A stretch of 64,000 nucleotides of DNA from Gammaproteobacteria bacterium. GTDB lineage: Bacteria > Pseudomonadota > Gammaproteobacteria > Eutrophobiales > Eutrophobiaceae. Each line of letters starts with the position of its first letter. Positions within the stretch are counted from its first letter, which is position 1. The DNA is taken from NCBI GenBank assembly GCA_016193395.1, contig JACPSH010000014.1:62001-126000 (forward strand), given 5' to 3'. Position numbers and translations under genes: made by a program. Below the pieces are notes generated by a model that saw nothing but the letters and a program-made list of their open reading frames with translations, searched no databases and was not told where the DNA came from. This document shows positions 1 to 64,000 of the stretch, one piece after another.

Positions 1-196
1 TCTCGGACCGGCTGAAGTCACAGGCGCTCGGTTGACCTGCGTCGACCTCCGTCGGGCGCGGCGAGCGGGCCCACTGCGAATTGACGCTGATCACCGGCCG
101 GCGCACACTACTGCAAAAGGGCGACAAAAAAGAAATAGAAGAGCCCTAACCCCCTAACCGGCCGCGCAAACCTGGGGAGGAGTTGCAGACCGCGCC

Positions 197-1123
197 ATGG
201 CCAGTACCGCGCCATCCGACGTCGTCCATTTCGAAAAGCGCCTGCAGGAACGGCTCCAGGCAATCCTGGATGCCATGCCTGTGGCTATATCGTGGGCTCG
301 GCTGGACAACCAGCACATCGAGTTCGTGAACAGGAAATTCACGGCGATGTTCGGGTACGTCCTGGGGGATCACCCAACGGTGACGAACTGGATCGAGTCC
401 ACCTACGTCAATCCCGAGCACGTCAAACGCGCCGGGGACATGTGGTACAAGCACTTCGGGGGCGCTTCCACCGAACCTTTCGAGATCCCGCAGGTGGAAG
501 TGGACGTACTCTGCAAAGACCAAACGATCAAGACCACCCTGCTCGGCGGCGTCATCGTGCCGGAAGCCGGCTGGGCGCTGGCAACGTTTGTGGACATCAC
601 CGAACGCAAGGAAGCGGAGAACCGCGTCCAGAAACTGGCGCTCGAGGATCCGCTCACCGGTCTGCCGAACCGGCGCGCCTTCACCGATACGCTGAAGGGC
701 AGCATCGCCCGCGCCGCGCGCCAGAATTCGCGCACCGCGCTGCTGATTATCGACCTCGACGGCTTCAAGCCTCTGAATGACACGCTGGGCCACGACCGCG
801 GCGACATCGTATTGCAGACCGTTGCGCAGCGTCTCACCCAGGGGATCCGGGCCGGCGATCTGGTGGCGCGCATAGGCGGCGACGAATTCGCGGCTATCGT
901 CGACGGCATCGTCGACTCACGCGTGGCCGAAGACGTCGCCACGCGCCTCATCGCCGGGATCCGCAAACCGATCACGCTCAACGGCAATGAAGTCGAGCTG
1001 GATTCCAGCATCGGCATCAGTGTCTACCCGACCGATTCGTCGGACGAGCAGACGTTATACCGCAACGCCGACCTTGCGCTGTACCGCGCCAAGAACAGCG
1101 GGCGCGGCCGGTGGAGCCGATAG
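197..1123 (+). CDS. PAS-GGDEF diguanylate cyclase
   Basis: Predicted cytoplasmic c-di-GMP synthase of 308 aa. Residues about 15-137 form a PAS sensor domain ending in the usual DITERK linker. Residues about 145-305 form a GGDEF domain with the DPLTGLPNRR entry motif and an intact GGDEF signature at 227-231. An RxxD inhibitory site (RAGD, 218-221) lies five residues before it, so product inhibition is expected. There is no membrane segment and no EAL domain. A GGAGGAG ribosome-binding site sits about 13 nt before the ATG, a rather long spacing. An HD-GYP protein 4 kb away could be its degrading counterpart, but nothing in the sequence shows a functional link. Confidence 0.93.
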   Translation: MASTAPSDVVHFEKRLQERLQAILDAMPVAISWARLDNQHIEFVNRKFTAMFGYVLGDHPTVTNWIESTYVNPEHVKRAGDMWYKHFGGASTEPFEIPQVEVDVLCKDQTIKTTLLGGVIVPEAGWALATFVDITERKEAENRVQKLALEDPLTGLPNRRAFTDTLKGSIARAARQNSRTALLIIDLDGFKPLNDTLGHDRGDIVLQTVAQRLTQGIRAGDLVARIGGDEFAAIVDGIVDSRVAEDVATRLIAGIRKPITLNGNEVELDSSIGISVYPTDSSDEQTLYRNADLALYRAKNSGRGRWSR

Positions 1124-1211
1124 CCTAGAATCATTTGCCCGGCACATAGCCATACGCACCGCCCTCTAGCCGTTGCGCAGGATGTTGCTTGTTCACGGCG
1201 GCAGGATCTCG

Positions 1212-1235
1212 GGGTCGGAGCGTGCGCTCTGACCC
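1212..1235. repeat. REP-like palindrome after the GGDEF gene
   Basis: An 11-bp inverted repeat with a 2-nt loop: GGGTCGGAGCG, TG, CGCTCTGACCC, with one wobble position. It lies in the convergent gap between the diguanylate cyclase and aroC. No T-run follows in either direction, so it is not a standard terminator. Palindromes of the GGGTC...GACCC type occur as dispersed extragenic repeats in proteobacteria (general knowledge); copy number in this genome is unknown. Confidence 0.5.
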
Positions 1236-1248
1236 GTGTTTCCGGTTT

Positions 1249-2355
1249 TCATTCACCGCCCGGTTTTGCCGGGATGACCGGCGTCTGCGAGCGGATATCG
1301 CTGCACTGCGCGCGGTGACGCAGTGCATGATCCATCAGCACCAGCGCGAGCATGGCCTCGGCAATCGGCGTCGCGCGTATTCCCACACAGGGATCGTGGC
1401 GCCCGGTCGTCGCAACCTCCGCCGCCTCGCCGCGAATATCGATCGTCCGCGCCGGCAGTCGGATGCTTGAAGTCGGCTTGAGCGCAATGCTGACCACGAT
1501 GTCCTGGCCGGAGGAGATCCCGCCGAGCGTGCCGCCGTTGTTGTTGCCGAGGAAACCCTGCGGCGTCATCTCGTCCCGGTGTTCGGTGCCCTTTTGCTCC
1601 ACGACAGCGAAGCCGGCGCCGATCTCGACGCCTTTGACGGCATTGATCCCCATCATCGCTTTCGCGATATCCGCATCCAGCCGATCGAAGATCGGCTCGC
1701 CGAGGCCGACCGGGACCTTCTCTGCAACCACGTTGACGCGCGCGCCGATGGAGTTGCCTTCCTTGCGCAATCTGTCCATGAAGGTCTCGAGCTCGGCGAC
1801 GCGCGAGGGGTCCGGGCAGAAGAATGGATTTTCATCGACCACCGCCCAGCTCCGGTGCTCGAGGCGGATCGTCCCGAGTTGCGCGAGGTAGCCGCGGATC
1901 AAAGTGCCGTATTTCTCCCGCAGCCATTTCTTGGCGATCGCGCCGGCGGCGACGCGCATGGCGGTCTCCCGGGCCGAGGCGCGGCCGCCGCCGCGGTAGT
2001 CGCGGATCCCATATTTCTGCTGGTAGGTATAGTCGGCGTGACCGGGGCGGAAGAGTTCCTTGATTTCCGAATAATCCTTCGAACGGGAATCCTCATTATC
2101 AATAATGAGTCCGATGGGGGTACCCGTCGTTCTGCCTTCGAACAGGCCGGAGACGATGCGTACGCGATCAGATTCCTGCCGCTGCGTGACGTGCCGCGAC
2201 TTGCCGGGCTTGCGCCGGTCCAGGTTGGGCTGCAAGTCGGCTTCCGACAACGCCAAGCCGGGCGGGCAGCCGTCCACGATGCAAAGATAGCCTACGCCGT
2301 GGCTCTCGCCGCAGCTCGTGACCGTGAACAGCTTGCCAAAGGTGTTGCCCGACAT
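1249..2355 (-). CDS. aroC: chorismate synthase
   Basis: Converts 5-enolpyruvylshikimate-3-phosphate to chorismate using reduced FMN, the last shikimate-pathway step. The 368-aa product begins [20 protein letters not shown], carrying the family's first signature (GESHG), and has the second signature in [19 protein letters not shown] near residues 124-142. Length is slightly over the usual 355-365 because of a C-terminal tail reading [11 protein letters not shown], which looks encoded by a repeat at the 3' end. prmB, its normal upstream neighbour, is separated from it by two soxCD-like genes. Confidence 0.97.
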
Positions 2356-2530
2356 GGCGCGGTATTCTACGGGAATCGTTGGGACGCGGCAGGCGTGCCG
2401 GCCGGATTCATTCCTGTTGTGGGGGCGGCCGGACTCTTCGTGCTCGCTGGCGCTGCGGGCGAAGAGCGGTGAATCGATGCCACCCGCCCGATAAGCGCCG
2501 GCTTATAAATCCAGCCGGACCCCCGGGCAC

Positions 2531-3067
2531 TCAGGGAAGTTCGCGGGCGTCGATGAAGCCGTCGCGGTTGGGCATCCGCACCTTGGGCAGGGAAACCGCA
2601 TTCATTTCATCCTTGAAGCCGATGATCCCGTTCAGGTAGAGCAGGTAGGCGGTGACGGCGTAAGTGTCATCGTCGCCGAGCGATCCCGGAGTCCGCATCG
2701 GCATGGATCGACGGATGAAATCGAACAGCGTGGGCGCGTAGGGCCAGAACGTCCCGATGGTCTTCTCCGGCCATTCGTCCGTGAGCTTGTGTTGGGCGCC
2801 GGCGAGCTGATCGCCGCTGTCGCCCAGGCCGTCCTCTCCGTGACAGGAAAGGCATTGCTGCGCGTAGATCCGCGTGCCGGCCTCCGCCGTGCCCGCACCC
2901 GGCGGCAGTCCCGCGCCATCGGCCATAACGTCCGTATCCCAGGCGGCGATGTACGCGGCGGGAGCGGGCCGGCCGAGGCCGGGCCCTTCCGGGATTTCCG
3001 CGCCGGGGACTTCAGTCCCAGCCAGCGTCCACAGGAGGGTGATCGCCCAGATCCTGATCGTCATCAT
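2531..3067 (-). CDS. SoxD-like c-type cytochrome
   Basis: A 178-aa periplasmic monohaem cytochrome c with an N-terminal signal peptide (MMTIRIWAITLLWTLAGTEV...). The single haem site is CLSCH, near residue 72. The segment TIGTFWPYAPTLFDFIRR and the end SLPKVRMPNRDGF match the SoxD N-terminal domain. Classical SoxD is longer and may carry a second haem domain, which is absent here. The start overlaps the end of the soxC-like gene by 56 nt, so the two are almost certainly co-translated. Role inferred: electron acceptor of the SoxC-like molybdenum enzyme. A SorB-type partner of a sulfite dehydrogenase is the alternative. Confidence 0.85.
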   Translation of the reverse strand: MMTIRIWAITLLWTLAGTEVPGAEIPEGPGLGRPAPAAYIAAWDTDVMADGAGLPPGAGTAEAGTRIYAQQCLSCHGEDGLGDSGDQLAGAQHKLTDEWPEKTIGTFWPYAPTLFDFIRRSMPMRTPGSLGDDDTYAVTAYLLYLNGIIGFKDEMNAVSLPKVRMPNRDGFIDARELP

Positions 3068-4367
3068 CGTAAACGTGGCTCACGCTCCCCTGTTCGTCCA
3101 CCGCCCAGTTGACGATGGCGTTGTAGTGATAGAACCCATGCCGCCCGCGTTCGGCGAGCAAAACCTTGCGCTCGGGCTGCACGTAGCCGGTTTCGTCCAC
3201 GGCACGGCTCTTGAGCACGGCCGGCGCGCCGCTCCACCGCCAGGGGATTCGGAAACGGGTGAACGACTTCGGCAGCACCGGCTCCTGCAATTCCGCGGGC
3301 GCCCAGGTTTTGCCGCTATCGGCGGACACGTCGACCTGCCGGATGCGGCCGCGCCCGCTCCAGGCGAGGCCAGTAATTTGGTAGAGGCCCGGCCGCTGCC
3401 GGAGGACCATCCCGGAGGACGGAGACGTGATCAGCGACTTGGCCTCCATGACGAAAGAAAAGATGCGCGCCTTGCCGGAGGGCAGCAACTCCGTGTAACG
3501 CGCGGTCTCGTTGCGGGCCATGGCGGGGCGATCCGAGAGTTCCAGCCGGCGCAGCCATTTCACGTTCAGCACGCCTTCCCAGCCGGGCAGGATCAACCGC
3601 AGTGGGTAACCGTTCTCCGGGCGCAGCCGCTCCCCGTTCTGGTACAGCGCGAGCATGGCGTCCCCCATGGCTTTTTCGAGCGGGATGCTGACATGCATCG
3701 CGAAGGCGTCCGCGCCTTCGGCGATCAGCCAGCGCACGCCCTCGCCCGGTTGCGCCTCATGCAGCAGGGTGGCGAGAGGCACCCCGGTCCATTCGCTGCA
3801 CGAGGCCAGGCCGTGGAAATAGCCCGCCTCCGCTGTGGACGGAATGCGGTTCCAGCCGGCATTGCTGTTGCCGCCGCACTCGAGGAAACAGATCTGCGAA
3901 CGCAGCGGATAACGGAGCAGATCGGACATGAAGAATTCCAGCGGCCGCGCGACGAGACCATGAATCAACAGGCGATGCTGTTCCGGGTCAAGGGACGGGA
4001 CGCCGTTGTGATGGCGCTCGAAATGCAGCCCGTTCGGCGTGATCGTCCCCTCGAGCAAATGCAGCGGGGTCCAGGACGCGCCGTTGTTGCGCATGACGCG
4101 GTTCGGAGAGGCGAAGCGGACCACCTCGTCCTCATGAAGCGACGGAAACCCATACGGCCTGAATTCCGCGCCGGGTTCGCGCATCCATTTCGGCCGCGGA
4201 TCGATCGCGGTTTCCCCGGCAGCCGCGGCATCCGTCCCGGACAGCAGCATCGCCGACCCGATGGCCATGCCGCCCTGAAGAAACAGGCGCCGATCGAGCA
4301 GTCCGTTGCCGGCCGCAAATTCCGTTGGCGCGGAGAGCTGCTTGTCCCTGTTGTCGCCTCGCGCCAT
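3012..4367 (-). CDS. soxC: SoxC-like molybdopterin sulfane/sulfite dehydrogenase
   Basis: A 451-aa sulfite-oxidase-family molybdenum enzyme. In the Sox pathway SoxC with SoxD oxidises the sulfane sulfur bound to SoxY. The N-terminus has a Tat signal (RRLFLQGG near residues 26-33), expected for a folded cofactor protein. The motif TPNGLHFERHHNG is typical of SoxC, and LECGGNSNAG carries the cysteine that ligates molybdenum. The C-terminal half is the Mo-co dimerisation domain (VDVSADSGKTWAPAELQ). No other sox gene is in the window. The gene pair sits between prmB and aroC, which normally touch. A sulfite dehydrogenase (SorA) is less likely given the SoxC-type motifs. Confidence 0.88.
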   Translation of the reverse strand: MARGDNRDKQLSAPTEFAAGNGLLDRRLFLQGGMAIGSAMLLSGTDAAAAGETAIDPRPKWMREPGAEFRPYGFPSLHEDEVVRFASPNRVMRNNGASWTPLHLLEGTITPNGLHFERHHNGVPSLDPEQHRLLIHGLVARPLEFFMSDLLRYPLRSQICFLECGGNSNAGWNRIPSTAEAGYFHGLASCSEWTGVPLATLLHEAQPGEGVRWLIAEGADAFAMHVSIPLEKAMGDAMLALYQNGERLRPENGYPLRLILPGWEGVLNVKWLRRLELSDRPAMARNETARYTELLPSGKARIFSFVMEAKSLITSPSSGMVLRQRPGLYQITGLAWSGRGRIRQVDVSADSGKTWAPAELQEPVLPKSFTRFRIPWRWSGAPAVLKSRAVDETGYVQPERKVLLAERGRHGFYHYNAIVNWAVDEQGSVSHVYDDDDQDLGDHPPVDAGWD

Positions 4368-4376
4368 ACAGGCAGC

Positions 4377-5330
4377 TCAGGATGTCCCCTGCAATTCCGC
4401 CGGCTCGCGCGTCCCCGGCAGTTCATCCGGGCGCAGCAGGAACACGCCCTCGCCGCCCCGCTCGAAGTCGAGCCAGGTGAACGGCGTGTTGGGATAGTTT
4501 TCCGCCAACCGCCGCCAGCCCGTACCGACCTCCGCCACGAGCAGGCCGTCCGCAGTCAGGTGCGCCGGCGCCTCCCGCAGCAGGCGCCGCACCAGATCCA
4601 GCCCATCCCGGCCCCCCTCGAACCCCAGCCGCGGTTCGTATTGGTATTCCGGAGGGAACGTCGCGCACGCCGTCGTTGTGAGATAGGGCAGGTTTCCGAC
4701 GATCAGGTCGTAGCGCTCGCGGCTCAGTCCCGCAAACAGATCGGATTGCACGCACCGGACGCGCCCTTCCAGGTTGTGGCGCGCGACGTTTTCTCGAGCG
4801 ACATCGAGCGCGTCCGGACTGATATCAGCCGCATCCACGTTCGCGTCGGGGAAAGCCATCGCGCACGCGATCGCGATGCCGCCGCAGCCGGTGCCGATAT
4901 CGAGGATGCGTTTCACGCGTGCTTCGTCGAGCCAGGGCTCGAAGCGTTCCTCGATCAACTCCGCGATCGGCGATCGCGGAATCAATACGCGCTCATCTAC
5001 GTAGAAGGGAATCCCGGCGAACCACGCGCGGTTGATCAGGTACGCGACCGGTATCCGCTCCGCTATGCGCCGCTCGACCAGTCCGGCCAGCCACTCGCGC
5101 TTGTCCTCCGGCAGCGGCCGGTTCAGAGCGGCGGAGCCCCCGGTGAACGGCAGGTTCAGCGCGCCCAGCACGAGGTAAGCGGCCTCGTCCCCCGGATTGT
5201 CCGTGCCGTGACCATAGTAGAGATCGCCCTTGCGGAAACGGCGTTCAGCCCAGTCGATGAACTCGAGGGGCGTGTGTGGTTGTTTGTGGGGCATGAGAGG
5301 AAAGGGAGAACCTGATTCCTGATTACTCAT
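4377..5330 (-). CDS. prmB: ribosomal protein L3 glutamine methyltransferase
   Basis: Methylates a glutamine of ribosomal protein L3 using SAM. The 317-aa product has an N-terminal helical domain (to about residue 110) and a Rossmann methyltransferase domain with SAM motif ILDIGTGCGG. The substrate motif, normally NPPY, reads NLPY here: CTG encodes the second position, one transition from CCG. The following stretch (PPEYQYEPRLGFEGG) matches PrmB well. The start ATG overlaps the stop of the HD-GYP gene in ATGAGTAA, suggesting coupling; an in-frame ATG at 5294 is an alternative. HemK/PrmC is less likely, given the aroC neighbourhood. Confidence 0.93.
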   Translation of the reverse strand: MSNQESGSPFPLMPHKQPHTPLEFIDWAERRFRKGDLYYGHGTDNPGDEAAYLVLGALNLPFTGGSAALNRPLPEDKREWLAGLVERRIAERIPVAYLINRAWFAGIPFYVDERVLIPRSPIAELIEERFEPWLDEARVKRILDIGTGCGGIAIACAMAFPDANVDAADISPDALDVARENVARHNLEGRVRCVQSDLFAGLSRERYDLIVGNLPYLTTTACATFPPEYQYEPRLGFEGGRDGLDLVRRLLREAPAHLTADGLLVAEVGTGWRRLAENYPNTPFTWLDFERGGEGVFLLRPDELPGTREPAELQGTS

Positions 5331-6957
5331 TCGGCCTGTACCCCGGAATCTTGCTTAAATCCACTTCGTCGATTTGTTTCGGATTCAGGTATTGGCGGGC
5401 GTATTTCAGATACACCTTGTCGTGCATGAAGATGTCGAACAGATCCGGATCCACGTGCTGGTCTACTTTCATGCGCCCGAGTATGCGCAGCGACTGCGAC
5501 AGCGGCATGGCCTTCTTGTAGGGACGGTCGCTCGCGGTCAGGGCCTCGAACACGTCCGCGATCGCCACCATGCGGGCCGGGATCGACATCTGCTCGCGCG
5601 TCAGGCCGTTGGGGTAACCCGTGCCGTCCATCTTCTCGTGGTGGCCGCCTGCATATTCCGGTACGCGGCGCAGGTGCTTCGGGTAGGGCAGGGACTGCAG
5701 CATCTTGATCGTGACCGCGACGTGGTTGTTGATGATCTCGCGCTCGCGCATCGTCAGCGTGCCGCGCCCGATCTGCAGGTTCTGCACCTCTTCATCGCTG
5801 AGCAGGCTCACGTCCTCGCCCTTGGGGTCGCGCAGGGTCCGAGTCGAGATGTTTGCAATGCGATGCCGTTCCTCCTTCGTCATTTCCTCCCCACCGATGT
5901 TGCAGCGCCGGATGAAATCGCGGTCTTCCTCCAGTTGGCGCAGCCGCAGTTTCAACGCGGGATCATCCCGGGAATCCGGGTCGGCGCCGCCATGGGCGGC
6001 TCTCAATTTCTCCTTCAACAATTCGATCTCGGCGTCCCGCTTCAGGATCTCGAAGCGCGTATCCACCAGCTCGATCCGGTCGAAAATCGTTTCCAGCTTG
6101 GTACCCTTATCCACGACGTACTCCGGCGTCGTGATCTTGCCGCAGTCGTGCAGCCATGCCGCCACTTCCAGCTCGTATTTCTCCGCGTCCGTCATGCGGA
6201 ATTCCTTGAACGGCCCACAGTCCGCGCGGCAGGCGGCGTCCGCCAGCATGTTGGTCAGCACCGGTACGCGCCGGCAATGCCCCGCCGTGTAGGGGGACTT
6301 TTCGTCGATGGCGTCCGCGATGAGCTGGATGAGCGAATCGAACAGCTTTTTTTGGGCGTCGATCAGGCTGCGGTTGGTAATGGTCACGGCCGCCTGCGAG
6401 GCAAGCGACTCGACCACGTACCGATCCAGTTCGGAGAATGCAATGACCTGGACCGTGCCTGGATTGATCGCATTGATTAGCTGCAGGACACCGATGACTT
6501 CGTTCTCGTGATTGGTCAGCGGCACCGTGAGGAAGGACTTCGATCGGTATCCCGTCTTCTTGTCGAAATTGCGCGTGCCTGAAAAATCGAATTCGCGGCT
6601 GGCGTAGGCGTCTTCGATATTGATGGTCTGGCCGCTGACGGCGGCCCACGCCGCCACCATCGTGCGGTTCGGCTCGCCGTTCGCGCCGTAGAGGGCGATG
6701 GGATAGAAATCGATCGACTCGCCGCTGGTTCCACCCCGGTACAGTCCCAGCGATTCGGTGATCATGATTTCGAATTTGAGGCGGTTGTCCTCGGTGCGCG
6801 TGTACAGCGTACCGCCGTCCGCGTTGGTGATTTCGCGCGCCTTGCGGAGGATCATCTCCAGCAAGCGGCTGTGATCCTTCTCCGCCGACAATGCAATGCC
6901 GATGTCGGTCAGTTCCTTCAGCAGGCCGGAGAATTCAGTCGATCGGACAGCCATCAC
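5323..6957 (-). CDS. GAF / HD-GYP cyclic-di-GMP phosphodiesterase
   Basis: A 544-aa soluble signalling protein. Residues about 10-190 are a GAF sensor domain. An HD-GYP domain follows, with the HD pair in WLHDCGKI, then HHEKMDGTGYP (the GYP signature) and DVFEALTASDRPYK. Enzymes with these motifs hydrolyse c-di-GMP at a metal centre. About 120 charged residues are inserted between the HD pair and the HHE motif, longer than in minimal HD-GYP domains. The start is 74 nt after htpG, and its stop overlaps the prmB start by 8 nt. Confidence 0.94.
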   Translation of the reverse strand: MMAVRSTEFSGLLKELTDIGIALSAEKDHSRLLEMILRKAREITNADGGTLYTRTEDNRLKFEIMITESLGLYRGGTSGESIDFYPIALYGANGEPNRTMVAAWAAVSGQTINIEDAYASREFDFSGTRNFDKKTGYRSKSFLTVPLTNHENEVIGVLQLINAINPGTVQVIAFSELDRYVVESLASQAAVTITNRSLIDAQKKLFDSLIQLIADAIDEKSPYTAGHCRRVPVLTNMLADAACRADCGPFKEFRMTDAEKYELEVAAWLHDCGKITTPEYVVDKGTKLETIFDRIELVDTRFEILKRDAEIELLKEKLRAAHGGADPDSRDDPALKLRLRQLEEDRDFIRRCNIGGEEMTKEERHRIANISTRTLRDPKGEDVSLLSDEEVQNLQIGRGTLTMREREIINNHVAVTIKMLQSLPYPKHLRRVPEYAGGHHEKMDGTGYPNGLTREQMSIPARMVAIADVFEALTASDRPYKKAMPLSQSLRILGRMKVDQHVDPDLFDIFMHDKVYLKYARQYLNPKQIDEVDLSKIPGYRPNE

Positions 6958-7031
6958 AGTGCCGGCGAAGCGCGCGCCGCCCCTCGGGCAATTCTACCAG
7001 TTTGGCGTGGTGCCCGGATTGGCGGCGGCAC

Positions 7032-8933
7032 TCAGCCCTTGCCGCCCGCCCGCGAGCCGTCCAGCAACAGACTGTTCAGCCGGCGCACGAATCCCGCCGG
7101 GTCTTCCAGTTGCCCGCCCTCGCTGAGCACGGCCTGGTCGAGCAGCAGCCTGGCCCAGTCCTGGAAGCGCGCGGCATCCTGCTCCGCTCCCAGTCGCGCG
7201 ATCAACGGATGGCCTGGATTGATTTCCAGGATCGGCCGCTGCTCCGGCAGCGTCTGCCCGGCCGCGCGCAGGATCTTCTGCATCTGCCGGCTCAACTCGT
7301 TTTCGTCCGCCACCAGGCAGGCGGGCGAATCGGTCAGCCGCGAGCTGGCGCGCACTTCCCGAACGCGATCGCCCAGGGCATCCTTGATCCGCGCGGCCAA
7401 CTCCGGATGCGCGTCCTGTTCAGCCCCGGCGCCCTCCTCCACCCCGGCAATCCCGTCGAGGTCCAATTCGCCCCTGGCGACGGACTGCAGGGGCTTGCCT
7501 TCGAACTCGGTCAGATGCGCGGTGAGCCATTCATCGACAGGATCGGTCAGCAGCAGCACTTCGATGCCACGCTTGCGGAAGATCTCCAGGTGCGGCGAAG
7601 CCCTCGCTGTCGCGAGGTTTTCGGCGGTGATGTAGTAGATCGTCTTCTGTCCGTCGCGCAAGCGCCCCAGGCAATCCGCAAGCGAGACGGTCTCGCCAGA
7701 GTCATCCGCATGCGTGGACGAGAAGCGGAACAGCTTCGCCAGCTCCTTCCTGCGATCCGGGGCGTCGATGACGCCTTCCTTGAGCACGCGCCCGAACACC
7801 GACCAGAATTTCGCGTACTTCTCCGGTTCGCCCGTGGCAAGCGCCTGCAGGAGATCGAGCACCTTCTTCGTGCAACCGGACCGGATGGCCTCGATGTTTC
7901 TGTTCTGCTGGAGGATCTCTCGGGAAATGTTGAGCGGCAGATCGTCCGAATCGACCACCCCGCGGACGAATCGCAGGAAAGGCGGCAGCAACTGATCGGC
8001 GTCGTCCATGATGAAGACGCGCCGCACGTACAGCTTGATTCCGTGGCGATGCTCGCGATCCCAGAGATCGAACGGTGCATGCGCGGGGATGAAAAGCACC
8101 GACGTGTATTCGAGCTTGCCCTCGACCTTGCTGTGGGTGTACGCCAGCGGCGCTTCGAAATCATGCGCGACGTGCCGGTAGAACTCGTGGTATTCCTCTT
8201 CCGTGATGTCCTTGCGCAGGCGGCTCCACAGGGCGGTGGCGCTGTTCACGGTTTCGTCGCCCTTCTCATCCTTGTCCTCGCGGGGCATGCGGATCGGCAG
8301 GGAAATGTGGTCGGAGTACTTCCGCAGTATGTCCCGCAGCCGCGCTCCGTCCAGGAACTCCTCGTTGCCTTCGCGCAGGGTCAGCACGACCCGCGTGCCG
8401 CGCCTCGGCCGATCGACCGTCTCGATCGTGTAGTCGGACTCGCCCGTGGAAATCCAACGCACGCCCTCCGTGCGCGGCAATCCCGCCCGCCGGGTGGTCA
8501 CCTCCACGCGCGAGGCGACGATGAATGAAGAGTAAAACCCCACGCCGAACTGGCCGATGAGCTGGCTGTCGCGCGCCTGGTCTCCGGTCAGCGCGGCGAA
8601 GAACTCGCGCGTGCCGGACTTGGCGATGGTGCCGAGGTTGTCGACGACTTCCTGCCGCGACATGCCGATGCCGTTGTCGATGACGCTGATCGTCTTCTGG
8701 TTGGGGTCAAACTCCACGCGAATGCCCAATTCCGGATCGTCTTCGAGCAGAGCGGCGTTGCGCAGGGATTCGAAGCGCAGCCTGTCCGCCGCATCCGAAG
8801 CGTTCGAAACGAGCTCGCGCAGGAATATCTCCCGGTTGCCGTACAGGGAGTGGACCATCAACCGCAGCAGTTGCTGGACTTCGGCCTGGAATCCGAGGGT
8901 TTGGGTCTGGAGGCTCTCGTTCATTGCCGTCAT
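7032..8933 (-). CDS. htpG: Hsp90-family chaperone HtpG
   Basis: A 633-aa ATP-dependent chaperone. The N-terminal GHKL ATPase domain shows ELVSNASDAADRLRFESL and DNGIGM, followed by FGVGFYSSFIVA as the lid/glycine box. The middle domain is present (SREILQQN) and the C-terminal dimerisation domain is complete. Length is normal for bacterial HtpG (about 620-640). A four-hairpin repeat ends 37 nt upstream of the start codon, so the promoter must lie inside or next to that element. The HD-GYP gene follows on the same strand. Confidence 0.98.
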   Translation of the reverse strand: MTAMNESLQTQTLGFQAEVQQLLRLMVHSLYGNREIFLRELVSNASDAADRLRFESLRNAALLEDDPELGIRVEFDPNQKTISVIDNGIGMSRQEVVDNLGTIAKSGTREFFAALTGDQARDSQLIGQFGVGFYSSFIVASRVEVTTRRAGLPRTEGVRWISTGESDYTIETVDRPRRGTRVVLTLREGNEEFLDGARLRDILRKYSDHISLPIRMPREDKDEKGDETVNSATALWSRLRKDITEEEYHEFYRHVAHDFEAPLAYTHSKVEGKLEYTSVLFIPAHAPFDLWDREHRHGIKLYVRRVFIMDDADQLLPPFLRFVRGVVDSDDLPLNISREILQQNRNIEAIRSGCTKKVLDLLQALATGEPEKYAKFWSVFGRVLKEGVIDAPDRRKELAKLFRFSSTHADDSGETVSLADCLGRLRDGQKTIYYITAENLATARASPHLEIFRKRGIEVLLLTDPVDEWLTAHLTEFEGKPLQSVARGELDLDGIAGVEEGAGAEQDAHPELAARIKDALGDRVREVRASSRLTDSPACLVADENELSRQMQKILRAAGQTLPEQRPILEINPGHPLIARLGAEQDAARFQDWARLLLDQAVLSEGGQLEDPAGFVRRLNSLLLDGSRAGGKG

Positions 8934-8970
8934 GGAACCATGGTGCCCGTTCCGCCGGGCGTAGAATATT

Positions 8971-9129
8971 TAGGGAACCTCTGAACAAGTTCAGAGGTTC
9001 CTGCCGCACAAGGAGGGGCGGCCATTTTCCGATCGCGTAAGCGATTGGAAAATGAAGGAAAGCGAAAATCACACTTTTCGCTTTCCGTGCTCTGACAAGT
9101 CCCGGACGGACTTGTTCAGAGCTTCCTTA
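8971..9129. repeat. four-hairpin MITE-like element, copy B
   Basis: A 159-bp element bounded by 20-bp terminal inverted repeats (8971-8990 TAGGGAACCTCTGAACAAGT and 9110-9129, two mismatches). Four consecutive palindromes fill it: 8974-9001 (13-bp stem, 2-nt loop), 9023-9054 (14 bp with one G-T pair), 9057-9086 (12 bp, loop TCACAC) and 9090-9121 (13 bp with one bulge). The order, the loop TCACAC and the CGGAC-GGACTT segment are shared with the element at 34871, but the stem sequences differ. It occupies the divergent gap between htpG and the TPR lipoprotein gene. No transposase is encoded. Confidence 0.85.
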
Positions 9130-9248
9130 GCTTCGGACGCGCCGGATTTCAAGGCCAGTCCCGGCCCTGACCCGCCCGTGGAAGACCGCGATTCGGGCGC
9201 CACGCGGTCAATGCGGACGCCGCCGTATGGCGATCGTCCTGCGCATTT

Positions 9249-9277
9249 TTGCGTTCGGCCCCTCCCGGCATCATAAT
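9249..9277 (+). promoter_or_regulatory. sigma-70-like promoter of the TPR lipoprotein gene
   Basis: TTGCGT at 9249-9254, a 17-nt spacer and CATAAT at 9272-9277. Transcription would start near 9284, which fits an ATG at 9296 and argues against the upstream ATG at 9227. Visual match only. Confidence 0.45.
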
Positions 9278-9295
9278 CGAACCGGGATCGTGAGA

Positions 9296-9796
9296 ATGCA
9301 ATCCGCCGATCAATTCCTCAAGCGCCCTGTCGCGCTGGTTCCGTTGCTGCTCCTCCTCGCGGGCTGCAATCAGATCAGTCTGAAGCAGCTCATTCGCCCG
9401 GAGCCGGAGGAACTGGTCGCCTTGCGCGACAGGGCCAACGCGGCATATGCCGCTGAAGACTGGGAGACGGCCGAGGGCGCTTACCGCGACTTAACCGAAA
9501 GGGTTCCAGGCGAGGCGGAAAACTGGTTTCGTCTCGGCAACATTTACGTCCATAAGGATCGTCTTTTCGATGCAATGGCCCTGTACCGGGAGGCCCTGTT
9601 GCATGATGCCCGGCACGCCCGAGCCTGGCACAATCTGGGTCTGACGCAACTGCGGATGGCCACGCATACCTTCGTGGAGCTGCAGAAGTACACCGAGGCG
9701 TTTGACCCGGTAAACCAGCGCGCGCGCCAGATGGTCGACGGCATCACGCGGCTGCTTGAAGAACAGCCCGACGCCCCCGCAGCGATTTCAGAATGA
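9296..9796 (+). CDS. TPR-repeat outer-membrane-type lipoprotein
   Basis: A 166-aa lipoprotein of unassigned function. The chosen start gives a type II signal peptide with lipobox LLAGC (Cys at about residue 23); residue +2 is Asn, favouring the outer membrane. Residues about 40-135 hold tetratricopeptide repeats (ANAAYAAEDWETAEGAYRDL, AENWFRLGNIYVHKDRLFDA, ARAWHNLGLTQLRMA), a protein-interaction scaffold. It lies upstream of mutS on the same strand with a 141-nt gap. Similar small TPR lipoproteins work in secretion, pili or envelope assembly, but nothing here identifies a partner. Confidence 0.85.
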   Translation: MQSADQFLKRPVALVPLLLLLAGCNQISLKQLIRPEPEELVALRDRANAAYAAEDWETAEGAYRDLTERVPGEAENWFRLGNIYVHKDRLFDAMALYREALLHDARHARAWHNLGLTQLRMATHTFVELQKYTEAFDPVNQRARQMVDGITRLLEEQPDAPAAISE

Positions 9797-9937
9797 GCGT
9801 GCGGCCGGCGTCACTGGAAATCACGGGCGGACACCGCGGCCGGGGCCGGGCAATCCGCGGGGGCCCCGCATGCCGGATGTCGTTTGCCCGGCCTCGCCGT
9901 CATACAATTCGCCCAGCCAGCTATTGGATTCGTCAGG

Positions 9938-12502
9938 GTGAGTTCCGAAACTGACGTCGCACAGGAACACACGCCGGTCATCCGGCAGTACCTCGGATTC
10001 AAGTCCGAGCACCCGGACAAGCTGCTTTTTTTCCGCATGGGCGACTTCTACGAGCTGTTTTACGAAGATGCCCGCAGGGCCGCGCGCCTGCTCGATATCG
10101 CGCTGACCCGGCGCGGCCAGTCCGCCGGAGAACCGGTGCCGATGGCGGGCGTCCCCGTTCACGCCGTGGACAACTATCTTGCCCGTCTCCTGCGCATGGG
10201 CGAGTCCGTTGCCATCTGCGAACAGATCGGCGACCCGTCGACCAGCAGGGGACCGATGGAGCGGCGCGTGGTCCGGGTCGTGACGCCCGGCACGGTCACC
10301 GATGAAGCGCTGCTGGAAGAACGCGCGGACAACCTGCTTGCGGGTGTCCGGCGCGACAGCGGGCGGATCGGGGTCGCCAGCCTGGACTTCGCCAGCGGAC
10401 GGTTCACGCTCATTGAAATCGGCGACGCGGAATCCCTCGACAACGCCCTTCGACGCCTGCAGCCCGCCGAGATCCTGTACGACGAACAGGACGCTGAACT
10501 CCGGGACCGTCTGGCTGGCCTGTGCCGGCGCCTCACCGCCGCGCCGCCGTGGCACTTCGATACGCCGGCTGCGGTGCAATCCATCCAGCGCCAGTACGGC
10601 GTCGCCGACCTGTCTGCCTTCGGGATCGGGGATTCGGGACCCGCAGTCGCGGCGGCGGGCTGTGTTCTGCGCTATGCCGGCGCGACACAGCAGACCGCCC
10701 TCCTGCACCTTCAGCCGCCGCGCATGGAGCAATCGGAGGACTGCATCGTCCTCGATGCCGACAGCAGGCGGAACCTGGAACTCGAACGCAGCCTCTCCGG
10801 GAATCGCGAGCACTGTCTGCTGCAGGTGCTCGATACCACCGCCAATCCGATGGGCGCCCGTCTGCTGCGCCGCTGGCTGCAACGCCCGCTTCGTGATCAC
10901 GACGCGCTGCGCCTCCGCCATGACGCGGTGGGACACCTGCTTGCCAACCAGGAATTCGCGGGGATTCGGGAGACCCTGTTCGCCATCAGCGACGTAGAGC
11001 GCATCCTCGGCCGGGTGGCGCTGAAATCGGCGCGGCCGCGGGACTTGGCGCAACTGCGGACCACCCTCGGGCAATTACCGCGAATCCGCTCGTTGTTGGA
11101 GCGCCTTCCCGCGGTGCGCCTGGGTCAACTGCTCGGATCAATCGGGGTCTTCCCGGAATTGCAGGAATACCTGACCGGCGCTCTGGTCGAGTCCGCGCCG
11201 CCCTCGATCCGCGACGGCGGGGTGATTGCGGACGGCCATGACCGCGAACTGGATGAATTGAGGCGCCTGGCCCGGGGCGCGAGTGCGTTCCTGACCAATC
11301 TGGAAGAGCGTGAACGCCGGCGCACCGGAATTGCCGGACTCAAGGTTGGATACAACCGTGTCCATGGTTACTACATCGAGGTCGGCCGGCAGTACAGCGG
11401 CGCTGTCCCCCCGGATTTTCACCGGCGCCAGACCCTGAAGGGCGCTGAACGGTATGTCACCGACGAATTGCAGGCCTTCGAAGACCGAATACTGAGCGCC
11501 CGCGAGCGTGCCCTATCCCGTGAAAGACTCCTGTACGAAGAAGTGCTGCAGAGGATCTGCGAGGACCTTGCGCTGTTGCAGTGCTGTGCGGAAGCCCTGG
11601 CCGAGGTTGATATCCTCGCTTCGTTCGCCGAGCGCGCGGAAACCCTGAACCTGAGCCGCCCGCAGCTCGTGTCGGAGGCGCAGATCCGCATCGAGGAGGG
11701 GCGCCACCTGGTGGTCGAACAGGTTCAGCTTGAGCCGTTCATACCCAATGACACGGTGCTGGATGACCGGGCACGAATGATGATCATCACCGGGCCCAAC
11801 ATGGGCGGCAAATCGACCTACATGCGCCAGGTGGCGCTGATCGTCATTCTCGCCCACATCGGATCGTTCGTCCCGGCGCGCAGTGCGACGATTGGCAGCA
11901 TTGACCGAATCTTCACGCGCATCGGGGCATCGGACGATATCGCCGGCAGGCGTTCCACGTTCATGGTGGAAATGACCGAGGCTGCCGCGATCCTGAACTG
12001 CGCGACGCCGCAGAGCCTGGTGCTGATGGACGAAATCGGACGCGGCACCAGCACCTACGACGGCCTGGCGCTGGCCTGGGCCTGCGCGTCCCACCTCGGG
12101 CGCAGGACGCGCTCGTTCACGCTCTTCGCCACGCATTACTTCGAACTGACCTCGTTGCCCGGACAACTGGACAGCGCGCGCAACGTGCATCTGGACGCAA
12201 TCGAACACGGCAGCGCGATCGTGTTCCTGCATGCGCTCCGGGACGGGCCGGCGGATCGGAGCTACGGTTTGCAGGTCGCCCAGCTGGCCGGCGTGCCGGG
12301 CGAAGTCATCGAGCAGGCGTGCGCGAAGCTCGAGGAAATGGAATCCATGCCGAAGGCATGCCCTCCCGATGCGGTGGCTCAGGGCGACCTCTTTGCCAGC
12401 CTGCAACCGATTGCCGAAATGCTGCGCCAACTCGATCCCGATTCGCTGAGTCCGCGCCAGGCTCTGGAACTGCTATACAGGCTCCGCAGGGAGCTCGGGT
12501 GA
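9938..12502 (+). CDS. mutS: DNA mismatch repair protein MutS
   Basis: Recognises base mismatches and small loops and recruits MutL. The N-terminal mismatch-binding domain has [13 protein letters not shown] with the Phe-x-Glu pair. The C-terminal ABC-type ATPase has Walker [10 protein letters not shown], Walker [14 protein letters not shown] and an H-loop in FATHYFEL. I chose the GTG at 9938 because it yields 854 aa and places the [10 protein letters not shown] motif as in E. coli MutS (853 aa); an ATG at 9884 would add 18 unrelated residues. The stop at 12500-12502 is followed in the same frame by an ABC transporter relic. mutS-fdxA adjacency is common in gammaproteobacteria. Confidence 0.98.
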
Positions 12503-12838
12503 AACGCGGCCCCGGCGGCGCCGCGGGGGATCGGGCAACTGCTGCTGGACGAACCGACTGCGGGGCTCGATCCGGCGAGCGATACGCTGACTCTGCGGCT
12601 CGACCGTGAACTGCACGCGGATGCGCGCGAGCGACTCTCGCGGGTGCCGGAAATCACGGACGTCAAGTGCGGCCTCTCGGCGCCGGGCAAAATCGTCATT
12701 CATGTAGCGAGCCCGGATATCAACCGCGTGCAGATGCAGGTGCTGGCCATGCTGGTCGACAACGGCTACAGCGTCCTGAGTTTGACGCGTGGCAAGACCC
12801 TCGCCGATGGTGTGTTCCAGCTCATGGACGGACACTGA
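12503..12838 (+). pseudogene. relic of an ABC-transporter ATPase C-terminal half
   Basis: The frame that continues directly after the mutS stop reads GQLLLDEPTAGLDPAS, a textbook Walker B and D-loop, then about 85 residues ending [18 protein letters not shown]. The end resembles the C-terminal regulatory part of ABC-2 type exporter ATPases (typically SLEDVFLxLT). The Walker A, Q-loop and signature regions are missing. The H-loop and the roughly 60 residues that should follow the D-loop are absent too, suggesting an internal deletion. A GTG at 12644 could still start a 64-aa peptide, but no good ribosome-binding site is visible. Confidence 0.72.
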
Positions 12839-12882
12839 CAGCGGCTGCGCGCTGGCGACGCGCGGCGCCATGGGGGCACGAC

Positions 12883-12912
12883 TTTTCCAAACCCGCACCC
12901 GCAGAGTATAGT
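12883..12912 (+). promoter_or_regulatory. possible promoter of fdxA
   Basis: TTTTCC at 12883-12888, 18 nt, then TATAGT at 12907-12912, 40 nt before the fdxA ATG. The -10 element is good and the -35 element poor. Confidence 0.3.
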
Positions 12913-12951
12913 ATCCGCGCCTGCCGGAGATCTCGATTCCCGGAAATCAGA

Positions 12952-13275
12952 ATGCCATTCATCGTCACCGAAGCGTGCATCAAATGCAAATACACGGATT
13001 GTGTCGAGGTATGCCCCGTCGATTGTTTCCACGAGGGCCCCAACATGCTGGTAATCGATCCGGACGAGTGCATTGACTGCACGCTGTGCGAGCCGGAGTG
13101 CCCCGTCGAGGCAATCATGTCGGACGACGACGTACCCGAAAACCAGAAGGCATTCATTGAACTCAACGCCACGCTTTCCAGGGAATGGCCCGTCATCAGC
13201 CAGGTGCGGGAAGCCCCGCCGGATGCCGACGAGTGGAAAGACGTGAAGGACAAACTCCAGCATCTCAAGCGCTGA
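12952..13275 (+). CDS. fdxA: 7Fe ferredoxin (3Fe-4S/4Fe-4S)
   Basis: A 107-aa soluble electron carrier of the Azotobacter FdI/FdxA type. The first cluster set is C-x2-K-x4-C-x3-CP ([17 protein letters not shown]) and the second is [12 protein letters not shown], which together fit one 3Fe-4S and one 4Fe-4S cluster. The long acidic C-terminal tail, ending in [13 protein letters not shown], is typical of the family. The ATG at 12952 gives the family length; longer readings in this frame run into non-homologous sequence. It follows mutS as in pseudomonads, with the ABC relic in between. Confidence 0.95.
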
Positions 13276-13349
13276 CTGCGCCGATCTCGGCGCAGCGCCC
13301 GGAGCGGACTGACCGTCGCTCGCGCCGACAGCAGCGGCGACGCGCCTTC

Positions 13350-13805
13350 ATGGTTGTCGGCGCCGCCTGCGTCTTCCTCTTTTCCCCCTGCGTTCCAGCG
13401 GGCGAGGTGTACCGCTGGGTGGATGAGCAGGGACGGATTCAATACGGGGATCGCCCGCCCGCAAACGGGGCGACACGGATGGAGTTTCCCAAGGCCCCCG
13501 AATCCTACCCGGAAAGCGTGCGCGACCGGGAAACGCGGGAGAAATTGCTGGACGTCCTCGAAGACGACCGGGTGGAACGGGAGAACCGGAAGGCCGAGTC
13601 CGTGGCCGAAGCCGGGATCCGTCGGGCGAATTGCGAACGGGCGCAGACGCAACTCGAGAAAATGCGCAATGCGACATACCTGTTCGAGCCCAGCGGCGAT
13701 CCCCAGAACCCCCGCATCCTGACCGATGAGGAACGCGCGGCAACAACCCGCGCCGTGGATCAGGAGGTACAGAAGTGGTGCGGCGCGGCGGCGAGTGAGC
13801 GCTGA
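13350..13805 (+). CDS. DUF4124 domain-containing periplasmic protein
   Basis: A 151-aa exported protein of unknown function. A signal peptide (MVVGAACVFLFSPCVPAGE) is followed at once by the DUF4124 motif EVYRWVDEQGRIQYGDRPP, which binds no known ligand. The remainder is charged and helical, with a conserved-looking cysteine pair (ANCERAQ and QKWCGAA). The start at 13350 was chosen because it places the signal peptide at the N-terminus. It follows fdxA by 74 nt and may be co-transcribed with it. Confidence 0.8.
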   Translation: MVVGAACVFLFSPCVPAGEVYRWVDEQGRIQYGDRPPANGATRMEFPKAPESYPESVRDRETREKLLDVLEDDRVERENRKAESVAEAGIRRANCERAQTQLEKMRNATYLFEPSGDPQNPRILTDEERAATTRAVDQEVQKWCGAAASER

Positions 13806-13819
13806 GCTTCATCCCTAAA

Positions 13820-13863
13820 CAGGCTGCTGCAAAAGGCCATGGATGGACTATTGCATCAACCTG
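13820..13863. repeat. short derivative of the four-hairpin element
   Basis: The left end (CAGGCTGCTGCAAAA) and right end (ATTGCATCAACCTG) match the terminal repeats of the 34871 element with paired changes (TTGAAAA to CTGCAAAA on the left, TTCAAC to GCATCAAC on the right). Between them lies the same GGCCATGGATGGAC loop region found in hairpin 4 of that element. It appears to be an internally deleted copy or a solo end. It lies just after the DUF4124 gene. Confidence 0.6.
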
Positions 13864-13918
13864 CTAACGGGCACCCCGCTCTGTCGCGCCGGGGCGCCAC
13901 CCGATGAGCCACGCTGCG

Positions 13919-13948
13919 TAGACATTCCCTGAAAAATCAGAGTATTAT
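13919..13948 (+). promoter_or_regulatory. sigma-70-like promoter of the PP2C/FHA pair
   Basis: TAGACA at 13919-13924, an 18-nt spacer and TATTAT at 13943-13948, five of six consensus bases in each box. Transcription would begin near 13955, giving a leader of about 160 nt before the phosphatase gene. The carA promoter candidate at 61042-61071 has the same -35 sequence and spacing. Confidence 0.5.
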
Positions 13949-14115
13949 CTGTCCAATTCGCAGGGGAATTTCAAAGCTTTATACGGTCAACGCATGAACC
14001 GCGTTGACGGTAGAGTTGAGGGGTCCGGACTCGAGTCGCCATGGCGATACGGAAAGTCCGGGCAAGGCCGAACCCAAGACCAAAAACCGCCCTCTTCACA
14101 CCGCGGCAGAAATAA

Positions 14116-14940
14116 ATGAGCGTCGCAGACTCACTCGAAATCGCCAACGTCTCCGATGTCGGACTGCGCCGCCCGCACAACGAGGACAGCACCCTTTGCG
14201 ATCCAGCTCACGGCCTCGTGATCCTGGCCGACGGGATGGGTGGCTACAAGGCGGGGGAAGTCGCCAGCGCGATTGCCGTCACTTCCATACATCATGCGAT
14301 ATCCGCCGGTCTCAAACTCACCGGGCGCGCCCGCGTCAATAAAGAGAACGGCCTTTCTCCGGAATCCCTGCTGGTAAAACAGGCTGTCGTGGATGCGAAC
14401 ACCGGGATTTTTTCGACGGCCCAGAAGGATCCCCAATGCCAGGGAATGGGAACAACGGTCGTCGTCGTGCTGTTCCATGGTAGCCGCATGATTGTCGCCC
14501 ACGTCGGAGATTCCCGGTTGTATCGCAAGCGCGGTACAAATTTTGCGCAAGTCACCAGAGATCATTCGCTAATTCAAGAACTTATTAGCCGGGGACTTTA
14601 TACGCCCGAAGAGGCGGCGAAAAAGACACCGAAGAATCTGGTCACGCGCGCGCTCGGCATTGAGCCGCGGGTGGAAGTGGATGTGGCCGAGGAAGAAGCG
14701 CTTCCCGACGACGTCTATCTGCTGTGCTCGGATGGGTTAAATGATATGGTAGCGGATGAAGAAATTCACTTAACCCTAAGTAAATATAGTGCTAATCTTT
14801 TACAGGCGGCGGAGGAATTGGTTCGTCTGGCGAATTCAAAGGGCGGCAGGGATAACACCTCGGTGATATTGATTCGCGTGCGCAATAAACTCTCCAATTC
14901 CGGAAACTGGCTGTCGCGGCTCCTTGGCCGGTCTTCTTGA
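14116..14940 (+). CDS. PP2C-family Ser/Thr protein phosphatase
   Basis: A 274-aa metal-dependent phosphatase that reverses Ser/Thr kinase phosphorylation (Stp1/PrpC type). Motifs in order: NEDSTLCDP, ILADGMGGYKAGEVAS (metal-binding Asp), GMGTTVVVVL, AHVGDSRLYR, TRDHSLIQELISRG, LLCSDGLNDMV and GGRDNTSVILI. All metal-ligand aspartates can be seen. There is no membrane segment. The FHA gene begins 22 nt later, so the pair is very probably one transcription unit. The only eukaryotic-type kinase in the window is at 61.6 kb; a functional link with it is inference. Confidence 0.94.
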   Translation: MSVADSLEIANVSDVGLRRPHNEDSTLCDPAHGLVILADGMGGYKAGEVASAIAVTSIHHAISAGLKLTGRARVNKENGLSPESLLVKQAVVDANTGIFSTAQKDPQCQGMGTTVVVVLFHGSRMIVAHVGDSRLYRKRGTNFAQVTRDHSLIQELISRGLYTPEEAAKKTPKNLVTRALGIEPRVEVDVAEEEALPDDVYLLCSDGLNDMVADEEIHLTLSKYSANLLQAAEELVRLANSKGGRDNTSVILIRVRNKLSNSGNWLSRLLGRSS

Positions 14941-14962
14941 TAGCAGGGGATAGGTCAGACCC

Positions 14963-15718
14963 ATGGCAAAGTTAGTGCTGAGCATGAATGGCGTAGTCCA
15001 GGGAGAGTATGAACTGGACAAGGAGCGCCTCACCATCGGCAGGAAGCCCGAGAACGATATCCCCATCGATAACCTCGCGGTCAGCGGCAAGCACGCGCTT
15101 GTCATCACCATCCTCGACGATTCCTTCCTTGAGGATCTGGGCAGCACCAACGGAACCTATGTAAACGGGAAGCTGATCAAGAAACACGCGCTCAAGGACG
15201 GCGACGTCATCGCCATCGGCAAGCATGAGTTGAAGTATGTCAACGAACATGCCACGGCAGACGACGACGAGTTCGAAAAGACCATGATTATCAAGCCGGG
15301 CTCGGCCAGCGCCGCCGTCGCCGCGGCCAAGGCCGCGGAACAGGCCGGGGCCGGTCCGGTAACGCCGGTCAAGCCTGCGGCGGCAGCCAAGCCCGGGGCT
15401 GGAGCGGCCGCGCCTGCCGCTGCTGCGGCCGCTGGCGGCATGCCGCTCGGCCGCCTCACCGTCCTCAATGGCCCGATCGCGGGAAAGGAACTGGAGCTGA
15501 CCAAGGCGCTGATCACGCTGGGCAAGCCTGGCACGCAGGTGGCTGTCATCTCCCGCCGGCCGCAGGGTTACTTCCTGACCCATATCGAAAGCGACGGGGA
15601 CGGCAAGCGTTATCCGCTCGTCAACGGCGAACCGATCGGCGCCAAGGCATACCAGCTCAAAGATAGCGATCTGATTGAGCTGGCGGGGATCAAGATGGAG
15701 TTCTCGCTCGGTTCCTGA
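14963..15718 (+). CDS. FHA-domain phosphothreonine-binding protein
   Basis: A 251-aa cytoplasmic adaptor. Residues about 22-95 are a canonical FHA domain (LTIGRKPENDI, SGKHA, DLGSTNGTYVNG) that binds phosphothreonine peptides. DEFEKTMII at about 100-108 has a threonine in a setting resembling kinase target sites of FHA proteins. An Ala/Pro-rich linker (about 115-160) follows. A second, degenerate FHA-like domain (about 162-250) has ITLGKPGTQVAVISRRPQG, with the serine and asparagine ligands only partly kept. Its position after the PP2C gene suggests a phospho-dependent switch. Confidence 0.9.
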   Translation: MAKLVLSMNGVVQGEYELDKERLTIGRKPENDIPIDNLAVSGKHALVITILDDSFLEDLGSTNGTYVNGKLIKKHALKDGDVIAIGKHELKYVNEHATADDDEFEKTMIIKPGSASAAVAAAKAAEQAGAGPVTPVKPAAAAKPGAGAAAPAAAAAAGGMPLGRLTVLNGPIAGKELELTKALITLGKPGTQVAVISRRPQGYFLTHIESDGDGKRYPLVNGEPIGAKAYQLKDSDLIELAGIKMEFSLGS

Positions 15719-15806
15719 GCTTCACCCGCGCCAGACGGCGCGTCTGCATCAATCCTCCCTTTCTCCGTCCCCCGTGCGCGGCCTGCGCAGTAGACACACG
15801 CCGCGT

Positions 15807-16397
15807 TCACGCGCCGGCGATATCCTCCACCAACTGCCCGTAGATCTCGGACAGGGCCGCGGCAAAGGCATGCACGGCGGCCTCCACCGAGGCGTTCCCG
15901 GCGGGCTGGGTCCGCTCGTATTGCCGCAACAGGACCGGGGCGTCCGCGCCCGCCTTCTGAACGCGGAACTCAAGGACCACCACTACATCGGCGGAACCCG
16001 ATTTCAGCACCTGCTCCAGCCGCCGGATTTTTCCGTAGATACTCAAGTCCGCGGGCACTTCCGGCGCATCCGTGATCCGCGATCCGGCGCTGGCCGCGCG
16101 CAGATAATCGACAAGCTGGTCTCGCAGCAGGCGCGATGGCGAATCCGCCCAGAAATGGTAGTGTCGCTGTCGCAGTTCCGTAGTCGCCGGACTGTCCGCA
16201 TAGACCAGCGCGCGTTCACGCTGGATGCCGTCGGCCAGGAACTGCTCGACAAAGATCGTCCCATCGGTGAGCGGGCGGGACGGCGGCGCGACCTGCGGAC
16301 CCGTGAGACGGTAATAGTGATCTTCTTCGACCGTGGATTGGCCCCCGCAGGCAGCCAGCACGGCCAGAATCAGTGTGATGATCGCGCTGCGTCTCAT
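15807..16397 (-). CDS. ABC-type transport auxiliary lipoprotein (PqiC/LptL-like)
   Basis: A 196-aa lipoprotein with lipobox LAAC (Cys at about residue 17). The DHYYRLTGP start and the LRDQLVDYLRAA segment match the ABC-transport auxiliary lipoprotein family, which includes YmbA/PqiC. These partner MCE proteins and are thought to sit at the outer membrane end of lipid-transfer systems. The start overlaps the end of the mlaD-like gene by 4 nt (ATGA), so it is the last gene of the Mla operon. Other mla genes (mlaC, mlaA) are not in the window. Confidence 0.87.
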   Translation of the reverse strand: MRRSAIITLILAVLAACGGQSTVEEDHYYRLTGPQVAPPSRPLTDGTIFVEQFLADGIQRERALVYADSPATTELRQRHYHFWADSPSRLLRDQLVDYLRAASAGSRITDAPEVPADLSIYGKIRRLEQVLKSGSADVVVVLEFRVQKAGADAPVLLRQYERTQPAGNASVEAAVHAFAAALSEIYGQLVEDIAGA

Positions 16398-17353
16398 GGG
16401 CTGGCTCCCTCGTCTGGCGGTGAAGACCCGCGCAACAACAGGCCCGGGTTCTCCCGGATCTGGCGCGTGAATTCCTGCATGTTGCGGCTGCTGCCCTCCA
16501 GATTGTGGGCGACTGCGTCGATGTGCTGGGATACGGCGTACAACGACTTCTTCAGGTCCATCACGACCTCGCGGATGTCCTCTTCATTGGACGCCACCAG
16601 ACGGTCCGTGTCCGCCAGCAATTTGTCCAGGGATTTACGGGTCTCCCCGATTTCCGCGATCAAGGTCTGCACGTCGCTGGAGGACGCCGTCAGATTGGCG
16701 AGGATGGTGTCGACATGCTCCTGGTTTTCGTCACTCAGCACGTTCCTGAGCCCTTCAGCGCTGTCATCCAGTTTGTCGAGCAAGGGGGTGACCTGCTTGT
16801 CCAGGATCGGCTTGAGACTGCCCTGAGTGATGCTCCTCAGATCCGCAGCCAGCCCATCGACCTGCTTGTTCAGGTTGTCCAGCAGGGGTCGGATGCTCTC
16901 GCGCGACAGGCTCTTGAAGTCGGCGGCGACATCGCCTACCGCGGAGAAGATGTCGAACGACTCCTGCCCGCGGAGTTCGCCGCCTGGCGCCATCGGCGTC
17001 CCGCTCTGCCCCTCCTGGATGTCGATGGCCACGGCGGACAGCAGGCCGGACTTCGATACCTTGGCGATGCTGTCATCCGGGATCTGCCACCCTTCCTTGA
17101 CGGCCAGGGTCAGTTCGAACTGTGTCCCGCCGCCCTCCCGTACCGGCACCACCTCCTCCACCTGTCCAATCTGGTAGCCCTCATACAGCACCGGCGTGCC
17201 GTACTTGATCCCGTCGACATTACCGTACTTTACGAAGTAATCGTCGGTAGGCCCGGTGCGGCCCGTGATCTGGTAGAGCATCCCCATGAGCAAGACGAAC
17301 AGCACCAGCACAAACACGCCGACCGTCAGATAGTTGATCGTATCGCGCCTCAT
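16394..17353 (-). CDS. mlaD: MCE-domain lipid transport protein (MlaD-like)
   Basis: A 319-aa inner-membrane-anchored periplasmic protein. One N-terminal transmembrane helix (about 9-29) precedes an MCE domain (about 40-120; YGTPVLYEGYQIGQVEEVV). A long helical tail (about 150-300) has coiled-coil character, so it is longer than E. coli MlaD (183 aa) and closer to MCE proteins with extended needles. MCE proteins form hexamers that channel phospholipids between membranes. It overlaps the ATPase gene by 4 nt upstream and the lipoprotein gene by 4 nt downstream. Confidence 0.92.
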   Translation of the reverse strand: MRRDTINYLTVGVFVLVLFVLLMGMLYQITGRTGPTDDYFVKYGNVDGIKYGTPVLYEGYQIGQVEEVVPVREGGGTQFELTLAVKEGWQIPDDSIAKVSKSGLLSAVAIDIQEGQSGTPMAPGGELRGQESFDIFSAVGDVAADFKSLSRESIRPLLDNLNKQVDGLAADLRSITQGSLKPILDKQVTPLLDKLDDSAEGLRNVLSDENQEHVDTILANLTASSSDVQTLIAEIGETRKSLDKLLADTDRLVASNEEDIREVVMDLKKSLYAVSQHIDAVAHNLEGSSRNMQEFTRQIRENPGLLLRGSSPPDEGASP

Positions 17354-18168
17354 GGTGTCCTGGCCTCCATGGTCAGCCGCTCCAGGTATTCTTCGGCGTG
17401 AATCTCCTCGGTGCTGACACGCCGGTTCAGCAATGACTGGATGCGATCGTTGTCTGAAGCCTTGACCTCCTGCACCGTCCCGGTCATCAGGATGCGCCCC
17501 TTGTCCAGCACGGTGATCCGGTCGGCGATCTTGAAGGCGCTTTGCAGCTCGTGCGTGACGACGACAATGGTCATGCGCATCGCGTCGCGGAGCCTGAGGA
17601 TGAGCTCATCGAGCTCGGCGGAGACGACCGGGTCCAGGCCTGCGGAAGGCTCGTCGAAAAACATCATTTTCGGGTCCGTGATGATGGCCCTGGCGACCGC
17701 CGCGCGCTTGATCATCCCGCCGGAAAGCTGGGACGGCATCAGATCCTCGAAACCTCCCAGGTTGACCACCTCTAGCTTCAGGCGCGCCATGATCTGCATG
17801 GTCTTCTCATCCAGGTGCCCATGGTGCTCGCGCAGCGGCAACTGCACGTTCTCGCCCACTGTCATCGAACTCAACAGGGCGCCGCCCTGGAACGCCACGC
17901 CCATGTTCTTCCGCAGTTCGTGCATTTCCATGGGGCTGGCCTGGGTAATATCCTTGCCCAGCATCCTGATGCTGCCGCTGGTCGGTCTGCCGAGGCCCAG
18001 CAGGAAGCGCAGCAGGGTGCTCTTCCCCGATCCGCTACCGCCCATGATGATCATGATCTCGCCCTCGTAGATCGTGAGGTCAACCCCGTGCAGGATCTGC
18101 CGCCTGCCGTAGTGGGTCACGAGATTCTCGATCTCGATTACGGGCGTTCGTGGTGCGGTAGTCGCCAT
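17350..18168 (-). CDS. mlaF: phospholipid ABC transporter ATP-binding protein
   Basis: A 272-aa ATPase energising the MCE transport complex. Walker A is GGSGSGKST, the signature is QLSGGM, Walker B is MMFFDEPSAGLDP, and the H-loop lies in VVVTHELQSAFK. The SGGMIKRAA variant and the closing HAEEYLERLTME segment are typical of MlaF-type ATPases. It begins one nucleotide after the permease stop. Confidence 0.96.
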   Translation of the reverse strand: MATTAPRTPVIEIENLVTHYGRRQILHGVDLTIYEGEIMIIMGGSGSGKSTLLRFLLGLGRPTSGSIRMLGKDITQASPMEMHELRKNMGVAFQGGALLSSMTVGENVQLPLREHHGHLDEKTMQIMARLKLEVVNLGGFEDLMPSQLSGGMIKRAAVARAIITDPKMMFFDEPSAGLDPVVSAELDELILRLRDAMRMTIVVVTHELQSAFKIADRITVLDKGRILMTGTVQEVKASDNDRIQSLLNRRVSTEEIHAEEYLERLTMEARTP

Positions 18169-18169
18169 G

Positions 18170-18982
18170 TCAGCGGTTGAGAAAATACGTGAACAGCATG
18201 TCGGCTACGACAATGTAGGAAATCGAAAGCACTACCGCGCGGGTAGTCGCGCGGCCAACGCCCTCGGCACCCCCGGTCACGGCGAATCCGTTGGTAACCC
18301 CGATCAAGGCGATGATAGTCGCGAACACGGTGCTCTTGATCAGTCCCTGGGTGACGTCATCGACCTCCAGGACCTCGATGGTCCGGTCCCAATAGGCACT
18401 GTAGCTGAGGCCCAGTTCCAGGGCGCAATAGATGGCGCCGCCCAGCAAACCGGCCAGGTCGGCGAAAAACGTCAGCGTCGGGACCATCACGAGCATCGCG
18501 AGCAGCGCGGGGGAAACCAGATAACGCACGGGATTGATTCCCATCACGCGGAGCGCATCGATCTCCTGGTTGACCTGCATCGTGCCGATGCGGGCGGCGA
18601 GCGCCGACCCGGACCGCCCGGCGACCAGGATCCCCGTGATGAGCGCCCCAAACTCGCGCGTTTCCGAGAGCGCAATGCCGACGACGACCTGTGATTCCGC
18701 GCCGAAGGTCTTCAGCGTATGGATGCCCTGGATGGCCAGCATGACGCCGACAGCAAATGACAATATGAAAACGATCGGCGCCGCGGCAATGCCCGTTTCC
18801 ACCATCTGCGTGAATACCGCTGGAACGCGGACGGGCTGTTTGTAGACCGGGCCGGCAAAGATCCAGAACACGCTCTCGGCGAACAGCGCAAGGACATATC
18901 CGGCCTCTTCGACCGCAGCGACGGAGCGCCGGCCCAGGTTCTCCAACGCCAGCAGCGCTCCCCGGCGTGAACTTTCAGCCAT
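18170..18982 (-). CDS. mlaE: phospholipid ABC transporter permease
   Basis: A 270-aa inner-membrane permease of the MlaE family. At least five hydrophobic segments are seen, with the family motif LITGILVAGRSGSALAARIG and the EIDALRVMGINPVRYLV loop that contacts the ATPase. The GAFVVTGGAEGVG-like region (TNGFAVTGGAEGVG) near the end is also typical. It overlaps the STAS-domain gene by 8 nt, which ties that gene to the transporter. Confidence 0.96.
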   Translation of the reverse strand: MAESSRRGALLALENLGRRSVAAVEEAGYVLALFAESVFWIFAGPVYKQPVRVPAVFTQMVETGIAAAPIVFILSFAVGVMLAIQGIHTLKTFGAESQVVVGIALSETREFGALITGILVAGRSGSALAARIGTMQVNQEIDALRVMGINPVRYLVSPALLAMLVMVPTLTFFADLAGLLGGAIYCALELGLSYSAYWDRTIEVLEVDDVTQGLIKSTVFATIIALIGVTNGFAVTGGAEGVGRATTRAVVLSISYIVVADMLFTYFLNR

Positions 18983-19307
18983 CCGCTTTCAGGCGCTCCT
19001 GCACGTTCAGATGGATGGGGAAGACCTTGTCGAGCCGGGCCAGTTGCAGGACGCTCATTGCGGATCCGCTGACCCCCACCAACCCGAACTTCAGGTTCCT
19101 TTTCTTGGCGGTCTGGAAACCCTCGACAAGGCTGGCCACGCCGGAGCTGTCGATGTAGTTGACTCGCGACATGTCGACCAGAAGATTCCGCTTCTCGTCC
19201 AGGCACAGCAGGATTTGCTTTCGCGCTTCGGGAGAACAGGACAAATCCACTTCCCCCGTCAGTTCCAGCACGGTGTAGCCGCCTTCCTCCCGGACTGTGT
19301 ATTTCAT
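18975..19307 (-). CDS. STAS-domain protein (RsbV / MlaB-like)
   Basis: A 110-aa single STAS domain. The segment DMSRVNYIDSSGVASLVEGF carries the serine (DSSGV) that anti-sigma kinases phosphorylate. I chose the ATG at 19307 because of a GGGGGAG ribosome-binding site; the longer frame adds 23 residues without homology. Two readings compete: an RsbV-type anti-anti-sigma factor paired with the RsbW-like kinase upstream, or the MlaB subunit of the transporter whose permease gene it overlaps by 8 nt. It may be both. E. coli MlaB is also a lone STAS domain. Confidence 0.88.
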   Translation of the reverse strand: MKYTVREEGGYTVLELTGEVDLSCSPEARKQILLCLDEKRNLLVDMSRVNYIDSSGVASLVEGFQTAKKRNLKFGLVGVSGSAMSVLQLARLDKVFPIHLNVQERLKADG

Positions 19308-19434
19308 CAGCTCCCCCGCATGATTCGTAATTTGAGCCCGGCGACGCACGGCCGGACAGACCCTGGCCCAGCGCAAAACGGCTTGCCCGGCGCTGCAGCG
19401 CGCCGGTCGTGGAGAGTCGTGTGTCCGTACGAAG

Positions 19435-19863
19435 CTAGTCGATTCTTTTTGTCATTTCCAGATAGTTTCCCGCACCCTTCTCCAGATGCCCCATTCGGCA
19501 TTCGTCCATGATCTCGCGGATAAAATGCACGCCCAGGCCGCCAGGACGAATCTCGTCCAGATCCCTCGGTTTGACGCTGTTCAGATCGATGGGCGCGGCG
19601 TGATCCTTGAGGCGAAAAAGCAGCTCCGAGCCATTATTCAGGATTTCCAGCACCATTTCACCTGATTCGTCCCCCTTGTAGGCATGCTGGATTACGTTCA
19701 TGCAGGCCTCATTCACGGCGATCACCAGCTTGTCGCACAAGGCACCGCTGCAGCCGGAGTGGGTGGACGCGCTCCTCACCAGCGACCTGACCAGGCACAG
19801 CCGTTCCGGCTTCGCCGGAAAACGAACTTCCAGCAGCTTCTCGGCCTTCATTGCGGTCTGCAT
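19435..19863 (-). CDS. RsbW-like anti-sigma factor / serine kinase
   Basis: A 142-aa GHKL-fold (HATPase_c_2) protein. The N box reads LVIAVNEACMNVIQHAY and the G1 box GGLGVHFIREIMDE. In partner-switch systems such proteins bind a target, often a sigma factor, and phosphorylate the STAS antagonist. It overlaps the RsbU-like phosphatase gene by 16 nt. A 127-nt gap separates it from the STAS gene, which could hold a secondary promoter. No sigma factor gene lies in the window, so the target is unknown. Confidence 0.88.
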   Translation of the reverse strand: MQTAMKAEKLLEVRFPAKPERLCLVRSLVRSASTHSGCSGALCDKLVIAVNEACMNVIQHAYKGDESGEMVLEILNNGSELLFRLKDHAAPIDLNSVKPRDLDEIRPGGLGVHFIREIMDECRMGHLEKGAGNYLEMTKRID

Positions 19864-21131
19864 TCGATCAACAGGAGCGTGATGTCATCCCGTTGACTCA
19901 CCTGTGGCCGGCGAAGTTCGGCTACGATGTCCTGGAGCCGCTTGCTGACATGAATCGCGGCCCGGGCGCGGATCAACCTGATCAGTCCATCCACATCGAG
20001 CGGGCGGTGGTTTTCGTCCAGGCTCTCGGTCACCCCATCGGTAAACAGATACAGGCTCCCACCGCGCAGCGTCACCGTGGAAACGGGGAATTCCACGTCC
20101 TCGATGATCCCGAGTGGCGGCGCAGCCGCGGGGATTTCCTCAAAGCGGCCGTCGCCTCCGTGGTATAGGGGCGGTTGATGGCCGGCATTCGCCATACGGA
20201 CGATCCTCGTGGCGGGATCGACGAATCCGGAAACGATGGTCACGAACATCCCGTGCGAAGCCGATTCGCAAACCTCCCTGTTGACCCGCGCCAGAAGATC
20301 GCCCGGATCGCTGATCTGCTTCGCCAGGTGGTGCAACAGGCTGCTGACCTTGGCCATCAACAGTGCCGCGTTCATCCCCTTGCCGGAAACATCCGCGAGG
20401 TTGAAGTAGATCAGTCCGTCCTCGCGCTGGAAGAAATCATAAAAATCCCCTGAGACCTCGCGCGCCGGCACGTTCATCCCGACCACAGGGAAATCACCAG
20501 GCTTGGGCGCCGGGAGCAGGTCGAGCTGGATTTCGCGGGCCAGTTCCAGTTCCTTCTGCAGGCGCTCCTGCTCCACCAGGCGATCGGCCATGCGCGCATT
20601 ATGAATGGCGAGCGACGCGGACGAGGCCAGCGCGCTCAAAAGGTGCCGGTCCCGATCATCGAATAGCCCGTCGCCGCCGCGCTTGTTGATCAGTTCCAGG
20701 GCGCCAATGCATTCCTGTTTCACCATCAGCGGCGTGCAGAGAATTGACCGCGTCACGAAACCGGTCCCGTCGTCCACGTTCTTGGCGAAATTGGGATCCT
20801 TGCTCACGTCGCGCACGATTTGGCAGGTCCGTGACACGACCGTCTTGCCGACAATTCCGGCCTTGGCCGGCAGTCGCAGACCGTTGATATCCACCGGGCC
20901 GGCGCACGCCCTGCACACCAGCTCGTTCGCATTGTTTTCCAGGAGAAAGATGGAGGCTGCCTCCGCGTCCAGATACTCCATGAATTTTTCGATGGCATTG
21001 TTGAGCGTTTCATCGATATCCAGCGACGAGGCAAATGACTGCGTCACTTCGGCAAGCAGCTGCAACTGGTCGTCCAGCGTATAGACCGCGCTGCGATCGA
21101 ACAGGTTCTGAACCGTGCTGGTGGATGCCAT
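19848..21131 (-). CDS. GAF-SpoIIE phosphatase (RsbU-like)
   Basis: A 427-aa signalling phosphatase. Residues about 22-175 form a GAF sensor domain (DAEAASIFLLEN, ELINKRGGDGLF), joined by a helical linker (RLVEQERLQKELELAREIQ) to a PP2C/SpoIIE domain. Catalytic motifs are FNLADVSGKGMNAAL, NAGHQPPLY, LYLFTDGVTES and QRDDITLLLI. Such enzymes dephosphorylate STAS antagonists, here presumably the 110-aa protein downstream. First gene of the run that continues through RsbW, STAS and mlaEFD. Confidence 0.92.
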   Translation of the reverse strand: MASTSTVQNLFDRSAVYTLDDQLQLLAEVTQSFASSLDIDETLNNAIEKFMEYLDAEAASIFLLENNANELVCRACAGPVDINGLRLPAKAGIVGKTVVSRTCQIVRDVSKDPNFAKNVDDGTGFVTRSILCTPLMVKQECIGALELINKRGGDGLFDDRDRHLLSALASSASLAIHNARMADRLVEQERLQKELELAREIQLDLLPAPKPGDFPVVGMNVPAREVSGDFYDFFQREDGLIYFNLADVSGKGMNAALLMAKVSSLLHHLAKQISDPGDLLARVNREVCESASHGMFVTIVSGFVDPATRIVRMANAGHQPPLYHGGDGRFEEIPAAAPPLGIIEDVEFPVSTVTLRGGSLYLFTDGVTESLDENHRPLDVDGLIRLIRARAAIHVSKRLQDIVAELRRPQVSQRDDITLLLIECRPQ

Positions 21132-21261
21132 TGTCGCCCTTCCCTCACTCCCGGCTGGGCCGGAACACCCGGCTATTGTACCGCGTCGTCACCCGGCCAT
21201 CCGTGCCGCGGCGCGCCGCCCGGCCACTCCCGCCGGGCCGATTCCGCGCCCCCGGGGCGCT

Positions 21262-21960
21262 TTAAGCTACACTTCGGCGCGGGCGATCCCCCGAACGGCG
21301 GGCCCCGGCCCGCGACTCCCCGGCGGCGGCCTGATGCCGGCCACGCCATTCACAGAAGGCAAAGATGGGACAGGCGGCGCACTTGGGAGATCGGGCCGTG
21401 CACACGTAGCGGCCGTGCAAGATGAGCCAGTGATGGGCGTCCTTCCGGAATTCATCCGGCACCACCCGGTCGAGGCGCTCCTCGACTTCCCGGACGTTTT
21501 TTCCCGGGGCCAGCCCGGTCCGATTCGCCACCCGGAAGATGTGCGTGTCGACGGCGATGACCGGCACGCCAAAGGCGGTGTTCAGGACGACGTTGGCGGT
21601 CTTGCGCCCTACACCGGGAAGCCGCTCCAATGCGTGGCGATCGGAAGGCACGCGACTGCCATGTTCATGGATCAGGATCCTGCACGTGTGGATCAGGTTT
21701 GCCGCCTTGGTATTGTAGAGTCCGATGGTCCGGATCATCCCTCGAAGCCTGGCGAGACCGAGACGTACGAACGCCTCGGGCGTCTTCGCCACGGCAAAGA
21801 GATGCCGGCTGACCTTGTTCACCGATACGTCAGTGGCCTGGGCGGAGAGCATGACCGCGACCAGCAATTCGAACGGTGATCCGTAAGTGAGTTCCGTGGC
21901 GGGACGGGGATTGAGTTCCCGCAGGATCTCGAAAATGGCAATGCGCTTTGCGCGATTCAA
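21262..21960 (-). CDS. nth: endonuclease III
   Basis: DNA glycosylase/AP lyase for oxidised pyrimidines. The 232-aa product has the helix-hairpin-helix LPGVGRKTANVVL with the catalytic lysine, the catalytic aspartate in VDTHIFRV, and the 4Fe-4S motif C-x6-C-x2-C-x5-C (CTARSPKCAACPIFAFC). The start is a TTG that reproduces the MNKAKR-type N-terminus of E. coli Nth; it lies two nucleotides after the rnfE stop. The protein is about 20 residues longer than usual because of an Arg/Ala/Gly-rich C-terminal tail. rnfE-nth adjacency matches the E. coli rsxE-nth order. Confidence 0.97.
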   Translation of the reverse strand: MNRAKRIAIFEILRELNPRPATELTYGSPFELLVAVMLSAQATDVSVNKVSRHLFAVAKTPEAFVRLGLARLRGMIRTIGLYNTKAANLIHTCRILIHEHGSRVPSDRHALERLPGVGRKTANVVLNTAFGVPVIAVDTHIFRVANRTGLAPGKNVREVEERLDRVVPDEFRKDAHHWLILHGRYVCTARSPKCAACPIFAFCEWRGRHQAAAGESRAGARRSGDRPRRSVA

Positions 21961-21962
21961 TA

Positions 21963-22601
21963 TCAGTCAGTCCACGCCGGCCAGAGCCGGGTGGCCGCCG
22001 CGACGAGGATGGATAGCGCGATGAATACACCGGGTGCAGATGCCAGCACCGGAAGCGTGAACGGCACGAACTCCAGGCGCGATAGCCATTCCAGCAGCGC
22101 CGCGTCGGACAGCAACCCGCCCATCGAGGTCAGTTCGCGCAGCAGTCCGACCGCGACCACCCACGCCGCCACGCGCATGCCGGTGCCGAGGGCGGCGCTT
22201 AATGCCGCTCGAGGTCCGGACGTCAGCGCATTTTCCTCGAGGTGTACGAGCAACAGGCAGTTGCACGCCATCACCGGTACATAAATGCCCAGTGTGGCGC
22301 GCATCGGGTACAGGCCGGCCTGCAACACCAGATCGGCAATCGAGACCCACGCCGCGGCAAGGATAAGGAGGCACGCCAGCTCGGCTTCGGGCGCGATGAG
22401 GCGGCGGCAACACGATGCCGATATGGCGGACGCGCAGAGGACGAATATAAATGCGGAACTCATCGTCAATGCGCTGAGCAGGCTGGTGCTGGCCGCCAGC
22501 AGCGGGCACAGGCTGAGCAGTTCCAGGGAGGAGGACTGCCTGAACCCCCTTCCGGTCGCGGGAGACGCTGATACGGCGGTATCCGTCCTGTCAGTGGCCA
22601 T
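21963..22601 (-). CDS. rnfE: RnfE/RsxE-like membrane subunit, isolated
   Basis: A 212-aa integral membrane protein with about six hydrophobic segments. LLSLCPLLA near residue 30 and LGIYVPVMACNCLLLVHLE near residues 105-123 match RnfE, including the CPLLA and NC motifs. In a full Rnf/Rsx complex this subunit helps move electrons across the membrane between NADH and ferredoxin or SoxR. No rnfA, B, C, D or G is present in the window; upstream is a LON-domain gene. Either the rest is elsewhere or this is a leftover or repurposed subunit. NqrD is the closest alternative family, but the nth neighbour favours RnfE. Confidence 0.82.
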   Translation of the reverse strand: MATDRTDTAVSASPATGRGFRQSSSLELLSLCPLLAASTSLLSALTMSSAFIFVLCASAISASCCRRLIAPEAELACLLILAAAWVSIADLVLQAGLYPMRATLGIYVPVMACNCLLLVHLEENALTSGPRAALSAALGTGMRVAAWVVAVGLLRELTSMGGLLSDAALLEWLSRLEFVPFTLPVLASAPGVFIALSILVAAATRLWPAWTD

Positions 22602-23199
22602 GGCTGATTCCCCCGTCCGACTTCGCCGCGCCGGCTCCGGCCAGTGCGGACTGGATCATTGCGAGCCGCTCCGCGTGGGATCCCGCTTCAAGCATCTGCT
22701 GTTTCAGGGGCAGTGGTAGGGCGAGAAGCTCGGCCAGGCGGTAACTCAACCACGCGGCTTCGCGAATCCTGTGGATCTCGCGTGCATACGGCAATCGGTG
22801 TTCGGTCAGGATACGTAACAGCAGGTCCTGGAGCATGGAGAAGGATTGTATTTCGGTCGGAGGATCTTCAGCCAGCCGCTCGACCTCTCCCAGCAGCAGA
22901 TTGTCCTTCGCCACGCTTTGCGCATGCACCCGGAAGCGCCATTCGCCTGCGACTGAGATCCCCAGCAGTCCGTCATCCCGCTGCTCCCAATCGACGATGC
23001 GGCCAGCTGTGCCCGTCGCGAAAATCCGCGCGGGCGCCCCGACTTCGTTCCCCGACTGAATGAGGCATATGCCAAACAGGGAATCAGCGCGAAGGCAGCG
23101 GCGCACCATGTCCAGATAGCGCGTCTCGAATATGCGCAACGGGAGGCGCGCCTCCGGGAATAGCACGGTGTGCAGCGGAAACAGCGCGAGTTTCTGCAC
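22591..23199 (-). CDS. LON substrate-binding-domain protein
   Basis: About 202 aa carrying only the N-terminal substrate-binding domain of Lon (LALFPLHTVLFPEARLPLRI, FETRYLDMVRRCL). It lacks the AAA and protease domains, as in the widespread stand-alone LON-domain family of unknown role. A GTG at 23199, five nucleotides after the mpl stop, places the conserved LALFPL motif at the N-terminus; the ATG at 23247 would overlap mpl and adds 16 unrelated residues. It overlaps rnfE by 11 nt. Confidence 0.87.
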   Translation of the reverse strand: MQKLALFPLHTVLFPEARLPLRIFETRYLDMVRRCLRADSLFGICLIQSGNEVGAPARIFATGTAGRIVDWEQRDDGLLGISVAGEWRFRVHAQSVAKDNLLLGEVERLAEDPPTEIQSFSMLQDLLLRILTEHRLPYAREIHRIREAAWLSYRLAELLALPLPLKQQMLEAGSHAERLAMIQSALAGAGAAKSDGGISHGH

Positions 23200-23203
23200 A
23201 CCG

Positions 23204-24559
23204 TCAATCCCGGAGACGACGCAGCAGGCGCTGCTGGATCCCCTCAAATTCCCCGTTGCTCATGATCAGGACATGGTCGCCGGGGCGGGCAGTCGACGCA
23301 GTCTCGTCAATCATCCCGGCCACGGTGTCGCAGACCCTGCATCGGTCCCCCAGCATCGAAAGCGCCGCGTCGAGATCCCAGCGCAGGCCAGCCGGCCGGA
23401 AAACGAACACGCGATCCGCCTCCGCCAGCGCCGGCCCCAGTTCGTCCTTGTGCACACCCAGTTTCATCGTGTTCGAACGCAGCTCGACCAGAGCGATGAT
23501 TCGGTCGCCGTCCACATTCTGGCGCAGCGCGGCCAGCGTCGCCCGAATTGCCGTCGGATGGTGCGCAAAATCATCATGCACTGAAATTCCGTTGATCGAT
23601 CCGAGGAACTGCAGTCGGCGCCGCGTGCTCTTGAATTCCCCGGCAAAACGACAGGCCTGATTCGGCTGAACGCCGACCGCCGCGCCCGCCACGATGGCCG
23701 CCAAAGCGTTCTCGGCGTTATGTCGCCCGATCAGACCCCATTCGACTCGGCCCAAGGCCGAGTCCCTGAAGCGTATTTCGAATGCAGACCAATCCTTGCA
23801 CAACGGGGCAAAGTTCCAGTCCCCCGCCTCCCCAAAGGTCTCCACCGGGGTCCAGCAGCCCATTTGCAGCACCTCCCGGATCTCGTGGTCCCCAGCCCGG
23901 ATTATGATGTTCCCTGACCCCGGTACCATTCTCACTAGTTGATGAAATTGGCGCCTGATGGCTGCAAGATCGCCGAAGATGTCAGCATGATCATACTCGA
24001 TGTTGTTGATGATCAGGGTCTTTGGCCGGTAGTGGACGAACTTTGAGCGCTTGTCGAAAAAGGCGGTGTCGTATTCATCCGCCTCGACAACGAACAGGCC
24101 AGGGGTGCCGAGTCTGGCTGATAGACCGAAATTCTCGGCCATCCCGCCGACCAGGAAACCCGGCGCCCTGCCGGCGGACTCCAGGATCCAGGCCAGCAGT
24201 GCCGAAGTCGTGGTCTTGCCATGCGTCCCTGCCACCGCAAGAACGTGCCGGCCGGCGAGCACTGTCTGCTCAAGCCATTGTGGGCCTGACAGGTACGGCA
24301 ACCCCTCGTTCAGCAGGTATTCCACGGCCTCGTTGCCACGGGAGAGCGCGTTGCCGACGATGACCAGATCCGGCTTTCCAGCCGCCAGGATGGAGGCCCG
24401 ATATCCCGTGTGGACCTCGATACCGTGCGCCTCGAGCTGCGTGCTCATCGGCGGGTAGACACCGGCATCCGAGCCCTGCACCTCGTGCCCCAATTCACGC
24501 GCCAGAAGCGCGATACCGCCCATGAACGTGCCGCCAATGCCTAGAATGTGAACCCTCAT
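23204..24559 (-). CDS. mpl: murein tripeptide ligase Mpl
   Basis: Recycles the cell-wall tripeptide L-Ala-gamma-D-Glu-meso-Dap by joining it to UDP-N-acetylmuramic acid. The 451-aa Mur-ligase-fold protein begins MRVHILGIGGTFMGGIALLA (UDP-binding loop), has the ATP loop AGTHGKTTTSALLAWIL, and then the Mur central (EADEYDTAFFDKRSKF) and C-terminal domains (VHDDFAHHPTAIRATL). EADEYDTAFFDKRSKF distinguishes Mpl from MurC. The product indicates meso-diaminopimelate peptidoglycan, in line with dapD at 48 kb. Confidence 0.97.
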   Translation of the reverse strand: MRVHILGIGGTFMGGIALLARELGHEVQGSDAGVYPPMSTQLEAHGIEVHTGYRASILAAGKPDLVIVGNALSRGNEAVEYLLNEGLPYLSGPQWLEQTVLAGRHVLAVAGTHGKTTTSALLAWILESAGRAPGFLVGGMAENFGLSARLGTPGLFVVEADEYDTAFFDKRSKFVHYRPKTLIINNIEYDHADIFGDLAAIRRQFHQLVRMVPGSGNIIIRAGDHEIREVLQMGCWTPVETFGEAGDWNFAPLCKDWSAFEIRFRDSALGRVEWGLIGRHNAENALAAIVAGAAVGVQPNQACRFAGEFKSTRRRLQFLGSINGISVHDDFAHHPTAIRATLAALRQNVDGDRIIALVELRSNTMKLGVHKDELGPALAEADRVFVFRPAGLRWDLDAALSMLGDRCRVCDTVAGMIDETASTARPGDHVLIMSNGEFEGIQQRLLRRLRD

Positions 24560-24751
24560 GCGGCAGCCCGGCTTGAAACCAACCTGTCCCCGAACTCGAG
24601 CGTACCGCGAAAATGCAGCGACGCCGTCATGGGCGCGGCATATGATTGAATGAGGCTATGAACATGATATCGAACACTGATTTTACCGGACCCCGCGTAG
24701 AACAGAGAATCTGACCAGGTTGAGTACCATTGTGACCCCGAGGATTCGAAG

Positions 24752-25228
24752 ATGAAATCCATACCCCGCGCGTCCGTCAAGGAACGCCAGCAAATTGCGG
24801 CGGGATTGGGACGCCTTCTCGCCGACACGTACACGCTTTATCTCAAGACGCACAATTTCCACTGGAACGTCACTGGGCCCATGTTCGTGACGCTGCACAC
24901 GCTCTTTGAACAGCAGTACACGGAGCTGGCCACCGCGGTGGACGAGATTGCGGAGCGCATCCGGGCGCTCGACGTGATTGCACCGGGTTCCTACAAACAA
25001 TTCGGCGAGTTGACCTGCCTGCGCGAGGAAGCGGGCGTTCCCAAGGCTGCGGACATGGTGAGGCAGTTGGCAAGCGACCAGGAGGCGGTGGTGCGCACGG
25101 CCCGGAACGTCATACCCTTGGCACAGGCCGCCAATGACGATCCCACCGCAGATCTTCTGGTCCGCCGCATGCAGGTGCACGAAAAAAACGCCTGGATGCT
25201 CCAGAGCCTGCTCAAGGCTTCGCGCTGA
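24752..25228 (+). CDS. dps: Dps-family ferritin-like protein
   Basis: A 158-aa DNA-protection/iron-storage protein forming dodecamers that oxidise ferrous iron with peroxide. The ferroxidase ligands appear in KTHNFHWNVTG and in FEQQYTELATAVDEIAERIR. The short basic N-terminus (MKSIPRASVKERQQ) could contact DNA. It is monocistronic: mpl is divergent (192-nt gap) and rppH convergent. I could not recognise an OxyR or Fur site by eye. Confidence 0.95.
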   Translation: MKSIPRASVKERQQIAAGLGRLLADTYTLYLKTHNFHWNVTGPMFVTLHTLFEQQYTELATAVDEIAERIRALDVIAPGSYKQFGELTCLREEAGVPKAADMVRQLASDQEAVVRTARNVIPLAQAANDDPTADLLVRRMQVHEKNAWMLQSLLKASR

Positions 25229-25294
25229 AGCTGGAGGCATCGCGATCTTCCGTGATGCCGGCGCCGCGTCCGGTGCGCCGCGCGGATCGATGGT

Positions 25295-25825
25295 TCAGCC
25301 GGCGGCCGGACCCGTGCGCGCGGCCGGGTTGCCGGCGGGCAGAAGGAGGGGCGCCAGCTCATCGAGCGCCTTGACATAGACTTCGCGTTTGAACTCGACC
25401 ACCTGCTGCGCCGGTTCCCAGAAATCCACCCAGCGCCAGTGATCGAATTCCGGCCTGACGCTGACGTCGAGCCGGACCTTGCTGTCCTCGGCCAGGAGCC
25501 GCAACAGAAACCAGATCTGCTTCTGGCCGATGCACACCGGCCGGCGGCTGCGCCGGACATAACGTCGCGGGAGGCGGTAGCGAAGCCAGTCACGGGTATT
25601 GCCCAGCACCTGCACGTCCTCCGAGCTCAGTCCGACCTCTTCCAGGAGTTCCCGGTACATCGCGCCGGTGACGGTCTCGCGCGGTCGGATCCCGCCCTGG
25701 GGGAATTGCCATGCGTCCATGCCCGTACGCCGGCCCCAGAACAACTGGCCGCTGGCGTTGCTGAGCACGATTCCGACGTTGGCGCGGAATCCGTCCGAGT
25801 CGATCTGGGAACTGGAAAATTTCAT
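25295..25825 (-). CDS. rppH: RNA pyrophosphohydrolase RppH
   Basis: Removes pyrophosphate from 5'-triphosphate mRNAs to trigger decay. The 176-aa Nudix protein has [20 protein letters not shown] as its Nudix box (GX5EX7REUXEEXGU), preceded by WQFPQGG. The segments [13 protein letters not shown] and [14 protein letters not shown] match E. coli RppH closely. The ATG at 25825 matches the family N-terminus ([13 protein letters not shown]); the upstream start at 25870 would overlap mdh. Confidence 0.95.
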
Positions 25826-25866
25826 ATTGCCGATCCGGTATCCGCGACGCGCGCCATGACAGCTAT

Positions 25867-26844
25867 TCAAAAAAGATGTTTGACTGTGTCCCGTTCCTCT
25901 TCCAGTTCCTTCTGCGTTGCTCCCATTTTCGCGCGGCTGAACTCGTTGATCGCGAGGCCCTGCACGATTTCATAGTTGCCGTGATGGCAGCGAACGGGGA
26001 AGGAATACACCAGCCCCTCGGGTATGCCATAGGAGCCGTCGCCGGGCACGGCCATGCTTGTCCAGTCGTCCCCTTCTTTTCCCAACGCCCAGTCGCGCAT
26101 GTGCTCGAGCGCCGCATTCGCCGCGGACGCGGCGCTGGAAGCGCCGCGCGCCGCAATCACTTCGGCGCCGCGCTTGGCGACTCGGGGGATGAATTCGTTC
26201 TCATACCACGCGCGATCGACCAGCTCCAGGGCGGGCCGGTCGTTGACCGTCGCATGGTGCAGATCCGGATACTGGGTCGTGGAATGGTTGCCCCAGATGC
26301 ACAGTCTGCGAATGGCCTTCACGCTGCTCCCGGTCCGGGACGCAAGCTGGGCGCAGGCGCGGTTGTGATCGAGTCGCGTCATAGCCGTGATCTGGCGCGC
26401 ATCGAGATCCGGCGCGTTGCGCTGGGTGATCAGCGCGTTCGTGTTAGCCGGGTTGCCGACAACGATGACATGCACGGCACGGCTGGCATGGCCGTTGAGG
26501 GCCTTCCCCTGCACGTTGAAAATCGCGGCGTTCGCGGTCAACAAATCGCGGCGCTCCATGCCGGGACCACGTGGCCTGGCACCCACGAGGAAGGCATGGT
26601 CCGCGTCCTTGAAAGCCACGACGGGGTCGTCGCTGGTGACGATCCCGGCAAGCGTTGGAAAGGCGCAATCCTCGAGTTCCATGACCACGCCCTTCAGCGC
26701 CTGCATTGCCTGTGGGACCTCGAGGAGCTGCAGGATCACGGGTTGGTCGCGGCCGAGGAATTCACCGGCGGCGATCCGGAACAACAAGGCGTACCCGATC
26801 TGTCCCGCTGCTCCGGTGACGGCCACTCTGGCAGCCTCTTTCAT
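25867..26844 (-). CDS. mdh: malate dehydrogenase (LDH/MDH type 2)
   Basis: Interconverts malate and oxaloacetate with NAD in the TCA cycle. The 325-aa product has the Rossmann motif [37 protein letters not shown] and the catalytic stretch [10 protein letters not shown] (proton-relay His). It belongs to the cytosolic-type group 2 enzymes, not the E. coli group. The ATG at 26844 is preceded by a perfect AGGAGG; the longer frame to 27012 has no homology. It is divergent from the sucAB-lpd operon. Confidence 0.96.
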
Positions 26845-27222
26845 GCTGTGCCTCCTCATCAATCTGTACCGCGGATCGTCGGCCCGATCCGGCACTGAGC
26901 GCAGCGCGGTCTCCGCACCCGGGCTGCCGGACTGGGCTGCGGTATCACACACGCATGATCGCCCATGACCGGCGAAGGGTTCAAATTTTTCCAAGCATAC
27001 CGTTGCGGTCAAATGCGCCGCAAGACGCCAGTCTGATCCCGATCCCCCGGAAAGCGCGTGGGAACGCGTCGTCCCGCCAGAGCCGCTAAACTTGTGGGAA
27101 CGCCCGGGTCAATCACTTAAAATGCCCTCGAATAACCCGTCGACTAATCAAGAATCAGCCTTGCCGGCAGCACGCCGCCCAACGGTCAGGGACGAACAAT
27201 CGACAATCAGGTCCGAGCCACC
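26845..27222. other. divergent mdh / sucA intergenic region
   Basis: This 378-bp gap must hold the promoters of mdh (leftward) and sucA (rightward). Apart from the AGGAGG just upstream of mdh I see no convincing paired -35/-10 boxes, hairpin or gene. An AT-rich patch near 27110-27150 is the likeliest site for the sucA start signals. Confidence 0.4.
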
Positions 27223-30057
27223 ATGACAAAGCCGGAACCCTCCGCCCTTTACAGCGCCAACATTGCATTCATCGAGGAACTCTATGAGGCGTTTCTCGAG
27301 GACCCCGAACTCGTCGAACCGCGCTGGCGCGACTACTTTCGCGAATTTCAGCCGGACGGCGGCACCCGCGATGTACCGCACTCGCCCGTGCGCAAAATGT
27401 TCCACGACGCCGCCATGAATAAGGCAGGGGCTGCGCGGCCACAGCCAGCCCAGGACGCCGCGGCCCACCAGAAGCAGGTTTCGGTGCTGCAGCTCATCAA
27501 CGCGCACCGCTTCCGGGGCCACCAGCAGGCGGACCTCGATCCGCTCCGGCAGCACGAGCGGCCACCGGTGCCGGAACTCGATCTGTCATATCACGGCCTG
27601 ACCGAATCCGATCTCGACGCGACTTTCAATCCCGGGTCGTTGTTTGCGCCGAAGGAGGTCAGGCTCCGCGAGATCCTCGGCATCATCCGCACAACCTACT
27701 GCCGGACCATCGGCGCGGAATACATGCATATCAATGAGACCGAACAGAAGCGCTGGATCCAGCAGCGTCTGGAGGAGGTCCGCGCGACGCCGGATTTCCC
27801 GGCCTCGAAGCGCAAGCGCGTCCTCGAACGCGTGATTGCCGCCAACACTATCGAAGAATACTTGCACACCAAGTATGTCGGCCAGAAGCGCTTTTCGCTG
27901 GAGGGCAGCGAAAGCCTGATCCCCGCCCTGGACGAAATTGTCCAGTGTTCGGGAGTGCACGGCATCCGCGAAGTGGTCATCGGCATGGCGCACCGCGGCC
28001 GGCTCAACGTGCTCGTCAACATCATCGGCAAGCTGCCGCACGAGCTCTTCGGGGAATTCGAAGGCAAGGGCAACGCAGAAACATCGTCCGGCGACGTGAA
28101 GTATCACTTAGGCTATTCCTCGGACATCCAGACGCCCGGCGGAGTGGTGCATCTCACGCTGGCGTTCAACCCGTCGCACCTAGAAATCATCGACCCCGTC
28201 GTCGAAGGTTCGGTGCGCGCGCGCCAGGATCGCAGACTGGACAAATCGCGTGACCAGGTATTGCCGATCCTGCTCCACGGCGACGCCGCGTTCGCAGGCC
28301 AGGGCGTTGTCTCCGAAACGTTTCAGCTTTCGCAGGCGCGCGGGTATACCACCGGCGGCACCGTCCACATCATCGTCAACAACCAGATTGGTTTCACGAC
28401 CAGCGATCCGCTGGATTCGCGCTCGACGCTCTATTGCACGGACGTGGCGAAGATCGTCCAGGCGCCGATCTTACACGTGAATGGCGACGACCCTGAGGCC
28501 GTGGTATACGTCGCCAAGCTCGCGCTCGACTTTCGCATGGAATTCAAGAAGGACGTGGTCATCGATATCGTCTGCTTCCGCCGGCATGGACACAGCGAAG
28601 CCGACGAGCCGGCCGCCACCCAGCCGATCATGTACCAGAAGATCCGGAATCACCCCACCGTCCGTGCGATCTACTCGGACAAACTGGCGGCCGAGGGCTT
28701 GGTTTCCAGGGACGAGGCCGATGGCGTCGCGAAGCGCTACGTCGAGTCGCTGGACTCGAACCATGCTGTTGCCGGCGCGCTGGCGACACAGGTCGACACC
28801 CAATTCCTGATCAATTATTCGCCATTCAAGGGGAATTCCTGGTTCACGGAAGCGGATACGGCGATCAGCGCCGAGCAACTCAGGCATCTGTCAGCGCGCA
28901 TCACGTCAGTCCCCGACGGTTTCCGGCTGCACCCGACGGTGCAGCGCATCATCGAGAACCGGAAACGGATGGGCGCAGGCGAAATGCCGATGGACTGGGG
29001 ATTCGCAGAAACCATGGCGTACGCGGCGCTTCTGGACCAGGGCTACCCGGTACGCATATCCGGCCAGGACAGCGGACGCGGAACTTTCTTTCACAGGCAC
29101 GCCGTGTTCCACAACCACGACGACGGGCAGACCTACCTTCCCCTGCAGCACATCCGTTCCGGCCAGCCGACGTTCCTGGTCGTCAATTCCCCGCTCTCCG
29201 AGGAAGCGGTGCTGGCGTTCGAGTACGGCTATAGCAGCGCGGAACCGAACGCGCTGGTTGTCTGGGAGGCGCAATTCGGAGATTTTGCCAACGGCGCCCA
29301 GGTGGTCTTCGACCAGTTCATCAGTTCCTGCGAAGCGAAATGGGGCCGTTACTGCGGACTGACGGTCTTCCTGCCCCATGGTTACGATGGCCAGGGACCG
29401 GAACATTCGTCCGCGCGGCTCGAACGCTATCTGCAGCTTTGCGCCCAGGAGAACATGCAGGTCTGCGTGCCGAGCACGCCGGGCCAGATGTTCCACATGC
29501 TCCGGCGCCAAATGCTTCGACCATACCGGAAGCCGCTCATCGTCATGAGCCCGAAAAGCCTGCTGCGACACAAACTTTCCACCTCCCCTGTGGACGTTCT
29601 GACCAAGGGGCGCTTCGAGCTGGTCATCGACGAAGCCGACGCGCTCAACAGGGCCGAGATCACGCGGTTGCTGTTCTGCGCAGGGAAGGTTTACTACGAC
29701 CTTCTCGAGGCGCGCCGCAAGAATGAAATCCGCAATATCGCGATCGCCAGGCTCGAGCAGCTGTTCCCGTTCCCGCAAAAAGCCGTAAAAGAAGTCATCG
29801 ACTCCTACCCGAACCTGAAAGAGGTCGTGTGGGTCCAGGAAGAACCCAAGAATCAGGGGAGCTGGTACTACATGCAATCGCGCGGCACGATGATTGGCTG
29901 CCTGGGCGAACAACATACCTTCGGCTATGCCGGCAGATTTTATTCGGCGTCTCCCGCGGTCGGCTACATGAGCGTGCATCTGAAGCAGCAGAAAGCCCTG
30001 GTGGACGACGCGCTCGAACTCGGAAAACTGGAAGTCACACACAGGAAGCGCGCGTGA
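27223..30057 (+). CDS. sucA: 2-oxoglutarate dehydrogenase E1 component
   Basis: Thiamine-diphosphate-dependent decarboxylase of the 2-oxoglutarate dehydrogenase complex. The 944-aa product has the E1o N-terminal segment (IAFIEELYEAFLEDP), GMAHRGRLNVLVNI, the ThDP motif from HGDAAF to NNQIGFTT, and the transketolase-like central domain (MDWGFAETMAYAALL, FLPHGYDGQGPEHSSAR). Length equals the family norm (about 930-950). First gene of the sucA-sucB-lpd operon; sucB starts 75 nt later. Confidence 0.98.
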   Translation: MTKPEPSALYSANIAFIEELYEAFLEDPELVEPRWRDYFREFQPDGGTRDVPHSPVRKMFHDAAMNKAGAARPQPAQDAAAHQKQVSVLQLINAHRFRGHQQADLDPLRQHERPPVPELDLSYHGLTESDLDATFNPGSLFAPKEVRLREILGIIRTTYCRTIGAEYMHINETEQKRWIQQRLEEVRATPDFPASKRKRVLERVIAANTIEEYLHTKYVGQKRFSLEGSESLIPALDEIVQCSGVHGIREVVIGMAHRGRLNVLVNIIGKLPHELFGEFEGKGNAETSSGDVKYHLGYSSDIQTPGGVVHLTLAFNPSHLEIIDPVVEGSVRARQDRRLDKSRDQVLPILLHGDAAFAGQGVVSETFQLSQARGYTTGGTVHIIVNNQIGFTTSDPLDSRSTLYCTDVAKIVQAPILHVNGDDPEAVVYVAKLALDFRMEFKKDVVIDIVCFRRHGHSEADEPAATQPIMYQKIRNHPTVRAIYSDKLAAEGLVSRDEADGVAKRYVESLDSNHAVAGALATQVDTQFLINYSPFKGNSWFTEADTAISAEQLRHLSARITSVPDGFRLHPTVQRIIENRKRMGAGEMPMDWGFAETMAYAALLDQGYPVRISGQDSGRGTFFHRHAVFHNHDDGQTYLPLQHIRSGQPTFLVVNSPLSEEAVLAFEYGYSSAEPNALVVWEAQFGDFANGAQVVFDQFISSCEAKWGRYCGLTVFLPHGYDGQGPEHSSARLERYLQLCAQENMQVCVPSTPGQMFHMLRRQMLRPYRKPLIVMSPKSLLRHKLSTSPVDVLTKGRFELVIDEADALNRAEITRLLFCAGKVYYDLLEARRKNEIRNIAIARLEQLFPFPQKAVKEVIDSYPNLKEVVWVQEEPKNQGSWYYMQSRGTMIGCLGEQHTFGYAGRFYSASPAVGYMSVHLKQQKALVDDALELGKLEVTHRKRA

Positions 30058-30132
30058 TCATCCGGAACCGTTGCGACCCGGCCGGGCGGGACCGAACGAT
30101 GACGACAAATTCCAATCCGTAAGGAGCCTGCC

Positions 30133-31539
<1,407 letters not shown>

Positions 31540-31585
31540 GCCCCCGGGCGACGGCAGGGAACACCCGGTCAACCGGACTCACTTC

Positions 31586-33013
31586 ATGGACAACAAGTAC
31601 AACGTGGTCGTGATCGGAGGCGGGCCCGGCGGCTACGTTGCAGCGATACGCGCGGCGCAGCTGGGTCTGACTTGCGCCTGCATCGAAGGCTGGCTCGACC
31701 CCGCGGGAAAACCGGCACTTGGCGGGACCTGCCTCAATGTCGGCTGTATCCCGTCGAAAGCGCTGCTGGACTCATCGCACCATTACACGTTCATTCGCAA
31801 CGAAGCCGCCGATCACGGCATCCACGTGCCCGGAGCGACGGTCGATATCAACCGCATGATCGGCCGCAAGGACCGCATCGTGCAGACCCTCACCCAGGGG
31901 ATTGCCGGACTTTTGAGGAAAAACAAGGTCGAATGGTTGCAGGGGCGGGGACGGCTGCTCCCCGATCGGCGGATCGAAGTGATGCCCACTGGCGCGCAGC
32001 CGGGCGAGCCGTACATCGTCAACGCCGATCACATCATCATCGCGACCGGCTCGGTGCCCACTCGTCTCCCGCCAGCGCCCGTGGACAACGAACTCATCGT
32101 CGATTCGACCGGCGCGCTCTGCTTCCGCGACGTGCCCCGCCGGCTCGGCATTATCGGCGCCGGCGTCATCGGGATTGAACTGGGCAGCGTGTGGAGCCGG
32201 CTCGGCTCAAAGGTTGTGATCCTGGAAGCCCTGGACGAATTCCTGGCGCCTGTGGATCGACAGATTGCCGCCGAAGCGGAGAAGATCCTGCGCAAGCAGG
32301 GGCTCGACATACAGTTGGGCGCAAAGGTCACCGGCACGGGCTCGAATAACCGCGAGGTTTTCGTCACCTTCGACTCGCCAGCCGGAAAGCAGCAGGTGGT
32401 TTTTGACAAGCTCATCGTCGCCGTAGGCCGGCGCCCGAATACGGAAGGACTAGGGGCTGACGAAGCCGGGCTGAAACTCGACGAGCGCGGATTCATACAG
32501 GTCGATCACGACTGCCGCACCAATCTGCCCGACGTCTGGGCAATCGGCGACGTCGTGCGCGGTCCGATGCTCGCGCACAAGGCCGCCGAGGAAGGTGTGG
32601 CGGTCGCAGAGCGGATCGCCGGGCGTCCGGGCCACGTCAATTACGCCGCGATCCCCTGGGTCATCTACACCTGGCCGGAAATCGCGTGGGTCGGGAAGAC
32701 CGAACAGGAACTGAAGGGGGAAGGCGTGGACTTTCGCGTCGGGCTCTTTCCCTTCGCGGCCAGCGGTCGGGCCCGGGCCATGGGCGAAACCGGGGGCATG
32801 ATCAAGATGATCTGCGGCACGGAAACGGACCGTATCCTGGGCGCGCACATGATTGGCCCGAGTGCGTCCGAATTAATCGCGGAGGCAGTGCTGGCGATGG
32901 AGTTCGAGGGCAGTTCGACGGACATCGCGCTCACCATTCATGCTCATCCGACCTTGGCGGAAGCCACGCACGAGGCTGCCCTTGGCGTTTCCAGACGCAG
33001 CCTGCACATCTGA
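31586..33013 (+). CDS. lpd: dihydrolipoyl dehydrogenase (E3)
   Basis: FAD flavoprotein that reoxidises the E2 lipoyl group with NAD. The 475-aa product shows the FAD site VVIGGGPGGYVAAIRAAQLG, redox disulfide GGTCLNVGCIPSKALL, NAD site IIGAGVIGIELGSVWSRLG and the C-terminal active-site IHAHPTLAEA. It sits 46 nt after sucB and completes the complex. Confidence 0.98.
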   Translation: MDNKYNVVVIGGGPGGYVAAIRAAQLGLTCACIEGWLDPAGKPALGGTCLNVGCIPSKALLDSSHHYTFIRNEAADHGIHVPGATVDINRMIGRKDRIVQTLTQGIAGLLRKNKVEWLQGRGRLLPDRRIEVMPTGAQPGEPYIVNADHIIIATGSVPTRLPPAPVDNELIVDSTGALCFRDVPRRLGIIGAGVIGIELGSVWSRLGSKVVILEALDEFLAPVDRQIAAEAEKILRKQGLDIQLGAKVTGTGSNNREVFVTFDSPAGKQQVVFDKLIVAVGRRPNTEGLGADEAGLKLDERGFIQVDHDCRTNLPDVWAIGDVVRGPMLAHKAAEEGVAVAERIAGRPGHVNYAAIPWVIYTWPEIAWVGKTEQELKGEGVDFRVGLFPFAASGRARAMGETGGMIKMICGTETDRILGAHMIGPSASELIAEAVLAMEFEGSSTDIALTIHAHPTLAEATHEAALGVSRRSLHI

Positions 33014-33196
33014 CTGCGTGCGGATTGCCTGGGCGCTTGGCGCGGATGGGCGGTCTCCATGCTGGTTTCAGCCTGGGGTTTTTGCTACCATGCAGGCGTT
33101 TTGTGCAGTGCAGCGTAAGCTGCTTATCCGTGCCTGCGCCCGCACGACGCGGCGTCCGGGACGGACCCGATACATCGAGCAGTTGGGGATCCCAAT

Positions 33197-34378
33197 ATGA
33201 CCGAAAACGCGGTCATCGTCGCCGCCGGCCGGACTGCCATTGGCAGTTTTGGCGGCGCGCTCTCCGAAATACCTGCCCACGTCCTCGGCGCGAAAGTAAT
33301 CGGCGCCCTGCTTCAACGCAGCGGGATTAAGCCGGAGCAGGTCGACGAAGTCATCATGGGCCAGGTACTCGTCGCGGGCGCCGGCCAGAACCCCGGGCGT
33401 CAGGCCGCCATTCTGGCCGGTCTGCCGCATACGGTTCCGTGTATGACCATCAACAAGGTCTGCGGCAGCGGCCTCAAGTCGGTCCATCTCGCGGCGCAGG
33501 CGATTAAGTGTGGCGACGCCGCGATTGTGGTCGCCGGCGGACAGGAAAGCATGAGCCAGTCGCCGCACGTTCTGCCGCGGTCGCGCACCGGGCAGCGCAT
33601 GGGAGACTGGGCGCTCAGGGATTCGATGATCGTCGACGGCCTCTGGGACGCCTTCTACGACTACCACATGGGCACGACGGCGGAAAACATCGCCAAAAAA
33701 TACGGCATCTCGCGCGCCGAACAGGATACCTTCGCCGCCGTCTCCCAGCAGAGAACCGAAGCCGCGCAGAATTCCCATGGGTTCAAGGGCGAGATCATCC
33801 CGGTCGAAATCCCGCAGCGCAAGGGCGATCCTGTGATCTTCAACCGGGACGAATTCCCGCGCAGCGGAGTGACGGTCGAAGGCCTGGCGAAGCTGCGGCC
33901 CGCCTTTGCCACGGACGGCACGGTAACAGCCGCCAATGCCTCGGGCCTGAATGACGGCGCCGCCGCAGTCGTCGTGACTTCAGGCGCGATGGCAAAGAAA
34001 CTCGGGCTGAACGTGTTCGCATCCATCAAGGCCTATGCCAGCGCGGGCGTCGATCCGGCGATCATGGGGACGGGCCCGATCCCGGCCTCACGCCGCTGCC
34101 TGGAGCGCGCCGGCTGGTCGGTAGACGATCTGGATCTGATCGAGGCCAACGAAGCATTCGCGGCCCAGGCCATCTGCGTGAACCGCGACATGGCTTGGGA
34201 TACGAACAAGGTCAATGTCAACGGCGGCGCTATCGCCCTGGGTCATCCCATAGGCGCCTCTGGCTGCCGCGTCCTGGTCTCGCTACTCTATGAGATGCAG
34301 CGCCGCAAGGCGTCGCGCGGTCTTGCGACCCTGTGCATTGGCGGCGGACAGGGCGTCGCCCTCGCCGTCGAGCGATAA
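33197..34378 (+). CDS. phaA: acetyl-CoA C-acetyltransferase
   Basis: Condenses two acetyl-CoA to acetoacetyl-CoA, or the reverse. The 393-aa thiolase has the acyl-accepting cysteine in [14 protein letters not shown], the motif [19 protein letters not shown] and the C-terminal [13 protein letters not shown]. The PHA regulator phaR begins nine nucleotides after its stop, so a role in poly-3-hydroxybutyrate synthesis is likely. atoB-type use in acetate or fatty acid metabolism cannot be excluded; phaB and phaC are not in the window. Confidence 0.92.
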
Positions 34379-34387
34379 GCCTGAACC

Positions 34388-34870
34388 ATGTCGGAAAAAC
34401 GCGTCATCAAGAAGTATCCGAACCGCCGACTCTATGATACGGAGATCAGCCGGTATATCACGCTCGATGACGTAAGGGCCCTGGTACTTCAGGGAGTCGA
34501 CTTCAGTGTCAAGGACGTCAAGACGGACGAGGATCTGACGCGCTCGATCCTGCTGCAGATCATCTCCGAACAGGAGCACGACGGCGACCCGCTGTTCTCG
34601 ACCAAGACGCTCACCCAGCTCATCCGCTTCTACGGCAATGCCTACCAGACGGCCTTCTCGGATTACCTGCAGAATAGCCTGGAATTGCTCGGCACGCAGC
34701 AGCAGGAATTCCAGGAGAACCTCCAGAAAACCATGAGTTCCACTCCGCTCGCCGCGATGAATGAAATGACCCAGCGCAACCTCGAGATGTGGAAGCAGGT
34801 GCAGGACAGTTTCTTCAGGGCGACCGGCTTGTCCCCGGCGAAGCCGGACACCGACAGAAAGAAGGATTAG
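34388..34870 (+). CDS. phaR: polyhydroxyalkanoate synthesis repressor PhaR
   Basis: A 160-aa DNA- and PHA-granule-binding regulator. The N-terminal domain starts KRVIKKYPNRRLYDTEIS, the family hallmark, and continues YITLDDVRALVLQG. A PHB-accumulation domain (about 65-105; DPLFSTKTLTQLIRFYG) and an amphipathic helix (about 110-145) follow. PhaR represses phasin and its own gene until polymer is present. The stop abuts a four-hairpin repeat. Confidence 0.95.
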   Translation: MSEKRVIKKYPNRRLYDTEISRYITLDDVRALVLQGVDFSVKDVKTDEDLTRSILLQIISEQEHDGDPLFSTKTLTQLIRFYGNAYQTAFSDYLQNSLELLGTQQQEFQENLQKTMSSTPLAAMNEMTQRNLEMWKQVQDSFFRATGLSPAKPDTDRKKD

Positions 34871-35021
34871 CAGGCTGTTGAAAAAAGCCTTTTCAACAGC
34901 CTGATAAAGCGGTGCAGGATGCGCCGCCATTTTTCAAGCCATTGAAAAATGGAGAAAAGCAGATCACACTTTTTGCTTTTCGAGTTGAAAAAGTCCATGG
35001 ACGGACTTTTTCAACAACCTG
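34871..35021. repeat. four-hairpin MITE-like element, copy A
   Basis: A 151-bp element with 15-bp terminal inverted repeats (34871-34885 CAGGCTGTTGAAAAA and 35007-35021, one mismatch). It contains four palindromes: 34871-34903 (14-bp stem), 34927-34952 (11 bp), 34954-34981 (8 bp, loop with GATCACAC) and 34984-35015 (13 bp, loop ATGGAC). The order and loop cores match copy B at 8971, with different stem sequences. It starts immediately after the phaR stop, in the convergent gap before purF. A sequence like the left end of copy B (TAGGGAAACTCTGAAGAAC) follows at 35023. Confidence 0.87.
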
Positions 35022-35107
35022 TTAGGGAAACTCTGAAGAACCGTCATGAGCATGCCCCGCCGCGTTTCCCTGGCGCCGGGTCCATGCTTCCCGGTCCGCT
35101 GGTTCCC

Positions 35108-36628
35108 TCAGGCGCTGTTGGACAGGTCGATAATGTTGTCTTCCGTGACTTCCGGGGCCTGATTCCGCATTTGGTCATTGCGGGTGTATGAAAGGTGGGC
35201 GAGGTAATCGGGGCTCACGCTACCCGTGACGTAGTGCCCGGTAAAACAGGACGTGTCGAATTCCTGGATCTTGCGGTTGCCGGCACGCGCGGCCTCGATC
35301 AGGTCATCGATGTCCTGGTAGATGAGCCAATCGGCGCCGATCTTCTCTGCAACCTCCTGCTCCGTCCGCTTGTAGGCGATCAGTTCATCCTGGGTCGGGA
35401 TGTCGATACCGTACACGTTGGGATAGCGCACCGGCGGCGCAGCCGAAGCGAAGAACACTTTCTTCGCGCCTGCCTCGCGCGCCATCTGGATGATCTCCCC
35501 GGAGGTGTTCCCCCGGACGATGGAATCGTCCACCAGCAGCACGACCTTGTTCTTGAATTCGAGATCAATCGCGTTCAGCTTTTGACGCACGGATTTCCGG
35601 CGCACGCCTTGGCCTGGCATGATGAATGTCCTCGGGATGTACCGGTTCTTCACGAATCCTTCCCGGTATTTCACGCGCAGGTGGTGCGCCAGCGGCAGGG
35701 CCGATGTCCGACCCGTGTCGGGGATCGGTATCACGACGTCGATACCATGGTCCGGCCGGAGACGCTGAATCTTTTTCGCGAGCGCCCTGCCCATGCGCAG
35801 CCGCGTCTTGTAAACGGAAATCTCGTCGATGATGGAGTCCGGGCGCGCCAAGTAGACGTACTCGAAAATGCACGGTGCATGCCGCGGATTCTCGGCGCAC
35901 TGTCTGGACTGCAATTCGCCCTCCGCGGTGATGAATACCGCCTCCCCAGGCTGGATATCGCGGATCCGCGTATATCCGAGTGCATGTAGTGTCACGCTCT
36001 CGGAGGCGATGATGTACTCTTTCCCGAGTTCGGTTGTCCGCTCGCCGAAGGTGACCGGGCGGATGCCGAAGGGATCCCGAAAGCCGACAATCCCCACGCC
36101 GGTAATCATGGCGACCGCCGCATACCCCCCCTGGCATCGGCCATGCAGGCGCGCGATGGCGTCGAAGACGTCGCCCGCCCGCAGCCTGCGCCGAACCTTG
36201 CGGCCGCGCTGCAACTCGCGCGCCAGCACGTTCAGCAGGACTTCGGAATCCGAGTCTGTGTTCAAATGGCGCAGGTCCTCGCTCATCAACTCATCCCGGA
36301 CCTGCTCGCTGTTGGTCAGGTTGCCGTTGTGGGCCAGCGTGATGCCGTAGGGGGAATTGACATAGAACGGCTGTGCCTCGGCGGAAGACGCGCAACCGGC
36401 GGTCGGGTAGCGGACATGGCCGATGCCCATGTTGCCCTTGAGATTGAGCATGTGCCGCGTATGGAATACGTCGCGGACCATGCCATTGTTCTTGCGCAGA
36501 TGGAGTCTCGCGCCGTCGCAGGTCACGATACCCGCCGCGTCTTGCCCGCGGTGCTGCAGCAGGGTGAGACCGTCATACAAGGCCTGATTGACGCAGCTTT
36601 TCCCGACGATTCCGATAATGCCGCACAT
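35108..36628 (-). CDS. purF: amidophosphoribosyltransferase
   Basis: First committed step of purine synthesis: PRPP plus glutamine to phosphoribosylamine. The 506-aa enzyme begins MCGIIGIVG, so Cys2 becomes the N-terminal nucleophile after Met removal and there is no propeptide. The class II glutaminase domain (to about residue 230) is followed by a phosphoribosyltransferase domain with [17 protein letters not shown] as PRPP loop. The start overlaps the cvpA stop in TAATG. Confidence 0.98.
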
Positions 36629-37155
36629 TACTCGCCTCTCCCGGGTTCCAGCTCAGGTTCGGTCAGCGCGTAGCTATGGTAGCCAACGACATTATCCGGC
36701 AAATACGGCTGCACCGACACCGCAATCCGCTCGAAGGGCTCGAGCAGAATAGATGCTTGCCACCAGGGCTCCCGGGGCAATGCCGTAAAGCCGGCCAGAA
36801 AGACGATCACGGCGGTGATGGCCCCGCCCAGACCAATGCCGAAGAGGAACCCGAGGATGCGATCGGCGGCTGTCAGTCCGGTTCTGCCGAGGAGTTTGAC
36901 AATGAGGTACCCCACGGCGGTCAGAATGAGCAGACTGACGACGAACAGGCCGATGAAGGCAAGAACATCGCGGATCAGTTCCGCCTCGACATAGCCTTCG
37001 AGCAGGGGCGCGAAGGTGTGGCTAAATTTCGCGCAAATGCCCAGCGCCAGCCCCCAGGCGACAATCGAGAAAAGGATGTTCAGGAAGCCATAGACCGCGC
37101 CGACCACCGCCGGCAATAGCAACGCAACGAGAATGACTATGTCGGCGGTGTGCAC
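36628..37155 (-). CDS. cvpA: CvpA family membrane protein
   Basis: A 175-aa inner-membrane protein with four hydrophobic segments (about 5-25, 28-48, 63-88 and 102-125). The opening [20 protein letters not shown] fits the family. CvpA is needed for colicin V production and envelope homeostasis in E. coli; its molecular activity is not settled. It starts with GTG and is coupled to purF by a TAATG overlap, the standard cvpA-purF arrangement. Confidence 0.93.
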
Positions 37156-37182
37156 GTCAATTGCAGACGGCCATGCCGTGTT

Positions 37183-37800
37183 TCAGGGGTACGCGAGCAC
37201 GATGCCGTCCAGCCGCATGTTCGCCTTCAGCCGGTCCGCCAGTGCCTGCGCATCGGACTTCAGCAGTTCAGGCCCGACGCGCACGCGGTAGGTGCGTTCG
37301 CCGCTTTCGCCGATGGGCTCGACGAACGCGGCATACCCGGCGTCCCGCAACTTCTGGCTGAGTGACTTCGCGTTGTCTTCGCTCGAGAAACTCCCGAGCT
37401 GCACAACCCACGCCGACAAACCGACGCGCTCCGGCGCGGGAATCGCCTGGACAGGTGTCGGTGCCTGCTGCGCCGGGGGCTCCGGTTTGGCGGGTTCCGG
37501 CTGCGCCTTGTTTCCTTCCGGTCCGGGTGCGGCGGGCAAGACCGGCGCCGCAGCCACTGACTGACCGGCGTCAGGCTGCGATTGCGCAGGGGCATCCGCG
37601 GCGCGTGGCCCGCGAGCGCCGGGCTCCGGGAGGGGCACGATATCCGACGTGAAACCCTCCGCGGGGCGCGTGGGAATATTGGTCTGTGTGATGCGGGTTT
37701 GGGTGGTCGAGCTGTCGTCAAGGATCATCGGGATCAGGATCACGGCCAGCATGACCAGGACCGACGCGCCGATGAGCCTTTCCTTCAGCCGGCGTTCCAT
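37183..37800 (-). CDS. dedD: SPOR-domain cell division protein (DedD-like)
   Basis: A 205-aa bitopic inner-membrane protein. The ATG at 37800 gives MERRLKERLIGASVLVMLAV, a cytoplasmic start leading into one transmembrane helix. A Pro/Ala-rich periplasmic linker follows. The C-terminal SPOR domain (about 125-205; AWVVQLGSFSSEDNAKSLSQ) binds glycan strands lacking stem peptides at the septum. folC lies 10 nt upstream, the usual folC-dedD-cvpA order. Confidence 0.92.
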   Translation of the reverse strand: MERRLKERLIGASVLVMLAVILIPMILDDSSTTQTRITQTNIPTRPAEGFTSDIVPLPEPGARGPRAADAPAQSQPDAGQSVAAAPVLPAAPGPEGNKAQPEPAKPEPPAQQAPTPVQAIPAPERVGLSAWVVQLGSFSSEDNAKSLSQKLRDAGYAAFVEPIGESGERTYRVRVGPELLKSDAQALADRLKANMRLDGIVLAYP

Positions 37801-37810
37801 GAGCGGGAAT

Positions 37811-39124
37811 TCAGGCGCTGATGCCGAGACTGCGCATCGCAGCCCCGACCGTGACAAATGAGCCTGTGACCACGATTCGATCTCCTGGCGCGGCAAGCGA
37901 CCCAACGGCTTTCATCGCATCCGGCACCGTTTCAAATGCCCTGGCTGTCCCGCGGTGGCCGACGTGTGCCAGGGCTTCCGCCAACTGCCGGCTGCCGGCT
38001 CCGCGCTCCCCGTCGAGCGAGACCAGGTGCCAGGTGTCGGCAGAACCCGCCAGCGCGGACAGAACCGCCTGGTGGTTCTTGTCCTTCAGCATGCCGATGA
38101 CCATATGCGTCTCACCCTTGCAGGGAAGCGCGGCAAGATTCAGAGCGAGCACTTCCGCCGCCTGTCTGTTGTGCGCGACGTCGAAAATGTGCGGGACCAC
38201 TCCCGGTACAATTTGGAAGCGGCCTGGCAACCGGAATTCAACCAATCCGGCGCAAATGGCGTCGCAATTGACCTGGAACAGCGGCGGCAGGTGCCGGAGC
38301 ACCATCAGAATCCCGGCGGCGTTTTGCACCTGCAGCCTGTGATTGGCGCTCGGTCTGGGGAGGTCTGCCATGACCGATTCTCCCGAACGCCAGTCCCATG
38401 TTTCGGCGTGGCTCTCGAAAGTGAAGTCCCGGTGCAGCTGGTAATGCTGCGCGCCGACGGCGCCCGCGCTCTCCGCGACGCTGCGCGGCGGATCGGGATC
38501 CGCGCAGATGGCGGGGCGGCCGGCGCGGTAAATGCCCGCCTTCTCGCGCCCGATGCTGTCCCGGTCGAAACCGAGCCAGCGTTCGTGGTCCAGATCCACC
38601 GTCGTCACCAGGGCAACGTCGGGATCGATCATGTTGACCGCATCCAGGCGGCCGCCAAGGCCTACTTCCAGGACGGCCAGATCGATACCAGCGCTGCGGA
38701 AGATCTCCAGCGCCGCGAGCGTTCCGAATTCGAAATAGGTCAGGGACACTTCGCCGCGCGCCCGGTCGACGCGTTCGAACGCGCGGCAAAGCGCATCATC
38801 GTCAATCTCCGCTCCGCCGATACAAATACGCTCGTTGTACCGCAGCAGGTGCGGCGAAGTGTAGCGGCCGACGCGGTAACCAGCCTGGCGGAGGATCAGA
38901 TCCAGCATGGCCGCGCTCGACCCCTTGCCATTGGTCCCGGCTATGCTGACCACCGTGAACTCCGGCCGCAACAGGCCCATGCGCTGCGCCACTTCGCGGC
39001 AGCGATCGAGACCCAGCTCGATCGCGGTAAAGTGGAGACGCTCCTGCCAGTCCAGCCAGTCATCCAGGGAATCGAAACGGGCGCCCGATATGGCCTGTGG
39101 CGGACTGAGAATGCTGGTATTCAT
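37811..39124 (-). CDS. folC: folylpolyglutamate / dihydrofolate synthase
   Basis: Adds L-alanine-independent glutamate to dihydropteroate and folates, an ATP-dependent Mur-ligase-fold reaction. The 437-aa product has FTVVSIAGTNGKGSSAAMLD as P-loop, TSPHLLRYNERI, and DVAHNRQAAEVLAL in the C-terminal domain. The ATG at 39124 fits the usual N-terminus (SLDDWLDWQERLH); the longer frame adds 22 residues without homology. It lies between accD and dedD. Confidence 0.96.
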   Translation of the reverse strand: MNTSILSPPQAISGARFDSLDDWLDWQERLHFTAIELGLDRCREVAQRMGLLRPEFTVVSIAGTNGKGSSAAMLDLILRQAGYRVGRYTSPHLLRYNERICIGGAEIDDDALCRAFERVDRARGEVSLTYFEFGTLAALEIFRSAGIDLAVLEVGLGGRLDAVNMIDPDVALVTTVDLDHERWLGFDRDSIGREKAGIYRAGRPAICADPDPPRSVAESAGAVGAQHYQLHRDFTFESHAETWDWRSGESVMADLPRPSANHRLQVQNAAGILMVLRHLPPLFQVNCDAICAGLVEFRLPGRFQIVPGVVPHIFDVAHNRQAAEVLALNLAALPCKGETHMVIGMLKDKNHQAVLSALAGSADTWHLVSLDGERGAGSRQLAEALAHVGHRGTARAFETVPDAMKAVGSLAAPGDRIVVTGSFVTVGAAMRSLGISA

Positions 39125-39164
39125 GTGGAATTTTCCAAGCTGATAAATTGCGCCGGCGCCGGGG

Positions 39165-40031
39165 TCAGTGCATCGACGCCTTCTGGGCAATCAACATCGA
39201 GAGCAGGGAAGCGATCTTATCGCGCAGATCGCGCCGGTCGACAATCATATCGACATTGCCGTGTTCGAGCAGAAACTCCGCGCGCTGGAAGCCTTCAGGG
39301 AGCGTCTGCCTGACCGTCTGTTCAATGACGCGCGGACCCGTGAAACCGATCAGCGCATTGGGCTCGGCGATATTGATGTCGCCGAGCATGGCCAGGCTGG
39401 CGGAAACGCCACCGGTCGTCGGGTCCGTCAACACGGAAATGTACGGCAACCGTTCGCGCCTGAGCACGCCCAGGGCCGCGCTGGTCTTCGCCATCTGCAT
39501 CAGCGAGACAATCCCCTCCTGCATGCGCGCCCCACCGCTCGCGGAAAAACAGACCAGCGGAACGCGGCGGGAGACGGAATACTCTGTCGCCAGCGCGAAC
39601 CGTTCACCCACCACCGAGCCCATCGACCCGCCCATGAAATCGAACTCGAACGCGCAGGCGACAATCGGAATGGCCTTGACCCTGCCTGCAATGGCGACCA
39701 TCGCATCCGTTTCACCGGTCTTCTTCTGCGCCTGCGCGAGGCGCTCACGGTACTTTCTGCTGTCACGGAACCGGTATTTGTCCACGGGCCTGATTTCCGC
39801 TCCGATTTCTTCGCGCGGGCTCTCGTCGAGGAACTGTTCCAGGCGCGCGCGCGCCCCGATGTGCATGTGGTGGGAACACTTCGGGCACACTTCGATGTTC
39901 CGCGCGAGTTCGGCGCGGTACAGGACCGCGTTGCACGCGGCGCATTTCGTCCAGATCCCTTCTGGCACCGTACGCCGCGTCGCGCCATTGGTCTTGATCC
40001 GCGATGGGAGCAATTTCTTCAGCCAACTCAT
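39165..40031 (-). CDS. accD: acetyl-CoA carboxylase carboxyltransferase subunit beta
   Basis: Transfers CO2 from biotin to acetyl-CoA, giving malonyl-CoA for fatty acid synthesis. The 288-aa product has the N-terminal zinc ribbon ([20 protein letters not shown], then PKC) and the crotonase-like core ([30 protein letters not shown]). It opens [12 protein letters not shown] as in other AccD proteins. In related genomes trpBA or folC flank it; here a small HTH gene stands upstream in place of trpBA. Confidence 0.97.
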
Positions 40032-40182
40032 GGGGAAGGGGTACGAGACCCTTTGTGATGCACCGGATCGATAATGGATCGTGAATGGACGAAGGCCGGC
40101 GATCAGTTACGCCGTGGAACGTACCGGACCAGGCGTGCCGGAGACTGCCCCGTGCCGACAATAATCGAGTGTTGCCCCGCCA

Positions 40183-40401
40183 TCATTGCTCGCCTTTTTT
40201 CTTCGCGGCTTCGGCTGAAAGTCCGATCTTGAGTTCCAGCAGTTCGATCGCCATTTCCGGCACCTCTTCATGGTGCTTGGATTCGTTCGGTAGTAACCAA
40301 TGATCGACCGTCTCGCGCCTCACTTTGAGCAAATCCGCTATCTGGCGGCGCTCGAGGTTGTGCACGGTGATCAGATCGATCAGACGTTCCCGGTTATTCA
40401 T
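40183..40401 (-). CDS. small helix-turn-helix protein
   Basis: A 72-aa putative DNA-binding protein. Residues about 5-45 (LIDLITVHNLERRQIADLLK, then RRETVDHW) read like an XRE/phage-repressor-type helix-turn-helix. The C-terminal half is helical and Lys/Glu-rich (AAKKKGEQ). It lies alone between trpF and accD on their strand, with gaps of about 140-150 nt on both sides, where trpB and trpA stand in many relatives. Function and targets are unknown. Confidence 0.7.
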   Translation of the reverse strand: MNNRERLIDLITVHNLERRQIADLLKVRRETVDHWLLPNESKHHEEVPEMAIELLELKIGLSAEAAKKKGEQ

Positions 40402-40540
40402 GATTGGACATCTCCGAAGCGGGACTCAGGACGCGGGGAATGGAGTTGAATGTGGCAGCGGGCATCGGGCGTGGCGGAGCCGAACGGCTATCCTAGCGGG
40501 ATTCTGTCCCCGTGCAAGTGGCGTGAACCCGCGCTGATCC

Positions 40541-41236
40541 CTACGCGGGATCGCTGGCAAACCGGTGCGACCCTGCCTCCGCCACGGCGGCAACAAAGGC
40601 CGATATCCTCCCGGGATCCTTCCTGCCCTTTTCCGCCTCGACGCCACCACTGACATCGACGGCGAACGGGCTTGCCCTCCGGATCGCCGCCCCCACATTC
40701 TCGGCAGTCAATCCTCCGGCAAGGATCACGGGCTTGCGCAGGCCGGAAGGGATCAGGCCCCAATCGAATTCACGTCCCGTCCCGCCGACCGAATCCTCGG
40801 TATAGGTGTCGAGAAGAAGCGCCACGGCGCCGGCATGCTCCTTCTCGATCGCGGGAATATCGACCCCCGGCCGCACCCGCACCGCCTTGATATAGCAGCG
40901 ATCGAATCCCGCGCAGAATTCCGGCGCTTCGGCGCCGTGGAACTGAAGCAGATCCAGGTCGACGCGCCGAAGGATCGAACGCACCTCATCCGGATCCGGG
41001 TCGACGAATACGCCGACTGTGGTCACAAATGGCGGCAGTGACCGCATGATGCGGGAGGCCTGGTCCGCGTCCACCGCACGCGGACTCGCGGAGTAAAACA
41101 CCATGCCGATGGCATCGGCTCCTCCGAGGGCGGCGCTGAGAGCGTCCTCCGGCCTCGTGATGCCGCAGATTTTGATGCGGGTTCTTTGCACGTCTGTATT
41201 CCCTGGCGCGCGGGCTCGCCCCGCAACGCGACTCAT
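40541..41236 (-). CDS. trpF: phosphoribosylanthranilate isomerase
   Basis: Third step of tryptophan synthesis, an Amadori rearrangement in a TIM barrel. Motifs are RIKICGITRPEDAL with the catalytic cysteine near the N-terminus, FYSASPRAVD, LLQFHGAE and VILAGGLTAENV. The ATG at 41236 overlaps the truA stop (ATGA), giving 231 aa. A GTG at 41191, preceded by CAGGGA, gives 216 aa, nearer the family norm, and is a real alternative. trpB and trpA do not follow. Confidence 0.95.
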   Translation of the reverse strand: MSRVAGRARAPGNTDVQRTRIKICGITRPEDALSAALGGADAIGMVFYSASPRAVDADQASRIMRSLPPFVTTVGVFVDPDPDEVRSILRRVDLDLLQFHGAEAPEFCAGFDRCYIKAVRVRPGVDIPAIEKEHAGAVALLLDTYTEDSVGGTGREFDWGLIPSGLRKPVILAGGLTAENVGAAIRRASPFAVDVSGGVEAEKGRKDPGRISAFVAAVAEAGSHRFASDPA

Positions 41237-42054
41237 TGTCCTCCAGGCGGGCTCTGCAGCGCCACGGGCATCAGCTCCCCGGTGGATGCGGACGTCCGTC
41301 GCTCCGGTACCTGGAAACGCGCGGGATAATTCACGTCCACAAGGTAAAGTCCCTCGGCTGGCGCGGTCACCCCGCCCAGAGTCCGATCCCTCTGCGCCAG
41401 CAACGCCTTCGCCCATTCGGGCTCGTTCCTGCCCGCGCCAATCGCGGACAATACGCCGACGATGTTTCGCACCATGTGATACAGAAAGGAATTCGCTTCG
41501 ATATCCACGACGATCAACTCATCTTGTCTTCTGATCTCCAGGCGGCGCACTTCGCGGATCGGGCTTTTGGCCTGGCACTCGATTGCGCGGTAGGAAGTAA
41601 AATCATGCTCGCCAATGAGGTCCCGCGCCCCGGCCACCATGCGCACGGGGTCCAGCGGCCTGCACTCCCACGCCACCAGTCCTTGCAGTGTTCCTGGGCG
41701 GGCACGGCGGTTCATGATGAAATATCGGTAGGCTCGTCCCGTAGCGGAATAACGCGCGTGAAATTCAGGATCGACGGGCACAGCCCACGTCAGGCTAACG
41801 TCGTCGGGCAGGTGACCGTTCGCTCCCAGGACCCAGGCCTGCGGTGAACGCATCGCCGTCGTGTCGAAATGGATGACCTGCCGCAACGCGTGAACGCCGG
41901 CATCGGTTCGTCCTGCGCAATGAACCCTGACCGGGTGATCCGCGACGTGCGACAGGGCGTCCTCCACGCACGCCTGCACAGTCGGTCCCTCGTGCTGCCT
42001 CTGCCAGCCCCGGAACCGTGTTCCTCGATATTCAACGCCCGCCGCAACTCTCAT
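41233..42054 (-). CDS. truA: tRNA pseudouridine(38-40) synthase
   Basis: Isomerises uridines 38-40 in the anticodon arm. The 273-aa product starts MRVAAGVEYRGTRFRGWQRQ, the family N-terminus, and contains the catalytic aspartate in AGRTDAGVHA. Other conserved parts are FLYHMVRNIVGVL and AEGLYLVDVNY. I chose the ATG at 42054; a TTG at 42093 would add 13 residues. It follows fimV as in pseudomonads. Confidence 0.96.
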   Translation of the reverse strand: MRVAAGVEYRGTRFRGWQRQHEGPTVQACVEDALSHVADHPVRVHCAGRTDAGVHALRQVIHFDTTAMRSPQAWVLGANGHLPDDVSLTWAVPVDPEFHARYSATGRAYRYFIMNRRARPGTLQGLVAWECRPLDPVRMVAGARDLIGEHDFTSYRAIECQAKSPIREVRRLEIRRQDELIVVDIEANSFLYHMVRNIVGVLSAIGAGRNEPEWAKALLAQRDRTLGGVTAPAEGLYLVDVNYPARFQVPERRTSASTGELMPVALQSPPGGQ

Positions 42055-42182
42055 CGGTATCCGCAAGATCTTGCGCCCGGCGCGGCTGCGCAATCTGAAA
42101 CAGGGACATGAAACGCTGAGATCAACATGAACATGGAAGGCTGGACAACCACTTCGAACCGGACGGCGCGCGCATCCGGCGT

Positions 42183-45100
42183 TCAGGACATCTGCTTCAT
42201 CAACTCCTGCGCCTGTTTCTTCTGTTGCGGGTTCCCGGCGGACATGACTTCATTGAGGATGGTCTTCGCGCTGTCCTTGTCGCCGAGCTCGACGTAGGCC
42301 TTCGCCAGATCCAGCTTGGTCGCGATCTCGTCCTCCGCGGTTTGCTCCTGCGCAACCTTGGTGCGCGGAACAAAGACGGTGTGATCCTCTTCTTCCTCCT
42401 CTTCCCCCTCGAGCGACAGTCCGATCTTCGGGACCTCGACGGTGCCCTCCATGTCTATTTCCGCGGCCTCTTTCGCGGGCTCCTCGATACTCAGATCGAG
42501 TTCCAGTCCGCCCCCTCCCGCTTCCCCGGGACCCGCCTCAATTTCCAGTCCACCAGCGCCCTTATCCGCTTCGCCAGTTTCTTCCAGGCCGATTTCCAGG
42601 GGGCCGGCTTCCTCGCCGCCCAGGTCCAGCTCAAGACCGGCCGCGGCGCTCTCCAGGCTCAGTTCTTCGGGGGCGCCAGAGTCGCCGGCGTCGACACTCA
42701 AGTCCAGCTCGAGTCCACTCTCCTCCTCTTTCTCCTCCTCCGCAGCACCACCGGCGGTGATATCCAGATCCAGCGAACCCGCGCCCTCTTTGCCGCCGCC
42801 ACTATCGAATTCGATAACGTTATCCGCCCCGCCGGGGGCCTCTTCCGCGGGAGTTTCCGCGGTACCGAGGTTCAAATCGAAATCCACGCTGCCCTCTTCC
42901 TCAGGCGCAGCGGAAGCCGCGAGGAGTTCCTCAGCGTCCGCGCCCGCGCCGGTGGCGGTCGTCACGTCCAGCAGATCTTCCTTCAGATCCGCGGACTCCA
43001 GATCAGCGTGAGCCGTCACGTCCAGAAGATCTTCGCCGCCGCCCTGTGACAGGTCGAGGACGCCCTCCTCCTCCACACCTCCCTTCTGCGCTGATGGTTC
43101 GGAGGGTTCGAGGCCAACCGCAGCGGTGACGTCCAGCACATCTTCTTCGGCTGCGGCCGGGGATGCGGATGGCTCCAGAGACAATCCTTCGCTTCCTGCC
43201 GTGATATCGAGCACCTGTTCTTCAGCCGCCGCGCTTGCGGGCTCGGGTGCAGGGGCCGCGGTTTCCTCGCCGAGATCAAAATCAAGACCGATCTCCGCGG
43301 CCTCCGGCTTCTCCCCCTCGCCCGCGGTCAGATCGAGCATGCCTCCGCCGGCGGCGGCGGCCGGAGCCTCCCCTTCGTCCGCGGCCGGGGCGGAAAAAAG
43401 GGCACGGCCCGGAGACATGGCATCCCAGTAGAAGAGAGCGGATTCCCAGTAGGCCCCGGCTCCGTTGACCTTGTCGTGCAATAGCTTGGCCGCTTCCTCG
43501 TATTTCCTGCGCTCGTTTGCCGCGGAAAGGACCTCGAGCAATTTCACGTGGAAGTCCAGATTGTCCGGCTCCCGCCCCATGGCATCGCGGACGAATTCTT
43601 CTGCCTGATCGAAATGTTCATACGCCATGAAAACGTTGACCGGCGCCAGGGGATCTTCCTGAGGCGCAGCGGGAGCTTCTTCGACCGGCGCAGCCGGTTT
43701 CTCCACCGCGGTCGGTCTAGCCGCGGCAACCGCGGCTGCGGCCCCCGCGCGAGCCGCCTTTGCCGGCGCCTTTGCGGGAGCGGGAGCGGCTTCGGGTGCA
43801 GCCCGTTGTACTTCGATTTCCTCCTCTTCAGGCGCCTCTGCGCCCGGCAGAATGGTTTCCGCCTCAGAGCCGCTGAAGTCGGGGAACTCCGGGGCGACTT
43901 CCTCCGCCTCTTCCGCGGCACGGCGACGACGCGAAACCAGGAACACCACGACCAGCACCACTGCGAGCCCACCGGCCGCCATGGCGACGATCTGAAGATT
44001 CGCCTGGACAAGGCCAAGTACCTGCGCGAGCAGTCCCTGTGAGGCGTCCACCGGCGCGGGCGCGGGCTTCTTTGCCGGCTCTGGCTTTTCAGCTTCGGCT
44101 GCGGGAGCCTCTTCAGCCAGCGCGGGCTCCGCTTCCGGCACCGGAGCGGTTTCTGCGGTCGGGGCGGCCGGCGCTTCGGCTTTGGGTTCGGCCGGTTCAG
44201 GTTTGGCCGGCGGGGCAGCCCCGGCGGGGACTTCTGCTGCCGGCTTTTTCTCCTCCGCTTTCGCAGGCGCTTCGGCCGCTCCTGCCGCGAGCTTCTGTTG
44301 CAGGGCAGCGAGTTCATCGTCCTTCAGCGCGATGAGACGCTTCAAATCCTCGACAATGGTCTGAGATTCGGTCAGCCGATTTTTCAGTTCCAGATTTTCC
44401 TGCGTCATCGCCGCGACCTGTTCGTTCGCCAGCGCGAGACTCTCATCCGCCTTGCCGCCTGCAGCAACCGTGGAAGCCTGACTCGCACCCTGATCCGCGC
44501 CAGTCCCCTTCCGTGACGGGGTAACCAGTTTCAATTCCGATTTGCCTTCGGCCGGCGCCACTGCGGCGGGCGCGGCTGCCGGTGGCGCTGCGGCCGCGAC
44601 TTCGGCCCCGGCTGCGCCGGCCGGCCGCGGTAGGGCCTCCGGAGGGACGGCGCCGCCCGCCTCTTGCCATGCGGCATACTGCGCCTTGACTTGGTTGAAG
44701 GCTTCCTTGGGCGCAACGCTTGAAATTTCCGCCGGGCTCGGCATGCGCAGTACATGACCGCGCTTGAGACCGTTCACATTATTGCCGATGAATGCTTCGG
44801 GGTTGGCGCGCAGCAGGGCCAGCATCATCTGTTGCACGGTGGTATTCGCGTCGGGACGCGTGAGGCTTGCAATCGACCAAAGCGTGTCGTTCGCGACAGT
44901 CGGCCCGTAGTCTCCCCCGGCATAAGCGCCGGCGACGGGTGCCGGCGCACCAGCCGCGCCTTCAACCGCCGGCATTTCTTCGGCCGCACCTTCCGCGACA
45001 CGGGCCGGGACGACAGGCATGACCGGCTCCGGTGCCGCGAACCCTCCCAAATCGTAAAGCGGTGGATCGAGGAGAACGGTGTACTCACGGTACAGCCGTC

Positions 45101-45443
45101 CTTGCGACCAGTTCGCCTCAACCAGGAAATTGAGGAACGGCTCGCGCATAGCCTCGCGGCTGTAGACGCGCACGCGGTCCGGACCCGTTTCGCTTTCTTC
45201 AACCTCGAAGCGCAACTGGCTCAGGACAAAGGGGCGATCGATCCCGGCGCGCTCGAACGCTTCGAGATCGGCAAGACCCACGGTGAGACTGTCGAGTTCG
45301 GCGGGCGTCGGCGAGAGCAATTCAATTGTCGCCTCGAACGACTCATTCAATCCCGATTTGAGATCGAGTTTGCCGAGCCCGAGGGCAAAGAGCGGCGCGG
45401 GGAAAATACCGGTGAGCAGAACCCAGGCCAGAAACCTTTTCAT
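42183..45443 (-). CDS. fimV: FimV-family pilus assembly / polarity protein
   Basis: A 1086-aa inner-membrane hub for type IV pili, polarity and cAMP signalling in Pseudomonas. A signal peptide leads to the FimV N-terminal domain (about 20-130) and a LysM-like peptidoglycan-binding domain (about 185-240; NDTLWSIASLTRPD). A coiled coil (about 335-395), a Pro/Ala/Glu-rich stretch and one transmembrane helix (about 480-500) followed by RRRR come next. The cytoplasmic part is very acidic, with repeated LDxT/LDLxxG blocks. The C-terminal FimV TPR motif is ATKLDLAKAYVELGDKDSAK. Confidence 0.95.
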   Translation of the reverse strand: MKRFLAWVLLTGIFPAPLFALGLGKLDLKSGLNESFEATIELLSPTPAELDSLTVGLADLEAFERAGIDRPFVLSQLRFEVEESETGPDRVRVYSREAMREPFLNFLVEANWSQGRLYREYTVLLDPPLYDLGGFAAPEPVMPVVPARVAEGAAEEMPAVEGAAGAPAPVAGAYAGGDYGPTVANDTLWSIASLTRPDANTTVQQMMLALLRANPEAFIGNNVNGLKRGHVLRMPSPAEISSVAPKEAFNQVKAQYAAWQEAGGAVPPEALPRPAGAAGAEVAAAAPPAAAPAAVAPAEGKSELKLVTPSRKGTGADQGASQASTVAAGGKADESLALANEQVAAMTQENLELKNRLTESQTIVEDLKRLIALKDDELAALQQKLAAGAAEAPAKAEEKKPAAEVPAGAAPPAKPEPAEPKAEAPAAPTAETAPVPEAEPALAEEAPAAEAEKPEPAKKPAPAPVDASQGLLAQVLGLVQANLQIVAMAAGGLAVVLVVVFLVSRRRRAAEEAEEVAPEFPDFSGSEAETILPGAEAPEEEEIEVQRAAPEAAPAPAKAPAKAARAGAAAAVAAARPTAVEKPAAPVEEAPAAPQEDPLAPVNVFMAYEHFDQAEEFVRDAMGREPDNLDFHVKLLEVLSAANERRKYEEAAKLLHDKVNGAGAYWESALFYWDAMSPGRALFSAPAADEGEAPAAAAGGGMLDLTAGEGEKPEAAEIGLDFDLGEETAAPAPEPASAAAEEQVLDITAGSEGLSLEPSASPAAAEEDVLDVTAAVGLEPSEPSAQKGGVEEEGVLDLSQGGGEDLLDVTAHADLESADLKEDLLDVTTATGAGADAEELLAASAAPEEEGSVDFDLNLGTAETPAEEAPGGADNVIEFDSGGGKEGAGSLDLDITAGGAAEEEKEEESGLELDLSVDAGDSGAPEELSLESAAAGLELDLGGEEAGPLEIGLEETGEADKGAGGLEIEAGPGEAGGGGLELDLSIEEPAKEAAEIDMEGTVEVPKIGLSLEGEEEEEEDHTVFVPRTKVAQEQTAEDEIATKLDLAKAYVELGDKDSAKTILNEVMSAGNPQQKKQAQELMKQMS

Positions 45444-45467
45444 TTAGCCCGTCTGCCCTGCGCCCGG

Positions 45468-45839
45468 TTACCGGGGATCGATGATGAGGGAATAATCACG
45501 CGTCAGCCGGCCGTTCGCCCAGCTCACCTCAACCAGAAGCTTGAGTATCGGCTCGCGTATCGGTTCGCGACTGGTGATATGGATGAACGAGCCCTGGTCG
45601 TCCTTGCCCATCTGCTCCTGAAGGGAAACGTAGGACTGGCCTTCGACCTGGATCTCGGTGACGTTGACATTGAGGCTGTCCAAATCGGCCTGGGTCGCGG
45701 AATTCAGTCGGATGCGGGCGTCCAGATGCTGATTCAGATGCGAGGACACCTCGATATCAGACAGGGCAAGAGCGAGAACCACAGGCGAAACCAGCCCCAG
45801 CATCAGGCAGATGAACAAGCTCCGAGCGGGTGTTCTCAT
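45468..45839 (-). CDS. stand-alone FimV N-terminal-domain protein
   Basis: A 123-aa exported protein: a signal peptide (SLFICLMLGLVSPVVLALAL), then one domain that matches the first 130 residues of the adjacent FimV in layout (ALSDIEVSSHLNQHLDARI, EPIREPILKLLVEVSWANGR, LTRDYSLIIDP). It stops exactly where FimV continues into its LysM region. The ATG at 45839 is 28 nt after a TATAAT, whereas the ATG at 45869 would overlap that box. It looks like a tandem partial duplication, diverged too far to be recent. Confidence 0.82.
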   Translation of the reverse strand: MRTPARSLFICLMLGLVSPVVLALALSDIEVSSHLNQHLDARIRLNSATQADLDSLNVNVTEIQVEGQSYVSLQEQMGKDDQGSFIHITSREPIREPILKLLVEVSWANGRLTRDYSLIIDPR

Positions 45840-45867
45840 CAGGGTTCTCTTGCTACTCGCGGGGAAC

Positions 45868-45873
45868 ATTATA
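45868..45873 (-). promoter_or_regulatory. -10 box before the fimV cluster
   Basis: On the minus strand this reads TATAAT, 28 nt before the first fimV-cluster ATG. No good -35 hexamer lies 16-18 nt upstream, so an activator or another sigma factor may be needed. Confidence 0.4.
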
Positions 45874-46041
45874 TTAGGATCAATGGCTTAACCACGCAGA
45901 GTCCAGATTCTGCAATGAATCAGCAGGATCTACACCCCGCAAACTCTCCGCCGGGCAACTTTATAATCGGCGGTGGGGGCGCCCTCCCTCACACCGCCAA
46001 AAACCTACGAAGGAGCTTTACAATTACCCCTTAACTATAGT

Positions 46042-47064
46042 TTAGAGATAGTCTTTTACCAAAATTTCAGCGATTTGAACACTATTTAATGCAGCGCCCT
46101 TGCGGACGTTGTCGGATACGACCCAAAGGTCAATTCCCCTGGGATGGGATATGTCCTCCCGGATCCGCCCTACGAAGACCGGGTCGCGGCCGGAGGCCTC
46201 GGTGACCGCGGTGGGATAGCCGCCGTCGCGACGTTCATCCATGAGTTCGACCCCGGCCTGTCGCCGCATCAGGGCGCGCACCTCATCCGCGCTGATTTTC
46301 CGCCGGGTCTCGATATGCACGGCCTCGGAGTGCCCGTAGAAAACCGGAACCCTGACGCAGGTCGGATTGACCTGGATCGTTTCGTCGCCAAAAATTTTCC
46401 GGGTTTCCCACACCAGCTTCATCTCTTCCCTGGTGTAGCCATTGTCCTGGAACACGTCGATGTGCGGCAATGCGTTGAAAGCAATCTGCTTAGGATACAC
46501 GGCCGAACTCGCGGGCCGGCGATTGAGCAGCGCCACGGTCTGCTGCTCAAGTTCCTCAACGGCCTCGCGCCCGGTGCCCGACACCGACTGGTAGGTGCAG
46601 ACATTGATCCTTTCGATGCCCACCGAATCGTGAATGGGCTTGAGCGCAACGACCATCTGGATGGTCGAGCAGTTAGGGTTGGCGATGATGTGCCGGTTCC
46701 GGAAGAGCGCGATCGCCTGTGGATTGACCTCGGGCACGACCAGCGGTATGTCAGGGTCGTAGCGGAACTGCGAGGTGTTGTCGATAACCACGCACCCGGC
46801 CGCCGCCGCCCTGGGGGCGTGAATCGCGGATACCGAGGCGCCGGGGGAAAACAGACCGACGTCGATGTCCTTGAAATCGAACTGCTCCAGATCCTCCAGC
46901 ACCAGATCGCGGCTGCCAAACCGGACTTTCTGTCCCGCGGATCGGTTGCTCGCCACTGCATGAATCCGTCCCACGGGGAAACGCCGCGACTCCAGGATCG
47001 AAAGCATGGCTTCGCCGACGACGCCGGTCGCGCCCACGACCGCAACATTGAATGTCCTGCTCAT
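46042..47064 (-). CDS. asd: aspartate-semialdehyde dehydrogenase
   Basis: Reduces aspartyl phosphate to the semialdehyde for lysine, methionine, threonine and diaminopimelate synthesis. The 340-aa product has the Rossmann start VAVVGATGVVGEAMLSILE, the catalytic cysteine in IANPNCSTIQM and the substrate motif CTYQSVSGTGREAVEEL. It follows leuB by 36 nt, the common leuB-asd order. It supplies the same lysine/Dap pathway as dapD, 1.3 kb away. Confidence 0.97.
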   Translation of the reverse strand: MSRTFNVAVVGATGVVGEAMLSILESRRFPVGRIHAVASNRSAGQKVRFGSRDLVLEDLEQFDFKDIDVGLFSPGASVSAIHAPRAAAAGCVVIDNTSQFRYDPDIPLVVPEVNPQAIALFRNRHIIANPNCSTIQMVVALKPIHDSVGIERINVCTYQSVSGTGREAVEELEQQTVALLNRRPASSAVYPKQIAFNALPHIDVFQDNGYTREEMKLVWETRKIFGDETIQVNPTCVRVPVFYGHSEAVHIETRRKISADEVRALMRRQAGVELMDERRDGGYPTAVTEASGRDPVFVGRIREDISHPRGIDLWVVSDNVRKGAALNSVQIAEILVKDYL

Positions 47065-47100
47065 ATCGATTCAGTTCAGATCAGTTCAGCATCACCGTAC

Positions 47101-48192
47101 TTACTTGCCGGCTTGCGCCAGCAACTCCCGGACCACTGCATCACCCATCTCGCGCGTTCCGATGCGGCGCCCGCCCGAACCCGCGATGTCCGCGGTGCGC
47201 AAGCCCGCATCCAGGACAGCGCCCACCGCCTGTTCAACCTGTTCCGCCCATCCATGTTCACGCAATGAATGCCGCAGGAGCATGGCCAGGGAAAGTATGG
47301 CGGCAAGGGGATTCGCAAGGTCCCGGCCGGCAATGTCGGGCGCCGATCCGTGTATCGGTTCGTACAGGCCGCGGCCGTGAGCATCCAGCGACGCCGACGG
47401 CAGCATCCCGATGGATCCACCGAGCATCGAGGCCAGATCGGAAAGAATATCGCCGAACATATTATCAGTCACGATGACATCAAACTGTTTCGGATCGCGC
47501 ACCAGCTGCATCGCCGCATTATCCACGTACATGTGTCTGAGCGTGATCGCGGGGTAACTCCGGGCGACGGATTCCACCACCTCGCGCCATAGTTCCGACA
47601 CTTCCAGCACGTTGGCCTTGTCCACCGAGCAAACCTGGCATCTCCGCGTGGCTGCGATTTCGAATGCCACGCGCGCGATGCGCTCGATTTCAGTCACGTT
47701 GTAACGCAGCGTGTTGAATCCCTCGCGCACGCCGTTCGCGCTAGTGACGAACCCGCGTGGTTCACCGAAATAGATCCCGCCCGTCAATTCCCGCACGATC
47801 ATGATGTTGAGCCCGGCGATGACCTCCGGTTTCATGGTCGATGCTTGAGCGAGGGCCGGATGCGCGGTGACAGGCCGGAGATTGGCGAACAGGCCGAGTT
47901 TGGAGCGCAACGCCAGGAGCCCGCGCTCCGGACGCAATGCGCGGTCGATGCCATCCCATTTGGGGCCACCGATTGCGCCGAACAGCACGGCGTCGCTGGC
48001 GAGCGCCTTGTCCAGCGTTTCCTCCGGCAGGGGCATGCCGATGACGTCAATGGCCGCTCCGCCGACCAAGGCGTGATCGACAGCGACATCCAGCCCGAAG
48101 CGCGAAACGAGCGCGCCCAACACCTTCTCGGCCTCGGCAACCGTTTCCGGACCAATGCCGTCTCCGCCCAGGATCAGGATATTGCGTGTCAC
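47101..48192 (-). CDS. leuB: 3-isopropylmalate dehydrogenase
   Basis: NAD-dependent oxidative decarboxylation in leucine synthesis. The GTG at 48192, with GGAG eight nucleotides upstream, gives 363 aa, the E. coli LeuB length. Motifs are [32 protein letters not shown] (as [12 protein letters not shown]) and [17 protein letters not shown] near the metal-binding aspartates. The open frame extends about 1 kb further upstream, but only as a shadow of dapD on the other strand. Confidence 0.97.
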
Positions 48193-48288
48193 AGCGTGTG
48201 CTCCGCCGCGCGTCGCCGCGACGGTCCTAAAAAAGGCCGCACAGGATAGCACAAGGCAGCGGCAGGGGCGGCCTCCCCGCGATGTCGA

Positions 48289-48318
48289 TTGAGACCGGTC
48301 AACAGGGCTGGCTATACT
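48289..48318 (+). promoter_or_regulatory. sigma-70-like promoter of dapD
   Basis: TTGAGA at 48289-48294, an 18-nt spacer and TATACT at 48313-48318. The predicted transcription start lies about 24 nt before the chosen ATG at 48349, supporting that start over an upstream one at 48289. Confidence 0.55.
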
Positions 48319-48348
48319 GCGGCACCCTCCGCGCACGGACAGGAATGC

Positions 48349-49170
48349 ATGGCGACCGTCCAGGAAATCATTGACCGCGAATTCGAGAACCGCCCTTCGA
48401 TCGAGGCGGGGACGGCAAGCAGCGAACTCAAGGACGCGGTCGAAGAGGCAGTGGCCGGCCTCGACGGCGGGCGCTGGCGGGTGGCGGAGCGGCGCGCGGG
48501 CGATTGGATTGTCCACCCGTGGTTGAAGAAGGCGGTGTTGCTCTACTTCACGTTGCACGGCAACCAGGTCATCCAGGGCGGATTCACCAACTACTACGAC
48601 AAGATCACCTCCAAGTTCGCCGGGTTCGACAAGAGCGGCTTCGTAGATACAGGGACACGCGTCGTCCCGCCTGCGGTGGCACGTTACGGCGCCTACATCG
48701 CCCCGGGCGTGATCCTCATGCCCAGCTTCGTGAATATTGGGGCGTACGTCGACCGCGGCACCATGGTGGACACCTGGGCCACGGTCGGCTCCTGCGCGCA
48801 GATCGGAAAGAACGTGCATCTCTCCGGGGGCGTGGGGATAGGCGGCGTGCTGGAACCGCTGCAGGCGAACCCCACGATCATCGAAGACGACTGTTTCATC
48901 GGCGCGCGTTCGGAGATCGTGGAGGGCGTCATCGTCGGCGAGGGCTCCGTGATCTCGATGGGAGTCTACATCGGCCAGAGCACAAGGATCTATAACCGTG
49001 CGACAGGCGAGATCAGCTACGGCCGGATCCCGTCGCGCTCGGTCGTGGTTTCCGGCAGCCTGCCGGCGCGCGACGGCAGCCACAGCCTTTACTGCGCCGT
49101 GATCGTCAAGCAGGTGGACGCGCAGACGCGCAGCAAGGTCGGCCTCAACGAGCTGCTGCGCGACGTCTAG
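48349..49170 (+). CDS. dapD: tetrahydrodipicolinate N-succinyltransferase
   Basis: Succinylates 2,3,4,5-tetrahydropyridine-2,6-dicarboxylate in the succinylase branch of lysine/meso-Dap synthesis. The 273-aa product has an N-terminal helical domain and a left-handed beta-helix of hexapeptide repeats ([35 protein letters not shown]). The ATG at 48349 with AGGA five nucleotides upstream gives the E. coli length (274). It is divergent from leuB and convergent with serB. Confidence 0.97.
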
Positions 49171-49226
49171 GGCCGACATTCCGCACGCAGTCCGTTTAGC
49201 CCTACCGGTTTCATTCTTGCGTAGAG

Positions 49227-49385
49227 TGCCGGACGGGTCCTGGCATCGGGTCACCGTCCTTCGCGCGCAGCGTAAGCGAGCACGAACGACGGTACCCGAT
49301 GCCAGGACCCGGCCGCATCACAAGCGGCAAGGAAACCAACCGGACAGAGCAGATTCGAGCCCGGTGACAGGACCCGTCCGGCACG
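49227..49385. repeat. nested inverted repeats between dapD and serB
   Basis: Two perfect inverted repeats share an arm. The outer one pairs 49227-49242 (GTGCCGGACGGGTCCT) with 49370-49385. The inner one pairs 49235-49252 (CGGGTCCTGGCATCGGGT) with 49295-49312 and extends inward through CCGTCCTTCG against CGAACGACGG (49255-49264 and 49285-49294, one mismatch). The shared CGGGTCCT can pair with only one partner at a time, so two alternative folds exist. The convergent-gene position suits a bidirectional stop or an extragenic mobile repeat. No T-run is present. Confidence 0.8.
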
Positions 49386-49426
49386 ATACCCACATGAAGC
49401 CGGCCCGCGCACGGGCGACGCGTGAT

Positions 49427-50122
49427 CTAGCCGCCGGCCGACTTCACGCCGAGGCGGCCCAGTTCCTCGGAAGTCAGGATGAGCGGCAGCACGGCATCGA
49501 GCGAGCGCGAATCCACATAAACGTCCGCGCCCGCCGCGACCGGCTCGCGTCTGACCACGCCGCCGAAACCGATGAAGCCGACCCCGGCGCGCTTCATCTC
49601 CAGGTCGGTGACGCCATCGCCTATCGCCATCGCGCGCGCCGCACCGCCGATCAGTTGGTCGACGACGTCGCCCTTGCCTCCCGAGCGCGTCAATGGCGAG
49701 CGCGCGTCGAATCCCGCATAGGCACCGCGTTCATCGAAATGCAGATCGACGGCATGCACGTTGGCCTCGGGAATGTCCAGGGCGCGGGCCAGAGCGTTGA
49801 TTGCCGGCCTGAATCCCCCGCTGATGATATGCACTTCCTTTCCCAGTTCCCGAAGCACCCACACGACCTCGGTCGCGCCTTCCACCATTGAGGCGACATA
49901 CTGCCGCCCCAACCATTCGAGCGCATCGCGATCCGGACGGATCAGCTCGAGGCGCCGGCCGTACACTTCTTCGACGGACACCTTGCCCACCATGGCGGCC
50001 GCCGTCAGGGCGGCCACCGGTTCCGCGACACCCCTGAGCCGGGCAAGTTCGTCTACACCCTCGATGCGCGTCAGCGTGCTGTCGCAGTCGAACAGCACCA
50101 GATCCACCGGCAAGGCGATCAC
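49427..50122 (-). CDS. serB: phosphoserine phosphatase
   Basis: Last step of serine synthesis. The 231-aa HAD-superfamily enzyme has LVLFDCDSTLTRIEGVDELA with the nucleophilic aspartate (DxDxT), HIISGGFRPAINALA, and AIGDGVTDLEM with the metal-binding aspartates. No N-terminal ACT domain is present, unlike longer SerB proteins. It starts with GTG, overlapping the serA stop by 4 nt (GTGA), so the two are coupled. Confidence 0.94.
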   Translation of the reverse strand: MIALPVDLVLFDCDSTLTRIEGVDELARLRGVAEPVAALTAAAMVGKVSVEEVYGRRLELIRPDRDALEWLGRQYVASMVEGATEVVWVLRELGKEVHIISGGFRPAINALARALDIPEANVHAVDLHFDERGAYAGFDARSPLTRSGGKGDVVDQLIGGAARAMAIGDGVTDLEMKRAGVGFIGFGGVVRREPVAAGADVYVDSRSLDAVLPLILTSEELGRLGVKSAGG

Positions 50123-51705
50123 AGGCTGACCTGGGCGACCTTGCTCACCGCGGGGATAGCCGAAACGGCGTGCAGCAATTCCTCGTCCACGGGCGTGGAA
50201 ATGCCGACGACCGCGATGGCCTGATCGCTGCCGCTCGTGATACCGAGTTGCATGCGCGAGATATTGATACGGCGCTCGGCGAGCAGCGTGCTGATGGCGG
50301 CGATGACCCCCGGCTGGTCCCGGTGCCTCGTCAGAAGCAGGTGCCCGTCCAGCACTGCCTCGATTTCGTAATTATTGATGCGCACCAGACGCGGGTGCCG
50401 CCGATCGAACAGAGTCCCCTCCACAGTCGTCGTGCGGTCTCCGTGGTGCGCGCACAGCGCCACGGTCGTGTGGTAGTCCGGATGCTCGCTGCACCGCGAT
50501 TCGACCAGGCTGATCCCCTGCTGGCGGGCAAGGTGCATCGCGTTGACGCGGTTGATGGGCGCGGACATGTGCGCGGAGAGCAACCCGGCCAGCCCTTCGA
50601 TGGAGACGGGCCGGATGTCGCGAGCTGCGGCATCACCCGACAGCACCACGTCCAGTTGCCGGATCGGCTCCTGGATCATCGGCCCGAGCAGCTTCCCGAG
50701 GCGTCGCGCCAGTGTGAGATAGGGACGTAGCTTGATCATTTCCTCCGCCGAAACCGGCGGGAGGTTGATGGCATTGATCGGCTCGCCCGTCTGCAGGTAC
50801 ACGGCCACCTGGCGCGCGATTTCCCGGCCGGCCGCGTCCTGCGCCTCATGCGTGGATGCGCCAAGGTGCGGCGTGAACACGATGTTGTCGAGCCGGAGCA
50901 ACGGAGAGTCACGCGGCGGTTCGTTCTCGAAGACGTCCAGCGCCGCGCCGGCCAGATGGCCGGATTTGAGAGCCTCAAACAGCGCCAGTTCTTCGACAAG
51001 TCCGCCACGCGCGCAATTGATGAGGCGCGCGCCGGGCCTCATTGCCCTGATCCGGGCGGCGTTGACGATCCCGCGCGTCTTGTCGTTCAGCGGGCAGTGC
51101 AGCGTGAGGTAATCCGCGCTGGCGACCAGTTCGTCCAGTCCCATCGCCTCAACTCCGTCGGCGGCGAACACATCTTGCGTCACGAACGGATCGTATGCGG
51201 CGACGTGCATCTGCAGCGCCTTGGCGCGCGCGGCCACGATCCGCCCGATGGTTCCGTAGCCGACGATTCCCAGACGCTTGTTCGCGAGTTCGGCGCCGAC
51301 GAATTGTGTTCGCTTCCATTCGCCGTTGCGCACCGAGCGGTCCGCCTGCGGCAGGCTGCGGCTGAGCGAGAGGATATGCGCGAGGGTCAGCTCGGCGGTG
51401 GTAGTCGCATTGGCGTCGGGCGTATTGAGCACGGCGATGCCGCGCTCGGTCGCCCGATCGACGTCGATGTTGTCTACTCCGATTCCGGCGCGGCCGATGA
51501 CCTGCAGCATTCGCGCCGCGTCGATCGCCCGCGCGGTGACGCGCGTGCCGCTGCGGACAATCACGGCGTGGCAAGATGGAATGCGCGCGCGCAGTTCAGC
51601 CTCGTCCAAGCCGGCGTGCGTCTCCACCTCGAAACCCTCCTGCTCCTCCAGGAATTCGATTCCGGAATGCGCAATCTTGTCAGCGATCAGAATGTGCTTC
51701 TTCAT
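50119..51705 (-). CDS. serA: D-3-phosphoglycerate dehydrogenase
   Basis: First step of serine synthesis. The 528-aa long-form enzyme has a substrate/NAD domain (GRAGIGVDNIDVDRATERGI, NKRLGIVGYGTIGRIVAARA), the catalytic histidine in FTPHLGASTHEAQ, an intervening ASB-like domain (about 315-455) and a C-terminal ACT domain (about 455-528). The ACT domain usually binds serine, giving feedback control. It follows glmM by 78 nt. Confidence 0.97.
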   Translation of the reverse strand: MKKHILIADKIAHSGIEFLEEQEGFEVETHAGLDEAELRARIPSCHAVIVRSGTRVTARAIDAARMLQVIGRAGIGVDNIDVDRATERGIAVLNTPDANATTTAELTLAHILSLSRSLPQADRSVRNGEWKRTQFVGAELANKRLGIVGYGTIGRIVAARAKALQMHVAAYDPFVTQDVFAADGVEAMGLDELVASADYLTLHCPLNDKTRGIVNAARIRAMRPGARLINCARGGLVEELALFEALKSGHLAGAALDVFENEPPRDSPLLRLDNIVFTPHLGASTHEAQDAAGREIARQVAVYLQTGEPINAINLPPVSAEEMIKLRPYLTLARRLGKLLGPMIQEPIRQLDVVLSGDAAARDIRPVSIEGLAGLLSAHMSAPINRVNAMHLARQQGISLVESRCSEHPDYHTTVALCAHHGDRTTTVEGTLFDRRHPRLVRINNYEIEAVLDGHLLLTRHRDQPGVIAAISTLLAERRINISRMQLGITSGSDQAIAVVGISTPVDEELLHAVSAIPAVSKVAQVSL

Positions 51706-51783
51706 GGTGCGCGAATATACCGGAAGACGCGGAGGAATAATGAGTGCCGCCCGGGTCCGGGCCGTTGCGGGAGGGCCTGTCGA

Positions 51784-53130
51784 TCAGCGGCGTTGATCCA
51801 GCGCAGATTCGACGCGCGCCGCCAGCTGGTGGACCAGGGTATCCACCTCCGCCTCATCCTGCCCTTCCACCATGATCCGCAATAATGGTTCGGTCCCCGA
51901 AGGCCGCAACAGGACCCGGCCGCGGCCGTTGAGAATGGATTCGGCTTCGCGCACGGCGTCATCGATGGCCGGGAAACGCTTCAGGTCGAGACCAGGCTTG
52001 CAGCTGATGTTCAGCAGCCTTTGCGGGAACTTCCGCATCCCGCGCTTGAGTTCGTCGAGAGACTGCCCGGTGCCCATCATGGCCTCCAGGACCTGCAGGC
52101 CGGAGATAATCGCATCGCCCGTATTGGCGAGATTGAGGTTGATAATATGGCCCGAGGCCTCGCCGCCGAGCTTAAGCCCGCGCTCGGTCAGCATCTCCAT
52201 GATGTAACGGTCGCCGACCCGGGCCCGCAGGAACTCCAGTTTTAGGGAGCGGACCGCGTTTTCCAGCCCGAGGTTGCTCATCAGTGTGCCGACGACCGCA
52301 CCGTTGAGCGTTTCGATGCGGGTCTTGGCAAGGATGAACAGCACCTCATCGCCATCGACGATCTCGCCTTTGCGATCCACGAGGATGAGCCGATCCCCGT
52401 CTCCGTCAATGGCCAGACCCAGATCGGCGCCGGCGCGCAGGACCGCCTTTCTCAGGTTTTCCGGGTCAGTCGTGCCGAATCCGCGGTTGATGTTGACGCC
52501 GTCCGGCGCATTGCCGATGACCTCGACCCGCGCCCCCAGCTCTTCGAAAACCGCCGGCGTAATGCGGTACCCGGCGCCGTTGGCGCAATCGACGACCAGG
52601 CGCAGCCCGCCGAAATCAATCCCCGCTTGAATCCGGCTCTTGCAGAATTCAATGTAGCGCCGCGCGGCGTCATTCACGCGCCGCACCTTTCCGAGCCGGT
52701 CTGACTCGACAACTTCCAGCGGGCGTTCTAGCTCCACCTCGATTGCGATCTCGGTCTCGTCGGGAAGCTTGCTGCCGTCGGCGGTGAAGAACTTGATGCC
52801 GTTGTCTTCGAAGCCGTTGTGCGAGGCGCTGATGACGATGCCGGCCTGGGCGCGGGTATTGCGCGTGAGAAAGGCCACGGCGGGCGTCGGCATGGGGCCG
52901 AGCAGACGGACGTCCACGCCCGCGGCGGACAGGCCCGCCTCGAGCGCCGATTCGAACATGTAGCCCGAGATCCGTGTGTCCTTGCCGATCAGCACGGGCC
53001 CCCCGCCGGTGGCGGCCAGCACCCGGCCTGCCGCCCAACCCAACTTCATGACGAAATCAGGCGTGAAGGGGTGCGCCCCGACGCGGCCTCGGATGCCGTC
53101 GGTGCCAAAATACTTTCGCTTCGTGGGCAT
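51784..53130 (-). CDS. glmM: phosphoglucosamine mutase
   Basis: Converts glucosamine-6-phosphate to the 1-phosphate for UDP-GlcNAc and the cell wall. The 448-aa product begins [13 protein letters not shown], has the active serine in [16 protein letters not shown], the metal loop DGDGDRLIL and [12 protein letters not shown], and ends with the phosphate-binding [14 protein letters not shown]. In many relatives folP lies between ftsH and glmM; here only a hairpin-forming 151-nt gap does. Confidence 0.97.
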
Positions 53131-53194
53131 TAAATGTGGCTCAGCGTAAGCGCGCCGGACAGGGAGTCGAGGCTGCTAATGCAGACGGAATGCA

Positions 53195-53268
53195 GCAGGT
53201 AGAATATAGGGAAAAACACAGCCGTGCTGCTTCTGCCACTCTCCCCCTATATTCTGAATTCTACCTGC
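53195..53268. repeat. inverted repeat between ftsH and glmM
   Basis: Left arm 53195-53210 reads GCAGGTAGAATATAGG. Its first 11 bases pair perfectly with 53258-53268. Its last 10 (53201-53210) pair perfectly with 53246-53255, so two alternative stems are possible. It lies upstream of glmM and downstream of ftsH, both minus strand. A role as RNA processing or attenuation site is conceivable; no terminator T-run is seen. Confidence 0.65.
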
Positions 53269-53281
53269 TTTCTGCTTGTTC

Positions 53282-55231
53282 CTACGCCGGCCTTGCCGGT
53301 CCGCTGATGGGCGGTTCCCCGGCCGGTTTGTGTCCCTTGGCGGGTCGTTCGTCTTCCGTGGAAACGCCAGCCTTGGCGGGAGTGCCCTGCCCGTCCTCGT
53401 CCCATCCCGACGGCGGCCGAGGGATGCGCCCGTCCATGATGTCGTCGATCTGTCCGGTTTCGAGCGTTTCGTACTTGATGAGCGCTTCGGCCATTACGTG
53501 CAGTTTTTCCATCTGCTCCTTGAGGATCCCTTCCGCGCGCGCGTAATTGCGGTCGACGACGCTGCGGATCTCCTGATCGATGATGTGCGCCGTCTCGTCG
53601 GAAATCGCCTTGTGCTTGGTCACGGAGTGCCCGAGGAAGACTTCCCCTTCTTCTTCGCTGTACGTCAGCGGGCCGAGACGCTCGGACAGACCCCACTTGG
53701 TCACCATGTTGCGGGCGAGTTCGGTGGCGCGCTGGATGTCGTTCGCAGCGCCCGTGGTCACGGCGTCCGGTCCGAACACCAGTTCCTCGGCGATGCGCCC
53801 CCCGAACAGGCTGCAGATCCGGCTCTCCAGGTAGGTCCGGCTGAAGCTCAGCCGATCCTCCTCGGGGAGGAACATGGTGAGACCCAGGGCGCGGCCGCGT
53901 GGAATGATGGTCACCTTGTATACGGGGTCGTGCGCGGGCATGAGGCGGCCGACGATGGCGTGGCCCGCTTCGTGATAGGCGGTGAGCTTTCGTTCCTGCT
54001 CGCTCATCACCATGGAACGCCGTTCGGCGCCCATCATGACCTTGTCCTTGGCCCGCTCGAAATCGTCCATCTCGACCAGCTTCTTGTCGGCGCGCGCCGC
54101 GAACAGCGCCGCCTCGTTCACCAGGTTGGCGAGATCCGCGCCGGAGAAGCCAGGCGTGCCGCGCGCGATGATATTGGCGTTGACGTTTTCCGCCAGCGCC
54201 ACCTTGCGCATGTGGACCTTGAGGATCTGTTCGCGGCCGCGGATGTCGGGCAGCGGGACGACCACCTGGCGGTCAAAGCGGCCCGGGCGAAGCAGCGCGG
54301 GATCCAGCACGTCCGGCCGGTTCGTCGCGGCGATCACAATCACGCCTTCATTGCCCTCGAACCCGTCCATTTCAACCAGCAGCTGGTTCAGCGTCTGTTC
54401 GCGCTCGTCGTGGCCACCACCCAGCCCCGCGCCGCGGTGCCGGCCGACCGCGTCAATTTCGTCGATGAAAATGATGCACGGCGCATGTTTCTTGGCCTGC
54501 TCGAACATGTCGCGCACGCGCGAGGCGCCGACGCCCACGAACATTTCAACGAAATCGGATCCAGAAATGGTGAAGAACGGCACCTTGGCTTCGCCGGCTA
54601 TCGCCTTCGCCAGCAGCGTCTTGCCGGTACCAGGCGGCCCGACCATCAACACGCCCGAGGGGATCTTCCCGCCGAGTTTCTGGAACTTGCCCGGGTCGCG
54701 GAGGAATTCCACGAGTTCAGCCACCTCTTCCTTGGCCTCTTCCACGCCGGCCACATCGGCGAAGGTGATCTTGACCTGATCCTCGCCCAACAGGCGAGCG
54801 CGGCTCTTGCCGAACGAAAGGGCACCACGTCCGCTGCCACCGCCCTGCATCTGACGCATGAAATAGATCCAGATCCCGAGCAACAGCAGGATCGGGAACC
54901 AGGAAATCAGGGCATGCGCCCAGAATGAATTCTTGTTCGGCTCGGAGCCGGTGATCTCCACGTTATGATCCAGCAGCGTGCCGATCAGCGCCTCGTTGCT
55001 CGTCTCCGGGCTGTAGGTAGTGAAGCGGGTGCCGTCGGCCATCCGACCGCTGACGGTGTTTCCCTCCATCGTCACGGTCTCAACCTGGCCCGATTTGACG
55101 CTGCTGATGAACTGGGAATAGGGAATCGTACCGGCCATGGCCTGCGTCCCAAAATTGCGGAACACGAGCATCAGCACGAGCGCAATGATGACCCAGAGCA
55201 CCAGGTTTTTTGCCATGTCGTTCACTTGCAT
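53282..55231 (-). CDS. ftsH: ATP-dependent zinc metalloprotease FtsH
   Basis: Membrane protease that degrades LpxC, sigma-32 and damaged membrane proteins. The 649-aa product has two transmembrane helices flanking a small periplasmic domain (about 8-28 and 108-128), an AAA ATPase domain with [14 protein letters not shown] and [13 protein letters not shown], and the zinc site HEAGHAI. The ATG at 55216 ([10 protein letters not shown]) matches E. coli; the ATG at 55231 has the better ribosome-binding site and is kept. It follows rlmE by 68 nt. Confidence 0.98.
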
Positions 55232-55299
55232 CTATCCCCGGACGCGTCCGCCGGATGTCTTCAGGAACACCGCGGAACACTCCTTAAGTGATTGATTAA

Positions 55300-55914
55300 C
55301 TATACCTTATAGCCTCTGGCCAAAACATAGAATTCCCGGGAAGTATCCCGCGAGGCGCGCGGCTTGCGCACCATAACTCTCTGAAATCGTTCCACAAGTT
55401 CCTGGCGGTATTCGTCGGTTCCTTCGCCCTGGAACAATTTGACCAGCAAATCACTGCCGGGCTTCAGGACGTGGCAGGCGAAATCGCAGACCAGCTCGGC
55501 CAAGTACATGCTGCGCGCCTGGTCGGTCACGCGTATGCCACTGATATGGGGGGCCATGTCCGATATTACAAGATCGGCCTTGGCGCCACCGAGAACATCC
55601 AGACTGCGCCGGAAGACGGCCATGTCGGAGAAATCCCCGCGAATCGCCTGCACGTTGCGGATCGGGATGATTTCCTCGATATCGACCGCGATCACCCGGC
55701 CGTGCGGGCCGACCCTCGAGCTTGCGTACTGCGACCAGCTTCCGGGTGCCGCGCCCAGGTCGACAACGGTCTGGCCCGGCCGGAACAGCCGATCCTGCTG
55801 ATCGATCTCGATCAGCTTGTAGACGGCCCGGGAACGGTAATCGGACTGACGGGCCTGGCGCGAGAACGAATCCTTCTGTCGCGCGTGCAACCAGGCCCTC
55901 TTGCGCCTCGGCAT
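55300..55914 (-). CDS. rlmE: 23S rRNA (uridine-2'-O) methyltransferase
   Basis: Methylates U2552 of 23S rRNA. The 204-aa product has the SAM motif VVDLGAAPGSWSQYA and the K-D-K-E catalytic set in SRAVYKLIEID, DLVISDMAPHISG, LLVKLFQGEG and the C-terminal SREFYVLARGYK. In E. coli it lies directly upstream of ftsH, as here. It starts 16 nt after greA; the yhbY gene often found between them is absent. Confidence 0.97.
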   Translation of the reverse strand: MPRRKRAWLHARQKDSFSRQARQSDYRSRAVYKLIEIDQQDRLFRPGQTVVDLGAAPGSWSQYASSRVGPHGRVIAVDIEEIIPIRNVQAIRGDFSDMAVFRRSLDVLGGAKADLVISDMAPHISGIRVTDQARSMYLAELVCDFACHVLKPGSDLLVKLFQGEGTDEYRQELVERFQRVMVRKPRASRDTSREFYVLARGYKV

Positions 55915-55930
55915 GGTTTGGTCTCGCAGA

Positions 55931-56407
55931 TTACAGGTAGCGCACTTCGACGATTTCGTATTCGATATGGCCGCCCGGCGCGTTGACCACGACGACCTCG
56001 CCCTGCTCCTTGCCTATCAGCGCGCGCGCGATGGGAGACACCACCGAGATCAGTCCCTGGGAGATGTCCGATTCCTCCTCTCCCACGATTTGGTAGGTCA
56101 CGCGCGTATCCGTTTCGAGGTTCAGCAGCTCCACCGTCGCGCCGAAGACTACGCGCCCACGCACATTGATCGTCGTCACGTCGATGATCTGCGCCTCCGC
56201 CAGCGCGGACTCGAGAGCGGCGATCCGCCCTTCCACGAAACCCTGCTGCTCGCGCGCCGCGTGGTACTCCGCGTTCTCGCTCAGATCGCCGTGGGCTCGT
56301 GCCTCGGCGATCGCCTTGATGATGCGCGGCCGATCCACCGATTTCAGTTCGGCCAGCTGCTTGCGCAGGCGTTCCGCGCCTTGTGCGGTCAACGGTGACT
56401 TTGGCAT
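55931..56407 (-). CDS. greA: transcription elongation factor GreA
   Basis: Rescues backtracked RNA polymerase by stimulating transcript cleavage. The 158-aa product has an N-terminal coiled coil ([32 protein letters not shown] with the acidic tip) and a C-terminal FKBP-like domain. The ATG at 56407 gives exactly the E. coli length. Its ATG and ribosome-binding site (AAGGA) lie within the last codons of carB, a 19-nt overlap implying coupled expression. Confidence 0.97.
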
Positions 56408-59400
56408 GGCCGTAGTCCTTTGTGCAGGGTCTGCAGGCAATTCACTTCGTCATCACTCAGAAATCTCATGGCATTCACGGTGGCCTGTGCGCCGGCCATG
56501 GTTGTCGCGTAGAAAACCTTGTGCTGCAGGGCGGTCCGCCGGATCGAATAGGAATCCGAAACCGCCCGCTTGCCTTCCGTCGTGTTCACGATCAGGGAAA
56601 TCTCGTCGTTCTTCAGCATATCCACGATATGCGGCTGGCCCTCGCGCACCTTGTTCACTTCCCGGCATTCGATCCCAGCGTTGTGCAACACCCGCGCCGT
56701 CCCGTGCGTCGCGCACAGCGCAAATCCCTGCTGCACCAGCTGCCACGCTACCGCGACGGCGGCCTGCTTGTCCGCATCATGGACACTGACGAAGGCCAGC
56801 CCGCTGCGCGGTATCTCCGCGCCGGAGGCCAGTTGCGACTTGGCAAACGCTTCACCGAACGACTTGCCCACGCCCATGACCTCGCCGGTGGACTTCATCT
56901 CGGGCCCCAGCAGCGGGTCTACGCCGGGGAACTTGATGAAGGGAAACACGGCTTCCTTGACCGAATAGTAACCGGGTTGCGGCACGGCCGTGACCCCCTG
57001 CGCCGCCAGGCCGAGGCCCACCATGCAGTTCGCGCCAACCCGCGCCAGCGGCACGCCGGTTGCCTTGGAAACGAATGGCACAGTGCGCGAGGCTCTCGGA
57101 TTGACCTCGAGCACGAAGATGCTGTCGCCCTGGATGGCGAACTGCGCGTTCATCAGTCCAACGACCTTCAGCGCGCCCGCCAACTTGCGCACCTGTGCCG
57201 CCAATTCCGTCTGGATGGCCTCGGACAGGCTGTGCGGCGGCAACGAACACGCGGAATCCCCGGAGTGCACACCCGCTTCTTCGATGTGTTCCATGATCCC
57301 GCCGATTATCACCTCTTTCCCGTCGCACACCGCGTCGACGTCCACCTCGATGGCCCGATCCAGGAAGCGGTCGAGCAGCACCGGCGACTCGTTCGAAACC
57401 GCGACAGCGAGGGCCATGTAATTTCGCAGATCCATTTCGTTGTAGACGATCTCCATGGCCCGGCCGCCGAGCACGTACGATGGCCGGACCACGAGCGGAT
57501 AACCGATTTCCCCGGCCAGCCTCACCGCAGATTCCGGATCGCGCGCGCTCCGGTTCGGCGGCTGCTTGAGGCCAAGTTCATGCAGCAACTTCTGGAACCG
57601 CTCGCGATCTTCCGCCAGATCGATCGAATCCGGGCTGGTGCCGATAATGGGCGCGCCGGCGGCCTCCAGGTCGCGCGCCAGCTTCAACGGCGTCTGTCCG
57701 CCATACTGGACGATGACGCCGAAAGGCTTCTCGACGCGGATGATCTCCAGCACATCCTCCAGTGTCAGCGGTTCGAAATACAGGCGGTCGGAGGTATCGT
57801 AATCCGTGGATACGGTTTCGGGATTGCAGTTCACCATGATCGATTCGAACCCCGAGGCATGCATGGCCAGCGCCGCCTGCACGCAGCAGTAGTCGAACTC
57901 GATCCCCTGCCCGATGCGGTTGGGTCCCCCGCCGAGCACCATGATCTTGCGGCGATCGGTGGGCGCGGCCTCGCACTCCTCCTCATAGGTCGAATAGAGG
58001 TAGGCCGTGGTCGCCTTGAATTCAGCGGCGCAGGAATCGACGCGCTTGAACACCGGATGCAGGCCCAGTTCTCCGCGGCGCGCGCGCACCTCGGCTTCGC
58101 GACAGCCCAGCAAGCGCGCCAGGCGGCCATCGGAAAACCCCTTGCGCTTCAGGTCACGCAGTTCGTCCGCCGAGAGGCCGGCGAGGCGGCGGCCTCGCAG
58201 TCCCTCCTCGTCGCGCACCAGATCCTCGATCTGGGAGAGGAACCACGGATCGATTCGCGAGCAGTCGTAAACCTCCGGCACGCCCAGGCCCAGCCTGAAA
58301 GCGTCGCCGACGTACAGGACCCGCTCGGCGCGCGGCACGCGCAGCTCGCGTTTGACCCGTTCGACGGCGTCCTCGCCCGTCCGCGGGACGCGTTCATCGA
58401 GCCCGTCCAGGCCCGTCTCCAGACCGCGCAGTGCCTTCTGCAACGATTCCTGGAAGGTGCGTCCAATGGCCATGACTTCCCCGACGGATTTCATCTGCGT
58501 CGTCAGCCGGTCGTCGGCCCGCCGGAATTTCTCGAAATTGAAACGCGGGACCTTGGTGACGACGTAATCGATCGTGGGTTCGAACGACGCAGGGGTCGCG
58601 CCACCGGTGATCTCGTTCGAGAGTTCGTCCAGCGTGAATCCGACCGCGAGTTTGGCGGCCACCTTGGCGATCGGGAACCCGGTGGCCTTCGAGGCCAGAG
58701 CGGACGAGCGCGACACGCGCGGATTCATCTCGATGATCACCATGCGCCCGTTGTCGGGATTGATGGCGAACTGCACGTTCGAGCCGCCGGTATCCACGCC
58801 GATCTCGCGCAGCACCGCGATCGAGGCGTCGCGCATGATCTGGTATTCCTTGTCGGTCAACGTTTGCGCCGGGGCTACCGTAATCGAATCGCCGGTGTGG
58901 ATGCCCATCGGATCCACGTTTTCGATGGAGCAGATAATGATGCAGTTGTCCCTGTGATCGCGTACCACTTCCATCTCGAATTCCTTCCAGCCCAGCACCG
59001 ACTGCTCAAGCAGGATCTCGCCGGTGGGCGACGCATCCAGTCCGCGTTCGCAGATCTCGATGAACTCCTCGCGGTTATAGGCGATGCCGCCCCCCGTGCC
59101 GCCGAGCGTAAATGAGGGACGGATGACGATGGGGAACCCGATCTCGGTCTGGATTGACTTCGCCTGCTCCAGCGTGTGCGCCAAGCCCGACTCCGGCATG
59201 CTGAGGCCGATGCGTCGCATCGCGTCGCGGAACTTCTCGCGGTCCTCCGCCTTGTCGATCGCCTCGCGGCTGGCCCCGATCAGTTCAACACCGAATTTCT
59301 CCAGCACGCCCACGCGCGCAAGATCCAGCGCGCAATTCAGCGCCGTCTGCCCACCCATGGTCGGCAGCAACGCGTCCGGCATTTCCTTTTCGATGATCTT

Positions 59401-59625
59401 CGCGACGGTCTGCCAGCGGATCGGCTCGATATAGGTCGCATCCGCCATCTCCGGGTCGGTCATGATCGTGGCCGGGTTCGAATTGATGAGCACCACGCGA
59501 TAGCCTTCGCCGCGAAGCGCCTTGCAGGCCTGTGCGCCCGAGTAATCGAACTCGCACGCCTGGCCGATGATGATCGGCCCCGCGCCGATGATCAGGATGC
59601 TCTCAATGTCAGTACGTTTGGGCAT
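56389..59625 (-). CDS. carB: carbamoyl-phosphate synthase large subunit
   Basis: Makes carbamoyl phosphate for arginine and pyrimidines. The 1078-aa product has two ATP-grasp halves, each with a carboxyphosphate or carbamate site ([20 protein letters not shown] in the first, [20 protein letters not shown] in the second), an oligomerisation domain between, and a C-terminal MGS-like allosteric domain (about 940-1078) that binds UMP or ornithine in relatives. It follows carA after 102 nt. Confidence 0.98.
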
Positions 59626-59643
59626 TCGTTAGAACATGTGCCT

Positions 59644-59726
59644 CGTTCCTCGTTCCTCGTGAACGATCGTCCACAGTACACCGAGCCAGCAAAGCCCAAG
59701 TTTCGAGGCACGAGGAACGAGGAACG
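59644..59726. repeat. 18-bp perfect inverted repeat between carA and carB
   Basis: CGTTCCTCGTTCCTCGTG at 59644-59661 pairs perfectly with CACGAGGAACGAGGAACG at 59709-59726, with a 47-nt loop. Each arm is itself a direct repeat of CGTTCCT. It fills the gap between carA and carB and would form a strong stem in their mRNA. No T-run follows, so attenuation, RNA stabilisation or a dispersed repeat are all possible. Confidence 0.75.
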
Positions 59727-59727
59727 T

Positions 59728-60867
59728 TCATCTTCCCCGTTCCGCCATCAACTCGATGAAGTGGTCGAACAGCGGCTTCACGTCATGCGGCCCCGGGCTC
59801 GCTTCCGGATGCCCCTGGAAACCGAACACCGGGTAGCTGCGGTGATGCACGCCCTGGAGCGTGCCGTCGAACAGCGAGCGGTGGGTCGCGCGCAATTCGA
59901 CCGGCAGGCTGTCCTCGGCGACCGCGAAGCCGTGGTTCTGGCTCGTGATCATGACCCTTCCTGTATCCAGGTCCTGGACCGGGTGGTTGGCGCCGTGATG
60001 GCCGAATTTCATCTTGACGGTGCGCGCGCCGGCGGCCAGCGAAAGCAACTGGTGACCCAGGCAGATCCCGAATACCGGGGCACGCGTCGGCATGATTTCG
60101 CGGATCGCTTCGATCGCGTAATCGCAGGGATCGGGATCCCCCGGGCCGTTCGACAGGAACACCCCGTCCGGCCGCTCCTTCAGCACCTCCGAGGCCGGTG
60201 TCATCGCGGGGACGACGGTCAGCCTGCATCCCAGATCCGAGAGGATGCGCAGGATGTTGCGCTTGATGCCGTAATCGAAGGCCATCACGTGCCACTTCTT
60301 GTTCTTGACCACCGTGTCCTCCGGCAGCCCGGTCTCGAGCGACCAGCACCCCTGCTTCCACTCGTAGGCCCTTTTGGTGCTGACCACGCGCGCCAGGTCC
60401 GCGCCCTTGAGCCCCGGGAATTCGCGCGCCGCGCGCAACGCTCTGGCGGGATCGGGCGAATCGCCGGCGACGATGCAGCCGTTCTGCGCGCCCTTGTCGC
60501 GCAGAAGGCGGGTCAGGCGTCGCGTATCGATATCGGCAATGGCAAGGACCTTCTTGCGCCGGAGGTATTCGGACAGGGTCTCGTCGGCGCGCCAGCTGCT
60601 GGACTGGTACGGCAACTGGCGGATGATCAGGCCGCTGGCGAATATCCGACCGGATTCTTCGTCCTCGTCGTTGATCCCGACGTTGCCGATGTGCGGCTGC
60701 GTCAGCGTGACGATCTGCTGGTAGTAGGAAGGATCGGTGAGTATTTCCTGGTAGCCGGTGATCGCGGTATTGAATACCACTTCGCCGACGCTCTGGCCGT
60801 CGATGCCGATGGATCGGCCGCGGAATACGGTCCCGTCTTCCAGCGCCAGCAAAGCCGAGTGCGTCAA
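59728..60867 (-). CDS. carA: carbamoyl-phosphate synthase small subunit
   Basis: Glutaminase subunit feeding ammonia to CarB. The 379-aa product has an N-terminal CPSase_sm domain ([15 protein letters not shown]) and a class I amidotransferase domain with the nucleophile in [16 protein letters not shown] and the catalytic His in [13 protein letters not shown]. The start is TTG, decided by a GGAGG six nucleotides upstream. A long leader precedes it, with a strong hairpin. Confidence 0.97.
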
Positions 60868-60940
60868 CGGAACCTCCAGTCAGTCTTTGCGCCGGGGCGG
60901 TGCAATTGCCGGCTGCCCTTCGCCCGTCCAGACATGCAAA

Positions 60941-60968
60941 GCGGGAGTAACCTTGCGATTACTCCCGC
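60941..60968 (-). promoter_or_regulatory. hairpin in the carA leader
   Basis: A perfect 10-bp stem (GCGGGAGTAA against TTACTCCCGC) with an 8-nt loop, about 75-100 nt before the carA start and inside the predicted leader. In the carA direction it is followed by TTTTGC only, so it is a weak terminator at best. An attenuator or mRNA-stability role is inference. Confidence 0.5.
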
Positions 60969-61041
60969 CGCCTGACGTCCGACTCTCGCCGCCTTCCGAC
61001 CCTGATAACTATCATGAATCCACTTTTCAGATTCCAGCGGG

Positions 61042-61071
61042 ATTCTACTGAACTTGCGCGAGTGCTGTCTA
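61042..61071 (-). promoter_or_regulatory. sigma-70-like promoter of carAB
   Basis: On the minus strand: TAGACA (61071-61066), an 18-nt spacer and TAGAAT (61047-61042). Transcription would begin near 61035, giving a leader of about 168 nt before the TTG of carA. Same -35 and spacing as the promoter candidate at 13919. Confidence 0.5.
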
Positions 61072-61099
61072 TTCAGCGGCGCGCTTCGGGCGGAACGCG

Positions 61100-61385
61100 A
61101 TGAAGCTCCACCCCTTGTGCCGGGCCGCTGACCTTCCGATCGACGGCGCACGCGGTTTTTCGACTGTCGGGTCAGGCGCGGGCGCCGATCTGTTCGTGGT
61201 CTACCGCGGCGACAGGATTCGGTTGTACCTGAACTGCTGCCCGCACTCCGGGGGCACCCGGGACCGGAAACGGCCCGTGCGCGGGCCAGAGCCTTTCCGC
61301 CGTAGCCACCTGCGAACGCGACGGGATCCTGTGCGTTCACCTGCCCGATCCCGGAAAGGCCGGAATCCATTCTCCAAGCGCCTGA
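61100..61385 (+). pseudogene. relic of a Rieske-type 2Fe-2S protein
   Basis: From the ATG at 61100 the frame reads KLHPLCRAADLPIDGARGF, then DLFVVYRGDRIRLYLNCCPH, the start and first cluster motif (CPH) of small Rieske-like proteins. In another frame, 61266-61385 reads NGPCAGQSLSAVATCERDGI, then LCVHLPD, resembling the end of the same family (GPCAGxxL). The second cluster motif (CxxH) and about 30 residues between the halves are missing. An internal deletion with frame change explains this best; the protein cannot hold a cluster. Confidence 0.72.
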
Positions 61386-61589
61386 TTATCGGAGAAAAAC
61401 GCATCCGGCAAAGCAGCCGTCACGGCGCCGCCCGGATGACAATCCAACGGCAAAAATCCCTGCAATTCGTTGCAATATCGGGTTTTTTGCGCTTGTATAA
61501 GATGTGTAGCGCGCCGCGCGTGCCTGTTGTCATCCACCCACCAGCCGATTACCCGTATGCGATTGGATCAGGTTCATTGTTGATCGAAC

Positions 61590-63344
61590 GTGCCAAAGAA
61601 GAGCCATAAACACCAGCTGAACGCCATTCAGCCTGGCTACCAGTTGCTCTGGTACGAGATCCGGGAAATTCTCGGTCAGGGCGGTTTCGGGATCACCTAC
61701 CTCGCGGTGGACCGCAACCTCGCGCACGAAGTCGCCATCAAGGAGTACATGCCGGTCGATCTCGCCACGCGCACGGTCGAGGGATCCGTGGCCCCCCTCG
61801 CACCTGATCGCGAGCAGGCCTACCGCTGGGGCCTGGAACGGTTCCTGGACGAAGCGCGGACCATCGGCCAGTTCAAGCACCCGAATATCGTGCGCGTGCG
61901 CAACGTGTTCGAGGCGAACAATACGGCCTACATGGTAATGGATTACGAGCTGGGCGAGACTCTCCAGGAAATCCTCAGCCGCCGCAAAGTCCTCGACGAA
62001 GAGGACGTCGCCACCGTCGTTTTTCCAATCATCGATGGCATGAAGCACGTGCATGCACACGGGTTCATCCATCGCGATATCAAACCGGGCAATATTTTCA
62101 TCCGCGTGGACGGCGATCCCGTGCTGTTGGACTTCGGGTCGGCCCGCCAGGCGGTCGAACAGAGTCGCGGCTCGCTGACCAGCATCTTCTCCAAGGGCTA
62201 TGCCCCGATCGAGCAATACAACAACCAGGAGGAACAGGGGCCCTGGACGGATATCTACGCCTTCGGCGCGACGATGTACCGGGCGATTGCGGGCGTGCCG
62301 CCCGCGGACGCCATCGATCGCAGCTCCGCGATCAGCGTTGCGGGACACGATACCTATGTCTCCGCGGTCGAAATCGGCGCGGGCCGATATTCGCAATCCC
62401 TGCTGGAGGCCATCGACAGCGCCATGAAGTTCCGGCGGCATGAACGGCCGCAGTCGATATCCGAACTGCAGGCGGTCCTGCATGGGCAGAAAGGCGCCGA
62501 GTCCCCCATCACCGCCACCGTACCTATAACGGACGCGGCGCCGACGCCGCGGACGTCCCCTTCTGAATCCGCGACGGAACAGGAGCTGGAAGTCGAATCG
62601 CCCCCGGTTGACGAGCGCCTGGCAAAAATGATCGAGTTCGCCGAGGGAGGCGACGCCGAAGCGCAATGCGAACTGGCGTTCATGTACGCCAAGGGCATCG
62701 ACATGCCGCAGAGCGAGGCGCGGGCGCTGCAATGGTACACGCTGGCGGCTGAACAGGGACACGCCGGGGCGCAGTTCAGCCTGGGGGTGATGTACGCAAA
62801 GGGGCGCAGCGTCGAACAGGATTACGAGCAGGCCTTCAACTGGTACCGCAAGGCGGCGGAACAGGGACACGTCGGCGCGCAGGCCACGCTGGCGACCATG
62901 TACACGAAAGGGGTCGGCACCGAACGCGACACCAAGGCAGCCTTTGACTGGCACCTGCGCGCCGCAAAACGCGGCCATGCCAACTCGATGTTCACCGTGG
63001 GCGAGATGTACTTCCATGGCACCGGCGTGCAGCAGAACCTGGAAGAGGCATTCCTGTGGTACAGGAAAGCTGCGGAAAAGGGACATGTGCACGCACAGAT
63101 CAACCTGGGCTTCATGTACGGCAAGGGACAGGGCGTCGTGCGCAACGACAGGGAATCCGCGCAGTGGTACCGCAAGGCGGCCGAGTCGGGCAACCCGAAC
63201 GCGCAGTACAACCTGGGCGTGATTTATTCCAAGGGTCGTGGCATCAGCCGCGATCTGGACGAGGCGCGCAAGTGGTATTCACTGGCCGCCGCCCAGGGAG
63301 AGGCAAACGCCGAACGCGCACTGGCGCGAATGAACGGACTGTAA
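61590..63344 (+). CDS. Ser/Thr protein kinase with C-terminal Sel1 repeats
   Basis: A 584-aa cytoplasmic eukaryotic-type kinase. The GTG start leads to a kinase domain (about 20-285) with glycine loop LGQGGFGITYLA, lysine in EVAIKEYMP, catalytic loop FIHRDIKPGNIFI and DFGSARQ. Residues about 300-340 are a Pro/Thr-rich linker. Six full Sel1 repeats and a partial one (about 348-584; consensus AQxxLGxMYxKGxGV..WYRKAAE) form a protein-binding solenoid. No membrane helix is seen. It stands alone between relics. The PP2C/FHA pair at 14-15.7 kb is a possible partner set, unproven. Confidence 0.94.
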   Translation: MPKKSHKHQLNAIQPGYQLLWYEIREILGQGGFGITYLAVDRNLAHEVAIKEYMPVDLATRTVEGSVAPLAPDREQAYRWGLERFLDEARTIGQFKHPNIVRVRNVFEANNTAYMVMDYELGETLQEILSRRKVLDEEDVATVVFPIIDGMKHVHAHGFIHRDIKPGNIFIRVDGDPVLLDFGSARQAVEQSRGSLTSIFSKGYAPIEQYNNQEEQGPWTDIYAFGATMYRAIAGVPPADAIDRSSAISVAGHDTYVSAVEIGAGRYSQSLLEAIDSAMKFRRHERPQSISELQAVLHGQKGAESPITATVPITDAAPTPRTSPSESATEQELEVESPPVDERLAKMIEFAEGGDAEAQCELAFMYAKGIDMPQSEARALQWYTLAAEQGHAGAQFSLGVMYAKGRSVEQDYEQAFNWYRKAAEQGHVGAQATLATMYTKGVGTERDTKAAFDWHLRAAKRGHANSMFTVGEMYFHGTGVQQNLEEAFLWYRKAAEKGHVHAQINLGFMYGKGQGVVRNDRESAQWYRKAAESGNPNAQYNLGVIYSKGRGISRDLDEARKWYSLAAAQGEANAERALARMNGL

Positions 63345-63363
63345 TCCGGTCCGGCGCACTGCC

Positions 63364-63548
63364 TCAGGCAGTCCCATCCGCCGGCCGCCTGTCGTTCATC
63401 TTTCGCAGGCGCTCCGCGAGGACGCCCATCACGTGGATGGAGAAGACACGTACATCTTGTCGCCAGGCTGGCCTTCCTCGAAAATGACCTGGCCGGTGGC
63501 GTATTGGTCGATAACGGTTTCATTCCGGAACAGATCCAGGGTTTTCAT
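63364..63548 (-). pseudogene. relic of a cyclic-nucleotide-binding regulator
   Basis: A perfect ribosome-binding site (AAGGAGG) precedes an ATG at 63548. The frame reads LFRNETVIDQYATGQVIFEE, then GQPGDKMYV, the start of a cNMP-binding (CAP_ED) domain, then hits a stop at 63429-63431. In a second frame, FSIHVMGVLAERLRKMNDRR follows at once and ends at 63364; this is the typical last helix of the same family. The roughly 80 residues that bind the nucleotide are gone. An internal deletion with frameshift is the simplest explanation. The residual 39-aa peptide may still be translated. Confidence 0.75.
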
Positions 63549-63595
63549 CAGGCGTCCTCCTTGTAGCGCGTGCAGGATTGAGCATCAAGTCAATA

Positions 63596-64000
63596 ATGAA
63601 ATCCCTGTCCGCGCTCCGCGCCGAAGGTACGGAGTTCGTGCTGGCGACGATCGTCGCCACGGAAGGGTCGACCTACCGCAAGCCCGGCGCGCGCATGCTC
63701 GTCGCGCCGGCAGGACGGTTTACCGATTCCCTCGCGGGCGGCGCCTTCGAGCGCGGACTGGTGGATGCGACGACGCTCGTGTTTGCCGACCGCCAACCGG
63801 CGGTGGTCGAATGCGACATGCCAGGTCCCGCGGATCCCGGCCAGACTGGCGGCAGCGAGCGCGACGGGATCGCGCGCATCCTGTTGCAGTGGCAGGGACC
63901 GCAGAATAACTGGCACGACGCTGCATTGCTCGAGGAGGCGATCGCCGCGCGCGCGCCGCGCGTTCTGGTCGCGGTCACGGACAGTTCGCATCCGCAGGTG
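63596..64000 (+). CDS. XdhC/CoxI-family protein, N-terminal part
   Basis: Open to the window edge (135 codons seen). LATIVATEGSTYRKPGARML followed by FTDSLAGGAFERGLVDAT matches the XdhC/CoxI N-terminal domain, whose members insert or sulfurate molybdenum cofactor in xanthine dehydrogenase-type enzymes. The family's SGGC cysteine is replaced by alanine (AGGAFE), and the later GLGLGC-type motif reads GQTGGSERDG, also without cysteine. A variant subfamily or a partly degraded gene are both possible; the C-terminal Rossmann domain is beyond the window. Confidence 0.78.
   Translation, partial: MKSLSALRAEGTEFVLATIVATEGSTYRKPGARMLVAPAGRFTDSLAGGAFERGLVDATTLVFADRQPAVVECDMPGPADPGQTGGSERDGIARILLQWQGPQNNWHDAALLEEAIAARAPRVLVAVTDSSHPQV

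Follow-up and report, generated by a model that had tools for sequence, protein, structure and literature searches.

A five-hairpin, IS5-type miniature element beside phaR, with GGA loops that may resemble CsrA/RsmA sites by function as well as by sequence

We read the element that directly follows phaR (copy A) as a non-autonomous IS5-type miniature transposon carrying a folded interior RNA with CsrA/RsmA sites. The probability of this reading is put at approximately 0.5, and there are no CsrA binding or transcription data behind it. Copy A lies in the window (the whole 64,000-nucleotide stretch of DNA analysed here) together with a second element, copy B.

Copy A and copy B in the window

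The element proper of copy A, as read in the sequence, spans 34871-35021 and has TTAG on either side; the TAG of the left TTAG (34867-34870) is the phaR stop codon. Five hairpins in a row (HP1 to HP5) were predicted with both DNA and RNA parameters (fold z -9.2 and -9.5 respectively), and none of 200 shuffles was equally stable. The parts are listed below with the basis of each in brackets.

34867-34870, + strand: left target-site duplication TTAG (sequence; duplication statistics over 65 copies)
34871-34903, + strand: HP1, left terminal inverted repeat CAGGCTGTTGAAAA folded onto its own inner copy (fold prediction; covariation)
34909-34927, + strand: HP2, GCGGTGCAGGATGCGCCGC, loop CAGGATG, a CsrA-like GGA loop (fold prediction; loop counts)
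34928-34951, + strand: HP3, CATTTTTCAA-GCCA-TTGAAAAATG (fold prediction; covariation)
34954-34981, + strand: HP4, A-rich/T-rich stem, loop TCACAC, family consensus about YCRCRY (fold prediction; loop comparison)
34984-35015, + strand: HP5, GTTGAAAAAGTCC-ATGGAC-GGACTTTTTCAAC, hexaloop ATGGAC, CsrA-like ANGGAN (fold prediction; loop counts)
35010-35021, + strand: right terminal inverted repeat ...TTCAACAACCTG, the HP5 outer arm plus tail (sequence)
35022-35025, + strand: right target-site duplication TTAG (sequence; duplication statistics)
35026-35041, + strand: B-type end remnant GGAAACTCTGAAGAAC, directly abutting the right TTAG (window pattern search; analogous side-by-side copies)
8970-9130, + strand: copy B, element 8974-9126 with TTAG duplications at 8970-8973 and 9127-9130 and the same five hairpins

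Copy B has the identical hairpin order with other stems; its HP4 loop is TCACAC and its HP5 loop is CGGAC. In the window no Rfam family scored up to its cut-off (TD-2 came closest as a weak match, 25.1 of 48.7 bits) and, with no model at cut-off, an Rfam-family identity for copy A, including a CsrB/RsmZ family RNA, was rejected.

A first-pass annotation, made from the sequence alone, had claimed that the two copies share the hairpin order, the TCACAC loop and an ATGGAC/CGGAC loop pair, and that their stem arms differ yet still pair. All of this held: the order and the TCACAC loop in fold predictions, ATGGAC and CGGAC as the HP5 loops of copies A and B respectively, and the stem differences as real ones with covariation support. 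It had placed the element at 34871-35042, which is corrected here to true ends at 34871 and 35021, with TTAG outside. A B-type left-end remnant that it saw at 35023 held in part, being the right TTAG plus GGAAACTCTGAAGAAC (35026-35041). GGAAACTCTGAAGAAC resembles a B-type end, a pattern with just two matches in the window at 3 mismatches or fewer (0.00 expected), but no complete B partner lies 3' of it. The claim that the two subtypes stand side by side also held, and similar neighbours with a common YTAR are found at other loci (L094, L168 and L180).

A conserved fold with covarying stems

The five-hairpin fold is conserved. The main covariation set consisted of 23 full CAGG-ended copies aligned with MAFFT, for which RNAalifold itself proposed the hairpins, with two-sided changes in 27 of 48 pairs. 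Paired cells amounted to 96.2%, whereas shuffles gave 83.9% and slid controls 39-50%; double-change cells numbered 121 vs. 31 in shuffles (matched by 0 of 500). RNAalifold found two-sided changes in 16 of 40 pairs of the GGAA-ended set, where HP3 was left out because of alignment gaps. The covariation picture was unchanged in a mixed seed, though HP5 was imperfectly aligned there. All five hairpins contribute to the covariation, and compensatory changes are abundant among the host copies as well as among those of the class and beyond it.

When the host genome (2.7 Mb, 60 contigs) was searched at the DNA level, at least four stem subtypes were found, A1, A2, A3 and B, with six nearly complete A copies (94-97% or better), A2 copies at 74-75%, A3 copies at 87-91% and B copies at 82-96%. 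Intermediates were found in other genera. The elements of the family are about 150-165 bp long, and in all subtypes HP1 and HP5 each pair a terminal repeat with an inner copy of it. The first-pass annotation had allowed that the two regions might align only by chance, or that copies genome-wide might show no compensatory changes. Neither is the case, given the A, A2, A3 and B copies, the intermediates in other genera and the abundant compensatory changes. Its inference that paired changes imply selection on structure is supported, with caution, as template-switch repair can alter both arms too.

Such repair of imperfect palindromes, by changing both arms at once, could mimic part of the covariation. 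A rival explanation goes further and takes the elements as neutral palindromes, their symmetry being kept by template-switch repair without any selection on structure. Long inverted repeats are prone to template-switch correction, which speaks for this explanation, as do the HP1 arms, nearly perfect in many copies. However, it accounts neither for constant loops between fast-changing stems, in and outside the class, nor for the fixed hairpin order or the G.T/A.C asymmetry described below, and we consider it highly improbable.

Spread across genomes was assessed with a covariance model for HP2-HP5, for which 16 diverse copies were used. The host harbours 63 non-overlapping core copies at E 1e-3 or better. 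Within the class, the fold was detected in 73 of the 369 genomes (1e-5). At the level of the phylum it was detected in 44 of 399 genomes (1e-6), of which 41 are not members of the class and belong mostly to one family. Named carriers include Sedimenticola, Chromatiales, Lysobacterales, Methylococcaceae and an Olavius symbiont. Plasmid and phage collections gave no match to the one copy used as query, and no description of the element by sequence or topic was found in the open-access literature searched. The superfamily is large, widespread in proteobacteria and, as far as the open literature searched shows, undescribed.

Several unusual arrangements were also observed. Host loci L019, L026 and L030 have solo HP5 hairpins (~50 bp, flanks YTAR-like) that appear to be minimal derivatives. 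A two-hairpin module (TGACCGCCANGGATGGCGG-NANTGCAGA..GCAGGAG..TCTGC) is inserted within many host hairpin elements (L003, L013, L037, L074, L130 and others), inside the HP2 loop (CAGG^GATG) in A2/A3 copies and near HP3, HP4 or in HP5 in other copies; the module itself has the loops ANGGAT and GCAGGAG. At about 1390-1755 of L163 (G055), the HP2-HP5 unit forms a head-to-tail tandem array. Pattern matches also occurred in records titled Klebsiella pneumoniae MAG or Spirochaetes MAG (L192, L232, L242 (CAMAVY01) and L218 (JAFGJX01)), which points to doubtful titles or bins, or to transfer; L218 was confirmed by the covariance model.

Mobility and IS5-family partners

The element is mobile and has an IS5-type target site. 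Flanking 4-mers were identical in 50 of the 65 copies with recognisable ends (14 expected), and nearly all of them are TTAG, TTAA, CTAG or CTAA, that is YTAR, the IS5 target motif (PMC10359306). The phaR-purF interval of the relatives G003 and G019 is without the element, and in genome G160 nine almost identical hairpin copies lie at sites unrelated to one another, most of them flanked by duplications; both observations support recent mobility.

G160 also encodes five IS5-type transposase genes of equal score (IS5 family confirmed, NF033581, E 1e-105). The ends of these insertion sequences, GGATGCTCTGAACAAG/GGAACTTCTGCAAAAG with CTAA duplications, are similar to B-type hairpin-element ends (GGATGCTCTGAACAAG matches the hairpin-element end GGAAGCTCTGAATAAG at 14 of 16 positions), and the CTAA of two IS copies is common to the adjoining hairpin element. 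Because of these similar ends and this common CTAA, trans-mobilisation by IS5 is the natural reading for the GGAA-ended copies. A comparable IS is present in G127 (L170), and the IS5 elements of both genomes are without the five-hairpin interior. No PF01609 or IS5-type transposase was found in the host genome, and a host-encoded transposase was rejected as the mover for that reason. No autonomous partner with the A-type CAGG ends of copy A was present among the fetched loci; the only candidate, L262, was rejected, as it consists of two separate hairpin elements. Two of the checks proposed in the first-pass annotation were answered here: target-site duplications are present and of IS5 type, and full-length transposons with similar ends exist for the B type (IS5 family), with none bearing CAGG ends in the fetched loci. 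Cross-mobilisation by an IS5-family transposase remains inferred, the likeness of ends being shown for B-type/GGAA ends and no partner having been found for CAGG ends.

Near-identical multicopy elements lacking the HP1 5' arm were observed in G127 and G248 (L324, L325, L327 and L329-L334). Each starts at the HP1 loop, the left flanks being unrelated, and the right end always joins YTAR. This structure is at odds with standard two-ended transposition; all are draft assemblies.

The features common to this element and to IS5-family insertion sequences (NF033581 group) and MITEs are the 4-bp YTAR duplication and the absence of coding capacity, to which the IS5 elements of G160 and G127 add ends like those of the B type. 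Unlike IS5 MITEs, the interior is a conserved five-hairpin chain and not a deleted IS5, and this chain is common to elements with unrelated ends (CAGG and GGAA types). Coxiella QMITE1/QMITE2 (PMC5896051) are also MITEs of gammaproteobacteria whose interiors fold strongly and are in part transcribed, but their direct repeats are of 2-4 bp (WW, SS or GAAG) and 7-9 bp, and the five-hairpin order is not described in the relevant sections of that paper. REP/BIME sequences with RAYT transposases are likewise short extragenic palindromes in many copies, but differ from the hairpin element, which has YTAR duplications and paired terminal repeats. A RAYT/REP origin was rejected, as the fetched Y1 transposase genes are not flanked by hairpin elements. 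The host has one Y1 (IS200/IS605-like) transposase gene (L313, C22, about 236 aa), with no hairpin element beside it.

One-strand GGA loops and their possible role

The GGA loops lie on one strand. They, and their likeness to CsrA sites, go beyond what the first-pass annotation had claimed. Apical loops were counted only in copies not picked by a GGA-containing pattern; pattern-fetched copies were excluded from the HP2 count because the DNA pattern contains GGA. The HP2 loop had GGA in 71 of 77 copies (the majority of copies in 36 of 36 genomes) and the HP5 loop in 76 of 77 (35 of 36 genomes). GGA was present in 0 of 77 HP3 and HP4 loops and is not shown by the loops of the opposite strand. 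The pattern-fetched set provides an independent value for HP5 (48 of 52). As the copies are related, these counts do not represent independent events. In genomes outside the class the stems differ again; HP2 loops are mostly CCATGGATGG and HP5 loops mostly ACATGGACGT, CCATGGACGG or GCAGGATGC in nearly all genomes examined, and the HP4 loop of about YCRCRY is kept there too.

The consensus is ACANGGATGT for HP2 and CCANGGAYGG for HP5. HP2 reads G-Y-A-C-A-N-G-G-A-T-G-T (the table includes pattern-fetched copies; the per-genome list without them agrees). The HP2 consensus agrees with RUACARGGAUGU, the SELEX consensus for CsrA, as well as with the ANGGAN hexaloop of RsmE targets (PMC7652899). However, SELEX sites mostly have four or fewer contiguous pairs (PMC7652899), unlike the HP2 stem with its seven or eight, which counts against the CsrA reading. 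The csrA gene is encoded in 35 of 35 genomes tested, carriers and non-carriers, and its presence is uninformative as a test because every tested genome has it. CsrA/RsmA as the partner of the GGA loops is an inference without binding data, and the balance tilts slightly against it.

Mismatches were counted on the GGA strand in stems otherwise Watson-Crick, using three window settings. G.T exceeded A.C in each (33:8, 86:28 and 55:28; p 1e-4, 5e-8 and 0.004 respectively). The direction was the same in each hairpin (clear in HP3 and HP4, near 0.05 in HP1 and HP5, too few in HP2), and HP1 shows the excess though it is outside the covariance model. Since selection on double-stranded DNA would give equal G.T and A.C, the excess favours RNA of the GGA strand; the counts are not phylogenetically independent. 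The choice between DNA and RNA, left open by the first-pass annotation, is moved by the strand-specific loops and the G.T excess towards RNA (or one single strand), with transposition via the ends. That RNA is the selected molecule is inferred, with no transcription data, and we favour it by a modest margin.

Gene contexts were derived from a crude ORF rule. There was no sense-orientation bias in tandem gene contexts (26 sense vs. 38 antisense, p 0.17), and sense bias was rejected as support for an mRNA role. Without it, many copies would not be read on the GGA strand from host promoters. In tandem contexts of the host, 3 copies are sense and 14 antisense to both neighbours, as if GGA-strand mRNA insertions were disfavoured.

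An ordinary IS5-type MITE is a possible alternative. Its hairpins would matter only as DNA, the folded strand being recognised or protected in transposition, and the GGA loops would be ssDNA protein contacts. The YTAR duplications and IS5-like ends, the folding of terminal repeats on inner copies in HP1 and HP5 of all subtypes and the lack of sense-orientation bias speak for it, and the conserved HP4 loop YCRCRY is not known to have an RNA partner. However, IS5-type DDE transposition acts on double-stranded ends, from which one-strand loop conservation is not predicted; moreover, the G.T excess is strand-specific and no five-hairpin interior is present in the IS5 elements of G160 and G127.

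Another alternative is a mobile terminator or 3'-end stabiliser, the hairpins ending or protecting transcripts of the neighbouring gene. Convergent contexts are the commonest (40 of 128), the A-tract/T-tract stem of HP5 resembles a bidirectional terminator, solo HP5 hairpins persist (L019, L030), and effects of MITE insertions on transcript stability have been reviewed (PMC10969869). Against this, neither the GGA loops nor the HP4 loop would be required and most of the fold would be superfluous, making this explanation unlikely.

The element resembles CsrB/RsmX/Y/Z in having several hairpins with (A)NGGA loops on one strand, with CAGGATG as in the CsrB repeats. It differs from them in being mobile and multicopy, with only two GGA loops per copy, no identified promoter of its own and no Rfam match at cut-off.

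Under the miniature-transposon reading that we prefer, the body of the element would consist entirely of a single conserved five-hairpin chain. A DDE transposase of the IS5 family, provided in trans, would act on the terminal inverted repeats, and insertion at YTAR would duplicate 4 bp. Selection would preserve the fold and the loops of the interior on one strand. The GGA-strand transcript would be a structured RNA, and its HP2 and HP5 are each inferred to offer a CA(N)GGANG loop to CsrA/RsmA, and the copies would act as dispersed CsrA-binding sites, titrating CsrA or marking the transcripts containing them.

A bolder reading, for which binding data are lacking and which we judge less likely than not, is a transposon superfamily in and outside this class of Pseudomonadota whose sole conserved cargo is a folded RNA with two CsrA/RsmA sites. 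If true, CsrA sponges or CsrA-responsive tags would be carried through host genomes by selfish elements, as many as dozens in one genome. Should the loops bind CsrA, transposition would disperse the sites of a global regulator in many proteobacteria, giving mobile DNA a direct route to rewire or titrate post-transcriptional control. Even without CsrA, the element is abundant and structured, no Rfam model covers it, and its fold is constant across many genera with stems almost entirely changed: a case where structural selection on a MITE is measurable.
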